A DNA stretch of 64,000 nucleotides from Tenacibaculum pacificus (lineage in GTDB: Bacteria; Bacteroidota; Bacteroidia; Flavobacteriales; Flavobacteriaceae), in assembly GCF_027941775.1 (NCBI RefSeq), contig NZ_CP115917.1, positions 2,727,744 to 2,791,743 of the forward strand, given 5' to 3'. The notes under the pieces are model-generated. The model had not been told where the DNA came from, made no database searches, and was given only the letters and a program-made list of their open reading frames with translations. Positions within the stretch are counted from its first letter, which is position 1, and the number at the start of each line of letters is the position of its first letter. Made by a program: the position numbers and the translations under genes. This document shows positions 1-64,000 of the stretch, in pieces.

Positions 1-744
1 GTAAACATTGTCACGAAACCAGTTATATAATTCTCTGTGAGGTTTAAATTCTAAAGAACATAATGAGTGTGATATTTGCTCTAAATAATCACTTTCTCCA
101 TGTGTCCAATCGTACATTGGATAAATAACCCAATCATTACCTGTACGGTGATGTGCTTTCTTTAAAATACGATACATTAATGGGTCACGCAATAACATAT
201 TTGGCGATTCCATATCAATTTTTGCACGTAAAACATGTGTTCCTTCTTCAAACTCACCAGCTTTCATTCTACTGAATAAATCTAAATTTTCATCAACAGT
301 TCTATTTCTAAAAGGACTGTTAGTTCCTACTTGCGTTGGCGTTCCTTTTTGAACACGCATTTCTTCAGAAGATTGACTATCAATATACGCTTTTCCGTCT
401 TTTATTAATAAAACAGCCCAATCGTATAATTGCTGAAAATAATCAGATGAGTATAATTCATTTTCCCATTGATACCCTAACCAAGTAACATCTTTTTTAA
501 TAGCATCTACATATTCTTGCTCTTCTTTAGCAGGATTTGTATCATCAAAACGCAAGTTTACAGGAGCATTATATTTCTGTCCTAAACCGAAACTAATTCC
601 GATAGCTTTTGTATGTCCGATATGTAAATACCCATTAGGTTCTGGAGGAAAACGAAAACGTAAGCTTTCTTTTGGCATTCCGTTTGCTAAATCCTCTTCA
701 ATAATTTGTTCTAAAAAATTCAATGATTTTTTTTCTTCTGACAT
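1..744 (-). CDS. glnS: Glutaminyl-tRNA synthetase, 5' part (runs off the window)
   Basis: Reading from the ATG at 744 gives 248 residues with no stop, so only the N-terminal part is inside the window. It charges tRNA-Gln with glutamine in the cytoplasm. The class I signature is clear: PPEPNGYLHIGH at about residues 33-44, followed by the DDTNP motif and a region rich in RDPxMYRI-type residues typical of GlnRS/GluRS. The GlnRS rather than GluRS call rests on the N-terminal NFLEQIIEEDL segment and the VRFPPEPNGYLHIGH-type context. No neighbour shares its transcription unit in view. A stem-loop terminator of the next minus-strand gene lies just upstream. Confidence 0.95.
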   Translation of the reverse strand, partial: MSEEKKSLNFLEQIIEEDLANGMPKESLRFRFPPEPNGYLHIGHTKAIGISFGLGQKYNAPVNLRFDDTNPAKEEQEYVDAIKKDVTWLGYQWENELYSSDYFQQLYDWAVLLIKDGKAYIDSQSSEEMRVQKGTPTQVGTNSPFRNRTVDENLDLFSRMKAGEFEEGTHVLRAKIDMESPNMLLRDPLMYRILKKAHHRTGNDWVIYPMYDWTHGESDYLEQISHSLCSLEFKPHRELYNWFRDNVY

Positions 745-798
745 CTTCTGTTGAAATTGAATTACAAAATTACGGAAAATTGTTGAAGAATATTTTAT

Positions 799-838
799 CC
801 AAAAAAGAAACCCTTTCATTTAATTTGAAAGAGTTTCT
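799..838 (-). terminator. Intrinsic terminator after the dioxygenase-like gene
   Basis: On the minus strand a 13-bp stem (AGAAACTCTTTCA with TGAAAGGGTTTCT, one mismatch) is followed by a T run. It lies just downstream of the gene ending at 847. Confidence 0.7.
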
Positions 839-846
839 GAAAAAAA

Positions 847-1467
847 CTAATTAGATGCTAAATGTATTACTGCAATCCCTTTGTAAATTCCATTTGTATC
901 TTTTTTAAAGTCAATTATTCGACAACTATCAATATCTTCATCTGCTGTTGTCGGATCACCTTTAAAATAGATTTGAGTAACTAATGTTTTATATCCATTT
1001 GCTGTTATTTTATAATGAAAATGACGAGGACGTCCTGGATACACCCCTGGACGAATACTTTCAAATATATAATCGCCTTCTGCATTTGTATTTACAAACC
1101 CACGAAGTGTAATTTTATCGGCTTTATAATCGGATACATTCCCATCTCCTACAGGATGATATATTCCATCACTATCGGCATGCCAAACTTCAATCATGGC
1201 ATTAGCAATAGGCTTACTTTTATCTTCACCTCCGTATAATTTTCCTGAAACAATAATTTTATCACCAGAGAAGTTTTGAGTATTCAAATTGGTAATTTGT
1301 GAACTTCCACTTACATAATAAGGACCTAACATATCTGATTTAGTAACCCCACAAGCTGCAGTAGTTGATTTTATTATATCATCTTTTGATGAGCAACTAA
1401 TTGATGTTATTATTGGAGTAGCGACAAGCCCAAAACCTAAGTTTTTTAAGAATTTTTTTCTATCCAT
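847..1467 (-). CDS. Intradiol ring-cleavage dioxygenase-like lipoprotein
   Basis: The 206-residue product resembles the catalytic domain of protocatechuate/catechol intradiol dioxygenases, non-haem Fe(III) enzymes that open catechol rings. The four expected iron ligands can be placed at Tyr103 (in DGIYHP), Tyr143 (in PGVYPGR), His149 and His151 (in RHFHYK). The spacing between the second Tyr and the His pair is short, as in secreted relatives. The N terminus (DRKKFLKN, hydrophobic core, SISC at 22-25) is a lipoprotein signal with a weak Tat-like flavour, so it acts outside the cytoplasm. It is last of three same-strand lipoprotein genes; 11 bp separate it from the previous one. The substrate is unknown; a processing or polymer-binding role is also possible. 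Confidence 0.85.
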   Translation of the reverse strand: MDRKKFLKNLGFGLVATPIITSISCSSKDDIIKSTTAACGVTKSDMLGPYYVSGSSQITNLNTQNFSGDKIIVSGKLYGGEDKSKPIANAMIEVWHADSDGIYHPVGDGNVSDYKADKITLRGFVNTNAEGDYIFESIRPGVYPGRPRHFHYKITANGYKTLVTQIYFKGDPTTADEDIDSCRIIDFKKDTNGIYKGIAVIHLASN

Positions 1468-1478
1468 TTTAATTCATT

Positions 1479-2087
1479 TTATAGTTTTAGCATTTTATAC
1501 GTTCCTATTTCAGCCTCTGTCATCCAATGTATGCTATTTGCTGCAGCGGCATTTATTGTAAAATAATAAAATGCTTTAGCGGCAGTATCCGTAAATCCAA
1601 TAGATTTGTAGTATTCAATATATGGCAAATGATTGGCGTACCCTACAGGAAAATCTGTAGCTGTTGAGTCATCTCCAGCCCATGAGTGTACGCCTATTCT
1701 AGTTTCAGTTCCACGAGTTCGTTTTTTTCCAGCCAAGAAAAAATCTACGCCACCAGATGCTATTTCAGCATTGTCTAATAAATGAATTTCAATATTTAAA
1801 TCATACACTTTTTTAGACAACTTTAAATTTACTTCGTCATCTGATGATCCATCACAATTTTTAATATTTATTTTCGTGATTGTTGGATATACTGCATACA
1901 GTTTATTGAAATTAATTAATGAAGAACTTCCTATAGTTCCGTTCATCTCTACTATTTTTTTATCACTAGCTATTTTAAAAATTCCAAAATCAGATTCAGT
2001 ATTAGCAATATCATCATTAGTAGTACAATTAGTAAATAAAAGAAGAAATGATGCTGTAATTAATACAATTAATTTCTGTATTTTCAC
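1479..2087 (-). CDS. Lipoprotein with ClpP/crotonase-fold-like region
   Basis: The 202-residue product has a lipoprotein signal ending at Cys21 (LLLFTNC). The middle (residues about 95-140: NAEIASGGVDFFLAG, then a TRIGVHSWAG segment) resembles the oxyanion and GxH-type motifs of periplasmic ClpP-fold proteins (COG3904-like), including a xIGVHSW stretch. The C-terminal region (YIEYYKSIGFTDTAAKAFY) also fits that family. A classic Ser-His-Asp triad cannot be assigned with confidence. Translation must begin at the GTG at 2085-2087, because an in-frame TAA lies two codons upstream. It sits between the dioxygenase-like gene and another lipoprotein gene on the same strand, so co-expression is likely. 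Confidence 0.65.
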   Translation of the reverse strand: MKIQKLIVLITASFLLLFTNCTTNDDIANTESDFGIFKIASDKKIVEMNGTIGSSSLINFNKLYAVYPTITKINIKNCDGSSDDEVNLKLSKKVYDLNIEIHLLDNAEIASGGVDFFLAGKKRTRGTETRIGVHSWAGDDSTATDFPVGYANHLPYIEYYKSIGFTDTAAKAFYYFTINAAAANSIHWMTEAEIGTYKMLKL

Positions 2088-2111
2088 GGTAAATTATTTT
2101 AGGTTTAATTA

Positions 2112-2163
2112 AAAAGTACCTACTTATTACAATAATCTTTTCAATAGAATATCAAAGTAGGTG
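2112..2163 (-). terminator. Stem-loop between two lipoprotein genes
   Basis: An inverted repeat (ACCTACTT with AAGTAGGT, loop of about 34 nt) is followed on the minus strand by ACTTTTTAA. It may partly terminate transcripts of the gene ending at 2200 before the next lipoprotein gene. Confidence 0.45.
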
Positions 2164-2199
2164 ATTTTTATGTTTTTTTATCTTAAAAACAGCTAACTG

Positions 2200-3057
2200 C
2201 TACCTTTTATAAGTTCCATCAGGTAAAACCGTTGGGAATTTATATATTGAATTTGTTAACAATGCGTAGATAGCAGTATCTGTCGCTTGTACTTTTGCTT
2301 TAGTATTTAATTTCCACTCATCATTAATTTCACTTAGTCTATTTTCTTGAGCCCCTAAAATACTAGTCATTGCCCAATACATATATTCCGTTGCCTGACA
2401 ATCATAAGTACAAGTTTTATCATCATAAGTATACCATGCTTTAACAGGATATGAACTTGGAATGCTTGTAAATTTACCAGCACGAGCAATATCCATCGCG
2501 TTAGATAATGATGTTCCTTCTTCCTCTCCAAAAATAGTAGGATACGCATTTGCATAACCAACATGAGTAATTAAATGTAAAACTTCTTCTAAACCTGCAT
2601 CAAAAGTTCCTGTTTTTCCATCAGAAACAAAAAGAGGATGTGTTTCATCATTTCCTAAATCTTGCCCCATTCTTCCTGATGGTTCACTTGAAAGCATATC
2701 TGCTTCTGTTTTCCACATAAATAAAAAAGCCTTATTTTTTATCATTTGATCAACTACTAATTGATTATCTACAACCCCGTCTTCATTGTTATCTAAATAT
2801 TGCGCCATAATATTAGCGGCATATAATAATTTATTATCTTCTACTGCTGAAGCAGCGTAAATATCAATTCCAAAAACAATTACTTTTCTATTATATTTTT
2901 CAAGCCCGACATCTGTATTAGCTACAATTTTAAAATTAGGGTCATTTCCTTCGTTTATATTTCCTTTTGTAATATTATCACTATTATCTGAACACGAAAT
3001 ACAACCAAGAGTAATTATCGCAATTACCAAAACACTTAAACTCATTAATTTTTTCAT
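2200..3057 (-). CDS. Secreted lipoprotein with HxxxH motif and calcium-loop-like segment
   Basis: This 285-residue protein has a lipoprotein signal (MKKLMSLSVL..., Cys19 or Cys22). It is not a named enzyme that I recognise. Two features stand out: a D/N-rich loop at about 88-98 (LDNNEDGVVDN) that looks like an EF-hand-type calcium loop, and EEVLHLITH at 157-165, giving His161 and His165 with two preceding glutamates. Together with a later GEEEG segment this could form a metal site of a divergent metallopeptidase. Four cysteines near residues 210-225 might make disulfides. It probably heads the three-gene lipoprotein run and lies directly downstream of the membrane AraC gene. Confidence 0.6.
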   Translation of the reverse strand: MKKLMSLSVLVIAIITLGCISCSDNSDNITKGNINEGNDPNFKIVANTDVGLEKYNRKVIVFGIDIYAASAVEDNKLLYAANIMAQYLDNNEDGVVDNQLVVDQMIKNKAFLFMWKTEADMLSSEPSGRMGQDLGNDETHPLFVSDGKTGTFDAGLEEVLHLITHVGYANAYPTIFGEEEGTSLSNAMDIARAGKFTSIPSSYPVKAWYTYDDKTCTYDCQATEYMYWAMTSILGAQENRLSEINDEWKLNTKAKVQATDTAIYALLTNSIYKFPTVLPDGTYKR

Positions 3058-3133
3058 AAATTTTAAATTTTAAATTCGACTTATTTTACTATAAATAGTT
3101 CACAGCAAATAAACGACCAAGCTTATAAAATAT

Positions 3134-3179
3134 TCAATTAAACAAGTCCGTTTGCGGTTACTCGGACTTGTTTAATTGA
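3134..3179. repeat. 17-bp perfect inverted repeat overlapping the AraC stop region
   Basis: The arms at 3134-3150 and 3163-3179 (core CAAGTCCG/CGGACTTG) are perfectly complementary around a 12-nt loop. The right arm encodes the last codons of the AraC-type gene ending at 3158. There is no long T run on either side, so it is either a terminator without a good U tract or a 3'-end stabilising hairpin. Confidence 0.6.
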
Positions 3180-4207
3180 TTTTGGTATTGTTTCGGTGTC
3201 ATATTTTCAATCTTTTTAAAAGCAGCGTAAAAAGTTGATTTTGAAGCAAACCCAGCCTCTGTAGCCATTCCTAAAATAGATAATTGTTTTGCTTTTGGAG
3301 ATTTTAATAATTTTTTAAATTCTACAATACGAAAGTGATTAATAAAATAGTAAAAGTTATTATTAGTGTGTTTATTTATCAATACTGATAGTTCTTTTTC
3401 TTTTAACCCCAATTGATTAGCGAGTATTCTTAAATTTATATTCGTATTTGAAAAAAGTTTTTCTGTTTCTATTTTTAAAATAATTTCATTAAAAATACCT
3501 GCCGTTTCAGATAAGTCATTTATAACAATAAGTTCTTTTTCTTCATTTAAGAATAAAGAATATTTAAATATTTCCGATTGAGAAAATCCATTATACCCTA
3601 TCCAATAAATCATAAAAAAAGTCAGCACATTTGAAATGTTTACAAAATACTCAATAAGTTCTTGGTTTTGTGAACCAACCATATCTTCAATAATCCAAAA
3701 TAGATGAAAAAATAAATATATGTACAAAATTGTTTGAATCCATAAAAGTGTTTTATTTTCTAAATCAGAGTAAAAATCTGTTAATTTATTTTGATAATTT
3801 TTTACTATTATCAAAGCATATATCAAAATAAAAATATTAAAAATATACTCTAAATATTTTATAATTGTAATATTAACAGTAGTACTCAAAAAGAAAAATC
3901 CGGGGATAAATAATAAGAAATAAAACCAAAAAATTTTTCTATTGAAAGTTTGATTGATATATAAAAATAAAAAAGGAATCGTAAATAAACTTGATTTAGG
4001 AAAATTGAATAAGAAGACTTCATCTAATGGAATGAAAGCATCAAAAACTTCTATTGATAAAGACCATAAAAAAAGACCTAAAAAAATATTTGCTTTTTTA
4101 TTCTTAGACCTTATCGTTATAAAAAGTAATGCTAATATAAAAGAAGTTGCTATGGATAATAACTCTATTATTGTTAATAAATTAAGTTCAATAATTATTT
4201 GATTCAT
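3158..4207 (-). CDS. Membrane-embedded AraC-family transcriptional regulator
   Basis: The 349-residue protein has an N-terminal half made of about seven hydrophobic segments (residues 5-210) and a C-terminal AraC-type pair of helix-turn-helix motifs (about 250-345, ending SKSTFYAAFKKIENMTPKQYQNQL). Such proteins sense a signal in or at the cytoplasmic membrane and bind DNA directly. It lies upstream of, and on the same strand as, the three lipoprotein genes at 847-3057, which makes them plausible targets; this is inference. The ligand is unknown. Start at the ATG at 4205-4207. Confidence 0.85.
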   Translation of the reverse strand: MNQIIIELNLLTIIELLSIATSFILALLFITIRSKNKKANIFLGLFLWSLSIEVFDAFIPLDEVFLFNFPKSSLFTIPFLFLYINQTFNRKIFWFYFLLFIPGFFFLSTTVNITIIKYLEYIFNIFILIYALIIVKNYQNKLTDFYSDLENKTLLWIQTILYIYLFFHLFWIIEDMVGSQNQELIEYFVNISNVLTFFMIYWIGYNGFSQSEIFKYSLFLNEEKELIVINDLSETAGIFNEIILKIETEKLFSNTNINLRILANQLGLKEKELSVLINKHTNNNFYYFINHFRIVEFKKLLKSPKAKQLSILGMATEAGFASKSTFYAAFKKIENMTPKQYQNQLNKSE

Positions 4208-4308
4208 TTTTTTAAATTATTAAAAAGTGTTTACTTATAATAGTTTAACGACTTATTGTTATACCTATTTTATAACAATACAACTCTTAAAAAAATTAAT
4301 AAAACAAT

Positions 4309-4342
4309 AAAAAAGGTTGAGAAAATTCCCCAACCTTTTTCT
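4309..4342 (-). terminator. Intrinsic terminator after the M1 peptidase
   Basis: Stem AAAAGGTTG/CAACCTTTT with T runs on both sides; it can act in both directions, but lies downstream of the minus-strand peptidase gene ending at 4362. Confidence 0.8.
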
Positions 4343-4361
4343 AAAACTATTAAAACATTTT

Positions 4362-6239
4362 TTAGTTTTTAGTAAAACTATCATTATTTAAATTAACATC
4401 AGCCATTAATTTCGAAGGATTAATTTGAACTGATTTTACAATTTTTGAAGTTGTAAAACAATAAGTTGGATGTGCAAATGTCCAATCTTCAATAATGGTT
4501 GCTTTTGTTGGTTTTTCGCCACGCATCATTCGTAAAGGAATATTAAAAGATTCTTTAGATCCATCAGTATAAACTACCTCAACATCAATAGGCATTGGCA
4601 TTTTTCCGATTCTTTCTAAAGTAATTTCTTTGCCGTTTACCGATTTTACACCGTAATCTATAGTGTGTGTGGTTTGTGTCCATTCATTTAAAAACCAATC
4701 TAATTGAATTCCTGAAACTTTTTCAGCAGTTCTTTTGATATCATTTGGCGTTGGATGCTTAAAAGAGAAATCATTAAAGTATTTTTTTAATGTTTTTGCA
4801 GTATTTTCTTCACCAATAATATATTCTAAATGTGTTAAAAAAATATTTCCTTTCGAGTAACTTCCCATTCCGTACGCCATATTTGTATGATAACGGTCAG
4901 CATGTGTTGAAAGAGATTCTTCTAAATTATTTTCTACTACATAATTATAATATCTGTAAGAACCAGCATGCGGGTTTTCATCATTTTTACCAGAAATAAC
5001 ATTTTCTGCTTTGTTTGAAATGTACGTTGTAAATCCTTCATCCATCCAAGAATGTTTAGTTTCGTTACTTGCTAATAAAAACTGAAACCAAGTATGTGCT
5101 AATTCATGAGCTGTAACTCCAAATAAGCTTCCCCATTTACGTTTTGCTGTAATTAAAGTACTCATTGCATACTCCATTCCTCCGTCACCTCCTTGAATAA
5201 CTGAATATTGTTTGTAAGGATATTGTCCGATATGCTTACTAAAATACGTCATTAATTCAGCAGTTTTAGGCTGTAATTTTTCCCAATTTTTTCTAAATTC
5301 ACTAGGTAAATCTTTTTTGTATAAAAAGTGTAAATCGATACCATTATCCATAGTATAAACATCATGTTTATAATTCGGATCAGCAGCCCATGTAAAATCG
5401 TGTACATTTGGTGCAGTAAATTTCCAAGTCAATTTTTCTGTTGAAGGAATATTTAAAGCTTCTTTTTTATTCTCATATCCATGTCCTACTTCCTGCGGAT
5501 TTTGAACATATCCAGTACCACCAACCGTATAATTTTTATCAATATGAAGCGTTACATTAAAATCTCCCCAAACACCGTGAAATTCACGTCCTAAATACGG
5601 AGGTGTATGCCATCCTTCAAAATCATATTCAGCCATTTTAGGATACCATTGTGCCATAGACAAAGCTACTCCTTCTTTATTATTTCTTCCAGAACGACGA
5701 ATTTGTTTTGGTACTTGCGCATCAAAAAGCATATCAAAAGTTACGCTTTCACCTGGCTGAATTGCTTTATTTAAAGTAACTTCTAAAATAGTTCCAACAG
5801 TTTGATGTTTTACTATTGTTCCGTTTTGTTTTAAAGAGTTTACTTTGATGTAGCCTATTTCTGATGATGATAATTTACTAATTCTATCACCTACTCTTTT
5901 GTCAGGGTCTTTTATATTTCTAGAACGCACATCCATTTGAGAATTTGGTTGAAATGCATTGAAATATAAATGATAAAATACCTTTTCTAATTTATCAGGA
6001 GAATTATTGGTATATACTAATTTTTGAATTCCTTTATATTGATAAGTTTTTACATCCATATCAATATCCATGTTATAATTAACATGTTGTTGCCAATAAT
6101 TTTGACTTACTGGTGTATTGTTTACATTTTGAATTCTTGATTTTTGAATCGAATTTTTTACATTATTATTATTTACTGTACTTGTAGAAGCACAAGATAC
6201 AATCGATAATAATGAAAGCCCTAAAACTATTTTTTTCAT
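4362..6239 (-). CDS. M1-family zinc metallopeptidase, lipoprotein
   Basis: The 625-residue protein is an aminopeptidase-type (gluzincin) enzyme expected to trim N-terminal residues from peptides outside the cytoplasm. The zinc site is visible: HELAH at about residues 376-380 with the third ligand Glu in DEGF about 20 residues later, and the substrate-binding G-G-M-E-Y motif (GGDGGMEYAM) just before it. A signal ending at Cys16 (VSC) predicts lipid anchoring. It is shorter than classical 850-residue M1 enzymes, as is common for the flavobacterial secreted group. The small PH-like gene upstream on the same strand is separated by one base, so the two are probably co-transcribed. Confidence 0.92.
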   Translation of the reverse strand: MKKIVLGLSLLSIVSCASTSTVNNNNVKNSIQKSRIQNVNNTPVSQNYWQQHVNYNMDIDMDVKTYQYKGIQKLVYTNNSPDKLEKVFYHLYFNAFQPNSQMDVRSRNIKDPDKRVGDRISKLSSSEIGYIKVNSLKQNGTIVKHQTVGTILEVTLNKAIQPGESVTFDMLFDAQVPKQIRRSGRNNKEGVALSMAQWYPKMAEYDFEGWHTPPYLGREFHGVWGDFNVTLHIDKNYTVGGTGYVQNPQEVGHGYENKKEALNIPSTEKLTWKFTAPNVHDFTWAADPNYKHDVYTMDNGIDLHFLYKKDLPSEFRKNWEKLQPKTAELMTYFSKHIGQYPYKQYSVIQGGDGGMEYAMSTLITAKRKWGSLFGVTAHELAHTWFQFLLASNETKHSWMDEGFTTYISNKAENVISGKNDENPHAGSYRYYNYVVENNLEESLSTHADRYHTNMAYGMGSYSKGNIFLTHLEYIIGEENTAKTLKKYFNDFSFKHPTPNDIKRTAEKVSGIQLDWFLNEWTQTTHTIDYGVKSVNGKEITLERIGKMPMPIDVEVVYTDGSKESFNIPLRMMRGEKPTKATIIEDWTFAHPTYCFTTSKIVKSVQINPSKLMADVNLNNDSFTKN

Positions 6240-6240
6240 A

Positions 6241-6561
6241 TTATATTGATTTAATTCCTATAGATGTTAAGGTATTTTTAAGGTTAGTTAGTTCCTTTTC
6301 ATTTTTCAATATTGAAAAACTTCTTTTTTTACCGTTTTTTAATTTTAAAGAAACACGCTCTCTACCAAAACTATTTTTAATTTCTATTCCTTGAATTTCA
6401 GAAAGTTTATATGTTTTTTTCCAAGATTTTTTAAATAGATAAAAAAACACCGCAATAAGTGAAGCTATTGCAAGTAACGTCATAAAAACAAAAAGTATTT
6501 CATTTTTAGAAAAACTTATGTAAAATAATTGAACACTCATATTAATTACATTTACTAACAT
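6241..6561 (-). CDS. Small membrane protein with PH-like (YcxB-type) region, probably truncated by an in-frame stop
   Basis: The 106-residue reading frame has two hydrophobic segments (about 5-15 and 22-42), then a basic linker and a beta-rich region (about 55-100) that resembles bacterial PH-like domains; function unknown. The frame continues upstream: an ATG at 6643-6645 begins 21 codons (MELTFDAQKKQLNIKDDVPT...) in the same phase, ended by a TAA at 6580-6582, after which RLVIFLM leads into the listed start. The upstream peptide looks like the natural N terminus, so one nonsense codon seems to split a protein of about 134 residues. Restarting at 6561 is possible but no ribosome-binding site is seen. 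Confidence 0.6.
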   Translation of the reverse strand: MLVNVINMSVQLFYISFSKNEILFVFMTLLAIASLIAVFFYLFKKSWKKTYKLSEIQGIEIKNSFGRERVSLKLKNGKKRSFSILKNEKELTNLKNTLTSIGIKSI

Positions 6562-6663
6562 TAAAAAAATAACTAACCGTTAATTTGTAGGTACATCATC
6601 TTTAATATTTAGCTGTTTTTTTTGGGCATCAAACGTTAACTCCATAGGTTATTTTTAAAACAA

Positions 6664-6692
6664 AAAAAGAGCATCAAAATAATGCTCTTTTT
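6664..6692 (-). terminator. Intrinsic terminator after the S8 peptidase
   Basis: Stem AAAGAGCAT/ATGCTCTTT with a 7-nt loop and flanking A and T runs, just downstream of the minus-strand gene ending at 6712. Confidence 0.8.
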
Positions 6693-6711
6693 TTGAATTA
6701 TATATTGTTTA

Positions 6712-8352
6712 TTATTTTTTTCCGTTTACCATTCTGTCAGCCATTTTAACTGCATTGTAAGCATTTACAACACGACCAGAAACTGATAAATCTGCAAAAG
6801 GAACTAAATCTCCAGTAGGGTTTTCTCTAGTTTGAGAACCTGGTTTTGTAACCATTAAATCAATTTTAGTACCAGAATTCATTAAAATATGTTTTACCTG
6901 ACTTGCCGATAATTCAGGGTAATAAGAACGTACTAATGCAGCAACACCTGCAGCTGCAGGCGCTGCCATTGAAGTCCCACTCATTTTGCTATACGTATTA
7001 TCTGGCATTGTTGAATGTACTTTTACTCCTGGAGCAAAAACATCAACATTCTTTTTACCATAGTTAGAAAAACTTGCTGGTAAGTTTTCGTTATAATTTG
7101 CACTCATTGCCCCTAATGTTAATACATTATCAGAAATTTCGTTTATTAAATCTGGTGCATCATTAGGGAATGTTTTTTCAATATCAATATTTTCACCTGA
7201 ATTTCCTGCTGCATTTACAATTAATACATCTTTTTTAGCGGCATACTTTAAAGCATCGTAAACCCATTCTTTATTTGGAGAAAAATCTTTACCAAAACTA
7301 GTATTTATAACTTTTGCACCATTATCAACAGCATAACGAATACCTAAAGCAACATCTTTATCATATTCATCTCCATCAGAAACAGAACGTACTGCCATCA
7401 TTTTTACATTATCAGCAACACCATTCATTCCAATCTCATTGTTACGACTTGCTCCAATAATACCCGAAACATGTGTACCATGTGCTTCTTTTTTTGTAGA
7501 ATGACCTGTATTATTATCTCCGTAAATTGTTTTATCCTTAATATCGTAAGGATTATCACCAACAACTTTACGGTAATCTGTTTTTAAATTATCTTCAGCA
7601 ATTATTTTTTCTACTCTTTTTATTCCTTTTTCAAAGTATTCTTTTGTTTCAGATAAATCTTTAAAATAACCTAACATACCTGCAGCAAACTCTTTCGATT
7701 TATTTAGAGTTTCATCAGTTGTATTAATTGCTGCAATTTCTTCTTTAGTATAAGTAGTTTTTCCAAAATATTTAGTAAAAGCTTTTTCTGATTCAACAGA
7801 CATTTTTACTAATCCTGTATAACGAGTTTTTGTTTTTTTAGCTCCTTCAATTTTATTTGCATGATATTTTTTTACCTCAGCTAAAGTTTCAGCATCAACC
7901 AAAGAAGGATTCATTAAAATACGTTCGTATTCTAAATGTTCTTTATACGATTTTCCTAAAAAGTTCCAACCGTTAATATCATCAATATATCCATTTTTAT
8001 CATCATCAATTCCGTTTCCAGCAATTTCGTTGATATTTACCCAAGCTACATCACCTAAATCTTCATGTTTTAAATCTGTACCAGAATCAACAACACCAAC
8101 AATAACAGTAACATTTTTCTTTCCTTTTAAAAAGTCGTATGCTTTATTTACACTCATTCCAGGAATAGTGTCTGTAGCTAAATCTAAATGTTGCCAATTA
8201 TCTTTTTCGTAAGTTGTTAACTCCGCTTTTTTAGCTGAAATATTAACTACAGTATTACTTCCTGTAGGCACTGCTGTTTTGCTTACTGATGAACAACTTG
8301 CTAATATTGAAATTGCTACTGCCGAATAAAACATTGGTCTTAAAACTCTCAT
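6712..8352 (-). CDS. S8-family subtilisin-like serine peptidase, lipoprotein
   Basis: This 546-residue secreted serine protease shows the complete catalytic triad: Asp89 in GVVDSGTD, His near 290 in AHGTHVSGI, and Ser near 460 in GTSMAAPA. Asn of the oxyanion hole is in the NAAGNSG segment. Between Asp and His there is an unusually long insertion of about 200 residues, rich in charged helical sequence, typical of the flavobacterial members of this group. The signal peptide ends at Cys20 (ILASC), so lipid anchoring is likely. It follows the metallo-beta-lactamase-fold gene with 10 bp between them on the same strand. Confidence 0.93.
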   Translation of the reverse strand: MRVLRPMFYSAVAISILASCSSVSKTAVPTGSNTVVNISAKKAELTTYEKDNWQHLDLATDTIPGMSVNKAYDFLKGKKNVTVIVGVVDSGTDLKHEDLGDVAWVNINEIAGNGIDDDKNGYIDDINGWNFLGKSYKEHLEYERILMNPSLVDAETLAEVKKYHANKIEGAKKTKTRYTGLVKMSVESEKAFTKYFGKTTYTKEEIAAINTTDETLNKSKEFAAGMLGYFKDLSETKEYFEKGIKRVEKIIAEDNLKTDYRKVVGDNPYDIKDKTIYGDNNTGHSTKKEAHGTHVSGIIGASRNNEIGMNGVADNVKMMAVRSVSDGDEYDKDVALGIRYAVDNGAKVINTSFGKDFSPNKEWVYDALKYAAKKDVLIVNAAGNSGENIDIEKTFPNDAPDLINEISDNVLTLGAMSANYNENLPASFSNYGKKNVDVFAPGVKVHSTMPDNTYSKMSGTSMAAPAAAGVAALVRSYYPELSASQVKHILMNSGTKIDLMVTKPGSQTRENPTGDLVPFADLSVSGRVVNAYNAVKMADRMVNGKK

Positions 8353-8362
8353 AATCTCTATC

Positions 8363-9208
8363 TTAATTAAATATATCTGTAAATTTATAACTCTCCTTTA
8401 AACGAACTCCTTTTTCGGTATGCTTAACTGTAATTAGCTCGTTATAAGCATCATGTTCTAAAAACAGATAAAAATCATTATCTGCTGCTTCGTTTAAAAA
8501 TATTCTTTTTTCTTCTATGGTAAGTAAAGGTCTTGTATCATATCCCATTACATAAGGCAAAGGTATGTGTCCTACTGTTGGTAATAAATCGGCCATAAAA
8601 ACAACTGTTTTTCCTTGATATTGAATTTTAGGAAGCATTTGTTTTTCGGTGTGTCCATCCATAAAAAGCACATCAAAACCTAGTTGATTTTGGCTATTTT
8701 TATTGATGAAGTTTAATTGTCCGTTTTCTTGTATTGGTTGTATATTTTCTTTTAAAAAAGAAGCTTTTTCACGAGCATTAGGTACTGTAGCCCATTGCCA
8801 ATGCTCTTTATTACTCCAAACTTTTGCATTTTTAAAAGCAGGCATATATCCTGTTTTATCTTTATTCCATTTAATTACGCCTCCACAATGATCAAAATGT
8901 AAATGTGTTAAAAACACATCAGTAATATCATCTCTATGAAAACCATATTTTGCTAGTGAAGTATCTAATGAAAAATCGCCAAACATGTAATAATATCCAA
9001 AAAATTTATCGGACTGCTTATTTCCAACACCAGTATCAATTAAAGTAAGCCTATCGCCATCTTTAATAAGCATGCAGCGCATACTCATTGATATTAAGTT
9101 TTTATCGTCGGCTGGATTTGTTTTTTGCCAAATAGTTTTAGGAACTACGCCGAACATAGCACCACCATCTAACTTAAAATTACCGGTTTCTATTGAAAAA
9201 ATTTGCAT
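8363..9208 (-). CDS. Metallo-beta-lactamase-fold hydrolase
   Basis: The 281-residue protein has the dinuclear-metal motif HLHFDH, a later His in DGHTEKQ, the bridging Asp in FMADLLP and a terminal His in EHD. These are the ligands of quorum-lactonase/hydrolase-type members of the family. No signal peptide is seen, so it is probably cytoplasmic. The substrate cannot be named: lactonase, thioesterase and other activities occur in close relatives. Its stop lies 10 bp before the S8 peptidase start, suggesting a shared transcript. Confidence 0.88.
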   Translation of the reverse strand: MQIFSIETGNFKLDGGAMFGVVPKTIWQKTNPADDKNLISMSMRCMLIKDGDRLTLIDTGVGNKQSDKFFGYYYMFGDFSLDTSLAKYGFHRDDITDVFLTHLHFDHCGGVIKWNKDKTGYMPAFKNAKVWSNKEHWQWATVPNAREKASFLKENIQPIQENGQLNFINKNSQNQLGFDVLFMDGHTEKQMLPKIQYQGKTVVFMADLLPTVGHIPLPYVMGYDTRPLLTIEEKRIFLNEAADNDFYLFLEHDAYNELITVKHTEKGVRLKESYKFTDIFN

Positions 9209-9261
9209 AACTACAAAGATGCAGAAATTTAACGAAACTTTTTGTTAATGAAAACAAAAAA

Positions 9262-9298
9262 AAGGACATACTAAATTAGCATATCCTTTATTTTATCT
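9262..9298 (-). terminator. Probable terminator after the Ppx-like lipoprotein gene
   Basis: Stem AAAGGACAT/ATATCCTTT with one mismatch and a T run on the minus strand, ahead of the gap before 9308. Confidence 0.6.
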
Positions 9299-9307
9299 AA
9301 AAAAATG

Positions 9308-10267
9308 TTATTTATCGTTAAGTGATAGTAAAAAACCTATTGAAAAGTTAGCATCCCAATCAAAAACAAACCTTTTACAAGCTGTTTCATCTACAATTGC
9401 TTTAAGTATATTAAGTCCGCTTTCTACTTTTTTACCTTTCTTTTTTACAACATCTTTGTAAGAAACTATATCAGTTGCTAACATTGTGAATCTGTTCTTA
9501 TTTTTTCTGATAGATTTAGCCATATTATAAGGTACACCTCCAATAATAAAACATAATGATTTTTTTCCTTTAGGAATATGAGAAGCTATTGTTTTTACAT
9601 CTTTATAAACAACATCATTTGCTATATTTTTTTGAAAATATTTTGAACCATATGAATTTTCGGCAATAATATTTTCATCTTTATAATAAGAAATTTTTGT
9701 ATTTCCAGAACCTATATCAACTACATAAGCAATACTTTTAAACCTATTTGGTAAAACAGATTTTAATGCATAAATACCTTCTTCTTTTGCTGTAACTTGA
9801 TTAACAACATAACCAATAGTTTTAAGTTGTTTTATAATAATTTTAGAAACATCAGACATTTTTGCTCCTGAACTTACTACAAAATGAATATCATTAGCTT
9901 TAACTCCATATTCAATAAAAGTTTGAATATAATTTTTTAATTTTTTGGTAATTTCATTAACATTTGTCATTCCTTCTAAAATAAGGCTATTACCAAACTC
10001 TTTACTTTTTACCTCGTAATTATTATCTTTATCAATATCAACTATAAAAGAATTAAAACCAGAAGCACCTAATTCAATAACACCTTTTAATACTCCATTA
10101 ACAGGTCTATTTGGTGTATAATTAAACGAACTTTCTGTGTTTTTTACTGTTTGAAGTTCTGTGTTTTCTGATTTAGATATTTTTACATCTGAATCTTTTT
10201 TACTATCTCCACAAGCACCTAGTAAGAACACCACTATAAAAAGTGGTATTAACATTAAATTTTTCAT
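9308..10267 (-). CDS. Lipoprotein with Ppx/GppA-like (ASKHA-fold) domain
   Basis: The 319-residue product has a signal ending at Cys19 (LLGAC) and is therefore predicted to be exported and lipid-anchored. The body matches the exopolyphosphatase/GppA plan: a first phosphate-binding-like strand-turn (GVIELGASGFNSFIVDID, about 62-79), a SSGAKMS segment where Ppx has its TSAxR-like motif, AKEEGIYAL where Ppx has the catalytic-Glu segment, and DIGSGNTKISYY as the second phosphate motif. In cytoplasmic enzymes this fold handles polyphosphate or (p)ppGpp; those substrates are not expected in the periplasm. It may be a binding or structural protein. Monocistronic between the tRNA-Cys and the hydrolase gene. 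Confidence 0.7.
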   Translation of the reverse strand: MKNLMLIPLFIVVFLLGACGDSKKDSDVKISKSENTELQTVKNTESSFNYTPNRPVNGVLKGVIELGASGFNSFIVDIDKDNNYEVKSKEFGNSLILEGMTNVNEITKKLKNYIQTFIEYGVKANDIHFVVSSGAKMSDVSKIIIKQLKTIGYVVNQVTAKEEGIYALKSVLPNRFKSIAYVVDIGSGNTKISYYKDENIIAENSYGSKYFQKNIANDVVYKDVKTIASHIPKGKKSLCFIIGGVPYNMAKSIRKNKNRFTMLATDIVSYKDVVKKKGKKVESGLNILKAIVDETACKRFVFDWDANFSIGFLLSLNDK

Positions 10268-10336
10268 AAGTTTTTTTTTGCTAAAATACTCCTTTAAAAG
10301 GACTTAAAAAACTTATAAAAATTTCTTAAACATAAA

Positions 10337-10370
10337 AAAACCTTATAAATCAAAAGACTTATAAGGTTTT
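10337..10370 (-). terminator. Terminator after tRNA-Cys
   Basis: A 12-bp perfect stem (AAAACCTTATAA/TTATAAGGTTTT, 10-nt loop) with a T run on the minus strand directly follows the tRNA gene. Confidence 0.85.
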
Positions 10371-10371
10371 C

Positions 10372-10445
10372 TGGAGGTGTCTAGCGGATTCGAACCGCTG
10401 TACACGGTTTTGCAAACCATTGCCTAGCCACTCGGCCAAGACACC
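10372..10445 (-). tRNA. tRNA-Cys (anticodon GCA)
   Basis: The minus strand folds into a cloverleaf: acceptor GGTGTCT/AGACACC, anticodon stem ATGGT/ACCGT around loop TTGCAAA giving GCA, and a T arm with GGTTCGAATCC. The discriminator base is U, the identity element of tRNA-Cys, and CCA is encoded at 10372-10374. Its own terminator follows immediately. Confidence 0.97.
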
Positions 10446-10549
10446 TTTTTAATATTTAAGACTGCAAATTTACACTTTTTATTTAAAACTTTCCTTTTTT
10501 TACAGGATTTTTTATGAAAATGTTATTAACATTCTGTCAACATCGTTTG

Positions 10550-10912
10550 TTAATTAGTACGTACATCTTTTAAAACAATAACAACTTCGGCTACATTTCC
10601 TCCAATTGGTGGATTAATTTTAGCAACGCTAACCTCAGCTTCATCAACAAGTTGTATCTCTTTAAAAACTCTATTTAAAATACGTTGTGCAACGTGTTCT
10701 AATAATTCCGAACGAATTGCCATTTCTTCTTTTACAATATGATTTAAATGTACATAATCAACAGTATCAACTAGTGCATCTGTTTTTGCTGATTTTTGCA
10801 AATTTGCTTTCACTTCGATATCAACTCTATATTCTGAGCCAATTTTTGCTTCTTCCTCTAAACATCCGTGATTTGTAAATAATCGAATGTCGTTTACACG
10901 TATAATTCCCAA
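10550..10912 (-). CDS. folB: Dihydroneopterin aldolase
   Basis: This 120-residue enzyme converts dihydroneopterin to 6-hydroxymethyl-dihydropterin and glycolaldehyde in folate synthesis. Length and motifs fit FolB: an N-terminal TNHGCLEEE stretch (the xHGxxxEE catalytic region), a central DTVDYVHL segment, LLEHVAQRI and a C-terminal KINPPIGG motif that binds the pterin. No other folate gene is adjacent. Starts at the ATG at 10910-10912. Confidence 0.93.
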   Translation of the reverse strand: MGIIRVNDIRLFTNHGCLEEEAKIGSEYRVDIEVKANLQKSAKTDALVDTVDYVHLNHIVKEEMAIRSELLEHVAQRILNRVFKEIQLVDEAEVSVAKINPPIGGNVAEVVIVLKDVRTN

Positions 10913-11040
10913 AATATATTTTATTGAATTTATAACTGCAAAAATACGTTTTTTACTTTACTTAAAATATTAGTGTTTTCAATAGTTAATAAAGGTATAA
11001 TCATTTTATTTAAAAGGTATTTTTCACTCAAAAAAAACAG

Positions 11041-11048
11041 TAAATTTG
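11041..11048 (+). promoter_or_regulatory. -7 box before the RimK-like gene
   Basis: TAAATTTG matches the Bacteroidota sigma-A -7 consensus TAnnTTTG and lies 25 bp before the start codon. No clear -33 TTG was seen. Confidence 0.5.
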
Positions 11049-11072
11049 TTTTAACCGAACAAGTATGTATTT

Positions 11073-11960
11073 ATGATTATTTTTATTCTTTCTGTGAACG
11101 ACAAAATATATTCTACTCAAAGAATATATAATGAGGCTAATAGTCGTGGACATAATGTCCGTGTTATTAATCATCTAAAATGTAGTATAAAACTTACAAA
11201 TGGTAAATCGGAAATAATATATAATGGCGAAAATATTATTGATATTCCTGATGTAATTATTCCTAGAATTGGAGCTTCGGCTACACGTCACGGAGCTGCA
11301 GTTGTTAAACAATTTGAATTAAATGGTACCTATACAACAGTAAGTTGTTTAGGTATTTTACAAGCTCAAAATAAGGTTCGTACTTTACAAATTATGAATC
11401 AAAATAATATTCCGATTCCTGATACTATATTTTCTGTAAATCCTGATAATATTAATGAACAAATTAATTTATTAGGTGGCGCACCTATCATTATAAAATT
11501 ACAAGAAGGTACACATGGCTCGGGAGTTATTTTAGCGGAAAGTAATAAATCAGCAAAATCAATTATTGATACCATGTATAGCTCCAACGCTAATATTTTA
11601 TTACAAGAGTTTATAAAAGAAAGTAATAGCGAAGATATTCGTGCTTTTGTAATTGGTAATAATGTTGTTGCAGCAATGAAACGAAAAGGTTTAGAAGATG
11701 ATTTTCGTTCAAATATTCATCAAGGTGGAAGCGGATTTAAAGTTAATTTATCCGAAGAAGAAAAAGAAATTGCCATAAAAGCAACACAATATTTAAACTT
11801 ACCTATTGCTGGAGTTGATTTAATTCGCTCAAAAAGAGGCTCTTTATTAATTGAAGTAAATACAGCTCCTGGTTTACAAGGAATTGAAAACTACACAAAA
11901 CATAATACAGCCAAAGCAATTATTAAATTTTTAGAAGATAATGTTTACACAAAACTTTAA
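11073..11960 (+). CDS. RimK-like ATP-grasp amino-acid ligase
   Basis: The 295-residue protein belongs to the RimK group, which uses ATP to join glutamate (or another amino acid) to a carboxyl acceptor such as ribosomal protein S6 or a small molecule. Visible marks are the nucleotide-binding strand PIIIKLQEGTHGSGV (about 132-147), LLQEFI, the DIRAFVIGN segment and the metal-binding LLIEVNTAPGLQGIE near the C terminus. It overlaps the next gene by 20 bp, so the two are translationally coupled. True acceptor unknown; S6 modification is one option, a peptide or cofactor another. Confidence 0.88.
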   Translation: MIIFILSVNDKIYSTQRIYNEANSRGHNVRVINHLKCSIKLTNGKSEIIYNGENIIDIPDVIIPRIGASATRHGAAVVKQFELNGTYTTVSCLGILQAQNKVRTLQIMNQNNIPIPDTIFSVNPDNINEQINLLGGAPIIIKLQEGTHGSGVILAESNKSAKSIIDTMYSSNANILLQEFIKESNSEDIRAFVIGNNVVAAMKRKGLEDDFRSNIHQGGSGFKVNLSEEEKEIAIKATQYLNLPIAGVDLIRSKRGSLLIEVNTAPGLQGIENYTKHNTAKAIIKFLEDNVYTKL

Positions 11961-12906
11961 AAATGAAGTTGTAGAAATTCGAGAACATAAAATTGGGCTT
12001 GGAAAATCTAAACTTATTAAAATTCCTGTAGATAGATTACCAACTGGTACAATAATCGAAATTCCTGTATATGTTTTTAATGGAACACAAAAAGGTCCTA
12101 CCGTTTTATTGCAAGGCGGTTTACATGGTGATGAAGTTAATAGTATTGAATTAGTTCGTAGAATGCTAATTGATAAAAACTATAAAATTCATAAAGGTTG
12201 CGTTATTGTAGTGCCTTTATTAAATGTATTTGGATTTTTAAATTTATCAAGAGATATCCACGGTAAAGATGTAAACAGAAGTTTTCCAGGGAATAAAAAA
12301 GGTTCTTTAGCTGGTAGAATGGCGTATTATTTAATGAAAGAAATCACTAAAAATGTTGATTTTGCTATTGATTTTCATACTGGTGGAGCTCAAAGAAGTA
12401 ATTTTCCACAAATAAGATATACTTCTGAAGATAAAAATGCTTTTCAATTAGCTAAAATATTTAATGCACCTTTATTATTTGCATCAAAATTAATTCCTAA
12501 ATCATTTAGAAATCAATGTTATAAAAATAATATTCCTGTAATTGTGTATGAAGGAGGCGAATCTTTACGTTTAGATGAAAATGCAATTCAACAAGGAATA
12601 AACGGAACACTTCGAGTTTTAAAACATTTTGAAATGATTGATAAAAACATTGAAATTCCTAAAAACACTAGCGTTATAATCAGTAAAAAACGAATGTGGA
12701 TTCGTGCTAAAGTTGCAGGTTTATTTAATCCGACAGTTAAAAATGGAGCATTTGTTTTAAAAGGTCAAGTTTTAGGACATATTATGGATACCTACGGAGA
12801 AACAAATTTTGCTGTAAAAGCTCCTGCCGATGGATACATTATTTCCAAAAATAATTTCCCGATTGTAAATATGGGCGATGCTTTATTTCACTTCGGAAAT
12901 GCCTAA
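11941..12906 (+). CDS. Succinylglutamate desuccinylase/aspartoacylase-family (M14-type) zinc hydrolase
   Basis: The 321-residue protein has the zinc-binding HGDE motif (LHGDEVNSIE, about 60-69), a catalytic-region HTGG segment (DFHTGGA) and a Glu in VYEGGE, as in AstE/AspA enzymes that cleave N-acyl-amino acids. The C-terminal 90 residues form a barrel-sandwich/lipoyl-like region (VKAPADGYI) common in this subgroup. Its start lies inside the rimK-like gene. A ligase next to a hydrolase of similar bonds suggests a modification/de-modification pair; this is inference from neighbourhood. Confidence 0.85.
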   Translation: MFTQNFKNEVVEIREHKIGLGKSKLIKIPVDRLPTGTIIEIPVYVFNGTQKGPTVLLQGGLHGDEVNSIELVRRMLIDKNYKIHKGCVIVVPLLNVFGFLNLSRDIHGKDVNRSFPGNKKGSLAGRMAYYLMKEITKNVDFAIDFHTGGAQRSNFPQIRYTSEDKNAFQLAKIFNAPLLFASKLIPKSFRNQCYKNNIPVIVYEGGESLRLDENAIQQGINGTLRVLKHFEMIDKNIEIPKNTSVIISKKRMWIRAKVAGLFNPTVKNGAFVLKGQVLGHIMDTYGETNFAVKAPADGYIISKNNFPIVNMGDALFHFGNA

Positions 12907-12973
12907 TAATTCATCAAAAACAACAAAAAATAGCACTAAATTTATTAAAAATACACCTATAAATAAATAGCAG

Positions 12974-12981
12974 TATCTTTG
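12974..12981 (+). promoter_or_regulatory. -7 box before rhlE
   Basis: TATCTTTG (TAnnTTTG) lies 47 bp before the helicase start codon, in the gap after the M14-type gene. Confidence 0.5.
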
Positions 12982-13028
12982 CAGCTTCATAGAGATGCTT
13001 ATTTTAGAGTATTTCTAAAAAAACATAT

Positions 13029-14372
13029 ATGACATTTAAATCTTTAGGATTATCCGATGCTTTATTAAAAGCCATCGAAGAAAAAGGATACGATACTCCA
13101 TCACCAATTCAAGCAAAAGCAATACCACCTATTTTAGAAGGGAAAGATGTATTAGCTTCAGCACAAACAGGAACAGGAAAAACTGCAGGTTTTACACTAC
13201 CTGTTTTACAACGTTTAGCAGACTCTAAACATCCTAAATACAGACCCGTAAGAGCATTAGTACTTACACCAACAAGAGAACTTGCTGCTCAGGTTCATGA
13301 CAATGTAAGAGAATACAGTAAGTATTTAGATATCAGATCAGCAGTAGTTTTTGGAGGAGTAAAAGCTGCTAGCCAAATAAGAACATTAAGACAAGGAGTA
13401 GATATTTTAGTTGCCACTCCTGGTAGATTATTAGATTTACACGATCAAAAAGCAGTTTCATTTAATAGAATCGATGTTCTTATTTTAGATGAAGCTGATA
13501 GAATGTTAGACATGGGTTTTGTTAGAGATATTAACAAAATCATTAGTTTTATGCCTGCAAAACGTCAAAACTTGATGTTTTCAGCAACATTTTCAACAGA
13601 AATTAAAAGATTAGCTTCAGGGATTTTAAGAAATCCTGTTTCAGTAGAAGCTGAACCTGAAAATTCAACTGCCGAAAAAGTAGCTCAAAAAGTATATGCG
13701 GTAGATAAAGGTAAAAAAACAGAAGTAGTTATCAACTTAATTAAAGATGGTAACTGGAGTCAGGTTTTAATCTTTACAAGAACTAAACATGGTGCTAATA
13801 AATTAACTGAAAAGTTAATAAAATCAGGAATTTCTGCTGCGGCAATTCATGGAAATAAAAGTCAAGGTGCTCGTACAAAAGCATTGGCAAATTTCAAAAA
13901 TAATACCAACCGAGTATTAGTAGCTACTGATATTGCGGCTCGTGGAATTGATATTCCTTTATTGCCACACGTTATAAACTTCGAATTACCAAATGTACCA
14001 GAAGATTACGTACACAGAATTGGTAGAACAGGTAGAGCGGGTGCAAAAGGTGAAGCGCTTTCATTAGTTTGTAGTGAAGAAACTGAGTATCAAAAGGAAA
14101 TTGAAAAAATATTAAAGCAAAAATTAAAAACCGAAATTATCGCAGGATACGAACCTAGAGATACTGCTGGTCCTAAAAGAGCTTCAACACAAAAGAAAGG
14201 TTCTACTCCTAAGAAAAAAGGCGTAGGTGCAAGTCATAGAGGTGGTAGTACTGCTGCAAAACCAAAAAGACAGCGTCCTAGTAATAACTCAAGAAGCAAT
14301 TCTGGGAGTTCTTCTAGAGGTCGTTCTTCAAGTAGTAACGAAAGTTCTTCAAAAAGAAATACAAGAAGATAA
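13029..14372 (+). CDS. rhlE: DEAD-box ATP-dependent RNA helicase, RhlE type
   Basis: This 447-residue helicase unwinds RNA duplexes, probably in ribosome assembly or cold adaptation. All core motifs are readable: Q motif around [22 protein letters not shown] (motif I), [43 protein letters not shown] and [10 protein letters not shown]. The tail from about residue 375 is basic and rich in Ser, Arg and Gly, ending in an RG-type low-complexity stretch typical of RNA-binding C termini of this group. It stands alone with its own promoter and terminator. Confidence 0.95.
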
Positions 14373-14397
14373 TTTTTTAAACTTCTTATAAAATACC

Positions 14398-14440
14398 AAA
14401 ACCTCCAAAGTTTGATTTTTCAAATTTTGGAGGTTTTTTA
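14398..14440 (+). terminator. Intrinsic terminator after rhlE
   Basis: Stem AAACCTCCAAA/TTTGGAGGTTT followed by a T run, 26 bp after the stop codon. Confidence 0.85.
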
Positions 14441-14490
14441 TTTTAACATCTTTTTTTACTGTGATTCAAACACTTTTCATTAAAATTATT

Positions 14491-14590
14491 AGAAGCAATT
14501 TCCTGCTTTCCGCACTCGCTTTTTTTATTTTTTCAAAAGAAAAATAAAAAAGAGCTCAAACAATTGCTTCAATCAGGGCTAGGCTTTTTT
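14491..14590. repeat. Dispersed intergenic palindromic element, copy A
   Basis: The core at 14505-14574 (starts GCTTTCCGCACTCGC, ends GCTTCAATC) is identical over 70 bp to the copy at 37306-37375 and closely matches, in reverse, the copy at 59211-59274. Inside is a T-rich/A-rich hairpin; outside, GAAGCAATT (14493-14501) and AATTGCTTC (14562-14570) form a second inverted repeat. The element occupies most of the 367-bp gap between rhlE and pepP. The rest of that gap holds the rhlE terminator and the pepP promoter. Confidence 0.8.
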
Positions 14591-14706
14591 ACTGATTTTT
14601 AAATTTTTACACAAAAAAATTCATCTAAAATAACAAAACAACAAAAAACACCTCATAAAAACACAAAATAATATTATATAATAAACTAGCAAAGCTATCT
14701 TTTAGC

Positions 14707-14714
14707 TACTTTTG
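14707..14714 (+). promoter_or_regulatory. -7 box before pepP
   Basis: TACTTTTG fits TAnnTTTG and lies 25 bp before the aminopeptidase start codon. Confidence 0.5.
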
Positions 14715-14739
14715 AAGAAGAATTTTAATTATTAGCATT

Positions 14740-16032
14740 ATGAAATACGCCCCAATAAACAGTAATTTATTTATCAAAAATCGTAAAAACTTTATGGCAC
14801 GAATGAAGCCAAATAGTTTAGCTATTTTTAATTCAAATGACATATATCCTGTAAGTGCTGACAGTGCACTTCCTTTTGAACAACATCGTGATATCTTTTT
14901 TTTAAGCGGTGTAGATCAAGAAGAAAGTATTTTAATTTTATTTCCTAATTGCCCAAAAGAACATTTACGTGAAGTATTATTTGTCCGTGAAACAAACGAA
15001 CATATTGCCGTTTGGGAAGGTGCTAAATTAACCAAAGAAAAAGCTACAGAAACTAGTGGAGTAAAAACAGTATTCTGGTTACAAGATTTAGAAAAAGTAC
15101 TTGCCGAAATGATGGCTCTTGCCGAAAATGTGTATATAAACACCAATGAACATTATCGTGCTTCCATAGAAACAGAAACTCGTGAAGCTCGTTTTACAAA
15201 ATGGTTATTAGCAAAATATCCAGCACATTCTGTGGCGAAAAGTAATCCTATTTTACAGCATTTACGTTCTTTAAAAGACCAGATTGAATTAGATTTAATT
15301 CAAAAAGCTTGTGATATTACCGAAAAAGGATTCAGACGTATCTTAAATTTTGTAAAGCCTGATGTTTGGGAATATGAAATTGAAGCAGAATTTATTCATG
15401 AATTTATTAGAAATCGTTCTAAAAAATTCGCTTATACGCCAATTATTGCTTCAGGAAATAATGCCAACGTATTACATTATATTGAAAATAATCAACAATG
15501 TAAAGCTGGCGATTTAATTTTAATGGATGTTGGTGCGCAATATGCAAATTATGCTTCGGATATGACTCGTGTAGTACCTGTTTCTGGTCGTTTTTCTGAG
15601 CGTCAAAAAGCAGTGTATAATGCAGTAAATTATGTAAAAGATGAAGCGACAAAATTATTAGTTCCTGGAACTATTTGGGCTGATTATCATACAGAAGTTG
15701 GTAAAATAATGACTTCAGAATTGTTGAAATTAAAATTAATTGACAAAACTGATGTTCAAAATGAAGACCCTAACTGGCCTGCTTATAAAAAATATTTTAT
15801 GCACGGAACTTCGCATCATATGGGCTTAGATACGCATGATTACGGATTATTACATCAACCAATGGAAGTGAATATGGTTTTTACTGTTGAGCCTGGTATT
15901 TATCTTCCAAAAGAAGGTTTTGGTATTCGTTTAGAAGATGATGTGGTTATTCAACAAAAGGGAGAACCTTTTAATTTAATGCGCAATATTCCTATTAATG
16001 CTGATGAAATTGAAGACATTATGAATTCGTAA
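14740..16032 (+). CDS. pepP: Xaa-Pro aminopeptidase (aminopeptidase P family)
   Basis: The 430-residue M24 enzyme removes an N-terminal residue that precedes proline. It has an N-terminal AMP_N domain (about 1-135) and a C-terminal pita-bread domain with the five metal ligands visible: Asp in MDVGAQ, Asp in YASDMTR, His in HGTSHHMG, Glu in TVEPGIY and Glu in IRLEDD. The start ATG is placed by MKYAPINSNLF, the usual flavobacterial opening. It forms a single-gene unit with a terminator 40 bp downstream. Confidence 0.94.
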   Translation: MKYAPINSNLFIKNRKNFMARMKPNSLAIFNSNDIYPVSADSALPFEQHRDIFFLSGVDQEESILILFPNCPKEHLREVLFVRETNEHIAVWEGAKLTKEKATETSGVKTVFWLQDLEKVLAEMMALAENVYINTNEHYRASIETETREARFTKWLLAKYPAHSVAKSNPILQHLRSLKDQIELDLIQKACDITEKGFRRILNFVKPDVWEYEIEAEFIHEFIRNRSKKFAYTPIIASGNNANVLHYIENNQQCKAGDLILMDVGAQYANYASDMTRVVPVSGRFSERQKAVYNAVNYVKDEATKLLVPGTIWADYHTEVGKIMTSELLKLKLIDKTDVQNEDPNWPAYKKYFMHGTSHHMGLDTHDYGLLHQPMEVNMVFTVEPGIYLPKEGFGIRLEDDVVIQQKGEPFNLMRNIPINADEIEDIMNS

Positions 16033-16072
16033 TATTTTTTTGTGGATAAAGTTCTGAAATATCATTATATAA

Positions 16073-16102
16073 AAACCTTAGCAAACCGCTAAGGTTTTTT
16101 TG
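16073..16102 (+). terminator. Intrinsic terminator after pepP
   Basis: Stem AAAACCTTAGC/GCTAAGGTTTT with a 4-nt loop and a T run. Confidence 0.9.
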
Positions 16103-16148
16103 TTACTTTTAAATGCTATAAATTAGTTAAACTCAAACTTTTTAAAAA

Positions 16149-17051
16149 ATGATGAAAAAGATATTTACAATACTATTTATATTTCTTTTTATAAATTTTG
16201 GATTTTCTCAAAATGGAAAAATACTATCAAAAAAAATAATTGACATTTCAAAAACACCTATTTGGAATAGCGTTTCTCAAAACAATGAATTACGTTCTAA
16301 TTTTAAATATTTAAACAAATTAAATTTTTATCTTATTACCTATAAAAGTGATAATCTAAAAGTTAGTGGAGTCGTTATTGAACCAAAAAAAGAAGGTAAA
16401 TATCCAGTCGTTATTTTTAATGGAGGATATAATAGAGTTCCGATGAAATCAACTATTAGAAAAACAATAATGTCAGTTTCAAAGTTAGCATCAGCAGGTT
16501 ATGTTGTTATAGGAAGTAGTTATCGAGAAAAAGATGAATTTGGCGGTGCTAAAATTAATGACCTTCTGAACTTAATAACGACTGTAAAAAATATTGAAAA
16601 AGCCGATTCGAATTGTATTGGAATGTTTGGATGGTCAAGAGGTGGAATGACAACATATTTAGCACTTCAAAAATCAAAAAAAATAAAAACTGCTATTATA
16701 GGAAATACTGCCGTTGACTTATTTGAAACAATAAAATTTAGACCAGAAATGGAAACTGAAGTATTTACTGAATGTATTCCTAATTACTGGAAAAATAAAG
16801 AAACTGAATTAAAGAAACGTTCGGCTATTTATTGGGCTGATGAATTAGATAAAAACAGTAGTGTTTTAATAATCTGTGGAACAAATGATAAAAAAGTAAA
16901 TCCTCAACAATCTGAAAGAATCGCTGAAAAATTAAAGAAAATAAATTATAATTTTGAATTCAAAAAATTTGAAACGAATCATTTTTTTCATCAAAAAACA
17001 ACTGAATTAAATGAATTGGTTATAAAATGGTTTGATAAAAACTTGAAATAG
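16149..17051 (+). CDS. Secreted alpha/beta hydrolase (prolyl-oligopeptidase-like)
   Basis: The 300-residue protein begins with a signal peptide (MKKIFTILFIFLFINFGFSQ) and continues as an alpha/beta-hydrolase domain. The nucleophile elbow is GWSRGG (about 159-164, Ser in the middle), the acid is probably Asp in GTNDKK, and the catalytic His lies near the C terminus in NHFFHQ. This arrangement resembles the peptidase S9 catalytic domain without its beta propeller. The natural substrate is unknown; an esterase is equally possible. It converges on the cupredoxin-like gene with a shared terminator. Confidence 0.82.
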   Translation: MMKKIFTILFIFLFINFGFSQNGKILSKKIIDISKTPIWNSVSQNNELRSNFKYLNKLNFYLITYKSDNLKVSGVVIEPKKEGKYPVVIFNGGYNRVPMKSTIRKTIMSVSKLASAGYVVIGSSYREKDEFGGAKINDLLNLITTVKNIEKADSNCIGMFGWSRGGMTTYLALQKSKKIKTAIIGNTAVDLFETIKFRPEMETEVFTECIPNYWKNKETELKKRSAIYWADELDKNSSVLIICGTNDKKVNPQQSERIAEKLKKINYNFEFKKFETNHFFHQKTTELNELVIKWFDKNLK

Positions 17052-17069
17052 AATAATTAATACGAAAAC

Positions 17070-17096
17070 AAAAAATCCGCCAAAAAGCGGATTTTT
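17070..17096. terminator. Bidirectional terminator between convergent genes
   Basis: Perfect stem AAAAATCCGC/GCGGATTTTT with loop CAAAAA lies between the plus-strand hydrolase and the minus-strand cupredoxin-like gene. Confidence 0.9.
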
Positions 17097-17115
17097 CTAT
17101 CTTATATTTTAAAAC

Positions 17116-17478
17116 TTACTTAACCGTTAAAGTATATTGAGGTGTAGGATTTAAAGGACAAAAATACACATACTCTCCTTTTTTTAAAGTTACTTTTTTA
17201 GAAGTAGATTTAGAATTATTTTTAACCAAAGAAGTTACATATGCGTTTTTAATATGATGCTCTGCTTCTACTTTTCCTTTTGGTGCTAATACAAAACCTA
17301 CATCTTTTCCGACATTAGAGTTTGAAATTTCAAAAATATAAGTTCCTTCAGAAAGTGTTATTGCTTTTTGAGTAAATGCTTCTTTGGTTTGTTCTAAAGA
17401 AACCGTTTTAACATCTTGTGCGTTTATATTAAATGTAAATCCTAATACTATTACGATTACTGCTATTAATTTTTTCAA
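17116..17478 (-). CDS. Small secreted cupredoxin-like protein
   Basis: The 120-residue product has a signal peptide (about 1-20, ending NINAQ) and a beta-rich body. The C-terminal KKGEYVYFCPLNPTPQYTLTV looks like the last strands of a plastocyanin/azurin fold, where the Cys would be the copper thiolate, and EAEHH at about 70-74 could give a His ligand. However, the second His and the axial Met expected after the Cys are absent, so copper binding may be lost or different. Probably a single gene followed upstream by a 39-residue metal-ribbon-like peptide gene. Confidence 0.65.
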   Translation of the reverse strand: MKKLIAVIVIVLGFTFNINAQDVKTVSLEQTKEAFTQKAITLSEGTYIFEISNSNVGKDVGFVLAPKGKVEAEHHIKNAYVTSLVKNNSKSTSKKVTLKKGEYVYFCPLNPTPQYTLTVK

Positions 17479-17566
17479 TGATTTTAAGTTTTAAACTTTA
17501 TTTATTATGCTTTTGCACTAAATTTCCCTGTGATAGTTTTAATGTTTAATGTTGTAATTCTTGTTC

Positions 17567-17686
17567 TCATTTTTTATATTCTTTATTCGTTTGTTCACAT
17601 TTACATAATTCTCTATCAGACAATTGCTCATTGTACTCTTGATATCCCCAACAATTAGGGCATTGATACTCTTCTAGTGTTTTCAT
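17567..17686 (-). CDS. 39-residue protein with CPNC...CKC cysteine pattern
   Basis: A short frame from ATG 17684-17686 to TGA 17567-17569 gives MKTLEEYQCPNCWGYQEYNE... with Cys9, Cys12, Cys28 and Cys30. The CxxC plus CxC pattern suggests a small zinc ribbon. Short proteins opening with this YQCPNCWGYQEY stretch are familiar in flavobacteria, which supports it being a real gene. No function is known. It lies 88 bp upstream of the cupredoxin-like gene on the same strand. Confidence 0.65.
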   Translation of the reverse strand: MKTLEEYQCPNCWGYQEYNEQLSDRELCKCEQTNKEYKK

Positions 17687-17815
17687 CTTTTTACTTTTTA
17701 TTTCAACCAAAAAAATTGTTGATGATTAATACTGGTACAAAGATTCGACGAGAATAGACTTTTAAAAATGGACAAAGGTTCCTTAAACTTGGACTAAATA
17801 ATATTTTAAAAATAT

Positions 17816-17864
17816 TTTGTTAACCTTAGCTTGCATTTTCAGTCGAAAAAACAATATATATTTG
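17816..17864 (+). promoter_or_regulatory. Conserved promoter region of small-RNA unit 1
   Basis: TTTTGTTAACC, then GCATTTTC and the -7 box TATATTTG at 17857-17864, align with the upstream blocks of units 2-4. This copy alone has a TTG (17831-17833) at a usual -33 distance. Confidence 0.65.
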
Positions 17865-17869
17865 TAGTG

Positions 17870-17955
17870 TTATTATAGGTTACATATCCCCCGTGTGTGA
17901 GTCCCCCCAGAAATAATAGCCAAACTCGTAGCCTTGTGTATTACGAGTTTTTTTT
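17870..17955 (+). ncRNA. Putative small RNA, unit 1 of a four-member family
   Basis: No open frame of useful length is present. Transcription should begin a few bases after the -7 box at 17857-17864 and end at the stem AACTCGTA (17923-17930)/TACGAGTT (17942-17949) with eight T. That makes about 86 nt. The body holds two unpaired cytosine tracts, 17888-17892 and 17903-17908, followed by AGAAATAATA. The opening GTAGTGTT, the C tracts, the GAAATnATA stretch and the terminator loop CTTGTGT are shared with unit 4. Ends are estimated. Confidence 0.65.
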
Positions 17956-17995
17956 GTGTCTTTTTTTTAATAATGAATAACATAAATATCCTAAT

Positions 17996-18043
17996 TTGTT
18001 AACATATACTCACATTTTAAGGCTAAGAAACAATATATATTTG
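17996..18043 (+). promoter_or_regulatory. Conserved promoter region of small-RNA unit 2
   Basis: TTGTTAACATATACTCACATTTTAA-type block (nearly identical in units 3 and 4) followed by the -7 box TATATTTG at 18036-18043. A -33 TTG at normal spacing is missing. Confidence 0.65.
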
Positions 18044-18048
18044 CAGCG

Positions 18049-18121
18049 TTGTTGTTATTTAGAACATGCGAATAGTATGTTTGCTCTCTAACTCGTAAAC
18101 TTGTGTGTTACGAGTTTTTTT
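18049..18121 (+). ncRNA. Putative small RNA, unit 2
   Basis: About 73 nt from an estimated start after the -7 box to the T run. The 5' half can form a small hairpin (AACAT at 18063-18067 with ATGTT at 18077-18081). The terminator stem is AACTCGTAA (18090-18098)/TTACGAGTT (18108-18116), with the same CTTGTGT-type loop as units 1 and 4. It lacks the cytosine tracts. The spacer after it, including ATGCC and a second T run, repeats after unit 3, which points to tandem duplication with a period near 170 bp. Confidence 0.6.
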
Positions 18122-18164
18122 ATGCCTTTTTTTTAATAATAATGAATAACATAAATACCCTAAT

Positions 18165-18212
18165 TTGTTAACATATACTCACATTTTAAGACTAATAAAC
18201 AATCTATATTTA
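18165..18212 (+). promoter_or_regulatory. Conserved promoter region of small-RNA unit 3
   Basis: The same TTGTTAAC-ATATACTCACATTTTAA block as unit 2, then TATATTTA at 18205-18212, in which the last base of the -7 box is changed. Confidence 0.6.
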
Positions 18213-18217
18213 CAGTA

Positions 18218-18290
18218 TCTTATATTCTTAATAATACATCCCCAAAAGATTGAATACCTAACTCGTAAACTATGTATTACGAGTTTTTTT
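18218..18290 (+). ncRNA. Putative small RNA, unit 3
   Basis: About 73 nt, the same length as unit 2, ending in AACTCGTAA (18260-18268)/TTACGAGTT (18277-18285) and seven T. The body diverges strongly and contains one CCCC tract (18240-18243). Its altered -7 box (TTTA) and changed terminator loop may mean weaker or lost expression. Confidence 0.55.
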
Positions 18291-18303
18291 ATGCCTTTTT
18301 TTT

Positions 18304-18590
18304 AATAAATTTTAAATTTTACTCATACCTATTTCATATAAAATAAATAATAGCTCTAAAATTATTAAAGATTAAAAAAAGAGCTCTAATAATTGAATTA
18401 TCTAACATTTAAAGTAATACATTATTAATTACATCAATATTACAATTAGCAAAAAGCTTGATTTTAAGCAATCTACAAACTCTTTTATCTTTTAAAAAAA
18501 ATGACAATTAAGAATAATAAAACATCATTATAACACATCGCTATTTTTTAAAATTAAAGAACCTTTTTAAGGTTTTAATGATTAACAGAA
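18304..18590. other. AT-rich spacer between small-RNA units 3 and 4
   Basis: No coding frame or clear unit is seen. GAGCTCT-type repeats near 18353-18385 and a short palindrome AACCTTTTTAAGGTT at 18560-18574 are present; they could be remains of another unit, but I cannot align them to the family. Confidence 0.4.
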
Positions 18591-18600
18591 ACAATATGAT

Positions 18601-18648
18601 TTGTTAACATATACTCACATTTTAATCTTAAAAAAACAAATACATTTG
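18601..18648 (+). promoter_or_regulatory. Conserved promoter region of small-RNA unit 4
   Basis: TTGTTAACATATACTCACATTTTAA-type block at 18601-18625, then the -7 box TACATTTG at 18641-18648. Confidence 0.65.
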
Positions 18649-18653
18649 TAGTG

Positions 18654-18739
18654 TTGTTATTCTGTAGTAGCCCCCAGATACTAATTCCCCCGGAAATGAT
18701 AATACCCAACTCGTATACTTGTGTCTTACGAGTTTTTTT
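18654..18739 (+). ncRNA. Putative small RNA, unit 4
   Basis: About 86 nt, equal to unit 1. It carries CCCCC at 18671-18675 and 18687-18691 and ends with AACTCGTA (18708-18715)/TACGAGTT (18727-18734) and seven T. The aligned parts shared with unit 1 (GTAGTGTT, both C tracts, GAAAT, terminator loop CTTGTGT) despite a diverged remainder suggest selection on these pieces. The terminator ends 15 bp before the stop of the convergent AraC gene, so it may serve both. Confidence 0.65.
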
Positions 18740-18754
18740 ATGCCTTTTTTTAAA

Positions 18755-19606
18755 TTATGATGATTCTTTTTGTGCTTTTTGAAACTGTTTTGGAGATTGT
18801 CCTGTAGCTTTAGTAAAAAATCGAGAAAAATATGCAGGATCATTAAATCCTAAATCAAAAGCAATATATTTTATAGCATCAGTAGAATATAATAATTGAC
18901 GCTTCGCCTCTATTACAATTCTATTTTTAATAAAATCGCTAGGTGTTTTTGAATTTATTTTTTGAAAATGCTTCGTTAATGATTTTGGCGAAATACCCAA
19001 ACGATTCGCATAATCAGAAACACTATGTAGTTTTTTAAAATTTTGAGAAACTAACAAACTAAAATCTTTAAATAACTTTGTTTCTTCGTCTTCTTTAATT
19101 AAATTATATTCTTTTTTTATACGAACAGAATGAATAATAAATTGTTTTAAATACGCTTGTAACATATCATATTTTGCAGTTTCAGTATTTTCAAATTCAT
19201 CAACTAAACTATCAATAATAAAATCTAATTTTTGACTATCTTTTTCACTTGGTTTTACAAAAGGAGTTTCGTACACATTATTAAACAATACGCCGTTACA
19301 GGAAATTTCAGAATCATGAGCTTGAACACAATAAAAATCTTGATCAAAACTTAATTGATACGCTTCTTTTATTTTTTCTGATGTTACTGAAAACATTTGT
19401 CCTGGAAATAAAAAAAATAATACACCATCATTAAAAGAATAGCGTTCAAAATCAATATGATATATTCCAGATCCTTCTTTTATCCAAAAAATTTTGTAAG
19501 TATTAATTTGAGTTGGTTTATTAACTATACAAGCTTTTTCAAATTGTACAGTTTGTAGTGAAAATATCTCTTGATATTTATAAGTTTTTATATTTTGAAT
19601 AGCCAT
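18755..19606 (-). CDS. AraC-family transcriptional regulator
   Basis: The 283-residue protein has an N-terminal cupin-like effector region (about 25-160, with GSGIYHIDF and LFFLFPGQM) and a C-terminal AraC DNA-binding domain (about 185-280) with the characteristic IKYIAFDLGFNDPAYFSRFFTKATGQSPKQF second helix-turn-helix. It is cytoplasmic. The gene converges on small-RNA unit 4. The effector and targets are unknown; regulation of the neighbouring small RNAs is possible but unsupported. Confidence 0.9.
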   Translation of the reverse strand: MAIQNIKTYKYQEIFSLQTVQFEKACIVNKPTQINTYKIFWIKEGSGIYHIDFERYSFNDGVLFFLFPGQMFSVTSEKIKEAYQLSFDQDFYCVQAHDSEISCNGVLFNNVYETPFVKPSEKDSQKLDFIIDSLVDEFENTETAKYDMLQAYLKQFIIHSVRIKKEYNLIKEDEETKLFKDFSLLVSQNFKKLHSVSDYANRLGISPKSLTKHFQKINSKTPSDFIKNRIVIEAKRQLLYSTDAIKYIAFDLGFNDPAYFSRFFTKATGQSPKQFQKAQKESS

Positions 19607-19805
19607 TTTTATTTTTGGTCGAAAAAATATGAATAGCTAACAAAAATAAATTAATATTACTCCTTCTATTTATTTTGATAAAATCATTTATTAAAATAAA
19701 TAGAAAGAGTTAACTAATTTACTAAACTGTATTTGATTTTTAATAATTTCGTTATATAAGCTATTATATTTAACGAGTTTAAATAATTATTTGACAACAA
19801 AAAAT

Positions 19806-20868
19806 ATGACACGTTTTATTAAAAAAAACAAAAAAGAAATTGGTCTTTCTCCAGATGATTTAATTTTTAGAGGAGAAAAAAACAGATCAAGTTTTACTTA
19901 GAATCATTGACTTTGACGACAAAAGTCTGACTGAAAAAACCTCAAAAACTGTTAAGGAAATTAGCCAGTTGCAACATAAAGATACCGTGTCTTGGATAAA
20001 TTTAGATGGTCTTCATAATACATCTATAATGCAAGAAATAACAACAACTTTTAACCTTGATACTTTAGTTGTTCCTGAAGTTTTAAATACTGATGCCAGA
20101 CCAAGAGTTATTGAGTATGATAATTGTACACTGATAACAATTAAAATGCTAATGCTTAACGAAAGTGATGGTACAACAGTTATTGAAAATTTAAGTTTAA
20201 TTCTTACAAAAACAGTATTAATTTCTTTTCAAGAACAAAAAGGTGATGTATTTGAACCTGTAAGAGAAAGAATTAGAAAGCAAAAAAAGAGAATTAGAAC
20301 TGGTGGAACTGACTATTTAACTTTTGCCTTGTTAGATATTGTAGTTGATAATTATTTATATGTAATTAGTGTACTTGGTGATAAAATTGAAACACTAGAA
20401 GAAAACCTATTACTAAACCCTAATGAAAATACAATTACAGAAATTAATAACTATAAACGAGAACTAAATTTTTTACGAAAAAATATAAAACCTGCTAAAG
20501 AAATGATTTTTTCATTAGCAAAAACCGACTCTGATTTTATTACCGAAAACACCTATATACATTTTAAAGAACTGGAAGATAACATTAGTCAAGCAAATGA
20601 TGCTACTGATAGTTACCGAGAAATACTATCCGATCAGCTTAATATATATCACACAACTATTACAAGTAAGCTAAATGATATTATGAAATTTCTAACCGTT
20701 TTTTCTGTAATATTTATTCCTTTAACTTTTATCGCAGGTATTTATGGTACTAATTTCCAATATATACCAGAACTTTCTTATAAATACAGTTATTTTATAA
20801 TGTGGTTTATAATGATAATTGTAGCAATAGGAATGTTACTATTTTTTAAAAAGAAAAAATGGTTTTAA
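19806..20868 (+). pseudogene. corA: CorA-type divalent-cation channel, frameshifted near the N terminus
   Basis: The inner-membrane protein should import Mg2+ (or Co2+/Ni2+). A frame from ATG 19806 gives MTRFIKKNKKEIGLSPDDLIFRGEK, the usual flavobacterial CorA opening, then hits TAG at 19899-19901. Dropping one A from the A7 run at 19876-19882 joins it to the downstream frame (TDQVLLRIIDFDDKSL...) and yields 353 residues, the family length. The downstream open frame alone (from 19969, 299 residues) lacks the first part of the cytoplasmic domain. Two C-terminal membrane helices are present. The signature after helix 1 reads YGTNF instead of the usual YGMNF. Probably an operon with the mscS-like gene. 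Confidence 0.8.
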
Positions 20869-20922
20869 TACCTAAAAAATTGTAATTTTATTTTAATCAG
20901 TACTTTCAAATTAACAAGTTTT

Positions 20923-21798
20923 ATGAATATAGATTTCCAAAAAATTTTTAGTGATTATTTCGAGAAAATAAGCACTCTTATTCCAAATATTATTACAGGA
21001 ATAATCATTGTAATAATAGCTATTATTGCAGGTAAAGTTGTTTATAAAATAATCAATAAAACAACAGAAAAAAGATGGCAAGACAATATTATGTCTAATT
21101 TTTTAGCACAAGTTATAAAATGGTCTTTTTATTTATTCGGAATTATAATGGCATTAACTGTAATTGGTTTTACAGAAATTGCTAGTACTATTTTTGCAGG
21201 TGCAGGTGTCAGCGCCATCGTGTTTGGTTTTGCTTTTAAAGATATTGGAGAAAATTTTTTAGCAGGAATTATTTTAGCATTAAAACGCCCTTTTGAAATA
21301 GGTGATATTATTGAAATTAATAGTACTAAAGGAACTGTAAAAGACCTAGATTTACGATTAACACACTTAAGAAATTCAGAAGGTAAAGATATTTATATTC
21401 CAAATTCTACAATCTTAAAAAACACCTTAATTAACTATACAAAAGATGGTTACTTAAGAGTTAATTTTACTATTGGTATTGCACCAGAGTGCGATATTGA
21501 AACAACTCGAAAATTAATATTAGACTATCTTCTTACAAATGAAACTATTTTAAAAACTCCTGACCCACGTGTTTTAGTACAAGAATTAGGTGAATTTACT
21601 ACGGATATTCAAATATTATTTTGGGTAGATGTTTTAACTAATAAAAAATTACCAGAAAATTATTTAGGACATAATACAAGAAGTAAAATAATTACAGATG
21701 TAAAAATGATTTTAGATAAAAATAACATTGAAATGCCATCACAAGTTATTGAACATAAAATGTATCAAAAACATAAAATTAGTATTGATAAATACTAA
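20923..21798 (+). CDS. MscS-family mechanosensitive channel
   Basis: The 291-residue protein has three membrane helices (about 18-38, 62-85, 90-115). The third is glycine/alanine-rich (AGAGVSAIVFGFAFKDIGENFLAG), the pore-lining TM3 typical of MscS. The soluble beta domain follows, with the RPFEIGDIIEINSTKGTV segment. The channel opens under membrane tension to release solutes in osmotic downshock. It starts 54 bp after corA on the same strand. Confidence 0.93.
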   Translation: MNIDFQKIFSDYFEKISTLIPNIITGIIIVIIAIIAGKVVYKIINKTTEKRWQDNIMSNFLAQVIKWSFYLFGIIMALTVIGFTEIASTIFAGAGVSAIVFGFAFKDIGENFLAGIILALKRPFEIGDIIEINSTKGTVKDLDLRLTHLRNSEGKDIYIPNSTILKNTLINYTKDGYLRVNFTIGIAPECDIETTRKLILDYLLTNETILKTPDPRVLVQELGEFTTDIQILFWVDVLTNKKLPENYLGHNTRSKIITDVKMILDKNNIEMPSQVIEHKMYQKHKISIDKY

Positions 21799-21878
21799 AA
21801 AAATAACAGTTTAAATTGCTAAAAAAAACTATTTTATTTAAACCCATTCTAAATATTAAATAAAAAAATTCGTAAAGT

Positions 21879-21909
21879 TTGTGCAAGTAGCTTGTAGCCC
21901 TTAAATTTG
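21879..21909 (+). promoter_or_regulatory. Promoter of sdhCAB
   Basis: A -33 TTG at 21879-21881 and a -7 TAAATTTG at 21902-21909 are separated by 20 bp, a good fit to the Bacteroidota sigma-A consensus, 30 bp before the sdhC start. Confidence 0.75.
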
Positions 21910-21939
21910 TTCTATATTCTTTAATAAACAAACAACATA

Positions 21940-22602
21940 ATGGGATTATTAAAATCTTCTATTGGAAGAAAATTTGCCATGGCACTTTCTGCCTTTTTCT
22001 TGATGTTCTTCTTATTACAACATTTTGTAATAAACATCACCTCAATTTTTCCTGACAACGGAGCAACATTTAACGCGTTATCCCACTTTATGGGAACAAA
22101 CCCGTTAATTCAATATGTTATGCAACCTGTCTTAATTTTTGGTGTAGTTTTTCACTTTGTAATGGGATTCGTCTTAGAATTAAAAAACAAGAAAGCAACT
22201 AATGTAAGTTATGCAAAAGATAACGGAGCAGCAAATTCTACTTGGATGAGTAGAAACATGATTTGGTCTGGTGCAGCTATTTTAGCATTCGTAGTATTAC
22301 ACTTTATTGATTTTTGGTTTCCAGAAATTAACCACAAGTATATTGCAATGTTACCAGAAGACCCAACTCGTTATTTCCACGAATTACAAGAGAAATTTGT
22401 AAACCCACTAAGAGTTGGTGCTTACGCAATAGCTTTTGTGTTTTTAGCATTACATTTATTACACGGATTTACTTCAGCATTCCAATCGGTTGGAGCAAAT
22501 AACAAATACACTAAAGGATTGAAAACATTTTGTAAAGTATATGCAATTGGTATTCCTGTAGGATTTATCATTATTGCGTTATTTCATTATTTCAATCATT
22601 AA
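21940..22602 (+). CDS. sdhC: Succinate dehydrogenase/fumarate reductase cytochrome b subunit
   Basis: The 220-residue protein has five hydrophobic helices with several histidines positioned for two b haems (HFVINIT, HFVMGF, HFIDFWF, LHLLHG, FHYFNH). This is the single large membrane anchor of type B succinate:menaquinone oxidoreductase, which passes electrons between SdhB and menaquinone. First gene of the sdhCAB operon, 12 bp before sdhA. Confidence 0.95.
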   Translation: MGLLKSSIGRKFAMALSAFFLMFFLLQHFVINITSIFPDNGATFNALSHFMGTNPLIQYVMQPVLIFGVVFHFVMGFVLELKNKKATNVSYAKDNGAANSTWMSRNMIWSGAAILAFVVLHFIDFWFPEINHKYIAMLPEDPTRYFHELQEKFVNPLRVGAYAIAFVFLALHLLHGFTSAFQSVGANNKYTKGLKTFCKVYAIGIPVGFIIIALFHYFNH

Positions 22603-22614
22603 TACGAAACTAGT

Positions 22615-24627
22615 ATGGCTTTAGATTCAAAAATTCCAAAGGGTCCATTAAAAGATAAATGGACAGATTATAAAAATCATATCGATTTAGTAAATCCAGC
22701 AAACAAACGTAATATTGATGTTATTGTTGTAGGTACTGGATTAGCGGGTGGTTCTGCTTCAGCAACTTTAGCTGAATTAGGGTACAACGTAAAAGCATTT
22801 GCTTATCAAGATTCTCCTCGTAGAGCACACTCTATTGCAGCACAAGGAGGTATTAATGCAGCAAAAAATTATCAAGGTGATGGAGATTCTTTTTACAGAT
22901 TATTTTATGATACTGTAAAGGGTGGAGATTACCGTTCTCGTGAAGCTAACGTATATCGTTTAGCTGAGGTTTCTGCAAATATTATTGACCAGTGTGTGGC
23001 ACAAGGTGTTCCTTTTGCTCGTGATTATGGTGGTTTGTTAGATAACCGTTCGTTTGGTGGTGTATTAGTATCTCGTACTTTTTATGCTAAAGGACAAACA
23101 GGACAACAATTATTATTAGGTGCTTATTCTGCAATGAACCGTCAAATTGCTCGTGGTAAGATTGAAATGTTCAATCGTCATGAAATGTTAGACGTTGTTA
23201 AAGTTGATGGAAAAGCCCGTGGAATTATAGCTCGTAACTTAGTTACTGGTGAAATTGAGCGTCATTCAGCACATGCTGTTGTAATTGCTACTGGTGGATA
23301 CGGAAATGTATATTTCTTATCAACAAATGCAATGGGTTCTAATGCTACTGCAGCTTGGAAAATTCATAAAAAAGGAGCATTTTTTGCAAATCCTTGTTAT
23401 ACACAAATTCACCCTACTTGTATTCCTCGTTCAGGTGATTATCAATCAAAGTTAACGTTAATGTCAGAATCATTACGTAACGATGGTCGTATTTGGGTAC
23501 CAAAGAATTTAGATGATGTTAAGGCAATTAAAGAAGGTCGTAAAAAACCTACTGATTTATCTGAGAACGAAAGAGATTATTACTTAGAAAGAAGATATCC
23601 TGCCTTTGGTAACTTAGTGCCTCGTGATGTTGCATCTCGTGCAGCTAAAGAACGTTGTGATGCTGGTTATGGTGTAAATGCTACTGGTGAAGCTGTTTAT
23701 TTAGATTTTGCTTCGGCAATTACTCGTTACGGTACAGAAAAAGCTAAAATTCAGAATATTTCTAATCCATCGGAAGCTAAGATTTACGAATTAGGACAAG
23801 CAATTGTTGAAGCTAAGTATGGAAACTTATTCCAGATGTACAATAAAATTGTAGATGAAGATCCTTATAAAACACCTATGATGATTTATCCTGCAGTTCA
23901 CTACACAATGGGTGGTGTTTGGGTTGATTATAACTTAATGACAACTGTTGAAGGATTATATTGTTTAGGAGAAGCTAATTTCTCTGATCATGGAGCTAAC
24001 CGTTTAGGTGCATCTGCTTTAATGCAAGGTTTATCTGATGGATATTTTGTATTACCATATACTATTGGTGATTATTTATCTAATGATATTAGAACAGGAA
24101 AAATTCCTACAGATACTAAAGAATTTGAACAAGCAGAGAAAGAAGTTACAGCACGTATTGATTTCTTTGTAAATAATAAAGGACAACATTCTGTAGATTA
24201 TTACCACAAGAAATTAGGAAAAATTATGTGGGAAAAATGTGGAATGTCTCGTAACGAAAAAGGTTTAATTGAAGCTATGGCTGAAATTAAAGCATTACGT
24301 GAAGATTTCTGGAAAAATGTAACAGTTCCTGGTATTTCGAATGAAATGAATCCTGAATTAGAAAAAGCAGGTCGTGTAGCAGATTTCTTAGAATTAGGAG
24401 AATTGTTTGCCAAAGATGCTTTAGATAGAAATGAATCTTGTGGTGGTCACTTTAGAGAAGAATCTATTGAATTAGATGGATTACAAAAAGGTGAAGCTAA
24501 ACGTAACGATAAAGATTTTGCTTACGTAGCTGCTTGGGAATACAAAGGTGAACCTGCTAATGCAGTTTTACACAAAGAAGAATTAGAGTTTAACGATATT
24601 GAATTAAAACAACGTTCATACAAATAA
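22615..24627 (+). CDS. sdhA: Succinate dehydrogenase flavoprotein subunit
   Basis: The 670-residue flavoprotein oxidises succinate to fumarate (or the reverse) in the TCA cycle. It shows the FAD-binding [19 protein letters not shown] (about 37-55), the histidyl-FAD region [15 protein letters not shown], the substrate-site TGGYGN and HPTC segments and HTMGG with GANRLGASA near the C-terminal half. The long form with [24 protein letters not shown] insert is usual for the type B enzymes. Flanked by sdhC and sdhB. Confidence 0.97.
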
Positions 24628-24636
24628 GAAGATATT

Positions 24637-25383
24637 ATGAATTTAACACTTAAAGTTTGGCGTCAGAAAAACGCAAGTGATAAGGGAAAGATGGTCGATT
24701 ACCAAGTAACCGAGATTTCTGAGCATATGTCTTTCTTAGAAATGATGGATGTACTTAACGAGCAAATAATTAATAAAGGTGACGAGCCTGTTGCATTTGA
24801 CCATGATTGTCGTGAAGGAATTTGCGGTATGTGTTCTATGTATATTAATGGTGAAGCTCATGGACCTGATAGAGGTGTAACTACGTGTCAATTACACATG
24901 CGTATGTTTAAAGATGGTGATACAATTACTATCGAACCATTTAGAGCTGCTGCTTTTCCTGTAATAAAAGATTTAGTTGTTGATAGAAGTTCTTTTGAAC
25001 GTATTCAACAATCTGGTGGATATATTTCTGTAAACACATCTGGTAATACTCAAGATGCAAATGCAATTCCTGTTTCTAAAGAAGCTGCTGATAAAGCAAT
25101 GGATGCTGCAACTTGTATTGGTTGTGGTGCTTGTGTTGCTACTTGTAAAAACTCTTCTGCAATGTTATTTGTAGGTGCTAAAGTATCTCAATATGCTTTA
25201 TTACCTCAAGGACAAGTTGAAGCTACTGATCGTGTTTTAAACATGGTAGCTCAAATGGATGCTGAAGGTTTTGGTAACTGTACAAATACTGGTGCTTGTG
25301 AAGTGGAATGTCCTAAAGGAATTTCATTAGAAAACATTGCTCGTATGAATACTGAGTTTATGAAAGCTAGTTTAAAAGGATAA
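24637..25383 (+). CDS. sdhB: Succinate dehydrogenase iron-sulfur subunit
   Basis: This 248-residue subunit carries electrons from FAD to the membrane haems. The cysteines of the [2Fe-2S] cluster are in [11 protein letters not shown] with a later Cys in TTCQLH; those of the 4Fe-4S and 3Fe-4S clusters are in [13 protein letters not shown] and [15 protein letters not shown]. It starts 9 bp after sdhA and ends 20 bp before a strong terminator. Confidence 0.96.
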
Positions 25384-25404
25384 ATCCTTTTTTATATATA
25401 AATT

Positions 25405-25437
25405 AAAAATCCCGAGTGAAAACTCGGGATTTTTTTT
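25405..25437 (+). terminator. Intrinsic terminator after sdhB
   Basis: GC-rich stem AAATCCCGAGT/ACTCGGGATTT with a GAAA tetraloop and eight T. A nearly identical terminator occurs at 26434-26464. Confidence 0.95.
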
Positions 25438-25440
25438 GTT

Positions 25441-25448
25441 TAATTTTG
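25441..25448 (+). promoter_or_regulatory. -7 box before the M28 peptidase
   Basis: TAATTTTG (TAnnTTTG) directly follows the sdhB terminator and lies 22 bp before the peptidase start. Confidence 0.5.
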
Positions 25449-25470
25449 CATTCAATTTATTTAATCAATT

Positions 25471-26406
25471 ATGAAAAAATTACAATTTTTAATTATAACT
25501 ATTTCAACAATCTTTTTAATTTCTTGTAAATCAGAAATACAAAAAACGACTCCTAGTACACCGATTTCAAAATATAATTTTACAACCGATTTAATATTAA
25601 ATGATATTAAAACTTTATCTTCTGATGAATTCGAAGGTAGAAAAACAGCTACTCAAGGAGGAATAAAAGCAAAAAATTATATAAAAGAGCGTTTTAAAAA
25701 ACTAAATGTAACACCACTTATTGAAAACTTCGAACAACCTTTTACTTTCAATAAAGGAAAAGATACATATAATGCTATTAATGTTTTAGGACTTATTAAA
25801 GGTACAAAATATACTGATAAATACGTTGTATTATCTGCTCATTACGACCATTTAGGTACTATAAATGGGAAGATTTTTAATGGTGCTGATGATAATGCTT
25901 CAGGTGTTGCTACCTTATTAGCTTTTGCTGAATATTTTAAAAAATATCCTCCAAAACATAATGTGATATTAGCTTCTTTTGATGCTGAAGAAATAGGTTT
26001 AAAAGGTGCTTATTATTATGCAGATAATTCTATAATTGATTTAAATAAAATAGTCTTAAACTTAAATTTTGATATGATTTCAAGAAGTGATAGTAAAAAA
26101 CTATTCGCTGTAGGAACTCGTTATACACCAATATTAAAAGAAACAATAACTTCATTAGATAAAGTTGGAGAAGTTGAATTACTTATAGGACATGAAGGTT
26201 TAGATAGCTCGGAAAACTGGACAAACTCTAGTGATCATTCAGCCTTTCATAAAAAAGATATTCCATTTATATATTTTGGTGTGCCAGATCATGAAGATTA
26301 TCACAAAGCCACCGATATTTATGAAAACATCGATCAAAAATTTACCGTTGATGCTATTCAAACAGTTTTAAATGTGTTCACTAAATTAGATGCTAAAGAA
26401 TTATAA
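25471..26406 (+). CDS. M28-family metallopeptidase, lipoprotein
   Basis: The 311-residue secreted enzyme has a lipoprotein signal ending at Cys19 (FLISC) and the two-zinc M28 site: His in SAHYDHLG, bridging Asp in GADDNASG, the catalytic Glu pair in FDAEEIGLKG, Asp in NFDMIS and the last His in SDHSAFH. Such aminopeptidases remove N-terminal residues from peptides. It stands alone between two almost identical terminators. Confidence 0.93.
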   Translation: MKKLQFLIITISTIFLISCKSEIQKTTPSTPISKYNFTTDLILNDIKTLSSDEFEGRKTATQGGIKAKNYIKERFKKLNVTPLIENFEQPFTFNKGKDTYNAINVLGLIKGTKYTDKYVVLSAHYDHLGTINGKIFNGADDNASGVATLLAFAEYFKKYPPKHNVILASFDAEEIGLKGAYYYADNSIIDLNKIVLNLNFDMISRSDSKKLFAVGTRYTPILKETITSLDKVGEVELLIGHEGLDSSENWTNSSDHSAFHKKDIPFIYFGVPDHEDYHKATDIYENIDQKFTVDAIQTVLNVFTKLDAKEL

Positions 26407-26433
26407 AACTACTATTATTTAACATTTTATATA

Positions 26434-26464
26434 AAAAATCCCGAGTGAAAACTCAGGATTTTTT
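26434..26464. terminator. Terminator between M28 peptidase and DUF1573 gene
   Basis: Same sequence as the sdhB terminator with one change (ACTCAGGAT), leaving a mismatch in the stem; it serves the plus-strand peptidase and perhaps the convergent DUF1573 gene. Confidence 0.85.
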
Positions 26465-26473
26465 GTTTAAAAT

Positions 26474-26851
26474 TTACTTAGAAGCTAGTGTATTTTTAGC
26501 ACTTACATGCCCTTTAATTTTTATTCGTTTACTTTTTGCATTAGAAACAATAGTAAACATTTTAGAAAAACCTCCTATTCTATTGGTATCATAAGAAACT
26601 GCTATTTTACCTTTTTCACCAGGCATAATTGGGTTTTCTGGTTTCTTTGGAACGGCACATCCACAAGTAGATACCACTTGTTTAATAATTAAAGGAGCAT
26701 CACCAATATTTGTAAACTCAAATACACGATTTTTTTCTGATCCTTGTGTAATTTTTCCGTAATCAATAGACTCTGTTACAAACTTAAATTCTTGTGCATT
26801 TACAGATAATGCCATTAAAAAAACAGCCGATAATGTTAAAATTGTTTTCAT
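26474..26851 (-). CDS. Secreted DUF1573-family protein
   Basis: The 125-residue product has a signal peptide (MKTILTLSAVFLMALSVNAQ) and one DUF1573 domain, an immunoglobulin-like beta sandwich common in Bacteroidota. The typical FxFTNxGDAPLIIKxVxxxCGCxxP motif is present at about 44-70 with the CGC pair. Its molecular role is not known. It is a single gene with its own upstream region of about 190 bp. Confidence 0.9.
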   Translation of the reverse strand: MKTILTLSAVFLMALSVNAQEFKFVTESIDYGKITQGSEKNRVFEFTNIGDAPLIIKQVVSTCGCAVPKKPENPIMPGEKGKIAVSYDTNRIGGFSKMFTIVSNAKSKRIKIKGHVSAKNTLASK

Positions 26852-27044
26852 ATTATTGAAGTTTTAGTATTAATTTACGTCGAAAGTAATTTTTTTTATC
26901 CTTGATAAAAAAACAAAGTATATACATCAAAAAAAGAAGTATAAACTGCAATTAAAAAGCTAAAACAGTATTATGTACTTAACAAATAGCCTTTAGTACT
27001 TATTATTTTGTTGAATCAGCAAATTTTAGTTACTTACAAAAACT

Positions 27045-28016
27045 ATGATTAAACTAAATAAAAAAGATAGTGCTCAGGCATTAATTCACGTACTTTTTTG
27101 GCTACTTTTTACTTTTGTATCATTATTTGTATTTACACGCTATTATTGGACTGAAAACCCATTTTTATATTATTTTTTTATCCTTGTAGTTATCGTTTAT
27201 GCAAACAATCAAATACTGTTACCTTTTTTTGTAAAGAAGAAATGGTATGTATTATACAGCGTTATTTTTATGCTGATTTCATTTTTAGCAACACAATTGT
27301 ATTGCTATGTTTTTGCACGTTGCGGATGTTCAGTTATGAAATGTTTAAGTGATTATTTATGGCAAACTTTAACACCTTTATTGTTTTTTTCATTTATATG
27401 GATGTTATTTCGATATATAAATCAATCCGAAGAAGTAGCAAGAATTCAACAAGAAAAAACAGCTATGGAATTGAAATTTTTAAAATCGCAAATCAACCCA
27501 CACGTGCTATTCAATAATTTAAATACTATTTATGCATACGCTATTGAAAAACCCGAAAAAGCACCCGATTTAATTTTAAAATTATCAGACAATTTAAAGC
27601 ATGTTTTATATGAAAGTAATTCCGAAAAAGTAAGCTTAGCTAAAGAAATTCAGTTTTTAGATAATTATATAGTTTTCCATAAAATCAGAACAGAAGGACT
27701 CAAAGAAATAGAATATCAGACTTCAACAGATTCTGAAAATTATAAAATAGCACCACTATTGTTAATTACTATTATTGAAAATGCTTTTAAACATAGTACT
27801 ATTAATAGTGTTATATCAATAATAATTAAAGCAGATAAAAATAAATTAACCTGTATTTGTACGAATAATTATGATATCAAAAAGATAAAAAACACAAATA
27901 CTATCGGGCTAGAAAATTTAAAAAAGCGATTGAACTTATTGTATAAAAACAACTATGAATTATCTATTGATGCTACAGATATTTTTACAGTATCATTAAC
28001 GTTAAATTTAATCTAA
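27045..28016 (+). CDS. LytS-family sensor histidine kinase
   Basis: The 323-residue membrane kinase has four hydrophobic helices (about 10-125), a short coiled linker and a His_kinase domain. The phospho-acceptor His is in KSQINPHVLFNNLNTIY (about 147-163), and the ATP-binding part shows IIENAFKH and TIGLENLKKRL. It should phosphorylate the LytTR regulator encoded 6 bp downstream. The signal is unknown; no extracytoplasmic domain of size is visible. Confidence 0.92.
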   Translation: MIKLNKKDSAQALIHVLFWLLFTFVSLFVFTRYYWTENPFLYYFFILVVIVYANNQILLPFFVKKKWYVLYSVIFMLISFLATQLYCYVFARCGCSVMKCLSDYLWQTLTPLLFFSFIWMLFRYINQSEEVARIQQEKTAMELKFLKSQINPHVLFNNLNTIYAYAIEKPEKAPDLILKLSDNLKHVLYESNSEKVSLAKEIQFLDNYIVFHKIRTEGLKEIEYQTSTDSENYKIAPLLLITIIENAFKHSTINSVISIIIKADKNKLTCICTNNYDIKKIKNTNTIGLENLKKRLNLLYKNNYELSIDATDIFTVSLTLNLI

Positions 28017-28022
28017 AAAAGC

Positions 28023-28709
28023 ATGGATTGTATTATTATTGAAGATGAACTTCCTGCACAAAATATCATAAAAAATTACATTCGTAAAATTCCAGATTTA
28101 GAAGTAATTGCTACTTTTCAAACTGCTATGAAGGCTAATGAATTTTTTAAAAATAATACTGTTGATATCGTTTTTTTAGATATTAATTTACCCGATATTT
28201 CTGGATTAGATTTTATAAAAACAATTAAAAACCCACCAAAGATAATTATTACAACTGCTTATCCTGATTATGCTGTTTCAAGTTTTGAACTAGATACTAT
28301 TGTCGATTATTTAGTAAAACCTTTTTCTTTTGATAGATTTTTAAAAGCTGTTTCTAAAGTTGAAAAACAATTAAATTTATCCGAAGAAAAAAAGAAAGAA
28401 GCGCTCTTTTTAAATGTAGATAAAACAATTTATAAAATTTATATTGATGATATTTTGTACTTAGAATCGGACAGAAATTATGTAACTTTTTTTACTTCGG
28501 ATAAAAAATTAACCATAATTGATTCTTTAAAAAATTGGAAAGACACTTTAAATGATACTCAATTTATACAGATTCATAAATCGTATATTATAAATATCAA
28601 AAAAATGGTAAAATTCACAGGAACCAATCTTTTTATCGACTCTAAAAATTTACCGATTGGAAGAACCTATAAAAAAACACTATTGGCGCATTTAAAAACG
28701 AACCAATAG
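28023..28709 (+). CDS. LytTR-family response regulator
   Basis: This 228-residue regulator has an N-terminal receiver domain (about 1-120, phospho-acceptor Asp in IVFLDINLPDISG, conserved Lys in YLVKPFSF) and a C-terminal LytTR DNA-binding domain (about 130-226, IYLDDILYLESDRNYVTF-like and FIQIHKSYIINIKKM). Partner of the upstream kinase. Targets unknown. It converges with the damaged FAD-oxidoreductase gene. Confidence 0.94.
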   Translation: MDCIIIEDELPAQNIIKNYIRKIPDLEVIATFQTAMKANEFFKNNTVDIVFLDINLPDISGLDFIKTIKNPPKIIITTAYPDYAVSSFELDTIVDYLVKPFSFDRFLKAVSKVEKQLNLSEEKKKEALFLNVDKTIYKIYIDDILYLESDRNYVTFFTSDKKLTIIDSLKNWKDTLNDTQFIQIHKSYIINIKKMVKFTGTNLFIDSKNLPIGRTYKKTLLAHLKTNQ

Positions 28710-28724
28710 TATTTATCGATAATA

Positions 28725-29337
28725 TTAAACGGTTATTTTATCGTGTATTTTTGTTGGAGTATGATTATTCCAAATCGTTAATATATCAGTAGCTACACTT
28801 GCTCCACTACCAGCTGCTATTGCAAACTGACTACGCCAACCAGCTAAAGTTCCGCAAACATATAAACCTTCTTTTATTAAGTGATTAAAGTTACGAAGCT
28901 GTATTCTATCTTTCATCACATTTGCTCGCATATGTGGCTCTATATATTGTTCTAAACCTGCTATTTCAAACGGTTTTGCATAATTTAAAGCAACTACAAC
29001 CAACTTACTGTAATGTTCACCTTTATTGGTGATAACTTTATAGCCATTTTCATCATCTAAAACAGCAATTACTTTTTCATTTTCAAATTGTAATACTGAT
29101 GGATATTTCTTTTTTAACTGTGCTTTTCCTTCTTTTAAAATATCACTTCCTAATGTTGCTTCAGGTAAACCTAAAACATTATTAAATAAAGCATCTTGTA
29201 AATGAGAAGCTCTTTGATGCATTAAAATACCTATTTTTTTATCTTTGGCATACTCTTTTTACATGTGCCGATCCTAAAACCAAAGCACATTGCATCCCCG
29301 AAACTCCTCCTCCTATAATTAATACGTCAAAAATCAT
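28725..29337 (-). pseudogene. FAD-dependent NAD(P)/thioredoxin-reductase-like oxidoreductase, frameshifted
   Basis: A frame from ATG 29335-29337 gives the Rossmann-type FAD motif VLIIGGGVSGMQCAL, then ends at a stop after VCQR. Removing one base from the T5 run at 29256-29260 (A5 in the gene) restores HVKEYAKDKKIGILMHQRASHLQ and joins the downstream frame, giving 203 residues. The longest uninterrupted frame (28725-29222) starts at an internal Met and has no FAD motif. The C terminus has YVCGTLAGWRSQFAIAAGSG, the second FAD-binding segment. The start overlaps the marC stop by 1 bp (TAATG), suggesting coupling. Confidence 0.75.
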
Positions 29338-29918
29338 TAAGAAAATAATATTTTAATATTGGCAGCAAACAATTTAACCGCTATTGCTAATAAAATAACT
29401 CCAAATATTTTTTGAATAATTTTAATACCATTGGCACCAATAAATTTCTCAATTTTTACTGAAGTTTTTAAAACGATATATATCAATATTACGTTTAAAA
29501 AGATAGCTATTAATATATTTTCAAAATCATATTCTGTTTTGATAGATAATAAAGTTGTTAAACTTCCTGGACCAGCAATTAATGGAAAAGCAATAGGAAA
29601 TACTGATGCATTTAATGCCTCATCTTCATCATCTTTATAAAGTGTAATTCCTAAAATCATTTCTAAAGCGATAAAAAATAAAATAAAAGAACCAGCAACA
29701 GCAAACTCTTCTACTGCAACACCTAAAAACTTCAATAAATTTTCACCTAAAAATAAAAATACAACCATAATAACACCAGCTATTATTGATGCTTTTTCAG
29801 ACTGAATATGTCCTGCTTTTTTACGCAAATTAATAATGATTGGAATGTTACCAATAATATCAATAACAGCAAACAATACCATAAATGCCGTTATTATTTG
29901 TTTTAAATCAAAGTTCAT
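29337..29918 (-). CDS. MarC-family integral membrane protein
   Basis: The 193-residue protein has six hydrophobic helices and family features such as the early FAVIDIIGNIPIIINLRK stretch and FPIAFPLIAGPGSLTTLL in the middle. MarC-family proteins are inner-membrane proteins of unknown function, despite the historical antibiotic-resistance name. It is immediately upstream of the FAD oxidoreductase gene on the same strand. Confidence 0.92.
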   Translation of the reverse strand: MNFDLKQIITAFMVLFAVIDIIGNIPIIINLRKKAGHIQSEKASIIAGVIMVVFLFLGENLLKFLGVAVEEFAVAGSFILFFIALEMILGITLYKDDEDEALNASVFPIAFPLIAGPGSLTTLLSIKTEYDFENILIAIFLNVILIYIVLKTSVKIEKFIGANGIKIIQKIFGVILLAIAVKLFAANIKILFS

Positions 29919-29968
29919 TTATATTATTTTTTAAGTGACAAATTTATATATGTTAAATAACAAAAACC

Positions 29969-29976
29969 TATTTTTG
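29969..29976 (+). promoter_or_regulatory. -7 box before the DUF3109 gene
   Basis: TATTTTTG (TAnnTTTG); transcription would begin near 29982, leaving room for a start at 30011 or 30032. Confidence 0.5.
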
Positions 29977-30031
29977 CAGCCTAAATATACATTAAGTTTT
30001 TGTAAACGTAATGTTTTTAACTTTAGTATTT

Positions 30032-30604
30032 ATGTTCCAATTAGGAAAAACACTTGTGTCAGAAGATCTTTTTGATAAAGATTTTGTTTGTAATATAGCT
30101 GCCTGTAAAGGCGCTTGTTGTATTGATGGAGATGCTGGTGCGCCATTAGAAAAAGAAGAAACTAAAATTTTAGAAGATATCTACCCTAAAATTAAACCAT
30201 TTCTTCGCAAAGAAGGTATTGATGCTATTGAAAAACAAGGTACATGGGTTACTGGTGATTTTGGCGAGTTAGAAACTCCTTTAATTAACGGTGCTGACTG
30301 TGCGTATGTTATTTTTGATGATAAAAACACCGCTTTATGTGCCATTGAAGAAGCATATAATCAAGGAGTTGTTGATTGGAAAAAACCTGTTTCTTGTCAT
30401 TTATATCCTGTTCGAGTAAAAGAATATAGTGAGTTTTCGGCAGTAAATTATGATAAATGGGATATTTGTGATGATGCTTGTTCTTTAGGAAAAGAGTTAC
30501 AAGTACCTGTTTACAAATTCGTAAAACAAGCTTTGGTCAGAAAATTTGGTCAAAACTGGTATGACGAATTAGAAGAAATAGCCGAAAAAAGAAAAAAAGA
30601 GTAA
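30032..30604 (+). CDS. DUF3109 (YkgJ-like) cysteine-rich protein
   Basis: The family is defined by a cysteine cluster, here FVCNIAACKGACCIDGDAGAPL (Cys residues in CNxxxCxxxCC) near the N terminus, plus later Cys residues in CAYVIF, CAIEE, SCHLYPVR and WDICDDAC. They probably bind a metal or iron-sulfur cluster. The ATG at 30032 (MFQLGKTLVSE) fits relatives better than the upstream ATG at 30011, which adds only seven hydrophobic residues. Function unknown. Single gene with terminator at 30624-30644. Confidence 0.88.
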   Translation: MFQLGKTLVSEDLFDKDFVCNIAACKGACCIDGDAGAPLEKEETKILEDIYPKIKPFLRKEGIDAIEKQGTWVTGDFGELETPLINGADCAYVIFDDKNTALCAIEEAYNQGVVDWKKPVSCHLYPVRVKEYSEFSAVNYDKWDICDDACSLGKELQVPVYKFVKQALVRKFGQNWYDELEEIAEKRKKE

Positions 30605-30621
30605 TTATTTTTCAATAAAAA

Positions 30622-30646
30622 ATGACGCTGTTAAGCGTCGTTTTTG
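30622..30646 (+). terminator. Intrinsic terminator after the DUF3109 gene
   Basis: Stem GACGCT/AGCGTC with loop GTTA and a T-rich tail. Confidence 0.85.
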
Positions 30647-30704
30647 TTTTTTATAAATATAGTTTTGATATCTTTTTTAAACTGTATAAATGTTATCAAA
30701 AATA

Positions 30705-30734
30705 AAAAAGAGAAGCCTTTCGACTTCTCTTTAA
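30705..30734 (-). terminator. Intrinsic terminator after nrdA
   Basis: Stem AAAGAGAAG/CTTCTCTTT with a short loop; T run on the minus strand. Confidence 0.85.
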
Positions 30735-30763
30735 TATAATTTTTGACTTTTAATTTATTGGTT

Positions 30764-33163
30764 TTAAGAACCACACATTAAGCAATCATCATCAGGAGCT
30801 CCATTTTTAGAAGCATCTATCATTGCTTTATATTCTTCAGCACTCATTGGTTTATCTTCTTCAACAACGTCTACTTTCTTTTCAATATTTAAGGTAAACT
30901 GCTTGGCATTTACTGCCGATTTAGTACGTAAATAATACATTCCTGTTTTTAAACCAACTTTATGGGCATAAAAATGCATCGAAGTTAATTTAGCATAATC
31001 AGGATCTTTCATAAATAAATTTAACGATTGAGATTGATCGATAAAATATCCTCTATCACGAGCCATATCAATAATATCTTTCATACTCATTTCCCAAACC
31101 GTTCGATATAAATCTTTTAAATCTTGTGGAATAGTCGCAATATGTTGGATAGATCCGTTTGCACGCATAATATCTTCCTTCATTGAATTATCCCATAAAT
31201 TAAGCGCTACTAAGTCTTCTAATAAATGTTTGTTAACAACAATAAACTCACCAGATAATACTCTACGAGTATAAATATTAGAAGTATATGGTTCAAAAGC
31301 TTCGTTATTTCCTAAAATTTGAGAAGTAGATGCAGTAGGCATTGGTGCTACTAATAAAGAGTTACGAACACCATGTTCTACAACTTCTTTACGTAAACTT
31401 TCCCAATCCCAACGACCGCTTAAATCGGCTTCTGTTACGCCCCACATATCTTGTTGAAACTCTCCTTTAGACATTGGCGAACCTTTAAAAGTAGAATATG
31501 GTTCTTTAGCTTTTGCAATTTCCATTGATGAAGTTACCGATGCAAAATACAAAGTTTCAAAGATTTCTTTATTTAACTTTTTAGCTTCATCCGAAGTAAA
31601 AGGCATGCGTAACATAATGAAAGCATCAGCAAGTCCTTGAATACCTAATCCTACCGGACGATGACGCACATTAGAATTTTCTGCTTCAATAACAGGATAA
31701 TAATTTCTATCAATAACCGTATCTAAGTTTCTAATTACTTTTTTAGTTACTTTATATAATTCATCATGGTCAAAAAACTTTGTTCCGTTTTTATCTTCAG
31801 CAATAAACATTGGCATTGCTATAGATGCTAAATTACATACTGCTACCTCATCTTCGGCAGTATATTCCATAATTTCGGTACATAAGTTTGAAGAACGAAT
31901 AGTTCCTAAATTCTTTTGATTCGATTTACGGTTTGCAGCATCTTTGTATAACATGTACGGCGTACCTGTTTCAATTTGCGACTCTAAAATTTTCTCCCAT
32001 AATTCACGTGCTTTTATGGTTTTTCTACCTTTTCCAGCAGCTTCATACCCTGTATACAAACGGTTGAATTCTTCACCATAAGTATCAAATAAATTTGGGC
32101 ATTCTTGCGGACACATTAATGTCCAATCAGCATCTTGCTGTACACGTTCCATAAATAAATCAGAAATCCACATAGCGTAAAATAAATCACGTGCTCTCAT
32201 TTCTTCTTTACCATGATTTTTCTTTAAATCTAAAAAATCAAAAATATCAGCATGCCAAGGTTCTAAATACATGGCGAAAGAACCTTTACGTTTTCCTCCT
32301 CCTTGATCTACATAACGTGCCGTGTCGTTAAACACTTTTAACATCGGTACAATACCGTTCGATGTTCCGTTAGTTCCAGCAATATAACTTCCTGTAGCAC
32401 GGATATTATGTAAAGACAAACCAATACCACCAGCTGATTGCGAAATTTTTGCAGTTTGCTTTAAAGTATCGTAAATTCCTTCGATACTATCATCTTGCAT
32501 TTGTAATAAAAAACAAGAAGACATTTGTGGTTTAGGCGTTCCTGCATTAAATAATGTAGGCGTTGCATGGGTAAAATATTTTTTACTCATTAACTCATAA
32601 GTTGCTATTGCTTCATCAATATCATCTTTATGAATACCAATAGAAACACGCATTAACATGTGTTGCGGGCGCTCTGCAATAGTTCCATTTAATTTTAATA
32701 AATAAGAACGTTCTAAGGTTTTAAAACCAAAGTAATCATAATTAAAATCACGACTATAAATAATTGTAGAGTCTAATTTATCAGCATTTTTTTGGATGAT
32801 ATCATATACATCATCAGCTAATAAAGGTGCTTTTTTATCTGTACGAGGATTTACATATTGATATAAATCAGTCATCGTTTCAGAAAACGATTTTTTGGTA
32901 CTTTTATGTAAGTTAGATACTGCTATTCTTGCCGCTAATTTTGCATAATCAGGATGAGCAGTAGTCATTGTAGCAGCAACTTCTGCCGCTAAATTATCTA
33001 ATTCCGAAGAAGATACGCCATCATATAATCCTTCAATTACACGCATTGCTACTTTTACAGGATCTACAATTTCATTTAACCTATAACATTCTCTTCGAAC
33101 CCTTTCGGTAATTTTATCAAACATCACTGGCTCTTTACGACCATTTCTCTTTGTTACATACAT
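30764..33163 (-). CDS. nrdA: Class Ia ribonucleoside-diphosphate reductase, alpha subunit
   Basis: The 799-residue protein reduces ribonucleoside diphosphates to deoxyribonucleotides together with the NrdB radical subunit. An ATP-cone allosteric domain occupies the first 90 residues ([19 protein letters not shown]). Active-site markers include SSCFLLQ, the NLCTEI loop, SQSLNLF and the C-terminal redox pair in DDDCLMCGS. It is 117 bp downstream of nrdB on the same strand. Confidence 0.96.
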
Positions 33164-33280
33164 ATTATTATTCGGTTTAATTTTATTGATAATATCACTA
33201 AAAAATAAAATTTAAAGTGAATTATCTATTTTTAAAAAAATTGAGAATTTAAAAAATTATAATAATAATAATTTTTTTAT

Positions 33281-34252
33281 TTAAAATTCAGCATCAAAGC
33301 TGATATCACCTGTACCTCCACCAGAAACACCTGCTTTTTGATATTCTGAAACTCTTTTTTCAAAGAAATTTGTTTTCCCTTCTAAAGAAATCATTTCCAT
33401 AAAATCAAATGGATTTGTAGAGTTATATTCTTTGTCACAACCAAACTCTAATAATAATCTGTCAGTTACGTACTCTAAATACTGTGTCATTAATTTAGCA
33501 TTCATACCAATTAAACTTACAGGTAACGATTCTGTGATAAATTCTCTTTCAATAGTAAGTGCATCTAAAATAATTTCACGAATACGTGATTTAGGCACTT
33601 TATTTACAATATGATGATTGTGTAAATGCACAGCAAAATCACAATGCATTCCTTCATCTCTTGAAATTAATTCATTCGAAAAAGCCAATCCAGGTAATAA
33701 ACCTCTTTTCTTTAACCAGAAAATTGAACAAAATGATCCTGAGAAGAAAATACCTTCAACAGCTGCAAAAGCAATTAAACGTTCTGCAAACGAATCTGAT
33801 TCAATCCATTTTAATGCCCAATCTGCTTTCTTTTTAATTGCTGGAAAAATTTCAATTGCTTTGAATAATTGATCTTTTTCAGCTTCATTTTTTACATAAC
33901 TATCTATTAATAATGAATATGTTTCTGAATGTACATTTTCCATCATTATTTGAAAACCATAGAAAAATTTTGCTTCAGAATATTGTACTTCATTTACAAA
34001 ATTTTCGGCTAAATTTTCATTTACAATTCCATCAGAAGCTGCAAAAAAAGCTAAAACATGTTTGATGAAATAACGTTCATCTTCGCTTAATTTAGTTTCC
34101 CAATCTATAATATCTACAGATAAATCTATTTCTTCGGCAGTCCAAAAACAAGCTTGTTGTTTTTTATACCAGTCCCATAAATCATCATGTTGAATTGGAA
34201 AAATTACAAATCTATCTTTATTTTCTTGTAAAATCGGTTCGATTGCAGCCAT
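33281..34252 (-). CDS. nrdB: Class Ia ribonucleoside-diphosphate reductase, beta subunit
   Basis: This 323-residue protein holds the diiron centre and tyrosyl radical. Ligand motifs include WTAEEIDLS, a DEGMH helix ([15 protein letters not shown]) and HSETYS ([15 protein letters not shown]). I place the start at the ATG at 34250-34252 ([15 protein letters not shown]), as in relatives. An in-frame ATG at 34310-34312 would add 20 residues ([10 protein letters not shown]...), unlike the family; that stretch contains a C6 run and may be 5' untranslated leader. It is followed by nrdA. Confidence 0.92.
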
Positions 34253-34497
34253 TATTTTGTGTGCTAAATTATGTTTGTTATTTTGCGTTATTGGGGGGCA
34301 ACAAATATCCATAAATTTACTAAAATTAGAAAGCTTTACTTATTCACAAATCCCTTGAAGTTTTCAACAAACTGAAAAAAAGTATAAAACAAATTTATTT
34401 CTATAAAATATTAAAACACTCAAAAACAAGTGTTTAAAAATAAAAAACAAGCTTGAGTAGTGATTATCACAGAGTTCCATGTTTTGATTTTATTCAA

Positions 34498-34528
34498 AAA
34501 AAAAGTGATGTAAAAACATCACTTTTTA
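34498..34528 (-). terminator. Intrinsic terminator after the thioredoxin gene
   Basis: Stem AAAAGTGATG/CATCACTTTT with loop TAAAAA; T-rich on both sides, directly downstream of the minus-strand gene. Confidence 0.85.
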
Positions 34529-34543
34529 AACACATTTTAAAGC

Positions 34544-34903
34544 TTATTTCTCTACTTTTAAAACATCTTTTATAATTTCTTCTAACTGTTTTTTAGGTAA
34601 TGCACCATTAGCCCTTTGAGGCGCTTCTCCCATAGGACAAAATAACATTGAAGGAATGCTTCTAATGTCAAAAGCTGCAGCTAATTCTTGTTCTGCCTCT
34701 GTATCTATTTTATAGATATCTATTTTACCTTCATATTCATTACTTAATTCTTCTAAAATTGGTGCTAATGCTTTACAAGGACCACACCAATCTGCATAAA
34801 AATCAATTAATACAGGTTTATCTCCCTCAAACTTCCACTCTTTATTTTCTTCAAAATTAAACACTTTTTTTAAAAAAGTTTCTTTCGTTAAATTTTCTGT
34901 CAT
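34544..34903 (-). CDS. Thioredoxin
   Basis: The 119-residue cytoplasmic protein has the active site WCGPC (Cys40, Cys43) and the cis-proline segment SIPSMLFC. It keeps proteins reduced, and as a neighbour of nrdAB it could provide electrons for ribonucleotide reductase; that link is inferred. An additional Cys follows the cis-proline region. It lies about 230 bp upstream of nrdB on the same strand, with its own terminator between. Confidence 0.94.
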   Translation of the reverse strand: MTENLTKETFLKKVFNFEENKEWKFEGDKPVLIDFYADWCGPCKALAPILEELSNEYEGKIDIYKIDTEAEQELAAAFDIRSIPSMLFCPMGEAPQRANGALPKKQLEEIIKDVLKVEK

Positions 34904-35044
34904 CCTGTTTGTCTTAAATTACTACTTATTTTACTTGAAAATTTTCAAGTATAAAGATAGTCGTTTTTATTTTTGAAAAGTTACAAGAGCTATACTTTAG
35001 TGTTAAAGTCATATTAAAAAAGTGTTTTACCTATTTTTTTCGGC

Positions 35045-35052
35045 TAACTTTG
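35045..35052 (+). promoter_or_regulatory. -7 box before the S9A peptidase
   Basis: TAACTTTG (TAnnTTTG), 25 bp before the TTG start. Confidence 0.5.
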
Positions 35053-35077
35053 AAACAATTAACTAACTTTTATATCA

Positions 35078-37222
35078 TTGAAAAAACTTCTATTTTCAGT
35101 TCTTTGCGCAAGTACAATGATAATATCTTGTAAAAAAGAAAATCAACTTAAAAAAAATACGATTGTGAACTATCCAAAAACGACTAAAAAACCTATTGTA
35201 GATGATTATTTCGGAACAAAAATAACCGATAATTATCGTTGGTTAGAAGATGACAAAAGTTCAGAAACTGAAAATTGGGTAAAAGCCGAAAATGAAGTTA
35301 CTTTTAATTATTTAAGTAAAATTCCGTATCGTGAGCAATTAAAAGATAGGTTGTCAGAATTATGGAATTACGAAAAATTAGGAACGCCTTTTAAAGAAGG
35401 TGACTATACCTATTTTTATAAAAATGACGGATTACAAAATCAAGCTGTTTTATATAGAAAAAACTCCGAAGGAAAAGAAGAAATTTTCTTAAATCCAAAT
35501 ACTTTTTCTGAAGATGGAACAACCTCATTAGGTTCGGTAAGTTTTACTAAAGATGGAAGTATTGTTGCCTATTCAATTTCTGAAGGAGGAAGTGATTGGC
35601 GAAAAATTATTGTTTTAAATACCAAAACTAAAGAAATTATTGGTGATACTTTAATCGATGTAAAATTCTCTGGAATCGCTTGGAAAGGCAACGAAGGTTT
35701 TTACTATTCTAGCTACGATAAGCCTGAAGGAAGCGAATTATCAGCAAAAACAGACCAGCATAAATTATATTATCATGCTTTAAATACACCACAAAAAACT
35801 GATAAAGTTATTTTTGGAGCAACATCTGAAGAAAAAAACAGGTATGTAGGCGGTTATTTAACTGAAGATAACAAATATTTAATTATTTCTGCGGCTACTT
35901 CAACATCAGGAAATAAATTATTTTTAAAAGATTTAACAACTACAAACAGTAAGTTAGTTACAATTACAGATAATTACGATAACGATACGTATGTAATTGA
36001 CAGCCGTGGCGATAAATTATATTTAGTAACAAACTTAAATGCACCAAATAAAAAAATAGTAACGGTGGATGCTAAAAATCCGACACCAGAAAATTGGACA
36101 GATTTTATTGCAGAAACTGAAAACGTATTATCACCATCAACAGGAGCTGGATATTTTTTTACAGAATATATGGTTGATGCTGTTTCTAAAGTTTTACAAT
36201 ATGATTTTGATGGAAAATTAATCCGTGAAGTAACACTTCCAGGTGTTGGTTCTGCTGGTAGTTTTGGCGGAAAAACGAAAGCTAAAGAAATCTATTTTTC
36301 ATTTACAAACTACAATACACCAAGTTCATCTTATAAATTTAATCCTGAAGATGGAACGTATGTTTTATCTTGGAAACCTGAAATTTCTTTCAATGCTGAT
36401 GCTTACGAAAGTAAACAAGTATTTTATACATCAAAAGATGGAACAAAAGTTCCGATGATAATTACCTATAAAAAAGGATTAGAATTAAACGGAAAAAACC
36501 CAACTATTTTATATGGTTATGGCGGATTTAATGTCAGTTTAACACCTGCTTTTAGCATTGCAAACGCCGTTTGGATGGAACAAGGCGGAGTATATGCCGT
36601 TCCTAATTTACGTGGTGGTGGTGAATATGGTAAAAAATGGCACGATGCAGGAACGCAATTAAAAAAACAAAATGTGTTTGACGATTTTATCGCTGCTGCC
36701 GAATATTTAATCAATCAAAAATATACTTCTTCTGATTATTTGGCAATTCGTGGAGGTTCAAACGGTGGATTATTAGTTGGTGCAACAATGACACAGCGCC
36801 CCGATTTAATGAAAGTCGCTTTGCCTGCCGTTGGAGTTTTAGATATGTTACGTTATCACACGTTTACTGCGGGTGCAGGTTGGGCTTATGATTACGGAAC
36901 ATCTGCCGATAACAAAGAAATGTTCGATTATTTAAACGGATATTCTCCTGTGCACAACGTTCAAAAAGTGGCGTATCCTGCAACTATGGTAACCACTGGC
37001 GATCATGATGATCGTGTAGTTCCTGCGCATAGTTTTAAGTTTGCGGCTGAGTTACAAGACAAGCAACAAGGCGAAAACCCTGTATTAATTCGTATTGAAA
37101 CAAATGCTGGTCATGGTGCTGGAACTCCCGTTGCCAAAACTATCGAACAATATGCCGATATTTTCGGATTCACATTATATAACATGGGATTTGAAAAATT
37201 ACCTTATCAAGATAAAAAGTAA
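35078..37222 (+). CDS. Prolyl oligopeptidase (S9A), lipoprotein
   Basis: The 714-residue enzyme cleaves short peptides after proline. The N-terminal two-thirds is a seven-bladed beta propeller; the C-terminal third is the alpha/beta-hydrolase domain with nucleophile in GGSNGGL, acid in GDHDDRV and His in [10 protein letters not shown] lipoprotein signal ends at Cys20 (MIISC), suggesting extracytoplasmic location. Translation seems to begin at TTG (35078-35080): no ATG in this frame precedes the signal peptide. Confidence 0.94.
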
Positions 37223-37240
37223 AACATCAATAAAAATCAT

Positions 37241-37271
37241 AAAAAACCGATGCGAAAGTATCGGTTTTTTT
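37241..37271 (+). terminator. Intrinsic terminator after the S9A peptidase
   Basis: Stem AAAACCGAT/ATCGGTTTT with loop GCGAAAGT and a T run. Confidence 0.9.
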
Positions 37272-37285
37272 ATGTTTATAATTTG

Positions 37286-37388
37286 GGCGTTACCACAAGG
37301 GTCGCGCTTTCCGCACTCGCTTTTTTTATTTTTTCAAAAGAAAAATAAAAAAGAGCTCAAACAATTGCTTCAATCGCTAACGCAAGAA
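37286..37388. repeat. Dispersed intergenic palindromic element, copy B
   Basis: The core at 37306-37375 is identical over 70 bp to copy A. Its left flank differs from copies A and C (GGGCGTTACC... rather than GAAGCAATT...), and its right flank has CGCTAACGC, so GCGTTA and TAACGC form a new outer inverted repeat. It lies between the peptidase terminator and the ABC ATPase gene. Confidence 0.8.
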
Positions 37389-37439
37389 GTATTTAACTTT
37401 TAAAAATAATTTCGATAACTTTATTAAAATTAGAAACTT

Positions 37440-37447
37440 TATTTTTG
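37440..37447 (+). promoter_or_regulatory. -7 box before the ABC ATPase gene
   Basis: TATTTTTG (TAnnTTTG), 5 bp before the ATG; this implies a nearly leaderless transcript if used. Confidence 0.4.
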
Positions 37448-37452
37448 CATCT

Positions 37453-38385
37453 ATGCTACAAGTTAACAATATTACCTTCGGATATTCTAAAGAAAAAATA
37501 ATACTAAAAAACATTAATTTCTCTCTTAAAAAAGGAGAACATTTATGTCTTTTGGGTGAAAGTGGTTGCGGAAAATCAACTTTATTAAAAGCTATTTACG
37601 GGTTATTAAATCTAAACGAAGGAACTTTATTTTGGAACGATTTTCAAATTTTAGGACCTTCACATCATTTAGTACCAGGTGTTGATTTTTTTAAATACGT
37701 TGCTCAAGATTTCGATTTAATGCCATTTATTTCTGTTAGCGAAAATATTAAAAAGTTCTTATCTCGTTTTTATCCTGAGGAATCTCAAAAAAGAACCGAC
37801 GAATTATTAAACGTCATAGAAATGACCGAATTTGCAAACGTAAAAGTCAAAAATTTAAGTGGCGGACAACAACAACGAGTTGCAATTGCAAGGGCTTTAG
37901 CAAAAGAACCTGAATTATTATTACTAGATGAACCTTTCGGACAGATAGATAATTTCAAAAAAAACTCATTACGTAGAAACTTATTTTCTTATCTGAAAGA
38001 AAAAAATATTGCTTGTATTATAGCAACTCACGAAGGTAGTGATGCCCTTTCTTTTGCTGATAAAATGATTGTAATTAAAAACAGTCAAATAATTGCAAAT
38101 GATACGCCCAAAAAAATATACGAAAATCCGAAGTTAAAGTATGTAGCAACTTTATTTGATGATGTAAACGAAATTAAAATTGATAATAATGTTGTTTTAT
38201 TATATCCACATCAAATATCAATTGTTACAAATTCTTATGAGAAAGCTATTGTTTTAAAAACTTATTTTAAAGGTTCATATTGGTTAATTGAAGCGAATTA
38301 TAATAGTCAGAATATCTTTTTTAAGCATTCTTTAAACATCGAAATAAACGAAATAATATCATTAAAATTTAATGATATTATTTAA
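37453..38385 (+). CDS. ABC transporter ATP-binding protein (orphan)
   Basis: The 310-residue ATPase has Walker A GESGCGKSTLL (about 36-46), signature LSGGQQQRVAIARAL (about 136-150) and Walker B LLLLDEPFG. A C-terminal extension of about 80 residues (after 230) may be a TOBE-like regulatory region, as in importer ATPases. No permease or binding-protein gene is adjacent, so the transported substrate is unknown. Confidence 0.9.
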   Translation: MLQVNNITFGYSKEKIILKNINFSLKKGEHLCLLGESGCGKSTLLKAIYGLLNLNEGTLFWNDFQILGPSHHLVPGVDFFKYVAQDFDLMPFISVSENIKKFLSRFYPEESQKRTDELLNVIEMTEFANVKVKNLSGGQQQRVAIARALAKEPELLLLDEPFGQIDNFKKNSLRRNLFSYLKEKNIACIIATHEGSDALSFADKMIVIKNSQIIANDTPKKIYENPKLKYVATLFDDVNEIKIDNNVVLLYPHQISIVTNSYEKAIVLKTYFKGSYWLIEANYNSQNIFFKHSLNIEINEIISLKFNDII

Positions 38386-38387
38386 AT

Positions 38388-38442
38388 AAAAGATACACTT
38401 TTTTACCTGTATAATTATCAATATTAATAAAGTGTATCTTAA
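38388..38442. terminator. Long-loop terminator between convergent genes
   Basis: Arms AAGATACACTT and AAGTGTATCTT are perfectly complementary around about 30 nt, between the plus-strand ATPase and the minus-strand GreA-like gene. Confidence 0.6.
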
Positions 38443-38451
38443 ATTTAGTTA

Positions 38452-38900
38452 TTAAAAAACTGACATTACTTTTTGTTCCATATTATTAAAAACAAAAGTA
38501 TCACCTGCTTTTTTACCTAATAATAAACTTCCTATTGGCGATGAAACAGAAACTGCAAAATAAGTTTCATCATCAACAATAATTTTTCCTGAACTAATAC
38601 TTAAAAAAAAGAGGCTTTCGTTGTTTTAATAACGCTTCCTAAATGGGCAATTTCAGAGGTATTTTCAATATTTATTTTAGAAAGTATTTCTTTCATTTTT
38701 ACAATTCCATGAAGTTGTTGCCCTGCTTTTTCCATTTCTAATTGTAGCATTGCTCTGCCTGTTTCGTGCTTATCACCTGCCGAACTTTTAGTTTCAGATT
38801 CTAATCCTTTTTGATTAGATATCATAATTTCTTCCACTGTTTTTAAACGATTTGCTACATAAATAACGCATTGTTCATACAGTTTTTCTTTAATCTTCAT
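38452..38900 (-). pseudogene. GreA/GreB-family transcript cleavage factor-like protein, frameshifted
   Basis: The first 99 residues (LYEQCVIYVANRLKT..., with ETKSSAGDKHETGRAMLQLEMEKAG as the coiled-coil tip) are followed by GSVIKTTKASFF and an early TAA. In another phase the sequence continues with SISSGKIIVDDETYFAVS, then SPIGSLLLGKKAGDTFVF, the C-terminal FKBP-like GreA domain. One extra T in the run at 38603-38610 (eight T in the gene) would join them, for 149 residues. In canonical Gre factors this tip places acidic residues in the RNA polymerase channel. Isolated gene on its strand. Confidence 0.75.
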
Positions 38901-39014
38901 ATAAATATTTTGTATTGATAAGGTTTAAAAATTTTCAAGATATTATAAACCTTATCTTTTATAACTTGGTATATTAGTTGTAATGTATAAAATTAAACCT
39001 TAAAAAGTACTACT

Positions 39015-39464
39015 ATGAAATTATTTGGAATATTAATTTTTGTATGCATATTTACACAATGTGCTAGTGTTAAATTAAATGATGATTTACCTTTTAGTAT
39101 AAAAAAAGCATCTTATACTATTGTTAATAACACTGTTTATAACAGTAATTTAATAATTGAATTTACATCCGATGAAATTGTTGATTTTAAAAAGGTGTAT
39201 TTTCAAGATAAAATAATGAATCCTATTATTGAACATAAAATGGATAAAAAATATATTATTGCACATCATAATTCATCAATAAATCAAGATAAAAAAGATT
39301 TCGTTTTAAATGCTGATTCTCAAAAAGAATACGGAAATACAGCTCCTAAAATCAATAAAAAATCCCCTTTTAATTTGAATGATAATGAAGCTATTATCAG
39401 CTATAAAATTGCTGATAAAATTTATACTTATAAAATTAAAAACATCAGTAAAAAAACTAATTAA
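39015..39464 (+). CDS. Small hypothetical lipoprotein
   Basis: The 149-residue protein has a lipoprotein signal ending at Cys16 (CIFTQC). The rest is beta-rich and Lys-rich, with no motif that I recognise. It is followed by another lipoprotein gene 79 bp downstream on the same strand. Probably envelope-located; function unknown. Confidence 0.65.
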   Translation: MKLFGILIFVCIFTQCASVKLNDDLPFSIKKASYTIVNNTVYNSNLIIEFTSDEIVDFKKVYFQDKIMNPIIEHKMDKKYIIAHHNSSINQDKKDFVLNADSQKEYGNTAPKINKKSPFNLNDNEAIISYKIADKIYTYKIKNISKKTN

Positions 39465-39543
39465 GTTCTATAAAAATCAAGTATTTAACTCTCAATTTTA
39501 TTTTGGCATGTAATTTGATTTATTAAATATATCCATAAAATCA

Positions 39544-40482
39544 ATGCTTATGAAATCATTAAAACTACTCTTATTATTTATTACCGCAAGTATAACATTT
39601 TCTTCTTGTGTGATTCAAGATAATATGATTAATAATTTTGAAGATGTTGATAACATTCCTTTTTCGTTAAGCGAATACATATCGAGCTATGATTTATGGT
39701 ATGTTGATTATCATAGAACTGATGGTTCTGGCGATGTTCCTTTTTTATCAAGAGCCTTTACAATTTCGTTTATAAATGGAAATATGTATGCAAATAATAA
39801 TATTGTTGATATCGGAAAAACAGGAAATGGACTTGGTATTTTAGTCGGGAATTATGGAACAAATGGTACTATTTTAGAAACTAAACATGATATTGATGGT
39901 TATCATACTTTTGAAGTATTTCAATTAACTGAAAATGAAATTAGAATTGATGATTTAAATGAAAATGTAAGTTATTTTTTAATTGGATATCAAAAAAACA
40001 CTTTTGATTATGATAAATTGTTTTACGATAACATCGAATATTTTTTACAAGAATATGTTGCTTGGGAAAGAATAGATGAAGAAGGTGGATATGAAAATCC
40101 TTTTGATAATGAACACTTTTTGCAGTTTACCCCTGAAGATGATGTAACATTTTATTCTTCTCATGACTCTTTTGGTACGAACATTGATTACATTAAATGG
40201 GATTTTGTTGGAGGTTATAATATCGCTGATATTTCAGGTAATAATGATTTAAAAATTTTAACACTTAATTATGATAGTGGAGATACCGAAAAATTTAAAC
40301 TAAGCGTTATAAATGATCAAACAATTTCATTGTTTCATTTAAGTTCAGAAACTACCTATACTTTTTATGGTAAAGGATTTCTAGAACTTTTAAAAAGTAA
40401 AAATAAAAACACAATAAAATCAGCTGTAAGAAATAATAACAGAAAGCGTACTAAAATAAAACGTAAAATGGTTGATCTATAA
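39544..40482 (+). CDS. Hypothetical lipoprotein
   Basis: The 312-residue product opens with a lipoprotein signal (about 1-22, FSSC). The mature part is acidic in the middle, with several tyrosine-rich beta segments (SYDLWYVDYHRTDG) and a very basic tail (RNNNRKRTKIKRKM). Two parts, around residues 35-140 and 155-285, look similar in layout and may be repeated lipocalin-like units. No family is recognised. An internal ATG two codons later is an equally good start. Confidence 0.6.
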   Translation: MLMKSLKLLLLFITASITFSSCVIQDNMINNFEDVDNIPFSLSEYISSYDLWYVDYHRTDGSGDVPFLSRAFTISFINGNMYANNNIVDIGKTGNGLGILVGNYGTNGTILETKHDIDGYHTFEVFQLTENEIRIDDLNENVSYFLIGYQKNTFDYDKLFYDNIEYFLQEYVAWERIDEEGGYENPFDNEHFLQFTPEDDVTFYSSHDSFGTNIDYIKWDFVGGYNIADISGNNDLKILTLNYDSGDTEKFKLSVINDQTISLFHLSSETTYTFYGKGFLELLKSKNKNTIKSAVRNNNRKRTKIKRKMVDL

Positions 40483-40535
40483 TATTTAAGAAAGTTTGGT
40501 TAGTTGATTTTGGTTGGGGTAGTAGCCGACTAAAA

Positions 40536-40567
40536 CAAACCGCTCTAGCAATAGAGCGGTTTTTGTT
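40536..40567 (+). terminator. Intrinsic terminator after the lipoprotein gene
   Basis: Stem AAACCGCTCT/AGAGCGGTTT with loop AGCAAT-type bases and a T run. Confidence 0.9.
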
Positions 40568-40621
40568 TTTTATAATTTTTCGATATACTTAAAATATTTT
40601 ACCTTTATAAAAAACAAAAAC

Positions 40622-41377
40622 ATGCAACAAACCGCCTTAATTACAGGTGCCACCTCTGGTATTGGTAAAGCTACCGCAAAACTATTTGCTAAAAATAATA
40701 TCAACCTTATTATTTGCGGAAGACGTCCTGAAAAACTAAAAGAACTTCAGCAAGAGCTTGCTACTTTAACAAAAGTACATACCCTACAATTTGATGTTCG
40801 TTATAAAGAACAAGTGCAAAATGCCATTAATAGTTTGCCTGATGACTTTAAACATATTGATATTCTGATTAATAATGCAGGAAATGCTCATGGATTAAGT
40901 AGTATTCAAGACGGAAGTATTGATGATTGGGATGCAATGATTGATGGAAATGTAAAAGGATTATTGTATGTTTCAAAAGCAATAATTCCTCAAATGGTAG
41001 ATAGAAATAATGGTTTTATTTTAAATATCGGTTCTATTGCTGGGAAGGAAGTGTATCCAAATGGAAATGTTTATTGTGCGTCTAAATTTGCTGTAAATGC
41101 TTTAAATAAAGGAATGCGTATTGATTTAAATAAACATAATATTAGAGTTTCAGCAATTCATCCAGGTCTTGTAGAAACTGAATTTTCAGAGGTGCGTTTT
41201 AAAGGTGATACTGATAAAGCTAAAACTGTATATGAAGGCTACAAAGCTTTACAACCTGAAGATATTGCCGATATTATTTATTTTGTTATCAGCAGACCTT
41301 ATCATGTAAATATTGAAGATTTAGTTGTGTATCCTACGGCACAAGCTAGTCCTACTATTCTTAATAAAAATGTATAA
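40622..41377 (+). CDS. Short-chain dehydrogenase/reductase
   Basis: The 251-residue enzyme is a classical SDR using NADP(H): TGATSGIGKATA (cofactor motif, about 8-19), the NNAG motif, catalytic Ser in NIGSIAG and the YxxxK pair in VYCASKFA. The Arg in the first helix-turn (GRRPEK) supports NADP preference. Closest to the YdfG-like group that reduces hydroxy acids and amino-acid derivatives; exact substrate unknown. Single gene. Confidence 0.92.
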   Translation: MQQTALITGATSGIGKATAKLFAKNNINLIICGRRPEKLKELQQELATLTKVHTLQFDVRYKEQVQNAINSLPDDFKHIDILINNAGNAHGLSSIQDGSIDDWDAMIDGNVKGLLYVSKAIIPQMVDRNNGFILNIGSIAGKEVYPNGNVYCASKFAVNALNKGMRIDLNKHNIRVSAIHPGLVETEFSEVRFKGDTDKAKTVYEGYKALQPEDIADIIYFVISRPYHVNIEDLVVYPTAQASPTILNKNV

Positions 41378-41401
41378 ATTGTATCTTTTTTAGTTTGATA
41401 A

Positions 41402-41443
41402 AATAATAGCAGAAAAATAGAAGTTCTATTTTTCTGTTATTAT
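41402..41443. terminator. Bidirectional terminator between convergent genes
   Basis: A 19-bp stem with one G-T pair (AATAATAG.../CTATTTTTCTG...) around a 4-nt loop lies between the SDR and the potassium channel gene. Confidence 0.85.
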
Positions 41444-41477
41444 TACATCATTTTAGTATCCTTATCCTAAATACTTA

Positions 41478-42161
41478 TTACTCTTTTATATTTTTTTCTG
41501 ATAACTGATTAATATATTTTCCAACAACAATAGCCGTTATTACAACTAAATAAATTTGTCCCATCAAACCGATTAATATGGCTGTTTTATGAGCTAATTT
41601 ACTTACAGGATAAATATCTCCATAACCTATTGTTAAAAGTGTAATGTAACTAAAGTACATTAGGTTTTCGAATAAAAATTCAGCTTTATCAACAATATTT
41701 GTTTGTACAAAATGAAATGATCCTGGAGTTGATATTTCAATACTTATACAAATAAAAAAACCAATTAAACCAAGCGAAATATAACCACTTATAAGTCCTA
41801 ATATTACATTTTTATTAATTTCTACAGCCCTCCATACTTGCTTTATTATTTCATAAGTTACAACGATATAAAATAAAAAATAACTAATTAATTTTATATA
41901 ATTCGATAATACTTGATTAGAATTACTTAATAAATCAGAACCAAAAAGAATCGCTGAAATTATCAATAGTAATACCGAAAACCACATCAATATTTTCCTT
42001 TTTGATATCAATAAAATACCTGCGGATAAATTAATTAGAAATAAAATAGGCGATAATATTTCATCAAAAAAAACTTGAGGAACAATTAACGACCCAAATA
42101 AAATTGCTAATTGACTGAAAAAGAAAAATTCAAAACGATGATTATATAATTTATCTAACAT
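41478..42161 (-). CDS. Two-pore-helix potassium channel-like membrane protein
   Basis: The 227-residue protein has six hydrophobic segments. Between the last two is the selectivity filter TIGYGDIYP (about 183-191), the mark of K+ channels. No regulatory RCK domain follows, since the protein ends about 25 residues after the last helix. Probably a voltage-like or background K+ channel in the inner membrane. Single gene. Confidence 0.88.
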   Translation of the reverse strand: MLDKLYNHRFEFFFFSQLAILFGSLIVPQVFFDEILSPILFLINLSAGILLISKRKILMWFSVLLLIISAILFGSDLLSNSNQVLSNYIKLISYFLFYIVVTYEIIKQVWRAVEINKNVILGLISGYISLGLIGFFICISIEISTPGSFHFVQTNIVDKAEFLFENLMYFSYITLLTIGYGDIYPVSKLAHKTAILIGLMGQIYLVVITAIVVGKYINQLSEKNIKE

Positions 42162-42415
42162 TACTTAATATGTTTTATATAAAAAAAAGAATTAACTTTT
42201 AACTTTACTAATTCCTGCTATTTATCTGATTAATTTTTACACAAATTTACAGCAATAAAAGAAGTTTTACTTTTGATATTAAGTAGTATTTTTTACAAGT
42301 AATAATTTAAAAAAATCAAACTAATTTCTTCCTCTTATAATCTTTTTGTTAAGACTTCTTTTTATCAAAAAACAAGCGGTCTTTTTAAGTATCTTTAAAC
42401 AAAAAAACTTGTCTC

Positions 42416-43554
42416 TTGATTAACAAACGCCTTTTAATTAAAAACTTACTTTCCCATAACGATGAAAACAGTTTTTATGATAAAAAGCAAAAACTATCGT
42501 TACACTCGAAAGAAGGAAAAGCTAAATTTATAAAACATGTATGTGCTTTATCAAATTCAAATCCGGGAAACAATTCTTACATTGTAATTGGGGTTGAAGA
42601 TGAAGATAATAAAATTATGGGAGTAGATTTTTATGATGATAGTAAAATTCAAAACCTAGTGAATGCTTACTTAAATAATTCGCCAAAAATAGAATACGAA
42701 AATGTTCCTTTTCCTCGATTACCACGCTATAAAGTTATAGGATTAATCACTATTTACCCTAACGATAAAATTAGTTCTCTTGTTAAAACTATTTGGAAAT
42801 ACAATAAAGGAACTGTTTTTTTTCGCAGAGGAAGTAACTCTTTACCCGTTGAAAACAATTTTATATCAAATGATTTAAATAGTAATATTGTTGCCGCTAT
42901 TGAAAAAAATTCGAGTAACAACATACAACTAACCCTTGATGGTGTTTTTGATTTTATCAATAATCACAAGTCTAAATACAATCCAAAATACAAGGTATTT
43001 AACGAGCAATTTGTGCTTTGTTGGGCAGGGAAAAAAAAGTAATTAACAATAAAGAATTTTATACACGTGTTGATATTGAGTTGATAAATGAACAAGTACG
43101 TTTATTTTTTTCTGCCTTAGATGCTGTTAAAATTAACTATAATGAGCAATCATTTATTGTTACCGAATATATTGTATTAGGTATTGATAAAAGTGAAAAA
43201 CAGTATCCTCTAGAAAAAACTAGCATACATTTTAAAGATAATGGAAGGTATGATATTAGTACCGAGTTTTTATTTAAGCCTCCACTTTACAACCATACTA
43301 TCCTTAAACATATATATAATAATAATAAAATGCTCATTTCAAAAATTGAACAACAGCAACCATTATCTATAACCGAACATAAAAACATTTTAAAACTGCC
43401 AACCTCTTCTTTAATTTGCTATTTAAATGGTTTTTTAGATGCACCTGAGCAATTAAAGAAAGTAAAAAATTACATTAAAAATTTAAGAGATAAAACTACT
43501 TATATCAAATATAAAGAAGCAATGCGAGTAATACGAAAAGTTAGATATAATTAA
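42416..43554 (+). pseudogene. AlbA_2-type ATP-binding protein, frameshifted
   Basis: The first frame (from a TTG at 42416, MINKRLLIKNLLSHNDENSFYDKK) contains the Schlafen/AlbA_2-like putative DNA-binding region (residues about 15-150, SNSNPGNNSYIVIGVED and FFRRGSNS) and stops after WAGKKK. The second (VINNKEFYTRVDIELINEQVRLF...) carries the family's C-terminal half. They are joined if the A8 run at 43031-43038 had nine A, giving 379 residues, the usual flavobacterial length. The start is TTG because no ATG precedes the conserved region. Confidence 0.78.
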
Positions 43555-43703
43555 TGAGTTTTTATAATATGAAACTACTTTAGTCGAAGGTGAAATACTA
43601 TGTATAAAAAAAATAAACAAATATTATTTAGAAAGAACATTTATACGTAAAAACAAGTCATAAAATTAACCTTATAAAAGATTTTTAAGTATTTAAATTT
43701 ATA

Positions 43704-43742
43704 TAAAAAAAGGCTTTACTAATAAAGTAAAGCCTTTTTTTA
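43704..43742 (-). terminator. Intrinsic terminator after the HhH protein gene
   Basis: Stem AAAAAAGGCTTTACT/AGTAAAGCCTTTTTT, 5-nt loop; T run on both strands. Confidence 0.9.
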
Positions 43743-43759
43743 TATAACTAATTATTTAA

Positions 43760-44401
43760 TTATTTTCCACCATCTAATTCATCTTGCCACTTCAATAATG
43801 CTTCCCATTTCCCTTCATAAGCTAATTTAGCTTGTTTTGGCCACGTTGTTGGTTTATGTATTCTGTAACGATCTCCACCGCTATTTAATACTTCTTGACA
43901 TTTTTCTATAGAAGCTTCAGATAATTGTTTCCATGTCTTAATATCAAAATCATGAAATAATCCTTCAATTTTAGGTCCTATACCTTCTACAATTTTCAAA
44001 TCATTTTCTTTAATTTTTTTACCAAAAACACTTTTTGCTAATTCATTATTAAATGGTATTAACGTTACAGTTGTTGTTTTTAAGGTAGTTAAAGAAGCTG
44101 CTAAACTTAAGTTTTTTGATTCTACCTCTTTTAAACTTAATGCTATACCTGATTTATTCTTCTCACAATGTTTTAGATCTTTTTTAGTAGTATCTAAGGC
44201 TGTTTTTAATTTTGACTTTTCATCACTACAAGATTTTAAAGATACTTCAAGCTTACTTATCTTACTGTTTAAAATAGTAATATCTTCATTATTGTTGCCT
44301 TTTCTAAAAAGTCTACCCAATAAATATCCCAATAAAGCACATATAATTCCAACTAATAATGGAATTAACCAACATGCTATGTGTATTATTAATAAATTCA
44401 T
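43760..44401 (-). CDS. Membrane-anchored coiled-coil protein with C-terminal helix-hairpin-helix domain
   Basis: The 213-residue protein has one N-terminal membrane segment (about 8-30), a coiled coil (about 38-105) and a C-terminal domain of about 75 residues that begins LKIVEGIGPKIEGLFHDFDI. This is the helix-hairpin-helix-type sequence found in predicted 5' DNA nucleases and ribosomal L21-like fusions in Bacteroidota. Function unknown. It is 13 bp downstream of the OmpA-like gene, so the two are probably co-expressed. Confidence 0.8.
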   Translation of the reverse strand: MNLLIIHIACWLIPLLVGIICALLGYLLGRLFRKGNNNEDITILNSKISKLEVSLKSCSDEKSKLKTALDTTKKDLKHCEKNKSGIALSLKEVESKNLSLAASLTTLKTTTVTLIPFNNELAKSVFGKKIKENDLKIVEGIGPKIEGLFHDFDIKTWKQLSEASIEKCQEVLNSGGDRYRIHKPTTWPKQAKLAYEGKWEALLKWQDELDGGK

Positions 44402-44414
44402 AATTTATTTATTT

Positions 44415-45326
44415 TTAGTTAATTGTTACAATTGATCTTCTATTTTTTGCTCTCCCTTCTTTAGTAGCATTAGTTGCTATAGGAGTTGTTTCACCTTTAG
44501 AAACGGTATTAATTCTTGTTTTTATTATTCCACTTCTTGTAAAATATTCTTTAATAAATTCAGCTCTTTGTTTACCTATAACTAAATTTCTACTAGCACT
44601 TCCTGTATTATCTGTATGTCCAGTAATTAAACAAAATGAATTATCTACCTTATCTAAATAAGTAGATATGTTTACTATTTTTCTACGCTGATTATGTGAG
44701 AAATTTAATGTTGTTTTTCCACTATTAAAGTTTAATAATAATGGGTTTGATTCTATTTCTTTAATAATTGAATTTATTAATTTAGAATAATCTTTTGATT
44801 TTCCAACACTTAATTTTAAAGGTGTTTTCATAACATTATTTTCATCAACAATCATATTATCATCTAATTTACCTTCAATATCAATTATTTTTGTAGGTAT
44901 TCCTTGACCAGCTACGTAATTTTTAAACGAAATAGCTCTAGCCATTCCTATGTTAGGAAAAATAGAATTGTTAACCTCATCACTAGTATAATAACCTGTA
45001 ATAGATAATGATTTTTCATTTTCTTTCGCTAAAAAATCTTTTAACTTACCAATTTTAGAATTTAACTCACCCGATATTGGTGATGAAAAATTTATACTTG
45101 ATTTATTAAACTTTACTCCATCATTTAAGGGTATTCCAATAGTACCATTAGCATTATATGTACCAAAAGATAGTGTAGGTTGCTTATCAACTACTACTTC
45201 AACTTTTTTGGGTATTTTTTCATTTTTTTTAATTTCTTTTTTACAACAACAAAATTTCCAATACAAAAATGATCCTAAAATAATTGTTATAAAAATACCT
45301 AGTAAGTAAATTATTTTCTTGTTCAT
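44415..45326 (-). CDS. OmpA-family peptidoglycan-binding protein
   Basis: The 303-residue product has a single N-terminal membrane segment (about 5-25, followed by CCCKK), rather than an outer-membrane barrel. The C-terminal OmpA domain (about 190-303) shows LNFNSGKTTLNFSHNQ and the peptidoglycan-binding ITGHTDNTGSASRN plus the RAEFIKEYF helix. An earlier region (about 70-170) looks like a degenerate second OmpA-like unit (SITGYYTSDEVNNS). Anchored in the membrane and reaching the cell wall; partner of the downstream HhH protein. Confidence 0.85.
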   Translation of the reverse strand: MNKKIIYLLGIFITIILGSFLYWKFCCCKKEIKKNEKIPKKVEVVVDKQPTLSFGTYNANGTIGIPLNDGVKFNKSSINFSSPISGELNSKIGKLKDFLAKENEKSLSITGYYTSDEVNNSIFPNIGMARAISFKNYVAGQGIPTKIIDIEGKLDDNMIVDENNVMKTPLKLSVGKSKDYSKLINSIIKEIESNPLLLNFNSGKTTLNFSHNQRRKIVNISTYLDKVDNSFCLITGHTDNTGSASRNLVIGKQRAEFIKEYFTRSGIIKTRINTVSKGETTPIATNATKEGRAKNRRSIVTIN

Positions 45327-45413
45327 ACGTATTTAATTTATTGACTGTTAATTTATTAAAAAAAATGAAGAAATAAAATATATGATAAAATATATCTATT
45401 TGAAACAAATACA

Positions 45414-45446
45414 TAAAAAAAGTCACATCTTTCGATGTGACTTTTT
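45414..45446 (-). terminator. Intrinsic terminator after the aldehyde dehydrogenase gene
   Basis: Stem AAAAAGTCACATC/GATGTGACTTTTT with loop TTTC. Confidence 0.9.
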
Positions 45447-45485
45447 AATTTTATGATTGTTATATTTACAACAAATATAATGCTA

Positions 45486-47027
45486 TTATAAATCAAATTT
45501 AATTCCTTGCGCTAAAGGTAATTCATCAGAATAATTTATCGTATTTGTTTGACGTCTCATATATACTTTCCAAGCATCAGAACCAGACTCACGTCCACCA
45601 CCAGTTTCTTTTTCACCACCAAAAGCACCACCAATTTCAGCACCAGAAGTTCCGATGTTTACATTTGCAATACCACAATCAGAACCAGCGTATGATAAAA
45701 ACTTTTCAGCCTCTTTCAATTCATTAGTCATTATTGCTGATGATAATCCTTGAGCAACACCATTTTGTTTTTCAATAGCATTTTCAACTTCTCCAGAATA
45801 TTTCATTAAATATAAAATAGGAGCAAAAGTTTCACGTTGAACTATTTCAAAATGATTTTCAGCTTCAATAATTGCTGGTTTTACGTAACATCCGCTTTCG
45901 TAACCTTCACCTTCTAAAACACCACCTTCAACTAATACGTTTCCACCTTCAGCTTTTGCTTTTTCAATAGCAGCTAAATAAGTGTTTACCGAATCTTTGT
46001 CAATTAATGGTCCAATATGATTTGTTTCATCTAAAGGATTTCCAATTGTTAACTGCCCATAAGCACCAACAATAGCATCTCTTACTTTGTCATATACTGA
46101 TTCATGAATAATTAATCTACGAGTAGATGTACAACGTTGTCCACAAGTACCAACAGCACCAAATACAGCACCAGGAACAACTACTTTTAAATCGGCAGTT
46201 GGGGTGATAATAATTGCGTTATTTCCTCCTAATTCTAATAATGATTTTCCGAAACGTTGTGCAACAGTTGCACCAACAATACGTCCCATTCTTGTAGACC
46301 CTGTAGCAGAAACTAAAGGAATACGAGTATCGGTAGTCATCATTTCACCAACTTTATAATCTCCATTGATGATAGAAGAAATTCCTTCAGGTAAGTTATT
46401 TTCTTTTAATACATCAGCAATAATATTTTGACAAGCAATAGAACATAAAGGTGCTTTTTCAGAACCTTTCCAAACACAAACATCACCACAAATCCAAGCT
46501 AAAGCAGTATTCCAAGCCCAAACAGCCACTGGAAAATTAAATGCAGATATAATACCAACTACACCAATTGGATGCCATTGCTCTCTCATTACGTGTCCTG
46601 GACGCTCAGATGGAATTGTTTGTCCATTTAACTGACGTGATAATCCAACAGCAAAATCACAGATATCAATCATTTCTTGAACCTCTCCGTAACCTTCTTG
46701 TAAAGATTTCCCCATTTCGTAAGAAACTAACTTACCTAATGGCTCTTTTAAATCTCTTAATTTATTACCAAACTGACGAACAATTTCTCCTCTTTGTGGA
46801 GCTGGCATATTTCTAAAAGACTTGTATGCTTTTGTAGCCGTTTCCATTACTTTGTCGTAATCTTCTCTTGTAGTAGCTTTTACTTTTCCTATTAATTTAC
46901 CATCAACAGGTGAATAACTTTCAATAATTTCTCCATTAGAGAAATTTACAGAACCTGTAGAAGTTCCATCATTAATATCTTTTACTCCTAATTGAGCCAA
47001 AGCTTCTTTGATTCCGAAATCTGTCAT
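45486..47027 (-). CDS. Aldehyde dehydrogenase, ALDH7 (L-aminoadipate-semialdehyde dehydrogenase) type
   Basis: The 513-residue NAD-dependent enzyme oxidises an aldehyde to an acid. Catalytic Glu is in LELGGNN and the nucleophile Cys in GTCGQRCTSTRR. The N-terminal and central sequence (SYEMGKSLQEGYGEVQEMIDICDFAVG) is characteristic of the antiquitin/ALDH7 group, which acts on alpha-aminoadipic semialdehyde in lysine degradation. The context gives no confirmation: neighbours are unrelated. It is divergent from the LuxE-like gene. Confidence 0.9.
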   Translation of the reverse strand: MTDFGIKEALAQLGVKDINDGTSTGSVNFSNGEIIESYSPVDGKLIGKVKATTREDYDKVMETATKAYKSFRNMPAPQRGEIVRQFGNKLRDLKEPLGKLVSYEMGKSLQEGYGEVQEMIDICDFAVGLSRQLNGQTIPSERPGHVMREQWHPIGVVGIISAFNFPVAVWAWNTALAWICGDVCVWKGSEKAPLCSIACQNIIADVLKENNLPEGISSIINGDYKVGEMMTTDTRIPLVSATGSTRMGRIVGATVAQRFGKSLLELGGNNAIIITPTADLKVVVPGAVFGAVGTCGQRCTSTRRLIIHESVYDKVRDAIVGAYGQLTIGNPLDETNHIGPLIDKDSVNTYLAAIEKAKAEGGNVLVEGGVLEGEGYESGCYVKPAIIEAENHFEIVQRETFAPILYLMKYSGEVENAIEKQNGVAQGLSSAIMTNELKEAEKFLSYAGSDCGIANVNIGTSGAEIGGAFGGEKETGGGRESGSDAWKVYMRRQTNTINYSDELPLAQGIKFDL

Positions 47028-47253
47028 TTTGTTTTAAATTTAAATTGAACCACGAAATTACAAATAATTTAACAAATGTGTAAATCAAACATAAATTGTT
47101 ATTTTGTTCATAATTAAACAATCGATAAACATCTTATTTTACATTTATTTTAAAAAAATATATAATATTATTTAAGAAACTATTTAACTTGTTAAATAAT
47201 TGATTTTTATAAAAAAAGACACTTTAACTTAAAGAATAAAACTCTTATAATGC

Positions 47254-47261
47254 TATTTTTG
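47254..47261 (+). promoter_or_regulatory. -7 box before the LuxE-like gene
   Basis: TATTTTTG (TAnnTTTG), 9 bp before the ATG, in the divergent region shared with the aldehyde dehydrogenase gene. Confidence 0.5.
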
Positions 47262-47270
47262 TAAACCCTT

Positions 47271-48245
47271 ATGAAAGAACACATTTTTAAAATATCATCG
47301 GAAAAAGAGTTTAGCAAAGTTGCTTTACAAGTATTTAAACATCAATTTAAAAATAATAGAGTGTATCGGTCTTTTTGTGACTTACTACACATACATTATT
47401 CAGATATTACTAAAATTGAAGAAATCCCTTTTTTACCTATTCAATTTTTTAAAACAAAACAGATTCTTTCATCAACAGATATAATTCAAGAAACATTTTC
47501 AAGTTCTGGAACAACAGGAAGTATTACTAGTAAACATCATGTTACTGACTTATCATGGTATGAAACGAGTTATTTAAAAGGATTTGATTATTTCTATGGA
47601 GATATAAAAGAATATGCCGTTTTAGCTTTATTACCTAATTATTTAGAACGAAAAGGCTCATCATTAGTATATATGGTAGATGATTTAATTAAAAAATCGA
47701 ACCATACAGAAAGTGGATTTTATCTAAATAATTTAGATGAATTAGCAAAAAAACTCATCGAATTAGACAAAAAAGGACAAAAAGTACTGCTTATTGGTGT
47801 TTCATTTGCATTGTTAGATTTAATTGAAAAGCATCAATTTAACCTAAAACACACTATTGTTATGGAAACTGGTGGTATGAAAGGACGTAGAAAAGAACTA
47901 ATTAGAGCAGAATTACATCAAGTTTTAAGTACTGGTTTTGGTGTTTCACAAATTCATTCAGAATATGGTATGACAGAATTATTAAGCCAAGCATATTCTA
48001 AAGGAAATGGTATTTTTAATTGCCCACCTTGGATGCGTATTTTAATTAGAGATACCGAAGATGCTTTAACTATTTTATCTAAAGAAAAAAATGGAGGGGT
48101 TAATATTATTGATTTAGCAAACTATAATTCTTGTTCGTTTATAGCAACTCAAGATTTAGGAAAAGTACACGCAGATAATAGTGTTGAAATTATAGGTCGC
48201 TTTGATAATTCAGACATTCGTGGTTGTAATTTAATGGTATTATAA
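47271..48245 (+). CDS. LuxE-family acyl-protein synthetase
   Basis: The 324-residue protein belongs to the LuxE branch of the adenylate-forming enzymes, which activates a carboxylic acid with ATP. The phosphate loop reads FSSSGTTGSITSKH (about 74-87), and the later FGVSQIHSEYGMTELLSQAY segment matches the YGMTE core motif. No luxC/luxD reductase or transferase gene is nearby, so a bioluminescence role is unlikely; it may activate an unknown acid for transfer. Start at ATG 47271. Confidence 0.85.
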   Translation: MKEHIFKISSEKEFSKVALQVFKHQFKNNRVYRSFCDLLHIHYSDITKIEEIPFLPIQFFKTKQILSSTDIIQETFSSSGTTGSITSKHHVTDLSWYETSYLKGFDYFYGDIKEYAVLALLPNYLERKGSSLVYMVDDLIKKSNHTESGFYLNNLDELAKKLIELDKKGQKVLLIGVSFALLDLIEKHQFNLKHTIVMETGGMKGRRKELIRAELHQVLSTGFGVSQIHSEYGMTELLSQAYSKGNGIFNCPPWMRILIRDTEDALTILSKEKNGGVNIIDLANYNSCSFIATQDLGKVHADNSVEIIGRFDNSDIRGCNLMVL

Positions 48246-48300
48246 ATTGTTTTTGTAATCTAACGGAAATCTCATCGACTATTTAAAAAAGTATAAAACG

Positions 48301-48744
48301 ATGAAACATATTATTACATTATTTTTTTTAACTATTTCTACAACATTATTAGCTCAAAAATTAGATTATAATACTGAAAAAGGTACTGTTGCAAAAGGCT
48401 ACGATATAGTTGCTTATTTTTCAAATAAAGTAGTTGAAGGAAGTAAAAAAATAACCTTTAAACATAACAATGTTAATTTTAGATTTTCTAATAAAGAGAA
48501 TTTAAATAAATTCAAAGAAAACCCTAACAAATATATACCACAATATGGAGGGTATTGTGCGTATGCACTGGGTAAAAAAGGAAAAAAAATAGATATCAAC
48601 CCTGAAACTTTTGAAATAAGAAACGGTAAACTCTATTTATTTTACAATTCTTGGGGAAGTAATACGTTAAACCTTTGGAAACAAGAAAATACTGAAAAGT
48701 TAAAAAAACAAGCCGATATTAATTGGCAAAAATTAAATCATTAA
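48301..48744 (+). CDS. YHS-domain secreted protein
   Basis: The 147-residue product has a signal peptide (MKHIITLFFLTISTTLLAQ) and a YHS-like domain (about 33-85: GYDIVAYFSNKVVEGSKK, NPNKYIPQYGGYCAYALG). The fold often accompanies metal-handling proteins; the YGGYCAYA segment holds the only Cys. Function not established. It is 55 bp downstream of the LuxE-like gene and ends before a terminator. Confidence 0.88.
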   Translation: MKHIITLFFLTISTTLLAQKLDYNTEKGTVAKGYDIVAYFSNKVVEGSKKITFKHNNVNFRFSNKENLNKFKENPNKYIPQYGGYCAYALGKKGKKIDINPETFEIRNGKLYLFYNSWGSNTLNLWKQENTEKLKKQADINWQKLNH

Positions 48745-48756
48745 TTGATTTAAAAT

Positions 48757-48772
48757 GTTGCTGGGGGGCAAC
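48757..48772 (+). other. Short hairpin with GGGGGG loop
   Basis: GTTGC (48757-48761) pairs with GCAAC (48768-48772) around TGGGGG. It lies between the YHS stop codon and the terminator. The G run is complementary to the cytosine tracts in small-RNA units 1 and 4; any link is speculative. Confidence 0.35.
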
Positions 48773-48775
48773 GAT

Positions 48776-48806
48776 TAAGAGCTGATATATTCAGCTCTTT
48801 TTTTTG
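48776..48806 (+). terminator. Intrinsic terminator after the YHS gene
   Basis: Stem AAGAGCTGA/TCAGCTCTT with loop TATAT and a T run. Confidence 0.9.
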
Positions 48807-48861
48807 ATATATTTTAACTTAACCTTATTTTTATCCTTATTTTAGCTAGCAAAAACTAGCT

Positions 48862-50507
48862 ATGATCAATTTTTCTTTTTTAACCAGAAAAAAATTCAAA
48901 AAGAATTACAAGAAACTGAATTCGATATTTTAATTATTGGTGGTGGTATTACTGGCGCAGGTATTGCATTAGATGCAGCATCAAGAGGGATGAAAGTTGC
49001 ATTAATTGAAAAAAATGATTTTGCATCGGGTACTTCAAGTAAATCAACAAAATTAATACACGGTGGTTTACGTTACTTAAAACAATTCGATTTTTGGTTA
49101 GTAAAAGAAGTAGGTTCTGAACGTGCAATTGTACATAAAATAGCACCACATTTAGTCATCCCTGAAAAAATGATTTTACCATTAATTGATGGTGGTACTT
49201 ATGGAGCTTGGTTAACTTCTATCGGATTAAAAATTTACGATGTATTAGCTTCTGTAGAAGGAGATGATAAACGTAAAATGCTTGATAAAAAAGAAGCGCT
49301 AGAAATAGAACCTTTATTACCTGAACATATTTTAAAAGGAGCTGGTTATTATGCTGAGTATCGTACAGATGATGCTCGTTTAACTATTGAAGTATTAAAA
49401 ACGGCAAGTCAATATGATGCACAAATACTTAATTATACAAAAGCAGATACCTTTATTTATGAAAATAATAGAGTAGTAGGAGCAAAAGTGACCGATATTT
49501 TTAATAATGAAAGCTATAATATTAAGGCAAAATATGTTGTAAATGCAGCAGGACCTTGGGTTGATGAATTACGTCAACTTAATAACTCAAAAATTGGAAA
49601 AAGACTTCATTTAACAAAAGGTGTGCATTTAGTAGTTGCTCACGAAAAATTCCCCATAAAACAATCTGTTTATTTTGATGTTCCTGATGGACGCATGATG
49701 TTTGCAATTCCTCGTGGAAAAGTAACCTACTTTGGTACTACAGATACCAATTTTCAACAAGATAAAAACACCGTAAAAATAGATATTACAGATACTATTT
49801 ATTTAATAGCGGCTGTAAATAATATGTTTCCTAATGTACATTTAACCATCGATGATATTCAATCATCGTGGGCAGGTTTGCGCCCGTTAATTCATGAAGA
49901 AGGAAAATCAGCTTCAGAACTATCTCGTAAAGATGAAATTTTTGTTTCTGATACTAAATTAATTTCTATCGCTGGTGGTAAATTAACTGGATATCGTAAA
50001 ATGGCAGAGCGTACTGTTGATTTAATCGCTAAAAAAATGGTGCGCCGTTTTGAAATTGAATTTGAACCTATACAAACAGAAGATATTTTATTAACTGGTG
50101 GACCTTTTGAAGATTATAAATCTGTAAAAAAATATGTAACAGAAGTTTATGATACTTTAAAAAAAGATAGTTTTACTAAAAAAGAGGCTGAATATTTAGT
50201 CCATAATTACGGAAGACAAACAAATATCATTTTAGATAAGTTTAATACTCTTGAAGAAAAAAATATAGAACTTCGATTATTAAAAGCAGAAATTTGGTTT
50301 ACAATTCAATATGAAATGACCTGTACACCTACTGATTTTTTTATGCGTAGAACTGGTCGTTTATTTTTTGATAAACCTAGTGTTAATAACTATAAAAATG
50401 AAGTTTTAAAAGAGTTTACAAACTACTTTAATTGGTCTGATTTAGAAACCGAAAAACATCGACAAGAATTAAAATCTAAAATAAAAATGACTGTAAATTT
50501 TAACTAA
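48862..50507 (+). pseudogene. glpD: Glycerol-3-phosphate dehydrogenase (GlpD-like), frameshifted at the N terminus
   Basis: This FAD enzyme oxidises sn-glycerol 3-phosphate to dihydroxyacetone phosphate and feeds electrons to menaquinone. The FAD motif FDILIIGGGITGAGIALDAAS lies before the first ATG of the main open frame (48990), so that frame alone would be inactive. A start at ATG 48862 (MINFSFLTRKK) joins it if the A7 run at 48888-48894 had eight A, giving 548 residues, a family-like size. Other motifs present: STKLIHGGLRYLKQFD, PDGRMMFAIPRGKVTYFGTTD and SAWAGLRPL-type residues. Single gene. Confidence 0.82.
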
Positions 50508-50525
50508 TTATTAGTTAAAGGTTAA

Positions 50526-50556
50526 TTGTAACTTAAAAAAAACAAATCTATCTTTG
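50526..50556 (+). promoter_or_regulatory. Promoter of the secreted 165-residue protein
   Basis: TTG at 50526-50528 and TATCTTTG at 50549-50556, 20 bp apart; a good -33/-7 pair. Confidence 0.65.
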
Positions 50557-50605
50557 AGTTTCTTAATTTTTTTTTGATAAAAATACTATCAATACTTAAA
50601 ATAAC

Positions 50606-51103
50606 ATGAAACAAAAGTTAATTATATACTTATTTTTAATAAGTAGTTTTATAGCTAAAGGACAAACAAGTAATATTGTAACAGCAACAGAATTTGATGC
50701 TTTTAAAATAAATAATATTACGTTATCTGATTTAAAAAATACACAAGGAAAAAAATCATTGATTGAAAACTTACTTGGGACTGTTAATTCTTATAAATCA
50801 GATGAAGGCTATGTTTATATTACCTTTAAAGGTTTAAAGGTAGATTTTTCTTTAGCAAATAATAAACCATACATAGAGTCTTTTGAAGTAAACACAAAAG
50901 AACATAATATAACAGTAAAGAATACAACTGTTAATATAGGAAGCAATATAAGTGAATTAGGTACAATTGTTTTTAGTACTGGTAGAAATGGTAATAAAAG
51001 TATTTTATATACTACGTGTGAAGATTGTGATAGTTTTATCAATATTGAATTTAATCAAAAAACTAATATTATTACTAAAATTAGCTATTTAGATATGTCT
51101 TAA
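50606..51103 (+). CDS. Hypothetical secreted protein
   Basis: The 165-residue product has a signal peptide (MKQKLIIYLFLISSFIAKGQ). The mature part is beta-rich with a CEDCDSF cysteine pair near residue 145 (likely a disulfide or metal site). No family recognised. It stands alone with a clear promoter and terminator. Confidence 0.65.
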   Translation: MKQKLIIYLFLISSFIAKGQTSNIVTATEFDAFKINNITLSDLKNTQGKKSLIENLLGTVNSYKSDEGYVYITFKGLKVDFSLANNKPYIESFEVNTKEHNITVKNTTVNIGSNISELGTIVFSTGRNGNKSILYTTCEDCDSFINIEFNQKTNIITKISYLDMS

Positions 51104-51112
51104 GTAATGAAA

Positions 51113-51143
51113 AAAATCCCCGATAAAATCGAGGATTTTTTAT
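51113..51143 (+). terminator. Intrinsic terminator after the secreted protein
   Basis: Stem AAATCCCCGAT/ATCGAGGATTT (one mismatch) with T run. Confidence 0.85.
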
Positions 51144-51289
51144 TGAAAAAATATTTGTATTAAAATTTACAACCTGTAACTTCAATAGCACTTTTTACTT
51201 GTATTTTTTATAAGTTTAAAATTAAAGACTTATCTAAAAGCCTGTTAACTTAATATATTTTCAGTTTATTTTTCTTGATGTTTCTTTTA

Positions 51290-54200
51290 TTACTCTAAAA
51301 TAATTTTTTTATTAATCGTTCCTAAATCAGATTTTAATTCAACAATATAAACTCCTATTGAAGTTTTAGGTAATTGAATAACACTAACACCAGTTGATTT
51401 AAATGAAGTACTAATAATTTTTGCACCTAAAATAGAATAGATATTTAACGATGCATTATCAGTTTGTAAACCAGTAATTGTTATGCTATTATTTACTGAT
51501 TTAAAAATACTTACATTTTGTGATTTTTGTTGGATAGGCGCTTCTTCTAAAATTTTAGAAGTAGTATGAATATAAAATTGTCCCGCACCTTTAGTTGTAT
51601 TTTCTAAAATAACTTTATGATTTTTTTCAGAAATATTTGTAAATGTATTAGCAATTCTATCTTCTAAGTAAATTTTAATATCTTCAGGAAGATTTTGAGT
51701 TTTTACAGAAAAAGTAACTTCTTTAACTGATTTTGCTGTTATTCCAACAGGAACAATCATTGCTTCTAAATCGGTATTTGGTAACGATTGTATCGCTAAT
51801 TTATTACCTTTATTATCTGCTAATAATTCTGTAAATATTTCAAAGTTAGCTTTTTTTCCTTCTTCAAATATTTTAGAATCATATCCTTTATCAAAACCAG
51901 TAGTTTTATTAGCTATATAAAATACTTTAGTTGATTTTTTACTAGCCTCATTTTCTACAAATAGTTCAAAAGAAGGCTTAGGTGCTTGTCTCATAAAAGT
52001 GTCATTTTGATGACTTTGATTTGAGATAGCAAAAGTGACATTACCATTAGTAGCAGCTTTAACAAAGAAAGATTGCCCTGGAGCAATTTCTATCGGGTTT
52101 ATTGCATTGTGTGTTTCATAAGCTGTTCCATTCCATAACCAAACTGTTTGTTCACTAAGTGCTTCTGTATTTTCAGTAGCAAAATCTGCCGAGTTTATAT
52201 AAGCAGTAAATGGATTACCAACTAAATTTAAATTGTTTCTAGTACCAGCAGTTATGCTAGAATTAACATCTGAGGTATTTATTGTTCCTGTAAAAGATAA
52301 CGTACCAGCAGTTGCTAATTTTACAGATAAACCATTTCCTGAAGGCAATAGACCAGTTTTACTTGATTGTGCATATAACCAAGCCGAACCAATATCATTT
52401 GAATACTCTCCAATTCCAATATTAGAACCACTTCCTGTTACAAAAGTATTATTCGCTATAAGATTTTCATAAGTTTCCTCAGAAAGAGGAGAAGAAACTA
52501 GATGCCAATTTGTATTAGGTATATTTCTTTTGTAAGTTACAGATCCTGTTACGGTACTTTTTGGTATAAAAGAAGCACCAGATTCAATAGTTAAACGAGT
52601 AAATGTTACTGCTGAATTAGCTGTTGGATAGTTTGTTAATCCAGAAGGAATTACAATACGACTACTCGCTGTTGGTAAAGAATTTGTACTCCAGTTAGAT
52701 GTTGTATTCCAATCGTTATTTGTAGTTCCTGTCCAAGTAATATCATCACTATTAATTGTAACGGTTACAGTTTCATCTGCTGTAATTACTGGTGCGTTAA
52801 AATCAAAATAAATAGCAGCACCATTTACAATTTTATCTCCTTCAACTAAAGTCGCTTTACTCTTTATTTTAAATAATACATATCCATCATTATTGGCATC
52901 ATCAAAAGGAAGGTTTATATCATTAAAAATAAATTCTACCTCGTTACCTTTGGTAATTGTTGTTGAATAAGAGTGACTAGATTCTAATGGTATTAAAGAT
53001 TCAATATCCAATTTAGTAGTATCGATAACGTCTTTAACACGGATGTTTACTGCTTCAGCTGTTCCTTTATTTTCAAAACGAATTAAATAATGTAAATAGT
53101 TACCTACATCATTAGGATTTAAAACATTTCCTTCCAAACACCTTTTATCATTAGGATCGTAAGAATTTACAACTATTTGTGATAAAGTCATTACATTATT
53201 ATCAGGTGTTTCATCTGTTGCTCCTGTTACTCTTGCTGTATAATTTAAAATATCTCCATTATTTAATGCTGGAGAATCTAAAGGTGTATTTAATATAAAA
53301 GTTACAGGTATTTCTACTGATTGTAATGGTAATAAATTAGTAAAACTCCAAGTCAATTGTCCGTTTGTATTGCTATTTACGTTAGGTATTGAACTAACGT
53401 AGTTTAATACATTTTCTTGATAATCTAAAGTAACTATACCAGATTGTGTCGTTGTTCCTATGTTTTTATAGATAAGTTTATAGGTTGCATTAAAACCAGG
53501 TCTTGCTCTAGTTAAAGGCACAATACTTACTTCTAAATCATTAAAATTACCAATTGATTTTACGCAATAATCTGTTATTAGTGTATTTAAATCTTCAGGA
53601 ATATTTATTGGATTTGTAATAACAGGTGTTGAAAATGTAAAATAATTTAAATTCTGTAATGCAGGAGTTATAGAATAGGTATCATCAGCTATAAATAAAT
53701 TGTATTCTCCTTCTTTATTTGGGTATACCACAGCAGATTCTCCAGTAGTTTGCGAAATTGCAGTAACTTTTAATCCTCCTGTAAAAGGAATATCAGCACT
53801 ATCACATCCATCACCATTCACATCATAAGTAACAGTACCTTGAATACGATTATGAGGTACATCACAATTATTAGAAAGCATACAACTTGTTTGATTAGCC
53901 TCTTCTAATAGAGAAAAAATATCGTTTAAATATTCTTGGTCTGCGCAAATAAATTCTAGGTTAGGACAACCTACTAGATCTAATTTTTTTCCACTTGAAG
54001 CTGATGTCCCATATTCTATTTGCTGCCCTATCATAGAAACAGTTTTTAAATTAGGATTATAGCTAAAATATAAAAGTGTGAGTGAACAAGAACTTACATC
54101 TAAAGTATTTAAATTATTACGATAAATACGTAAGCTTTTTAATTTAGAATTATTAGAAAGATTTATATCTGTTAATTTATTATTCTCTGCTGATAACCCT

Positions 54201-55069
54201 TGTAATAATACATTTTTAGAGATATCTAAATCTAATAAATTATTGAACGGAACATAAAGCCATACCAAATTAACATTTTTAGAAACATCAATTCCTGTTA
54301 ATATATTACCACGTACCTGTAGTTTTTGTAATAATACATTTTTAGTAACATCTAGCTGTCCTAAATCATTATAACCTACATCTAAGTCTGTTAATAATAT
54401 ATTTTTAGAAACATCAATACCTTCTATATTATTACCAGAAACATTTAAAGATATTAAATCTAAATTATTAGTTAAATCAATATTGCTAATTTTATTACGA
54501 CTTAATTCAATTGTTAGTAAATTAACATTCTTAGTAAAATCTATTGATGTTAATTGATTAAAACTCAAACTAATTGATCTTAATTTAATATTCTTCGTAA
54601 AATCTATTGATGTTAATTGATTGAAATCTAAATTAATTGATGTTAAATCTAAATTATTAGTTAAATCAATATTACTAATTTTATAATTTCTAGCTAAACT
54701 AATTGAACTTAACTTAATATTCTTCGTAACATCTATTGATGTTAATTTACTCCAATTTAAATTAATTGATCTTAGTTCAACATTCTTAGTAATATCTATT
54801 GATGTTAATTGATTCTTATTAGCTTGTAACGTTACTAAATTTACGAAGTTTTCAATACCACTCAAATTACTTATCCATTTGTTATCTAAATTTAAATACG
54901 TTACATTTTCAGCTTCTTGAATACTTATTTCACTATTGTTATCTGTATCTATTTTAGGAATATGATTTAAAAGCGCATTTTCAAAAAGAGGATCAGGGAA
55001 ATCTATTTTTTGGGCATTTCCAATAGCAAAGTAACCTATTAATAAGGTTAGTAATAATAATTTTTTCAT
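51290..55069 (-). CDS. Leucine-rich-repeat protein with type 9 secretion sorting domain
   Basis: The 1259-residue surface/secreted protein has a signal peptide (about 1-19), about 15-16 leucine-rich repeats of about 21 residues (residues about 50-360, LTSIDxTKNxxLxSIxLxxN pattern), then beta-sandwich (CARDB/DUF11-like) units with YDPNDKRC and AIYFDFNAPVIT, further adhesin-like domains, and a C-terminal sorting domain of about 75 residues (VSIFKSVNNS to KKIILE) with the IYSILGAK and GVYIVELK features of the T9SS type A signal. Probable adhesin or ligand-binding protein. Repeats are also similar at DNA level, which could allow copy-number change. Confidence 0.88.
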   Translation of the reverse strand: MKKLLLLTLLIGYFAIGNAQKIDFPDPLFENALLNHIPKIDTDNNSEISIQEAENVTYLNLDNKWISNLSGIENFVNLVTLQANKNQLTSIDITKNVELRSINLNWSKLTSIDVTKNIKLSSISLARNYKISNIDLTNNLDLTSINLDFNQLTSIDFTKNIKLRSISLSFNQLTSIDFTKNVNLLTIELSRNKISNIDLTNNLDLISLNVSGNNIEGIDVSKNILLTDLDVGYNDLGQLDVTKNVLLQKLQVRGNILTGIDVSKNVNLVWLYVPFNNLLDLDISKNVLLQGLSAENNKLTDINLSNNSKLKSLRIYRNNLNTLDVSSCSLTLLYFSYNPNLKTVSMIGQQIEYGTSASSGKKLDLVGCPNLEFICADQEYLNDIFSLLEEANQTSCMLSNNCDVPHNRIQGTVTYDVNGDGCDSADIPFTGGLKVTAISQTTGESAVVYPNKEGEYNLFIADDTYSITPALQNLNYFTFSTPVITNPINIPEDLNTLITDYCVKSIGNFNDLEVSIVPLTRARPGFNATYKLIYKNIGTTTQSGIVTLDYQENVLNYVSSIPNVNSNTNGQLTWSFTNLLPLQSVEIPVTFILNTPLDSPALNNGDILNYTARVTGATDETPDNNVMTLSQIVVNSYDPNDKRCLEGNVLNPNDVGNYLHYLIRFENKGTAEAVNIRVKDVIDTTKLDIESLIPLESSHSYSTTITKGNEVEFIFNDINLPFDDANNDGYVLFKIKSKATLVEGDKIVNGAAIYFDFNAPVITADETVTVTINSDDITWTGTTNNDWNTTSNWSTNSLPTASSRIVIPSGLTNYPTANSAVTFTRLTIESGASFIPKSTVTGSVTYKRNIPNTNWHLVSSPLSEETYENLIANNTFVTGSGSNIGIGEYSNDIGSAWLYAQSSKTGLLPSGNGLSVKLATAGTLSFTGTINTSDVNSSITAGTRNNLNLVGNPFTAYINSADFATENTEALSEQTVWLWNGTAYETHNAINPIEIAPGQSFFVKAATNGNVTFAISNQSHQNDTFMRQAPKPSFELFVENEASKKSTKVFYIANKTTGFDKGYDSKIFEEGKKANFEIFTELLADNKGNKLAIQSLPNTDLEAMIVPVGITAKSVKEVTFSVKTQNLPEDIKIYLEDRIANTFTNISEKNHKVILENTTKGAGQFYIHTTSKILEEAPIQQKSQNVSIFKSVNNSITITGLQTDNASLNIYSILGAKIISTSFKSTGVSVIQLPKTSIGVYIVELKSDLGTINKKIILE

Positions 55070-55421
55070 CTATTTTTATTTTTTGGTTTATATCATTGTT
55101 ACTAATAATGTTATTTTTTAAATGATTTCAATTATTTAAAAACTTTTAATTTAAAACATTATAAATAAATGAAATTCAATATATTAATTACATATAAGCA
55201 TTAATGATTTAGCAATATTAAGTGATATTATTCACAGCTACAATACCCAATACCCCTAACTAAAAATAGGGTTAACCCTATATTAGTTAACTTATCTTTA
55301 ATATTTTAATGATAAAATTTCTATCAAAAAAAGCAGGGTATTCAATTTTTTTTAAAAAAATACACTAAAAAATATTTTAGAAATAAATTTAAAAAAATTA
55401 TTTAGTTACTTTTAAAAACAC
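55070..55421. other. AT-rich upstream region of the LRR gene
   Basis: No coding frame is visible. It contains a perfect 16-bp palindrome, ATAGGGTTAACCCTAT, at 55266-55281, followed by TTAGTTAAC, about 200 bp before the LRR start. This may be a regulator site. A single 400-bp gap of this kind is unusual in this gene-dense window. Confidence 0.5.
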
Positions 55422-55447
55422 AAAAAAAGCCCGTTAAGGCCTTTATT
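55422..55447 (-). terminator. Probable terminator after the MFS gene
   Basis: On the minus strand AAAGGCC and GGGCTTT form a stem with one mismatch around TTAAC, then a T run. Confidence 0.6.
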
Positions 55448-55474
55448 TAAAATCTGAAGAAAAAATAAATTAGA

Positions 55475-56767
55475 TTAAACTGTTTTTTTTATAGTATTAC
55501 TCGATTTTTTCACGTGTGCTTCTAAATCTTTTGTTAAGTCTAATTTTCGTAATGTTGGATTTATTATTCCAGTAGTAATTACTGTAATTAAAGTCATCGT
55601 TCCTCCAAAAACAACTGCAGTAACCGTTCCCATTAATTTTGCGGTAACACCACTTTCAAAAGCACCTAATTCATTCGAAGAACCAACAAACATAGAATTT
55701 ACTGATGCTACTCGCCCTCGCATATGATCGGGTGTTTTTAGTTGTAAAATTGTTTGACGAATAACCATTGAAACACCATCTGTAACTCCACTAAAAAATA
55801 AAGCAACAATTGATATCCAAAAAATAGACGATAATCCGAATACAATAATACACATACCGAAACCAAAAATTGCAGCTAATAATTTCATTCCTGCATTTTT
55901 ACTAATCGGAATATAAGCAGTTATTAACATTGTTAAAAAAGCTCCTATTGCTGGTGCAGCTCGTAAAGCTCCAAATCCTTCTGGTCCTACTTTTAAAATA
56001 TCTTGAGCATAAATAGGCAATAAAGCTATCGCTCCACCAAATAATACAGAAATCATATCTAAGGTAATTGCTCCTAAAATGGCTTTTGTTTTAAATACAA
56101 AAGTGATTCCTTCTTGTAAGCTTTTCATTATTGGTTCGCCAATTTTCGGATTTAAAATAGGTTTTTTATCGATAAAAAAGACCATGAAAAATGAAAATAA
56201 AACCAAGCCAAAAACAATACAAAGCGACCAATGAACTCCTAACCATGAAATTGTAAACCCTGCAAAAGCAGGTCCTAAAACAGAAGCCATTTGCCAAGTA
56301 GAACTACTCCATGTGGCAGCATTTGGATATAATTTTTTAGGAACTATTAAAGCGATTAATGAAAATATTGTAGGTCCAAAAAAAGAACGCAATAATCCCC
56401 CAAAAAACACCAAAGCATAAATAGCATATAAAACAGTATTTGATTGCCAACCTTCAATAAAACTAGGAAGTGTTAAAAAAAACAAGCCTAAACTAATCAA
56501 TGAAAAAACACCGATACAAAGTGCTAGTAAATTTCTTTTTTCTTTCTGATCAACAATATGACCAGCAAATAATGCCATCGATACCGCAGGAATTACTTCC
56601 ATTAAACCAATAATACCTAATGATAAAGGGCTTTTAGTAATGCTATATACCTGCCATTCTATAATGATAAATTGCATAGACCAACCAAATACCAAAGCAA
56701 AACGAACTAAAAGAAATATATTAAATTCTTTAATTCTTAACGAAGCATACGGATCTTTTTTTTCCAT
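55475..56767 (-). CDS. Major facilitator superfamily transporter
   Basis: The 430-residue protein has about 12 hydrophobic helices and MFS-type loops (GLMEVIPAVSMALFAGHIVDQKEKRN after helix 2, the DxxGxRxxR-like turn). It resembles the enterobactin-exporter/EntS-like efflux group that moves siderophores or drugs. Substrate not identifiable. It ends just before the terminator at 55422 and is 9 bp downstream of the ACT-like gene. Confidence 0.9.
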   Translation of the reverse strand: MEKKDPYASLRIKEFNIFLLVRFALVFGWSMQFIIIEWQVYSITKSPLSLGIIGLMEVIPAVSMALFAGHIVDQKEKRNLLALCIGVFSLISLGLFFLTLPSFIEGWQSNTVLYAIYALVFFGGLLRSFFGPTIFSLIALIVPKKLYPNAATWSSSTWQMASVLGPAFAGFTISWLGVHWSLCIVFGLVLFSFFMVFFIDKKPILNPKIGEPIMKSLQEGITFVFKTKAILGAITLDMISVLFGGAIALLPIYAQDILKVGPEGFGALRAAPAIGAFLTMLITAYIPISKNAGMKLLAAIFGFGMCIIVFGLSSIFWISIVALFFSGVTDGVSMVIRQTILQLKTPDHMRGRVASVNSMFVGSSNELGAFESGVTAKLMGTVTAVVFGGTMTLITVITTGIINPTLRKLDLTKDLEAHVKKSSNTIKKTV

Positions 56768-56776
56768 TTTGTAACG

Positions 56777-57436
56777 TTAATTCAATTTTAAATCCATTAA
56801 AATTGAAAAAGTTTCATTCACATCTTCTTCTTTTACAACAATGGTCATTTCATTAGTTGTTGATATTATTTCTTGTACAGCTATATTTGCCCAAGCAAAT
56901 TGCTTTAAAATAAAATAATATATACCTGATTGTTCAAGGTTACCTTTAGGAAGTTTTATAGTTATTGAAGCTAAATCATTTACATTATGAATTAATGTTT
57001 CTTTCTTAAATATTTCTTCTACAAAAGGTTGTAAGTTTTTACTAGTTACAATATTTGTTTCAAAAATTCCTTGAGAAACCGTTAAAAAATAATCATTACT
57101 ATCCGCCGATTTACTTAATATCTTAGCAATTTCTCTTAGTAAAGAAGTTGTATTTTTAAAGGTAAAATCACACAAGTCTGAACGCACAATTACATCACCT
57201 AAATCAAGCGCTAGTTTTTTAATATTTTTACGAACTCTTAATTCATTCGCTGGCGATAACCTATTAATAGCCATCATAACTGCTCCTACCTTTATATCTT
57301 TTTTTAATAATTTAGATACTTCAGGTAATACGACTCTTGCTAAAGAAGATACATTTATTAATTTCTCATTTAAAGCCTCTTCAATAAAAGGTGTTTTTCT
57401 TATCGTTATTTCAACAGCTTCTTGAATTGTTTTCAT
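56777..57436 (-). CDS. Uncharacterised ACT-like regulatory protein
   Basis: The 219-residue protein is related to products often labelled aspartate kinase in flavobacteria, but it has no kinase domain. The N-terminal half is helical and the C-terminal half (about 130-218) has two beta-alpha-beta patterns that look like ACT domains (SITIKLPKGNLEQSGIYYF, INxNEMTIVVKEEDV). It probably binds an amino acid or other small ligand; the actual role is unknown. It is upstream of, and probably co-transcribed with, the MFS gene. Confidence 0.65.
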   Translation of the reverse strand: MKTIQEAVEITIRKTPFIEEALNEKLINVSSLARVVLPEVSKLLKKDIKVGAVMMAINRLSPANELRVRKNIKKLALDLGDVIVRSDLCDFTFKNTTSLLREIAKILSKSADSNDYFLTVSQGIFETNIVTSKNLQPFVEEIFKKETLIHNVNDLASITIKLPKGNLEQSGIYYFILKQFAWANIAVQEIISTTNEMTIVVKEEDVNETFSILMDLKLN

Positions 57437-57663
57437 GATTGTTTAATTTTAAACAAATATAATTAAAATACAACTAACAGTAGAATTTTTCTAAAACTTT
57501 TAAATTCTTTAGATTTAAGACAAAATAGTCATGACTCAAATTTTTGAATTATGTTTGTATTTGCAATTCTTGTTGCGAAAACAAAAACACAACTAAATTA
57601 CAGAAGCGACTGATGAATTTTCTTCTTTTTATTAAGAAGGATTATTTTATTAAATGCAAACAA

Positions 57664-58659
57664 CTAATCTAATCTATTTGTTAACTTCAAAAATTCATCC
57701 TTCGCTTCTTTTTTATCATATAAAATATTGTATACTGCTTCAATAATAGGAGTTTTAGCACCTATTTTTTGATTAATTTCATAAGCACTTTTAGTAGCAT
57801 AATATCCTTCGGCAACCATACTCATTTCCATTTGTGCCGATTTTACCGTGTACCCTTTACCAATCATGTTTCCAAACATTCTATTTCTACTAAAAACAGA
57901 ATATCCTGTAACTAATAAATCGCCTAAATAAGCCGAATCATTAATGTTACGTTTCATTTTATGTACTTTTTTAATAAAACGTTTCATTTCACGAATACCA
58001 TTACTCATTAATACTGCCTGAAAATTATCTCCGTATCCTAAACCATGTGCAATACCAGCTGCTATAGCATAAATATTTTTTAACATCGCAGCATATTCTG
58101 TACCAATAATATCATCTGATATTTTAGTTTTAATATAACGACCAGCAATAAATTGACTTAAATTTATGGCTTTTTCTTCATCTTGACAAGCTAATGTTAA
58201 GTAAGATAAACGCTCCATTGCTACTTCTTCGGTACGGCAAGGTCCTGTAATTACTCCTATATTTTGATAAGGAATATTAAATTTTTGATGAAAATGTTCA
58301 CCAACAATTAACCCTGTTTCGGGTACTATTCCTTTTATTGCAGAAAAAATAATTTTATCACTTAATGAAGCTGTTAATTTTTGAAGTTCTATATTTAAAA
58401 AAGCTGATGGAATGGCAAAAATTAATATATCATAATTTTGAATAATGTAATTAATATCATCAGACAAATCTAATTGTTCAGGATGTAATTCAGCTGAACT
58501 CAAATAATTAGGGTTATGTTTATTATGTTTTATATGTTCAATAGCATATATACTTCGCATATACCAACCAATAGTTTGAAGGTTTTCAGATAACATTTTT
58601 ACAATGGCAGTAGCCCAACTTCCTCCACCTAAAACTGCTATTTTACTTTGATTATTCAT
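57664..58659 (-). CDS. gpsA: NAD(P)+-dependent glycerol-3-phosphate dehydrogenase
   Basis: The 331-residue enzyme makes sn-glycerol 3-phosphate from dihydroxyacetone phosphate for phospholipid synthesis. It has the GGGSWATAI nucleotide motif, the SAIKGIVPE segment and the catalytic Lys/Asp region in MLKNIYAIAAGIAHGLGYGDN. I choose the ATG at 58657-58659 (MNNQSKIAVLGGG); the upstream ATG adds eight residues not usual in the family. Paired with glpD elsewhere, both directions of the reaction are covered. Confidence 0.93.
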   Translation of the reverse strand: MNNQSKIAVLGGGSWATAIVKMLSENLQTIGWYMRSIYAIEHIKHNKHNPNYLSSAELHPEQLDLSDDINYIIQNYDILIFAIPSAFLNIELQKLTASLSDKIIFSAIKGIVPETGLIVGEHFHQKFNIPYQNIGVITGPCRTEEVAMERLSYLTLACQDEEKAINLSQFIAGRYIKTKISDDIIGTEYAAMLKNIYAIAAGIAHGLGYGDNFQAVLMSNGIREMKRFIKKVHKMKRNINDSAYLGDLLVTGYSVFSRNRMFGNMIGKGYTVKSAQMEMSMVAEGYYATKSAYEINQKIGAKTPIIEAVYNILYDKKEAKDEFLKLTNRLD

Positions 58660-58725
58660 ATTCGTAGTTTGTTTGTTGTACAAAATTAATAAAACTATAT
58701 TCCACTATCTAAACCTTAAGGGTAT

Positions 58726-58733
58726 TATATTTG
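58726..58733 (+). promoter_or_regulatory. -7 box before dut
   Basis: TATATTTG (TAnnTTTG). The TTG at 58731-58733, an alternative start, falls inside this box, so the real start must be downstream. Confidence 0.6.
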
Positions 58734-58754
58734 AAAATTGAAAAAATGAATAGA

Positions 58755-59186
58755 ATGAACGTACAAATAATAAATAAATCGAAACATCAAACACCTGCAT
58801 ATGAAACTCAAGGTGCTGCAGGAATGGATTTAAGAGCTAATATTACAGAAGCTATTACCTTAAAACCTTTAGAAAGAGCTATTATAAAAACAGGGTTATT
58901 TATAGCATTACCTGTTGGTTTTGAAGCACAAGTACGCCCAAGAAGCGGATTAGCTGCTAAAAATGGAGTAACTGTGTTAAATGCTCCTGGAACTGTTGAT
59001 GCTGATTATCGTGGTGAAATTGGGGTAATTTTAGTTAACTTATCGAATGATAACTTTGTTATAAATGATGGTGAACGAATAGCTCAATTAGTAATAGCAA
59101 AACACGAACGTGTAAACTGGCAAGAAGTTACTGTTTTAAATGAAACTGAACGTGGTACTGGTGGTTTTGGTAGTACTGGTGTTTAA
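58755..59186 (+). CDS. dut: dUTP diphosphatase
   Basis: The 143-residue enzyme hydrolyses dUTP to dUMP. Family motifs are clear: [30 protein letters not shown], and the C-terminal [10 protein letters not shown]. The start ATG at 58755 ([10 protein letters not shown]) gives the usual length; ATG 58746 is also possible, while the TTG at 58731 lies within the promoter -7 box. Convergent with recA. Confidence 0.95.
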
Positions 59187-59204
59187 TTAGTGTTCAAATT
59201 TTTA

Positions 59205-59287
59205 GCCCCGATTGAAGCATTTGTTTGAGCTCTTTTTTGTTTTTTTCAAACAAAAAAAGCGAGTGCGGAAAGCGGGAAATTGCTTCT
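59205..59287. repeat. Dispersed intergenic palindromic element, copy C (inverted)
   Basis: Core at 59211-59274, inverted relative to copies A and B. Compared with them, the hairpin arm TTTATTT is TTTGTTT and the opposing AATAAA is AACAAA, a compensatory pair change. GAAGCAATT and AATGCTTC-type outer arms are kept. It lies between dut and recA with a terminator. Confidence 0.75.
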
Positions 59288-59289
59288 AA

Positions 59290-59335
59290 AAATAAAAACC
59301 TGTTGTAATATTTTACAACAGGTTTTTATTTTAAA
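59290..59335. terminator. Bidirectional terminator between dut and recA
   Basis: A long stem (AACCTGTTGTAA/TTACAACAGGTT extended by A/T runs) at the convergent boundary. Confidence 0.9.
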
Positions 59336-59347
59336 TATTAAAAAAAG

Positions 59348-60376
59348 TTATTCTTGATTTTCAATAGCCTCCTTTATTTTAGCTTCTAATTCTTCTGCTA
59401 ATTCAGGATTATCTTTAATTAAACCTTTTACAGCATCTCTACCTTGCCCTAATTTAGTTTCACCATAACTAAACCATGAACCACTTTTTTTGATAATTCC
59501 GTATTCAACACCAATATCTAAAATTTCACCAACTTTTGAAATTCCTTTACCATACATAATATCAAATTCTGCAATCTGAAATGGTGGAGCTACTTTATTT
59601 TTTACAATTTTAACTTTCGTACTGTTTCCGATAACTTTATCGCCATCTTTAATTTGTGTTCTACGACGAATATCTAAACGAACAGAAGCATAAAATTTTA
59701 ATGCATTACCACCTGTTGTTGTTTCAGGATTTCCGAACATTACACCAATTTTTTCACGTAATTGGTTAATAAAAATAACCGTACATTTTGTTTTACTAAT
59801 TGTACCTGTTAATTTACGTAATGCTTGAGACATTAAACGGGCGTGTAATCCCATTTTAGAATCTCCCATTTCACCTTCAATTTCCGATTTTGGAGTTAAT
59901 GCAGCAACAGAATCTACTACTACAATATCTACCGCACCAGAACGAATTAAATTATCAGCAATTTCTAATGCTTGCTCACCGTGGTCTGGCTGAGAAATAA
60001 TTAAATTATCAGTATCAATACCTAAACTTTCAGCATAAAAACGATCAAAAGCGTGTTCTGCATCAATAAAAGCTGCAATACCTCCAGCTTTTTGAGCTTC
60101 AGCAATTGCATGTAATGTTAAGGTCGTTTTACCTGATGATTCTGGTCCATAAATTTCAATAACTCTTCCACGAGGATATCCACCAACGCCTAAAGCTAAA
60201 TCTAAACCTAAAGAACCTGATGAAATTACTTCCATTTCCTCTACCTTAGTATCACCTAATTTCATTACCGATCCTTTTCCATAAGTTTTATCTAACTTAT
60301 CTAAGGTCAATTGAAGTGCTTTTAATTTTGCTTCTTTTTCTTTATCTTTATTTTTATTTTCTTTATCTGCTGCCAT
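59348..60376 (-). CDS. recA: RecA recombinase
   Basis: The 342-residue ATPase forms filaments on single-stranded DNA, carries out strand exchange and triggers SOS cleavage. Walker A reads GPESSGKTT (about 75-83), followed by the usual [17 protein letters not shown], the DNA-binding loops ([31 protein letters not shown]) and [20 protein letters not shown]. The N-terminal extension is Lys/Glu-rich ([13 protein letters not shown]), common in Bacteroidota. Single gene. Confidence 0.97.
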
Positions 60377-60490
60377 AAATCTTGCTATTTTTATTATAAA
60401 AAGAGTTGCTAAGTTATGAAAAACTACTTTTAATTTACCATCTTTTTTATGCTACATTTTGTAATATTGTTTTTCTTAATTTCAATAAAA

Positions 60491-61282
60491 ATGAGTGCTA
60501 CTATTCTTTTAAAAAACTGCTATAGTTCGGCAACTATATGTAAAGGTGAGTTAATTAGTTTTATCGTTAATAATGAAGAACTAATGCATTCGAAAGAAGC
60601 AGATGGCTGGAATGCTTCGGATATAGAAATGTTTCCGATTATTGGACCTACAAAATTAAATGATTTTTCTGTTGATACACCTAACGGAGTTGCTAAACAA
60701 GACCAACATGGTTTATTAAGAGAGCTTAATTATCAACTTATTTCTAGTTATAAAACTTTTGCCGTTTTTGAAAAAAAATACAAGAAAAATACGCTTATAA
60801 AAAATAGTAAATTTCCTAAAAAATCAACACAAGAAAATTTATTTTGGACATATGATTTTATTTTCAGAAAAATTATTTCGCTTGAAAAATCAGCTATAAA
60901 AATAGATTTTGAAATTATTAGTGATAAAAAAATGCCTTATATGTTAGGCTATCATCCGAGTTTTAAACTTGCTGGTTTTGGTACTGAAATTATAAAAACA
61001 AAAGATAAAGAAATTAGCTTATCGGAAATTTTAAATGTAGGTTCGGCAGCTTATAAAGTTTTAAATACAAATGAAATTAATTTGATAAAAAAAGAGGGGA
61101 GTAGTATAAAAATCATCACCAAAAATTTTGATAATTTTATGTTGTGGACTCCCGTTAAAAATATGGTTTGTATTGAACCAATTACCCAATATCCTTTAGA
61201 AAAAGATTCTGAAAACTCAATAAAAAATAGCAGAATAAGTACAGGTAAAGACTTGTTTTCTGTAATAATAAGTGCCTTATAA
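60491..61282 (+). CDS. Aldose 1-epimerase family protein (LacX-like)
   Basis: This mutarotase-fold protein converts anomers of a sugar. Key residues include His in KQDQHGLLRELN (about 71-82 of the ATG 60491 form), GYHPSFK (about 158-164) and IEPITQYP, where the Glu would be the catalytic base. I choose the ATG at 60491 (MSATILLKN), since the first 14 residues of the longer form are hydrophobic and not family-like. It precedes rluE by 7 bp, so an operon is likely. Confidence 0.8.
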   Translation: MSATILLKNCYSSATICKGELISFIVNNEELMHSKEADGWNASDIEMFPIIGPTKLNDFSVDTPNGVAKQDQHGLLRELNYQLISSYKTFAVFEKKYKKNTLIKNSKFPKKSTQENLFWTYDFIFRKIISLEKSAIKIDFEIISDKKMPYMLGYHPSFKLAGFGTEIIKTKDKEISLSEILNVGSAAYKVLNTNEINLIKKEGSSIKIITKNFDNFMLWTPVKNMVCIEPITQYPLEKDSENSIKNSRISTGKDLFSVIISAL

Positions 61283-61289
61283 ATTAGTT

Positions 61290-61854
61290 ATGGAACATCG
61301 TCATTTTATTATTCATAAACCTTATGGATTTCTTTCTCAATTTATTACTAACGAGACTAAAAGAAAAAAAAATGCTAGGAGAATTATTTGATTTTCCTGA
61401 AAAAACAATGGCAATCGGACGTTTAGATTTTGCATCCGAAGGACTTTTATTTTTAACTACGGATGGAAAAGTAAGCGCAGAAGTTCGCAGTAAAAAAGTA
61501 GAAAAAGAATATCATGTTCAAGTTGATGGACTTATAACTAATGATGCTATTGAAAATTTAAAAAAAGGTGTTGAAATTGGTTTCGATGGTAAAAAATACA
61601 TCACACTACCTGGAAAAGCTAACATAATAAATACTCCAAATTTTCCTAATAGGTCTCAAAAAATTAGAGACGAACGTCATGGTCCTACAAGCTGGGTTAG
61701 TATTGTTATTTCAGAAGGAAAATTTAGACAAGTTCGTAAAATGACAGCCGCTGTCGGTTTTCCTACATTACGTTTAATTAGAGTTCGTATTGGTAATATT
61801 CATTTAAATGATATGAAATCTGGCGAGGTAATAGAAACCGATGCTTTACTGTAA
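61290..61854 (+). pseudogene. rluE: 23S rRNA pseudouridine synthase RluE-like, frameshifted
   Basis: RluE-type enzymes convert a uridine in 23S rRNA to pseudouridine. A frame from ATG 61290 (MEHRHFIIHKPYGFLSQFITNETKRKK) stops soon after; dropping one A from the A9 run at 61364-61372 joins it to the frame with the catalytic Asp motif GRLDFASEGLLFLTTDGK, then VEKEYHVQVDG and EGKFRQVRKMTAAVGFPTLRLIRVRIG. The joined protein has 187 residues, as in relatives. The main frame alone (from 61324) lacks the HKPYGFLSQF substrate-side segment. Confidence 0.8.
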
Positions 61855-61898
61855 CATAAGTTACTTTATGTGCTATTTATTTTAGGTACTTTTACATT

Positions 61899-62036
61899 AT
61901 GAGAGACAATTCAAATACTTTTATTTACATAATAGCTACCATTATCATGCTTCATTTTGTTGTTGGTTTTGGCTATTTACTATATAAAATGACTAAAAAA
62001 AGGATTAACAAACCAAAAAAATCTGTAAATCAATAA
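61899..62036 (+). CDS. 45-residue single-pass membrane peptide
   Basis: A short frame gives MRDNSNTFIYIIATIIMLHFVVGFGYLLYKMTKKR... with one hydrophobic helix (about 7-30) and a basic tail. Small membrane proteins of this type are common in flavobacteria near housekeeping genes. Coding status is likely but not certain. Confidence 0.5.
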   Translation: MRDNSNTFIYIIATIIMLHFVVGFGYLLYKMTKKRINKPKKSVNQ

Positions 62037-62176
62037 ATTACCACATCTAATAATAAAACTATTAGGCTACCTGTACAATACTAATTTTTTATATTTTACT
62101 TTTGATTTCTTATCTTATTTATTTCAATAAAGTTAAATTGTTATAAATATATATTTATATTAAAAAAAATTACAGA

Positions 62177-63025
62177 ATGATATTGATTGCTGATGGTGGA
62201 TCTACAAAGGTAGATTGGGTTGCTTTAGATAGTAATAAAAATGAAGTTTTTAGAACACAAACATTAGGTTTAAATCCAAATGTTGTTAGTAGTGAAGAAT
62301 TATTTGCTCGAATTAAAAACTGTGATGCTTTAAAAAAACATCAAAACGAAATAAAAAACATTTATTTTTATGGTGCGGGTTGTGGTACTGAAACACCTAA
62401 AATAATTTTAAAAAATATTTTAGTCGATTTTTTTTCAGCAACAATTAATGTTCATGTAGAAGAAGATATTTTAGGGGCAGTTTATGCATCAGCAAAGAAT
62501 AAAAAATCGATTGTTTGTATATTAGGTACGGGCTCTAATAGTTGTTATTTCAATGGAAATACAATTGAATATATTTCACCTGCTCTTGGATATTCATTGA
62601 TGGATGAAGCTAGTGGTAATTATTTTGGTAAAAAATTATTAAGAGATTTTTTTACAAAAAAATGCCTGATAAAATGGCCGTGGTTTTTAAAGAAAATTTT
62701 GATTTAAACCCTGATTTTATAAAACAACAACTTTATAAGAATGATAACCCAAATAGATATTTAGCTTCTTTTGCTAAATTTATGTTTGATTATAAAGATA
62801 CTCTTTATGTTAAAAAATTAGTAAAAAAAGGATTTAAAAAGTTTTTTAAATTTCATTGTATTAGCCTATGATAAAAGTAAAAAAACACCGCTTTATTTTG
62901 TAGGTTCTATTGCTTTTTATTTTAAAGATATTTTAGAAGAAGTTGCTAGTCAAAACGATATTAAAATTACAAATATTATAGAAAAACCTATTAATAATTT
63001 AATAGAGTATCATCAAGAATTTTAA
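62177..63025 (+). pseudogene. BadF/BadG-type N-acetylglucosamine kinase-like protein, two frameshifts
   Basis: ASKHA-fold enzymes of this type phosphorylate N-acetylglucosamine or activate similar substrates. The first part (ILIADGGSTKVDWVAL, GAGCGTETP, ILGTGSNSCYFNG) is intact. At the A7 run 62656-62662 one A seems missing, and at the A5 run 62836-62840 one A seems extra; correcting both gives MPDKMAVVFKENFDLNPDFI, then FIVLAYDKSKKTPLYFVGSIAFYFKDIL and about 282 residues. The C-terminal VGSIA motif is the second phosphate-binding segment. Without correction it is three overlapping fragments. Confidence 0.7.
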
Positions 63026-63039
63026 ATAAAATTCCCTGC

Positions 63040-63084
63040 TATTTTTTAATAATTTCTTATCTAAAGTAGCAGGAAATAAATATT
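63040..63084. terminator. Long-loop inverted repeat between convergent genes
   Basis: TTCCCTGCTA and TAGCAGGAAA arms between the kinase-like gene and the acetyltransferase gene; weak U tract. Confidence 0.5.
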
Positions 63085-63086
63085 TT

Positions 63087-63527
63087 TTAATGCTTTTTCA
63101 TTTTAACATGTGGAATTCCGTCTTCTAAATAACCTTCTCCAACTTTAAAAAACCCGTGAGATTCATAAAATTTCATCAAATATTTTTGAGCAGAAATAGT
63201 AATATTATTTTCATTATAATAATCAAAAATAGCTTGTATAGAAGCTTTTATTAAATGATGTCCGTAACCATATGTACGTTCATTATTTTTTACAACAACT
63301 CTACCAATACTTGGAGTTTCAAAATAATCGCCACTATTAAATAAACGAGTATAAGCTACAATAGAACCTTCTTTTATTCCTAAAACATGTAATGCTTTTT
63401 GGTCTTTCCCATCAATATCTTGATAAACACAATCTTGTTCTACAACAAAAACTTCAGAACGTAATTGAAGTATTTCATATAGTTCTGAAGTAGTTAATTC
63501 TGTAAATTTTTTTATTAAAAAAATCAT
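63087..63527 (-). CDS. GNAT acetyltransferase, ElaA type
   Basis: The 146-residue enzyme should transfer an acetyl group from acetyl-CoA. It has the ElaA opening (FTELTTSELYEILQLRSEVFVVEQ), the acetyl-CoA loop with R-x-x-G-Y-G (NERTYGYGHHLI) and AQKYLMKFYESHGF near the end. Acceptor unknown. It lies 38 bp downstream of rpiB on the same strand. Confidence 0.9.
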   Translation of the reverse strand: MIFLIKKFTELTTSELYEILQLRSEVFVVEQDCVYQDIDGKDQKALHVLGIKEGSIVAYTRLFNSGDYFETPSIGRVVVKNNERTYGYGHHLIKASIQAIFDYYNENNITISAQKYLMKFYESHGFFKVGEGYLEDGIPHVKMKKH

Positions 63528-63565
63528 TTAAAAATAATTCAATTTATAAGGATTGTAAATTATTA

Positions 63566-64000
63566 TTAACAACCACAAGCAATTTTATTAACTCTATCGG
63601 CATGTCTTCCGCCTTCAAATTCTGTATTTAAAAATATAGTTACAAAACCTAAAGCTTGTTGTAATGATACAAAACGAGCAGGAATAGTTAAAATATTTGC
63701 ATTATTATGCTGACGAGTTAATGCTACTAATTCATTATTCCAACATAAAGCAGCACGTACACCTTGATGTTTATTAGCTGTCATTTGCGCACCATTACCG
63801 CTTCCACATAAAATAATTCCCATTTCAGCTTGTTCAGTTTCTACTGCTTCTGCTGTTGGATGTATAGCATCTGGATAATCCATACTACTATTATCATTTG
63901 TTCCAAAATTAATTACTTTATGTCCTAATTCTTCTAAAAGTTTTATAATTTCAAATTTATACTCGGTACCTGCATGGTCGTTTCCGATGGCAATTGTCAT
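63566..64000 (-). CDS. rpiB: Ribose-5-phosphate isomerase B
   Basis: The 144-residue enzyme interconverts ribose 5-phosphate and ribulose 5-phosphate. Motifs: MTIAIGNDHAGTEYK at the start, DYPDAIHP, and the LCGSGNGAQMTANKHQGVRAALC active-site segment with the catalytic Cys. The ATG occupies the last three bases of the window and fits the family N terminus, so the gene is probably complete. Confidence 0.93.
   Translation of the reverse strand: MTIAIGNDHAGTEYKFEIIKLLEELGHKVINFGTNDNSSMDYPDAIHPTAEAVETEQAEMGIILCGSGNGAQMTANKHQGVRAALCWNNELVALTRQHNNANILTIPARFVSLQQALGFVTIFLNTEFEGGRHADRVNKIACGC

Follow-up and report, generated by a model that had tools for sequence, protein, structure and literature searches.

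Four tandem units beside an AraC-family gene

The window, a stretch of 64,000 nucleotides from Tenacibaculum pacificus (G000:C1:2727744-2791743; genome size, 2.79 Mb), carries four short units in tandem on the + strand, followed by an AraC-family regulator gene that is convergent with them (18755..19606, − strand; Pfam HTH_18 and tblastn on the loci). A repeat search of the window found a family of 99-nt upstream repeats (D1) with four copies, at 17769, 17948, 18117, and 18553, and a family of terminator-block repeats (D2), also with four copies. The D1 spacings of 179, 169, and 436 match the 179 and 169 bp given for units 1-2 and 2-3 in the original prediction for this DNA.

Each unit combines an operator-like element, a −7 box, a predicted sRNA, and an intrinsic terminator, all on the + strand. 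In unit 1, the element TTAACCTTAGCTTG (17820..17833), aligned with the TTAAC-N4-GTTAA operator of relatives, has the left half-site only. It is followed by the −7 box TATATTTG (17857..17864), which has the sigma-A form TAnnTTTG, and by a predicted sRNA of about 87 nt (17869..17955) with C-runs at 17888-17892 and 17903-17908, ending in the terminator AACTCGTA..TACGAGTT plus a T-run (17922..17955). Units 2 and 3 carry the element TTAACATATACTCA (17999..18012 and 18168..18181), the boxes TATATTTG (18036..18043) and TATATTTA (18205..18212), predicted sRNAs of about 74 nt (18048..18121, with no CCCC run, and 18217..18290, with a single C-run at 18240-18243), and terminators at 18090..18121 and 18260..18290, respectively. 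Unit 4 has TTAACATATACTCA again (18604..18617), the box TACATTTG (18641..18648), a predicted sRNA of about 87 nt (18653..18739) with C-runs at 18671-18675 and 18687-18691, and a terminator at 18708..18739.

The common terminator stem AACTCGTA/TACGAGTT with its T-run, claimed originally for all four units, is present in each of them, and the terminator pattern has four sites in the whole genome, all in the array (reversed control, 0). The pairs of equal length, units 1 and 4 and units 2 and 3, measure 87 and 74 nt here, compared with the 86 and 73 nt proposed. The claim of a shared upstream region stood for units 2 to 4, in which 26 bp are identical, but unit 1 is less conserved than had been stated: where units 2, 3, and 4 have the same TTTGTTAACATATACTCACATTTTAA, it has TTTGTTAACCTTAGCTTGCATTTTCAG. 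A genome-wide search for the 26-bp element with up to three mismatches gave three sites, all exact and all in the array (reversed control, 0).

The open reading frames that touch the units are 20 to 46 aa long, apart from one of 71 aa on the opposite strand that overlaps the AraC gene, in agreement with the claimed lack of a meaningful frame. With such short frames, a coding function of the units was ruled out. Upstream of a divergent small operon lies the block AATGGACAAAGGTTCCTTAAACTTGGACT (17764..17797, no strand assigned), recognized by eye and taken to be a probable AraC site; similar blocks were seen by eye in relatives, both with and without the sRNA.

Predicted structure and its conservation

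A covariance model, R1, was built from 12 units, including window units 1 and 4; a MAFFT alignment of 21 divergent units had seemed of too low quality for modeling. In a search of 142 kb, for which E-values are approximate, R1 recovered all four window units. Units 1 (17865-17954, 69.6 bits) and 4 (18649-18739, 61.7 bits) belonged to the training set, while units 2 (18050-18121, 32.5 bits, E 5.8e-4) and 3 (18213-18290, 37.2 bits, E 6.5e-5) stood outside it. In the best-formed units, a long-range stem closes a hairpin whose loop carries CCCC; one further CCCC lies between the stems and one after them, followed by the terminator. Units 1 and 4 have their architecture in common, as well as the C-run motif. 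The single-sequence fold z-scores of units 1 to 4 are −3.2, −2.0, −1.8, and −4.1, those of units 2 and 3 being weak, and the predicted fold of unit 3 is without the long-range stem.

Conservation of the pairs was assessed in a model-based alignment (A6) of 24 units, 23 of them distinct; A6 was fitted to R1, and its pair counts therefore lean towards the R1 structure. Standard pairs fill 89.1% of the pair cells, compared with 30.5-51.9% in slid-partner controls, and double changes occur in 19 of 29 pairs; none of 500 shuffles reached the observed values. In stem 1 (10 pairs) and stem 2 (7 pairs), every pair shows a double change. Random divergence of homologous loci, stems and −7 boxes included, had been named as an outcome that would speak against the prediction; compensatory changes and a conserved −7 box were found instead, and relatives have kept the −7 box, the terminator, and the operator spacing, as expected from the proposal that promoter and terminator are conserved.

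The Rfam search proposed with the original prediction, which was to include Flavo-1, was run on the window, and no family reached its gathering cutoff on any unit. The same held for the units in two sets of loci from relatives (20 and 14 loci). Subthreshold matches look like chance, as in the case of Esr41 (20.2 bits against a cutoff of 102), and the units gave no match to Flavo-1 (RF01705) even at E up to 5; Rfam families, Flavo-1 included, were accordingly rejected as the identity of the units. The window holds two Flavo-1 RNAs elsewhere, at 59200-59283 (+, 53.0 bits) and 14495-14584 (−, 46.4 bits). Among the open-licence papers listed, judged by titles and the openings of abstracts, none describes this sRNA family. 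The repeats D1 and D2, the stems with compensatory changes, and the lack of an Rfam match agree with the proposed origin of an sRNA-like family by duplication. Judged from these sequence features, the four units are a non-chance, sRNA-like gene family whose transcripts are predicted.

Distribution among relatives

The search for further copies with a covariance model, likewise suggested at the outset, used R2, a model of 24 units whose training took in all four window units and units from about nine of the genomes later matched. At E ≤ 0.001, R2 matched 21 of 166 genomes of the genus (Polaribacter/Tenacibaculum group), the window's own included, and 1 of 397 genomes of the family Flavobacteriaceae, solely the window's own; both searches used filters that lose weak matches. 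The four matches in the window's genome at this threshold are the array and nothing else. In five of the 21 genomes the best E is only 3e-4 to 7.5e-4, and one of these, G026, has no other support. Some units found by other means, in G003 and G008, are missed by R2. A search with the terminator only matched 11 of 59 genomes, and the stem alone was not counted as family membership.

The same AraC gene as in the window lies within the 1.5-kb flank of a unit in 16 of the 21 R2 genomes (tblastn on the loci), and the unit and the AraC gene are convergent in all 16, as judged from their strands by eye. The genomes without this neighbor are G018, G142, G143, G145, and G026; in the first four, a single unit precedes a gene that reads, by eye, like a glutaminyl-tRNA synthetase. 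The AraC gene also served as a query to locate the corresponding place elsewhere in the genus, and 30 loci were inspected. Besides the window's own, three had units opposite the AraC strand (two in G072, one each in G003 and G028), and the upstream element of these three genomes is a clean TTAAC-N4-GTTAA palindrome starting 36-37 nt before the −7 box. No unit was seen at the other 26 loci, two of which (L042 and L047) did not show the place.

Two further elements were noted behind AraC genes. Eight loci without the array (L031, L033, L035, L036, L038, L040, L044, and L046) have another conserved, structured-looking element, GCGTGAAGGAT..TTGTTTGAGCTC..AAAGCGAGTTG..GGCACGCCC, which resembles Flavo-1 by eye and has no Rfam match at the cutoff. 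At L024 (G068), TTTTGTCTTTTGGCTCGGGAG is repeated about a dozen times in direct orientation, as seen by eye.

Tandem arrangement is found elsewhere as well. G002 has four units in tandem before a YfcE-type phosphoesterase-like gene, G091 has four, G116 has three and three more within 2.4 kb, and G112 and G130 have two each.

A putative CRP-type operator in the promoters of relatives

The promoters were searched in 116 genomes of the genus with the pattern TTAAC-N4-GTTAA, 20-25 nt, TAnnTTTG. It gave 47 exact sites in 31 of the genomes, and the reversed control gave none. The spacer is 22 nt in 38 of the 47 sites and 21-24 nt in the others; CCCC follows within 110 nt in 42 and is absent in 5. 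By eye, the exact sites lie beside AraC, in front of a YfcE-like phosphoesterase gene, in front of a DUF6122 gene, between CRP-like genes, or in front of a TonB-type gene. Allowing two mismatches extended the promoter matches to at least 83 of the 116 genomes, but the reversed control then also matched many, and the exact-pattern result alone was therefore counted. A sigma-70 promoter scan is little informative in this phylum.

In Flavobacterium psychrophilum, the sigma-A box TAnnTTTG is described at −12 to −5 (PMC9723704). With a spacer of 22 nt, this position puts the center of the operator at −41.5. We take −41.5 to be the position of a class II activator. The promoters of the relatives, with a palindromic operator near −41.5, thus fit the CRP/FNR class II layout, for which binding and activation are predicted from sequence.

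The operator of the relatives reads TTAACATATGTTAA and its counterpart in the window TTAACATATACTCACA. In the window the left half is kept, the right half is ACTCA instead of GTTAA, and the center lies at −42.5 in all four units; the palindrome centered near −41.5 that marks the class II layout is absent from the units, and the exact pattern has no site in the window's genome. A similar drift was found in G145, G018, G142, and G143 and a stronger one in G008, and all five genomes keep a C-run of at least five.

At five other loci (L064, L072, L073, L074, and L129), operator and −7 box precede a gene by 186-205 nt, and no more than one C-run is present. The operators of the first four are exact, and L129 has a one-base change in the −7 box. 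The gene behind is of TonB type in L064 and has a similar start in the other four; it is a possible protein-coding target.

A CRP-like regulator gene linked to the sRNA

Of the 47 exact sites, 18 stand no more than 46 nt behind a CRP-like gene of the same strand, and 8 are followed by another CRP-like gene; 29 of the 47 have no CRP-like gene in front. The linked protein has about 191-195 aa and a PF00027 domain, and its profile matches the 3dn7, CAP, DNR, and FNR chains among PDB profiles. Its structural model (pLDDT 93.3) has GlxR, Mycobacterium tuberculosis CRP, and FNR as top Foldseek matches. By domain, profile, and model, the linked gene belongs to the CRP/FNR family, with a cyclic-nucleotide-binding beta-roll, a long helix, and a C-terminal HTH; among 32 aligned proteins, the helix NITPVQLSRIRK is strongly conserved.

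The association was also counted from the protein side, with up to 4 mismatches of 14 allowed in the operator and CCCC sought within 160 nt. The first sample consisted of 20 CRP-like genes at the 10 loci most similar to one linked protein, from a family first noticed beside such sites; 18 of the 20 were followed by operator and −7 box, 18 by CCCC, and 17 by both. Among 86 distinct other gene ends, a cleaned null from the genus that excluded the window's genome, the corresponding counts were 2, 4, and 1 (Fisher p below 1e-14). An earlier null of 137 gene ends, with 12 operator-like and 14 CCCC cases, had contained repeats and loci from the site search. A second set consisted of 20 hand-picked regions in which no site had been noticed among the two-mismatch matches listed, although one of them, G105, was in fact listed. 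By eye, 12 of the 20 had a unit. After filters had dropped L352, L362, and L371, a script found the operator behind 11 of 17 genes, with CCCC in 10 of the 11, and no CCCC behind the 6 without an operator. Across the 116 genomes, an R2 match was present in 8 of 15 with the closely related CRP type and in 4 of 101 without it (p 4e-6), the threshold for the type, 190 bits or more, having been picked after the table was seen.

The window's genome has 12 matches to the cNMP-binding domain, and no sRNA unit was seen by eye behind any of these CRP-like genes. The closest it comes to the linked CRP type is a match of 31% identity, and its DUF6122 gene has neither a CRP gene nor a unit in front. By reciprocal best match, two CRP-like types, perhaps three, are common to five drifted-operator genomes examined, the G145 copy of the third candidate lying near a contig end; none of them has a unit behind. 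Among the CRP-like genes of the window's genome, L146 (G000:C1:1785191-1785739) comes closest in its recognition helix (ITPTQLSRIKK). By eye, it is followed by a half-matching site, TCAACATATGTATA, and a −7-like box ahead of an ORF with a signal-peptide-like start; it has no reciprocal best match in the four drifted-operator relatives.

Of at least 118 named stretches, 80 were examined, and the pair of CRP gene and operator was found in Tenacibaculum and Polaribacter and also in Winogradskyella, Psychroserpens, Olleya, and Gaetbulibacter; the short unit behind gene and operator has no CCCC in these latter four genera. At eight loci of Winogradskyella and kin (L171, L174, L175, L181, L186, L190, L227, and L228), a CRP-like gene is followed by an exact operator and a short unit with a terminator, the body of which is about UUAAUAGCCCUAAC, without a CCCC run; this unit is perhaps a sister sRNA with another seed. 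At L179, L185, L192, and L200, from more distant bacteria (Runella, Ectothiorhodospiraceae, Bacteroidota, and Flavobacteriales), the operator stands behind a CRP-like gene, and a protein ORF begins 17-74 nt on. The sRNA may have replaced a neighbor gene as the nearest target of the CRP-like regulator. Operator matches also turned up in unrelated bacteria (among them L155, L176, and L209 with no C-run, and L191 and L201 with one CCCC each); none of these has a CRP gene in front, as chance would give. In the CRP-sRNA-CRP place (L078, L133, and similar loci), it is common for the second CRP-like gene, too, to have a site resembling the operator behind it, together with a further CCCC run.

Exposed C-runs

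The base composition of the units was examined in 27 of them, chosen by operator, −7 box, and terminator and totaling 2,582 nt. They contain 74 CCCC runs, or 2.87 per 100 nt compared with 0.03 in the window (about 95 times as common), and at least one run is present in 26 of the 27. In the minimum-energy folds, 304 of 331 C (92%) are unpaired, compared with 38% of the other bases. Within the window, units 1 and 4 have two CCCC runs each, unit 3 has one, and unit 2 has none. The suggestion that the units are a family with different seeds is not supported: what the wider family shares is an exposed CCCC run. The complementary GGGG is seldom met close to start codons: for the 310 starts considered, the bins from −50 to +9 total 7, and no GGGG target signal was seen in these 310 start regions. 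Pairing targets would consequently be few or special.

Proposed mechanism and alternatives

From the computed repeats, structure, synteny, operator, spacing, and linkage, we infer transcription of the units, activation, and RNA-RNA pairing. Each unit would be a short regulatory RNA gene, transcribed from a sigma-A promoter of its own up to an intrinsic terminator. The RNA would be turned on, in many relatives and presumably in the ancestor, by a CRP/FNR-fold regulator that binds the 14-bp palindrome centered at −41.5 and is often encoded directly upstream of one such sRNA gene. In the predicted fold, loops and linkers would display stretches of four to six unpaired C, which would most likely base-pair with mRNAs that contain GGGG, blocking or destabilizing them, with extra copies raising the RNA dosage. 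In the lineage of the window, the linked regulator and its sRNA would have been lost and the operator would have drifted. Taken as a whole, this account of tandem short regulatory RNA genes, with CRP-type activation in relatives and pairing of C-runs with GGGG mRNAs, is in our judgment probably correct.

The same array could instead be orphaned and decaying, the family working elsewhere while here the regulator is lost and the copies are turning into pseudogenes. The half-lost operator of the window fits such a history, as do the failure to find the linked CRP type and its sRNA in the window's genome, the lack of C-runs in unit 2, and the predicted fold of unit 3 without its long-range stem. 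The drifted operator is, however, itself conserved, with 26 bp identical in three copies, and a nearly identical one precedes single units with a C-run in the loop in G145, G018, G142, and G143; units 1 and 4, moreover, have kept stems, C-runs, and terminators. We regard decay of this kind as unlikely. CsrB-type RNAs titrate CsrA, and C-runs that bind a C-preferring RNA-binding protein, with copies raising the dosage, would account for several short single-stranded motifs per molecule, for tandem copies, and for the scarcity of GGGG near starts. The Bacteroides case, RbpB, belongs with a different paralogous family as that family is described (PMC11697453), and titration of a protein seems to us a rather poor prospect.

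An RNA that joins a CRP-family regulator at target promoters, as proposed for Bacteroides SnoA, would make sense of the neighborhood, in that a CRP-family gene of Bacteroides thetaiotaomicron adjoins a regulatory RNA locus (HcpR-SnoA; PMC13370916, preprint). According to the same preprint, however, snoA levels are independent of HcpR, whereas here the operator lies within the sRNA promoter, and a promoter-acting RNA is highly improbable. The slightest chance is given to repetitive DNA or a row of terminators or leaders without a product of its own, an idea that the AT-rich intergenic setting and the ORFs following single units at other loci might suggest. Every unit has a promoter-like box and a terminator, the stems carry compensatory base changes, and at the AraC place there is no gene to be led, because the next gene is convergent (16 genomes, by eye).

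For the preferred account, regulatory RNA genes with CRP-type activation, the window's own case is weaker than that of its relatives. The drift of the operator and the failure to find the linked CRP type imply that either another CRP-like protein took over the array or the array is partly decaying. A broader proposal, which we rate at somewhat below an even chance, is a module across the Flavobacteriaceae in which a small CRP-fold regulator has an sRNA directly behind it under its own class II operator. In the Polaribacter/Tenacibaculum group, this sRNA would have become a CCCC-displaying antisense RNA, copied to other loci and amplified in tandem, that acts on G-rich mRNA sites without use of Shine-Dalgarno sequences.

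Three features go beyond the original prediction: in relatives, the CRP-type operator and the CRP-like gene linked to the sRNA, and the AraC place that recurs. The linked regulator with its exact operator offers a ready experimental handle on the sRNA family. C-rich sRNAs are known chiefly from bacteria in which they mask Shine-Dalgarno sequences, and members of this phylum are reported to lack or not recognize these sequences (PMC6847099, PMC9976891). Given that flavobacteria hardly use them, a C-rich family makes the question of what a C-rich RNA pairs with directly testable.

Comparison with known systems

Among the short structured RNAs of flavobacteria, Flavo-1 (RF01705) is unmatched by the window units. 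The Rfp RNAs of F. psychrophilum, Rfp18 among them, come from the same bacterial family and have the same −7 box; Rfp18 is set apart by its description, pairing via its third stem-loop, and the main text of that paper contains neither "crp" nor "cccc" (PMC9723704). The FopS/GibS RNAs of B. thetaiotaomicron are likewise a multicopy sRNA family of the Bacteroidota with sigma-A-type promoters. They are described with 14 copies, another seed, and RbpB as a partner, which sets them apart, and "crp" and "c-rich" are absent from the main text (PMC11697453). The phylum already offers a case of a regulatory RNA locus with a CRP-family gene upstream, HcpR-SnoA of B. thetaiotaomicron, as presented in the preprint (PMC13370916). 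The logic there is different, with snoA expression independent of HcpR, a location near hcp, and a proposed promoter-RNA mechanism.

The closest parallel in arrangement is with LhrC1-5 of Listeria monocytogenes, described as five near-identical copies, four of them at one locus (PMC4132741). The window's units are, on their sequence, several copies each with its own predicted promoter and terminator. LhrC has a redundant UCCC motif in two loops and a linker, comparable to the exposed C-runs that make up a redundant single-stranded C-rich motif here (26 of 27 units with at least one CCCC), and one regulator is needed for all copies, which we count as a further likeness (PMC4132741). That regulator is LisRK, compared with the CRP type here, and LhrC blocks Shine-Dalgarno sequences (PMC4132741). 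Such sequences are as a rule missing in the Bacteroidota. No sequence relation between LhrC and the window family was seen, there being no Rfam match. The window family is absent from Rfam and is no member of LhrC; by analogy, it would work like it.
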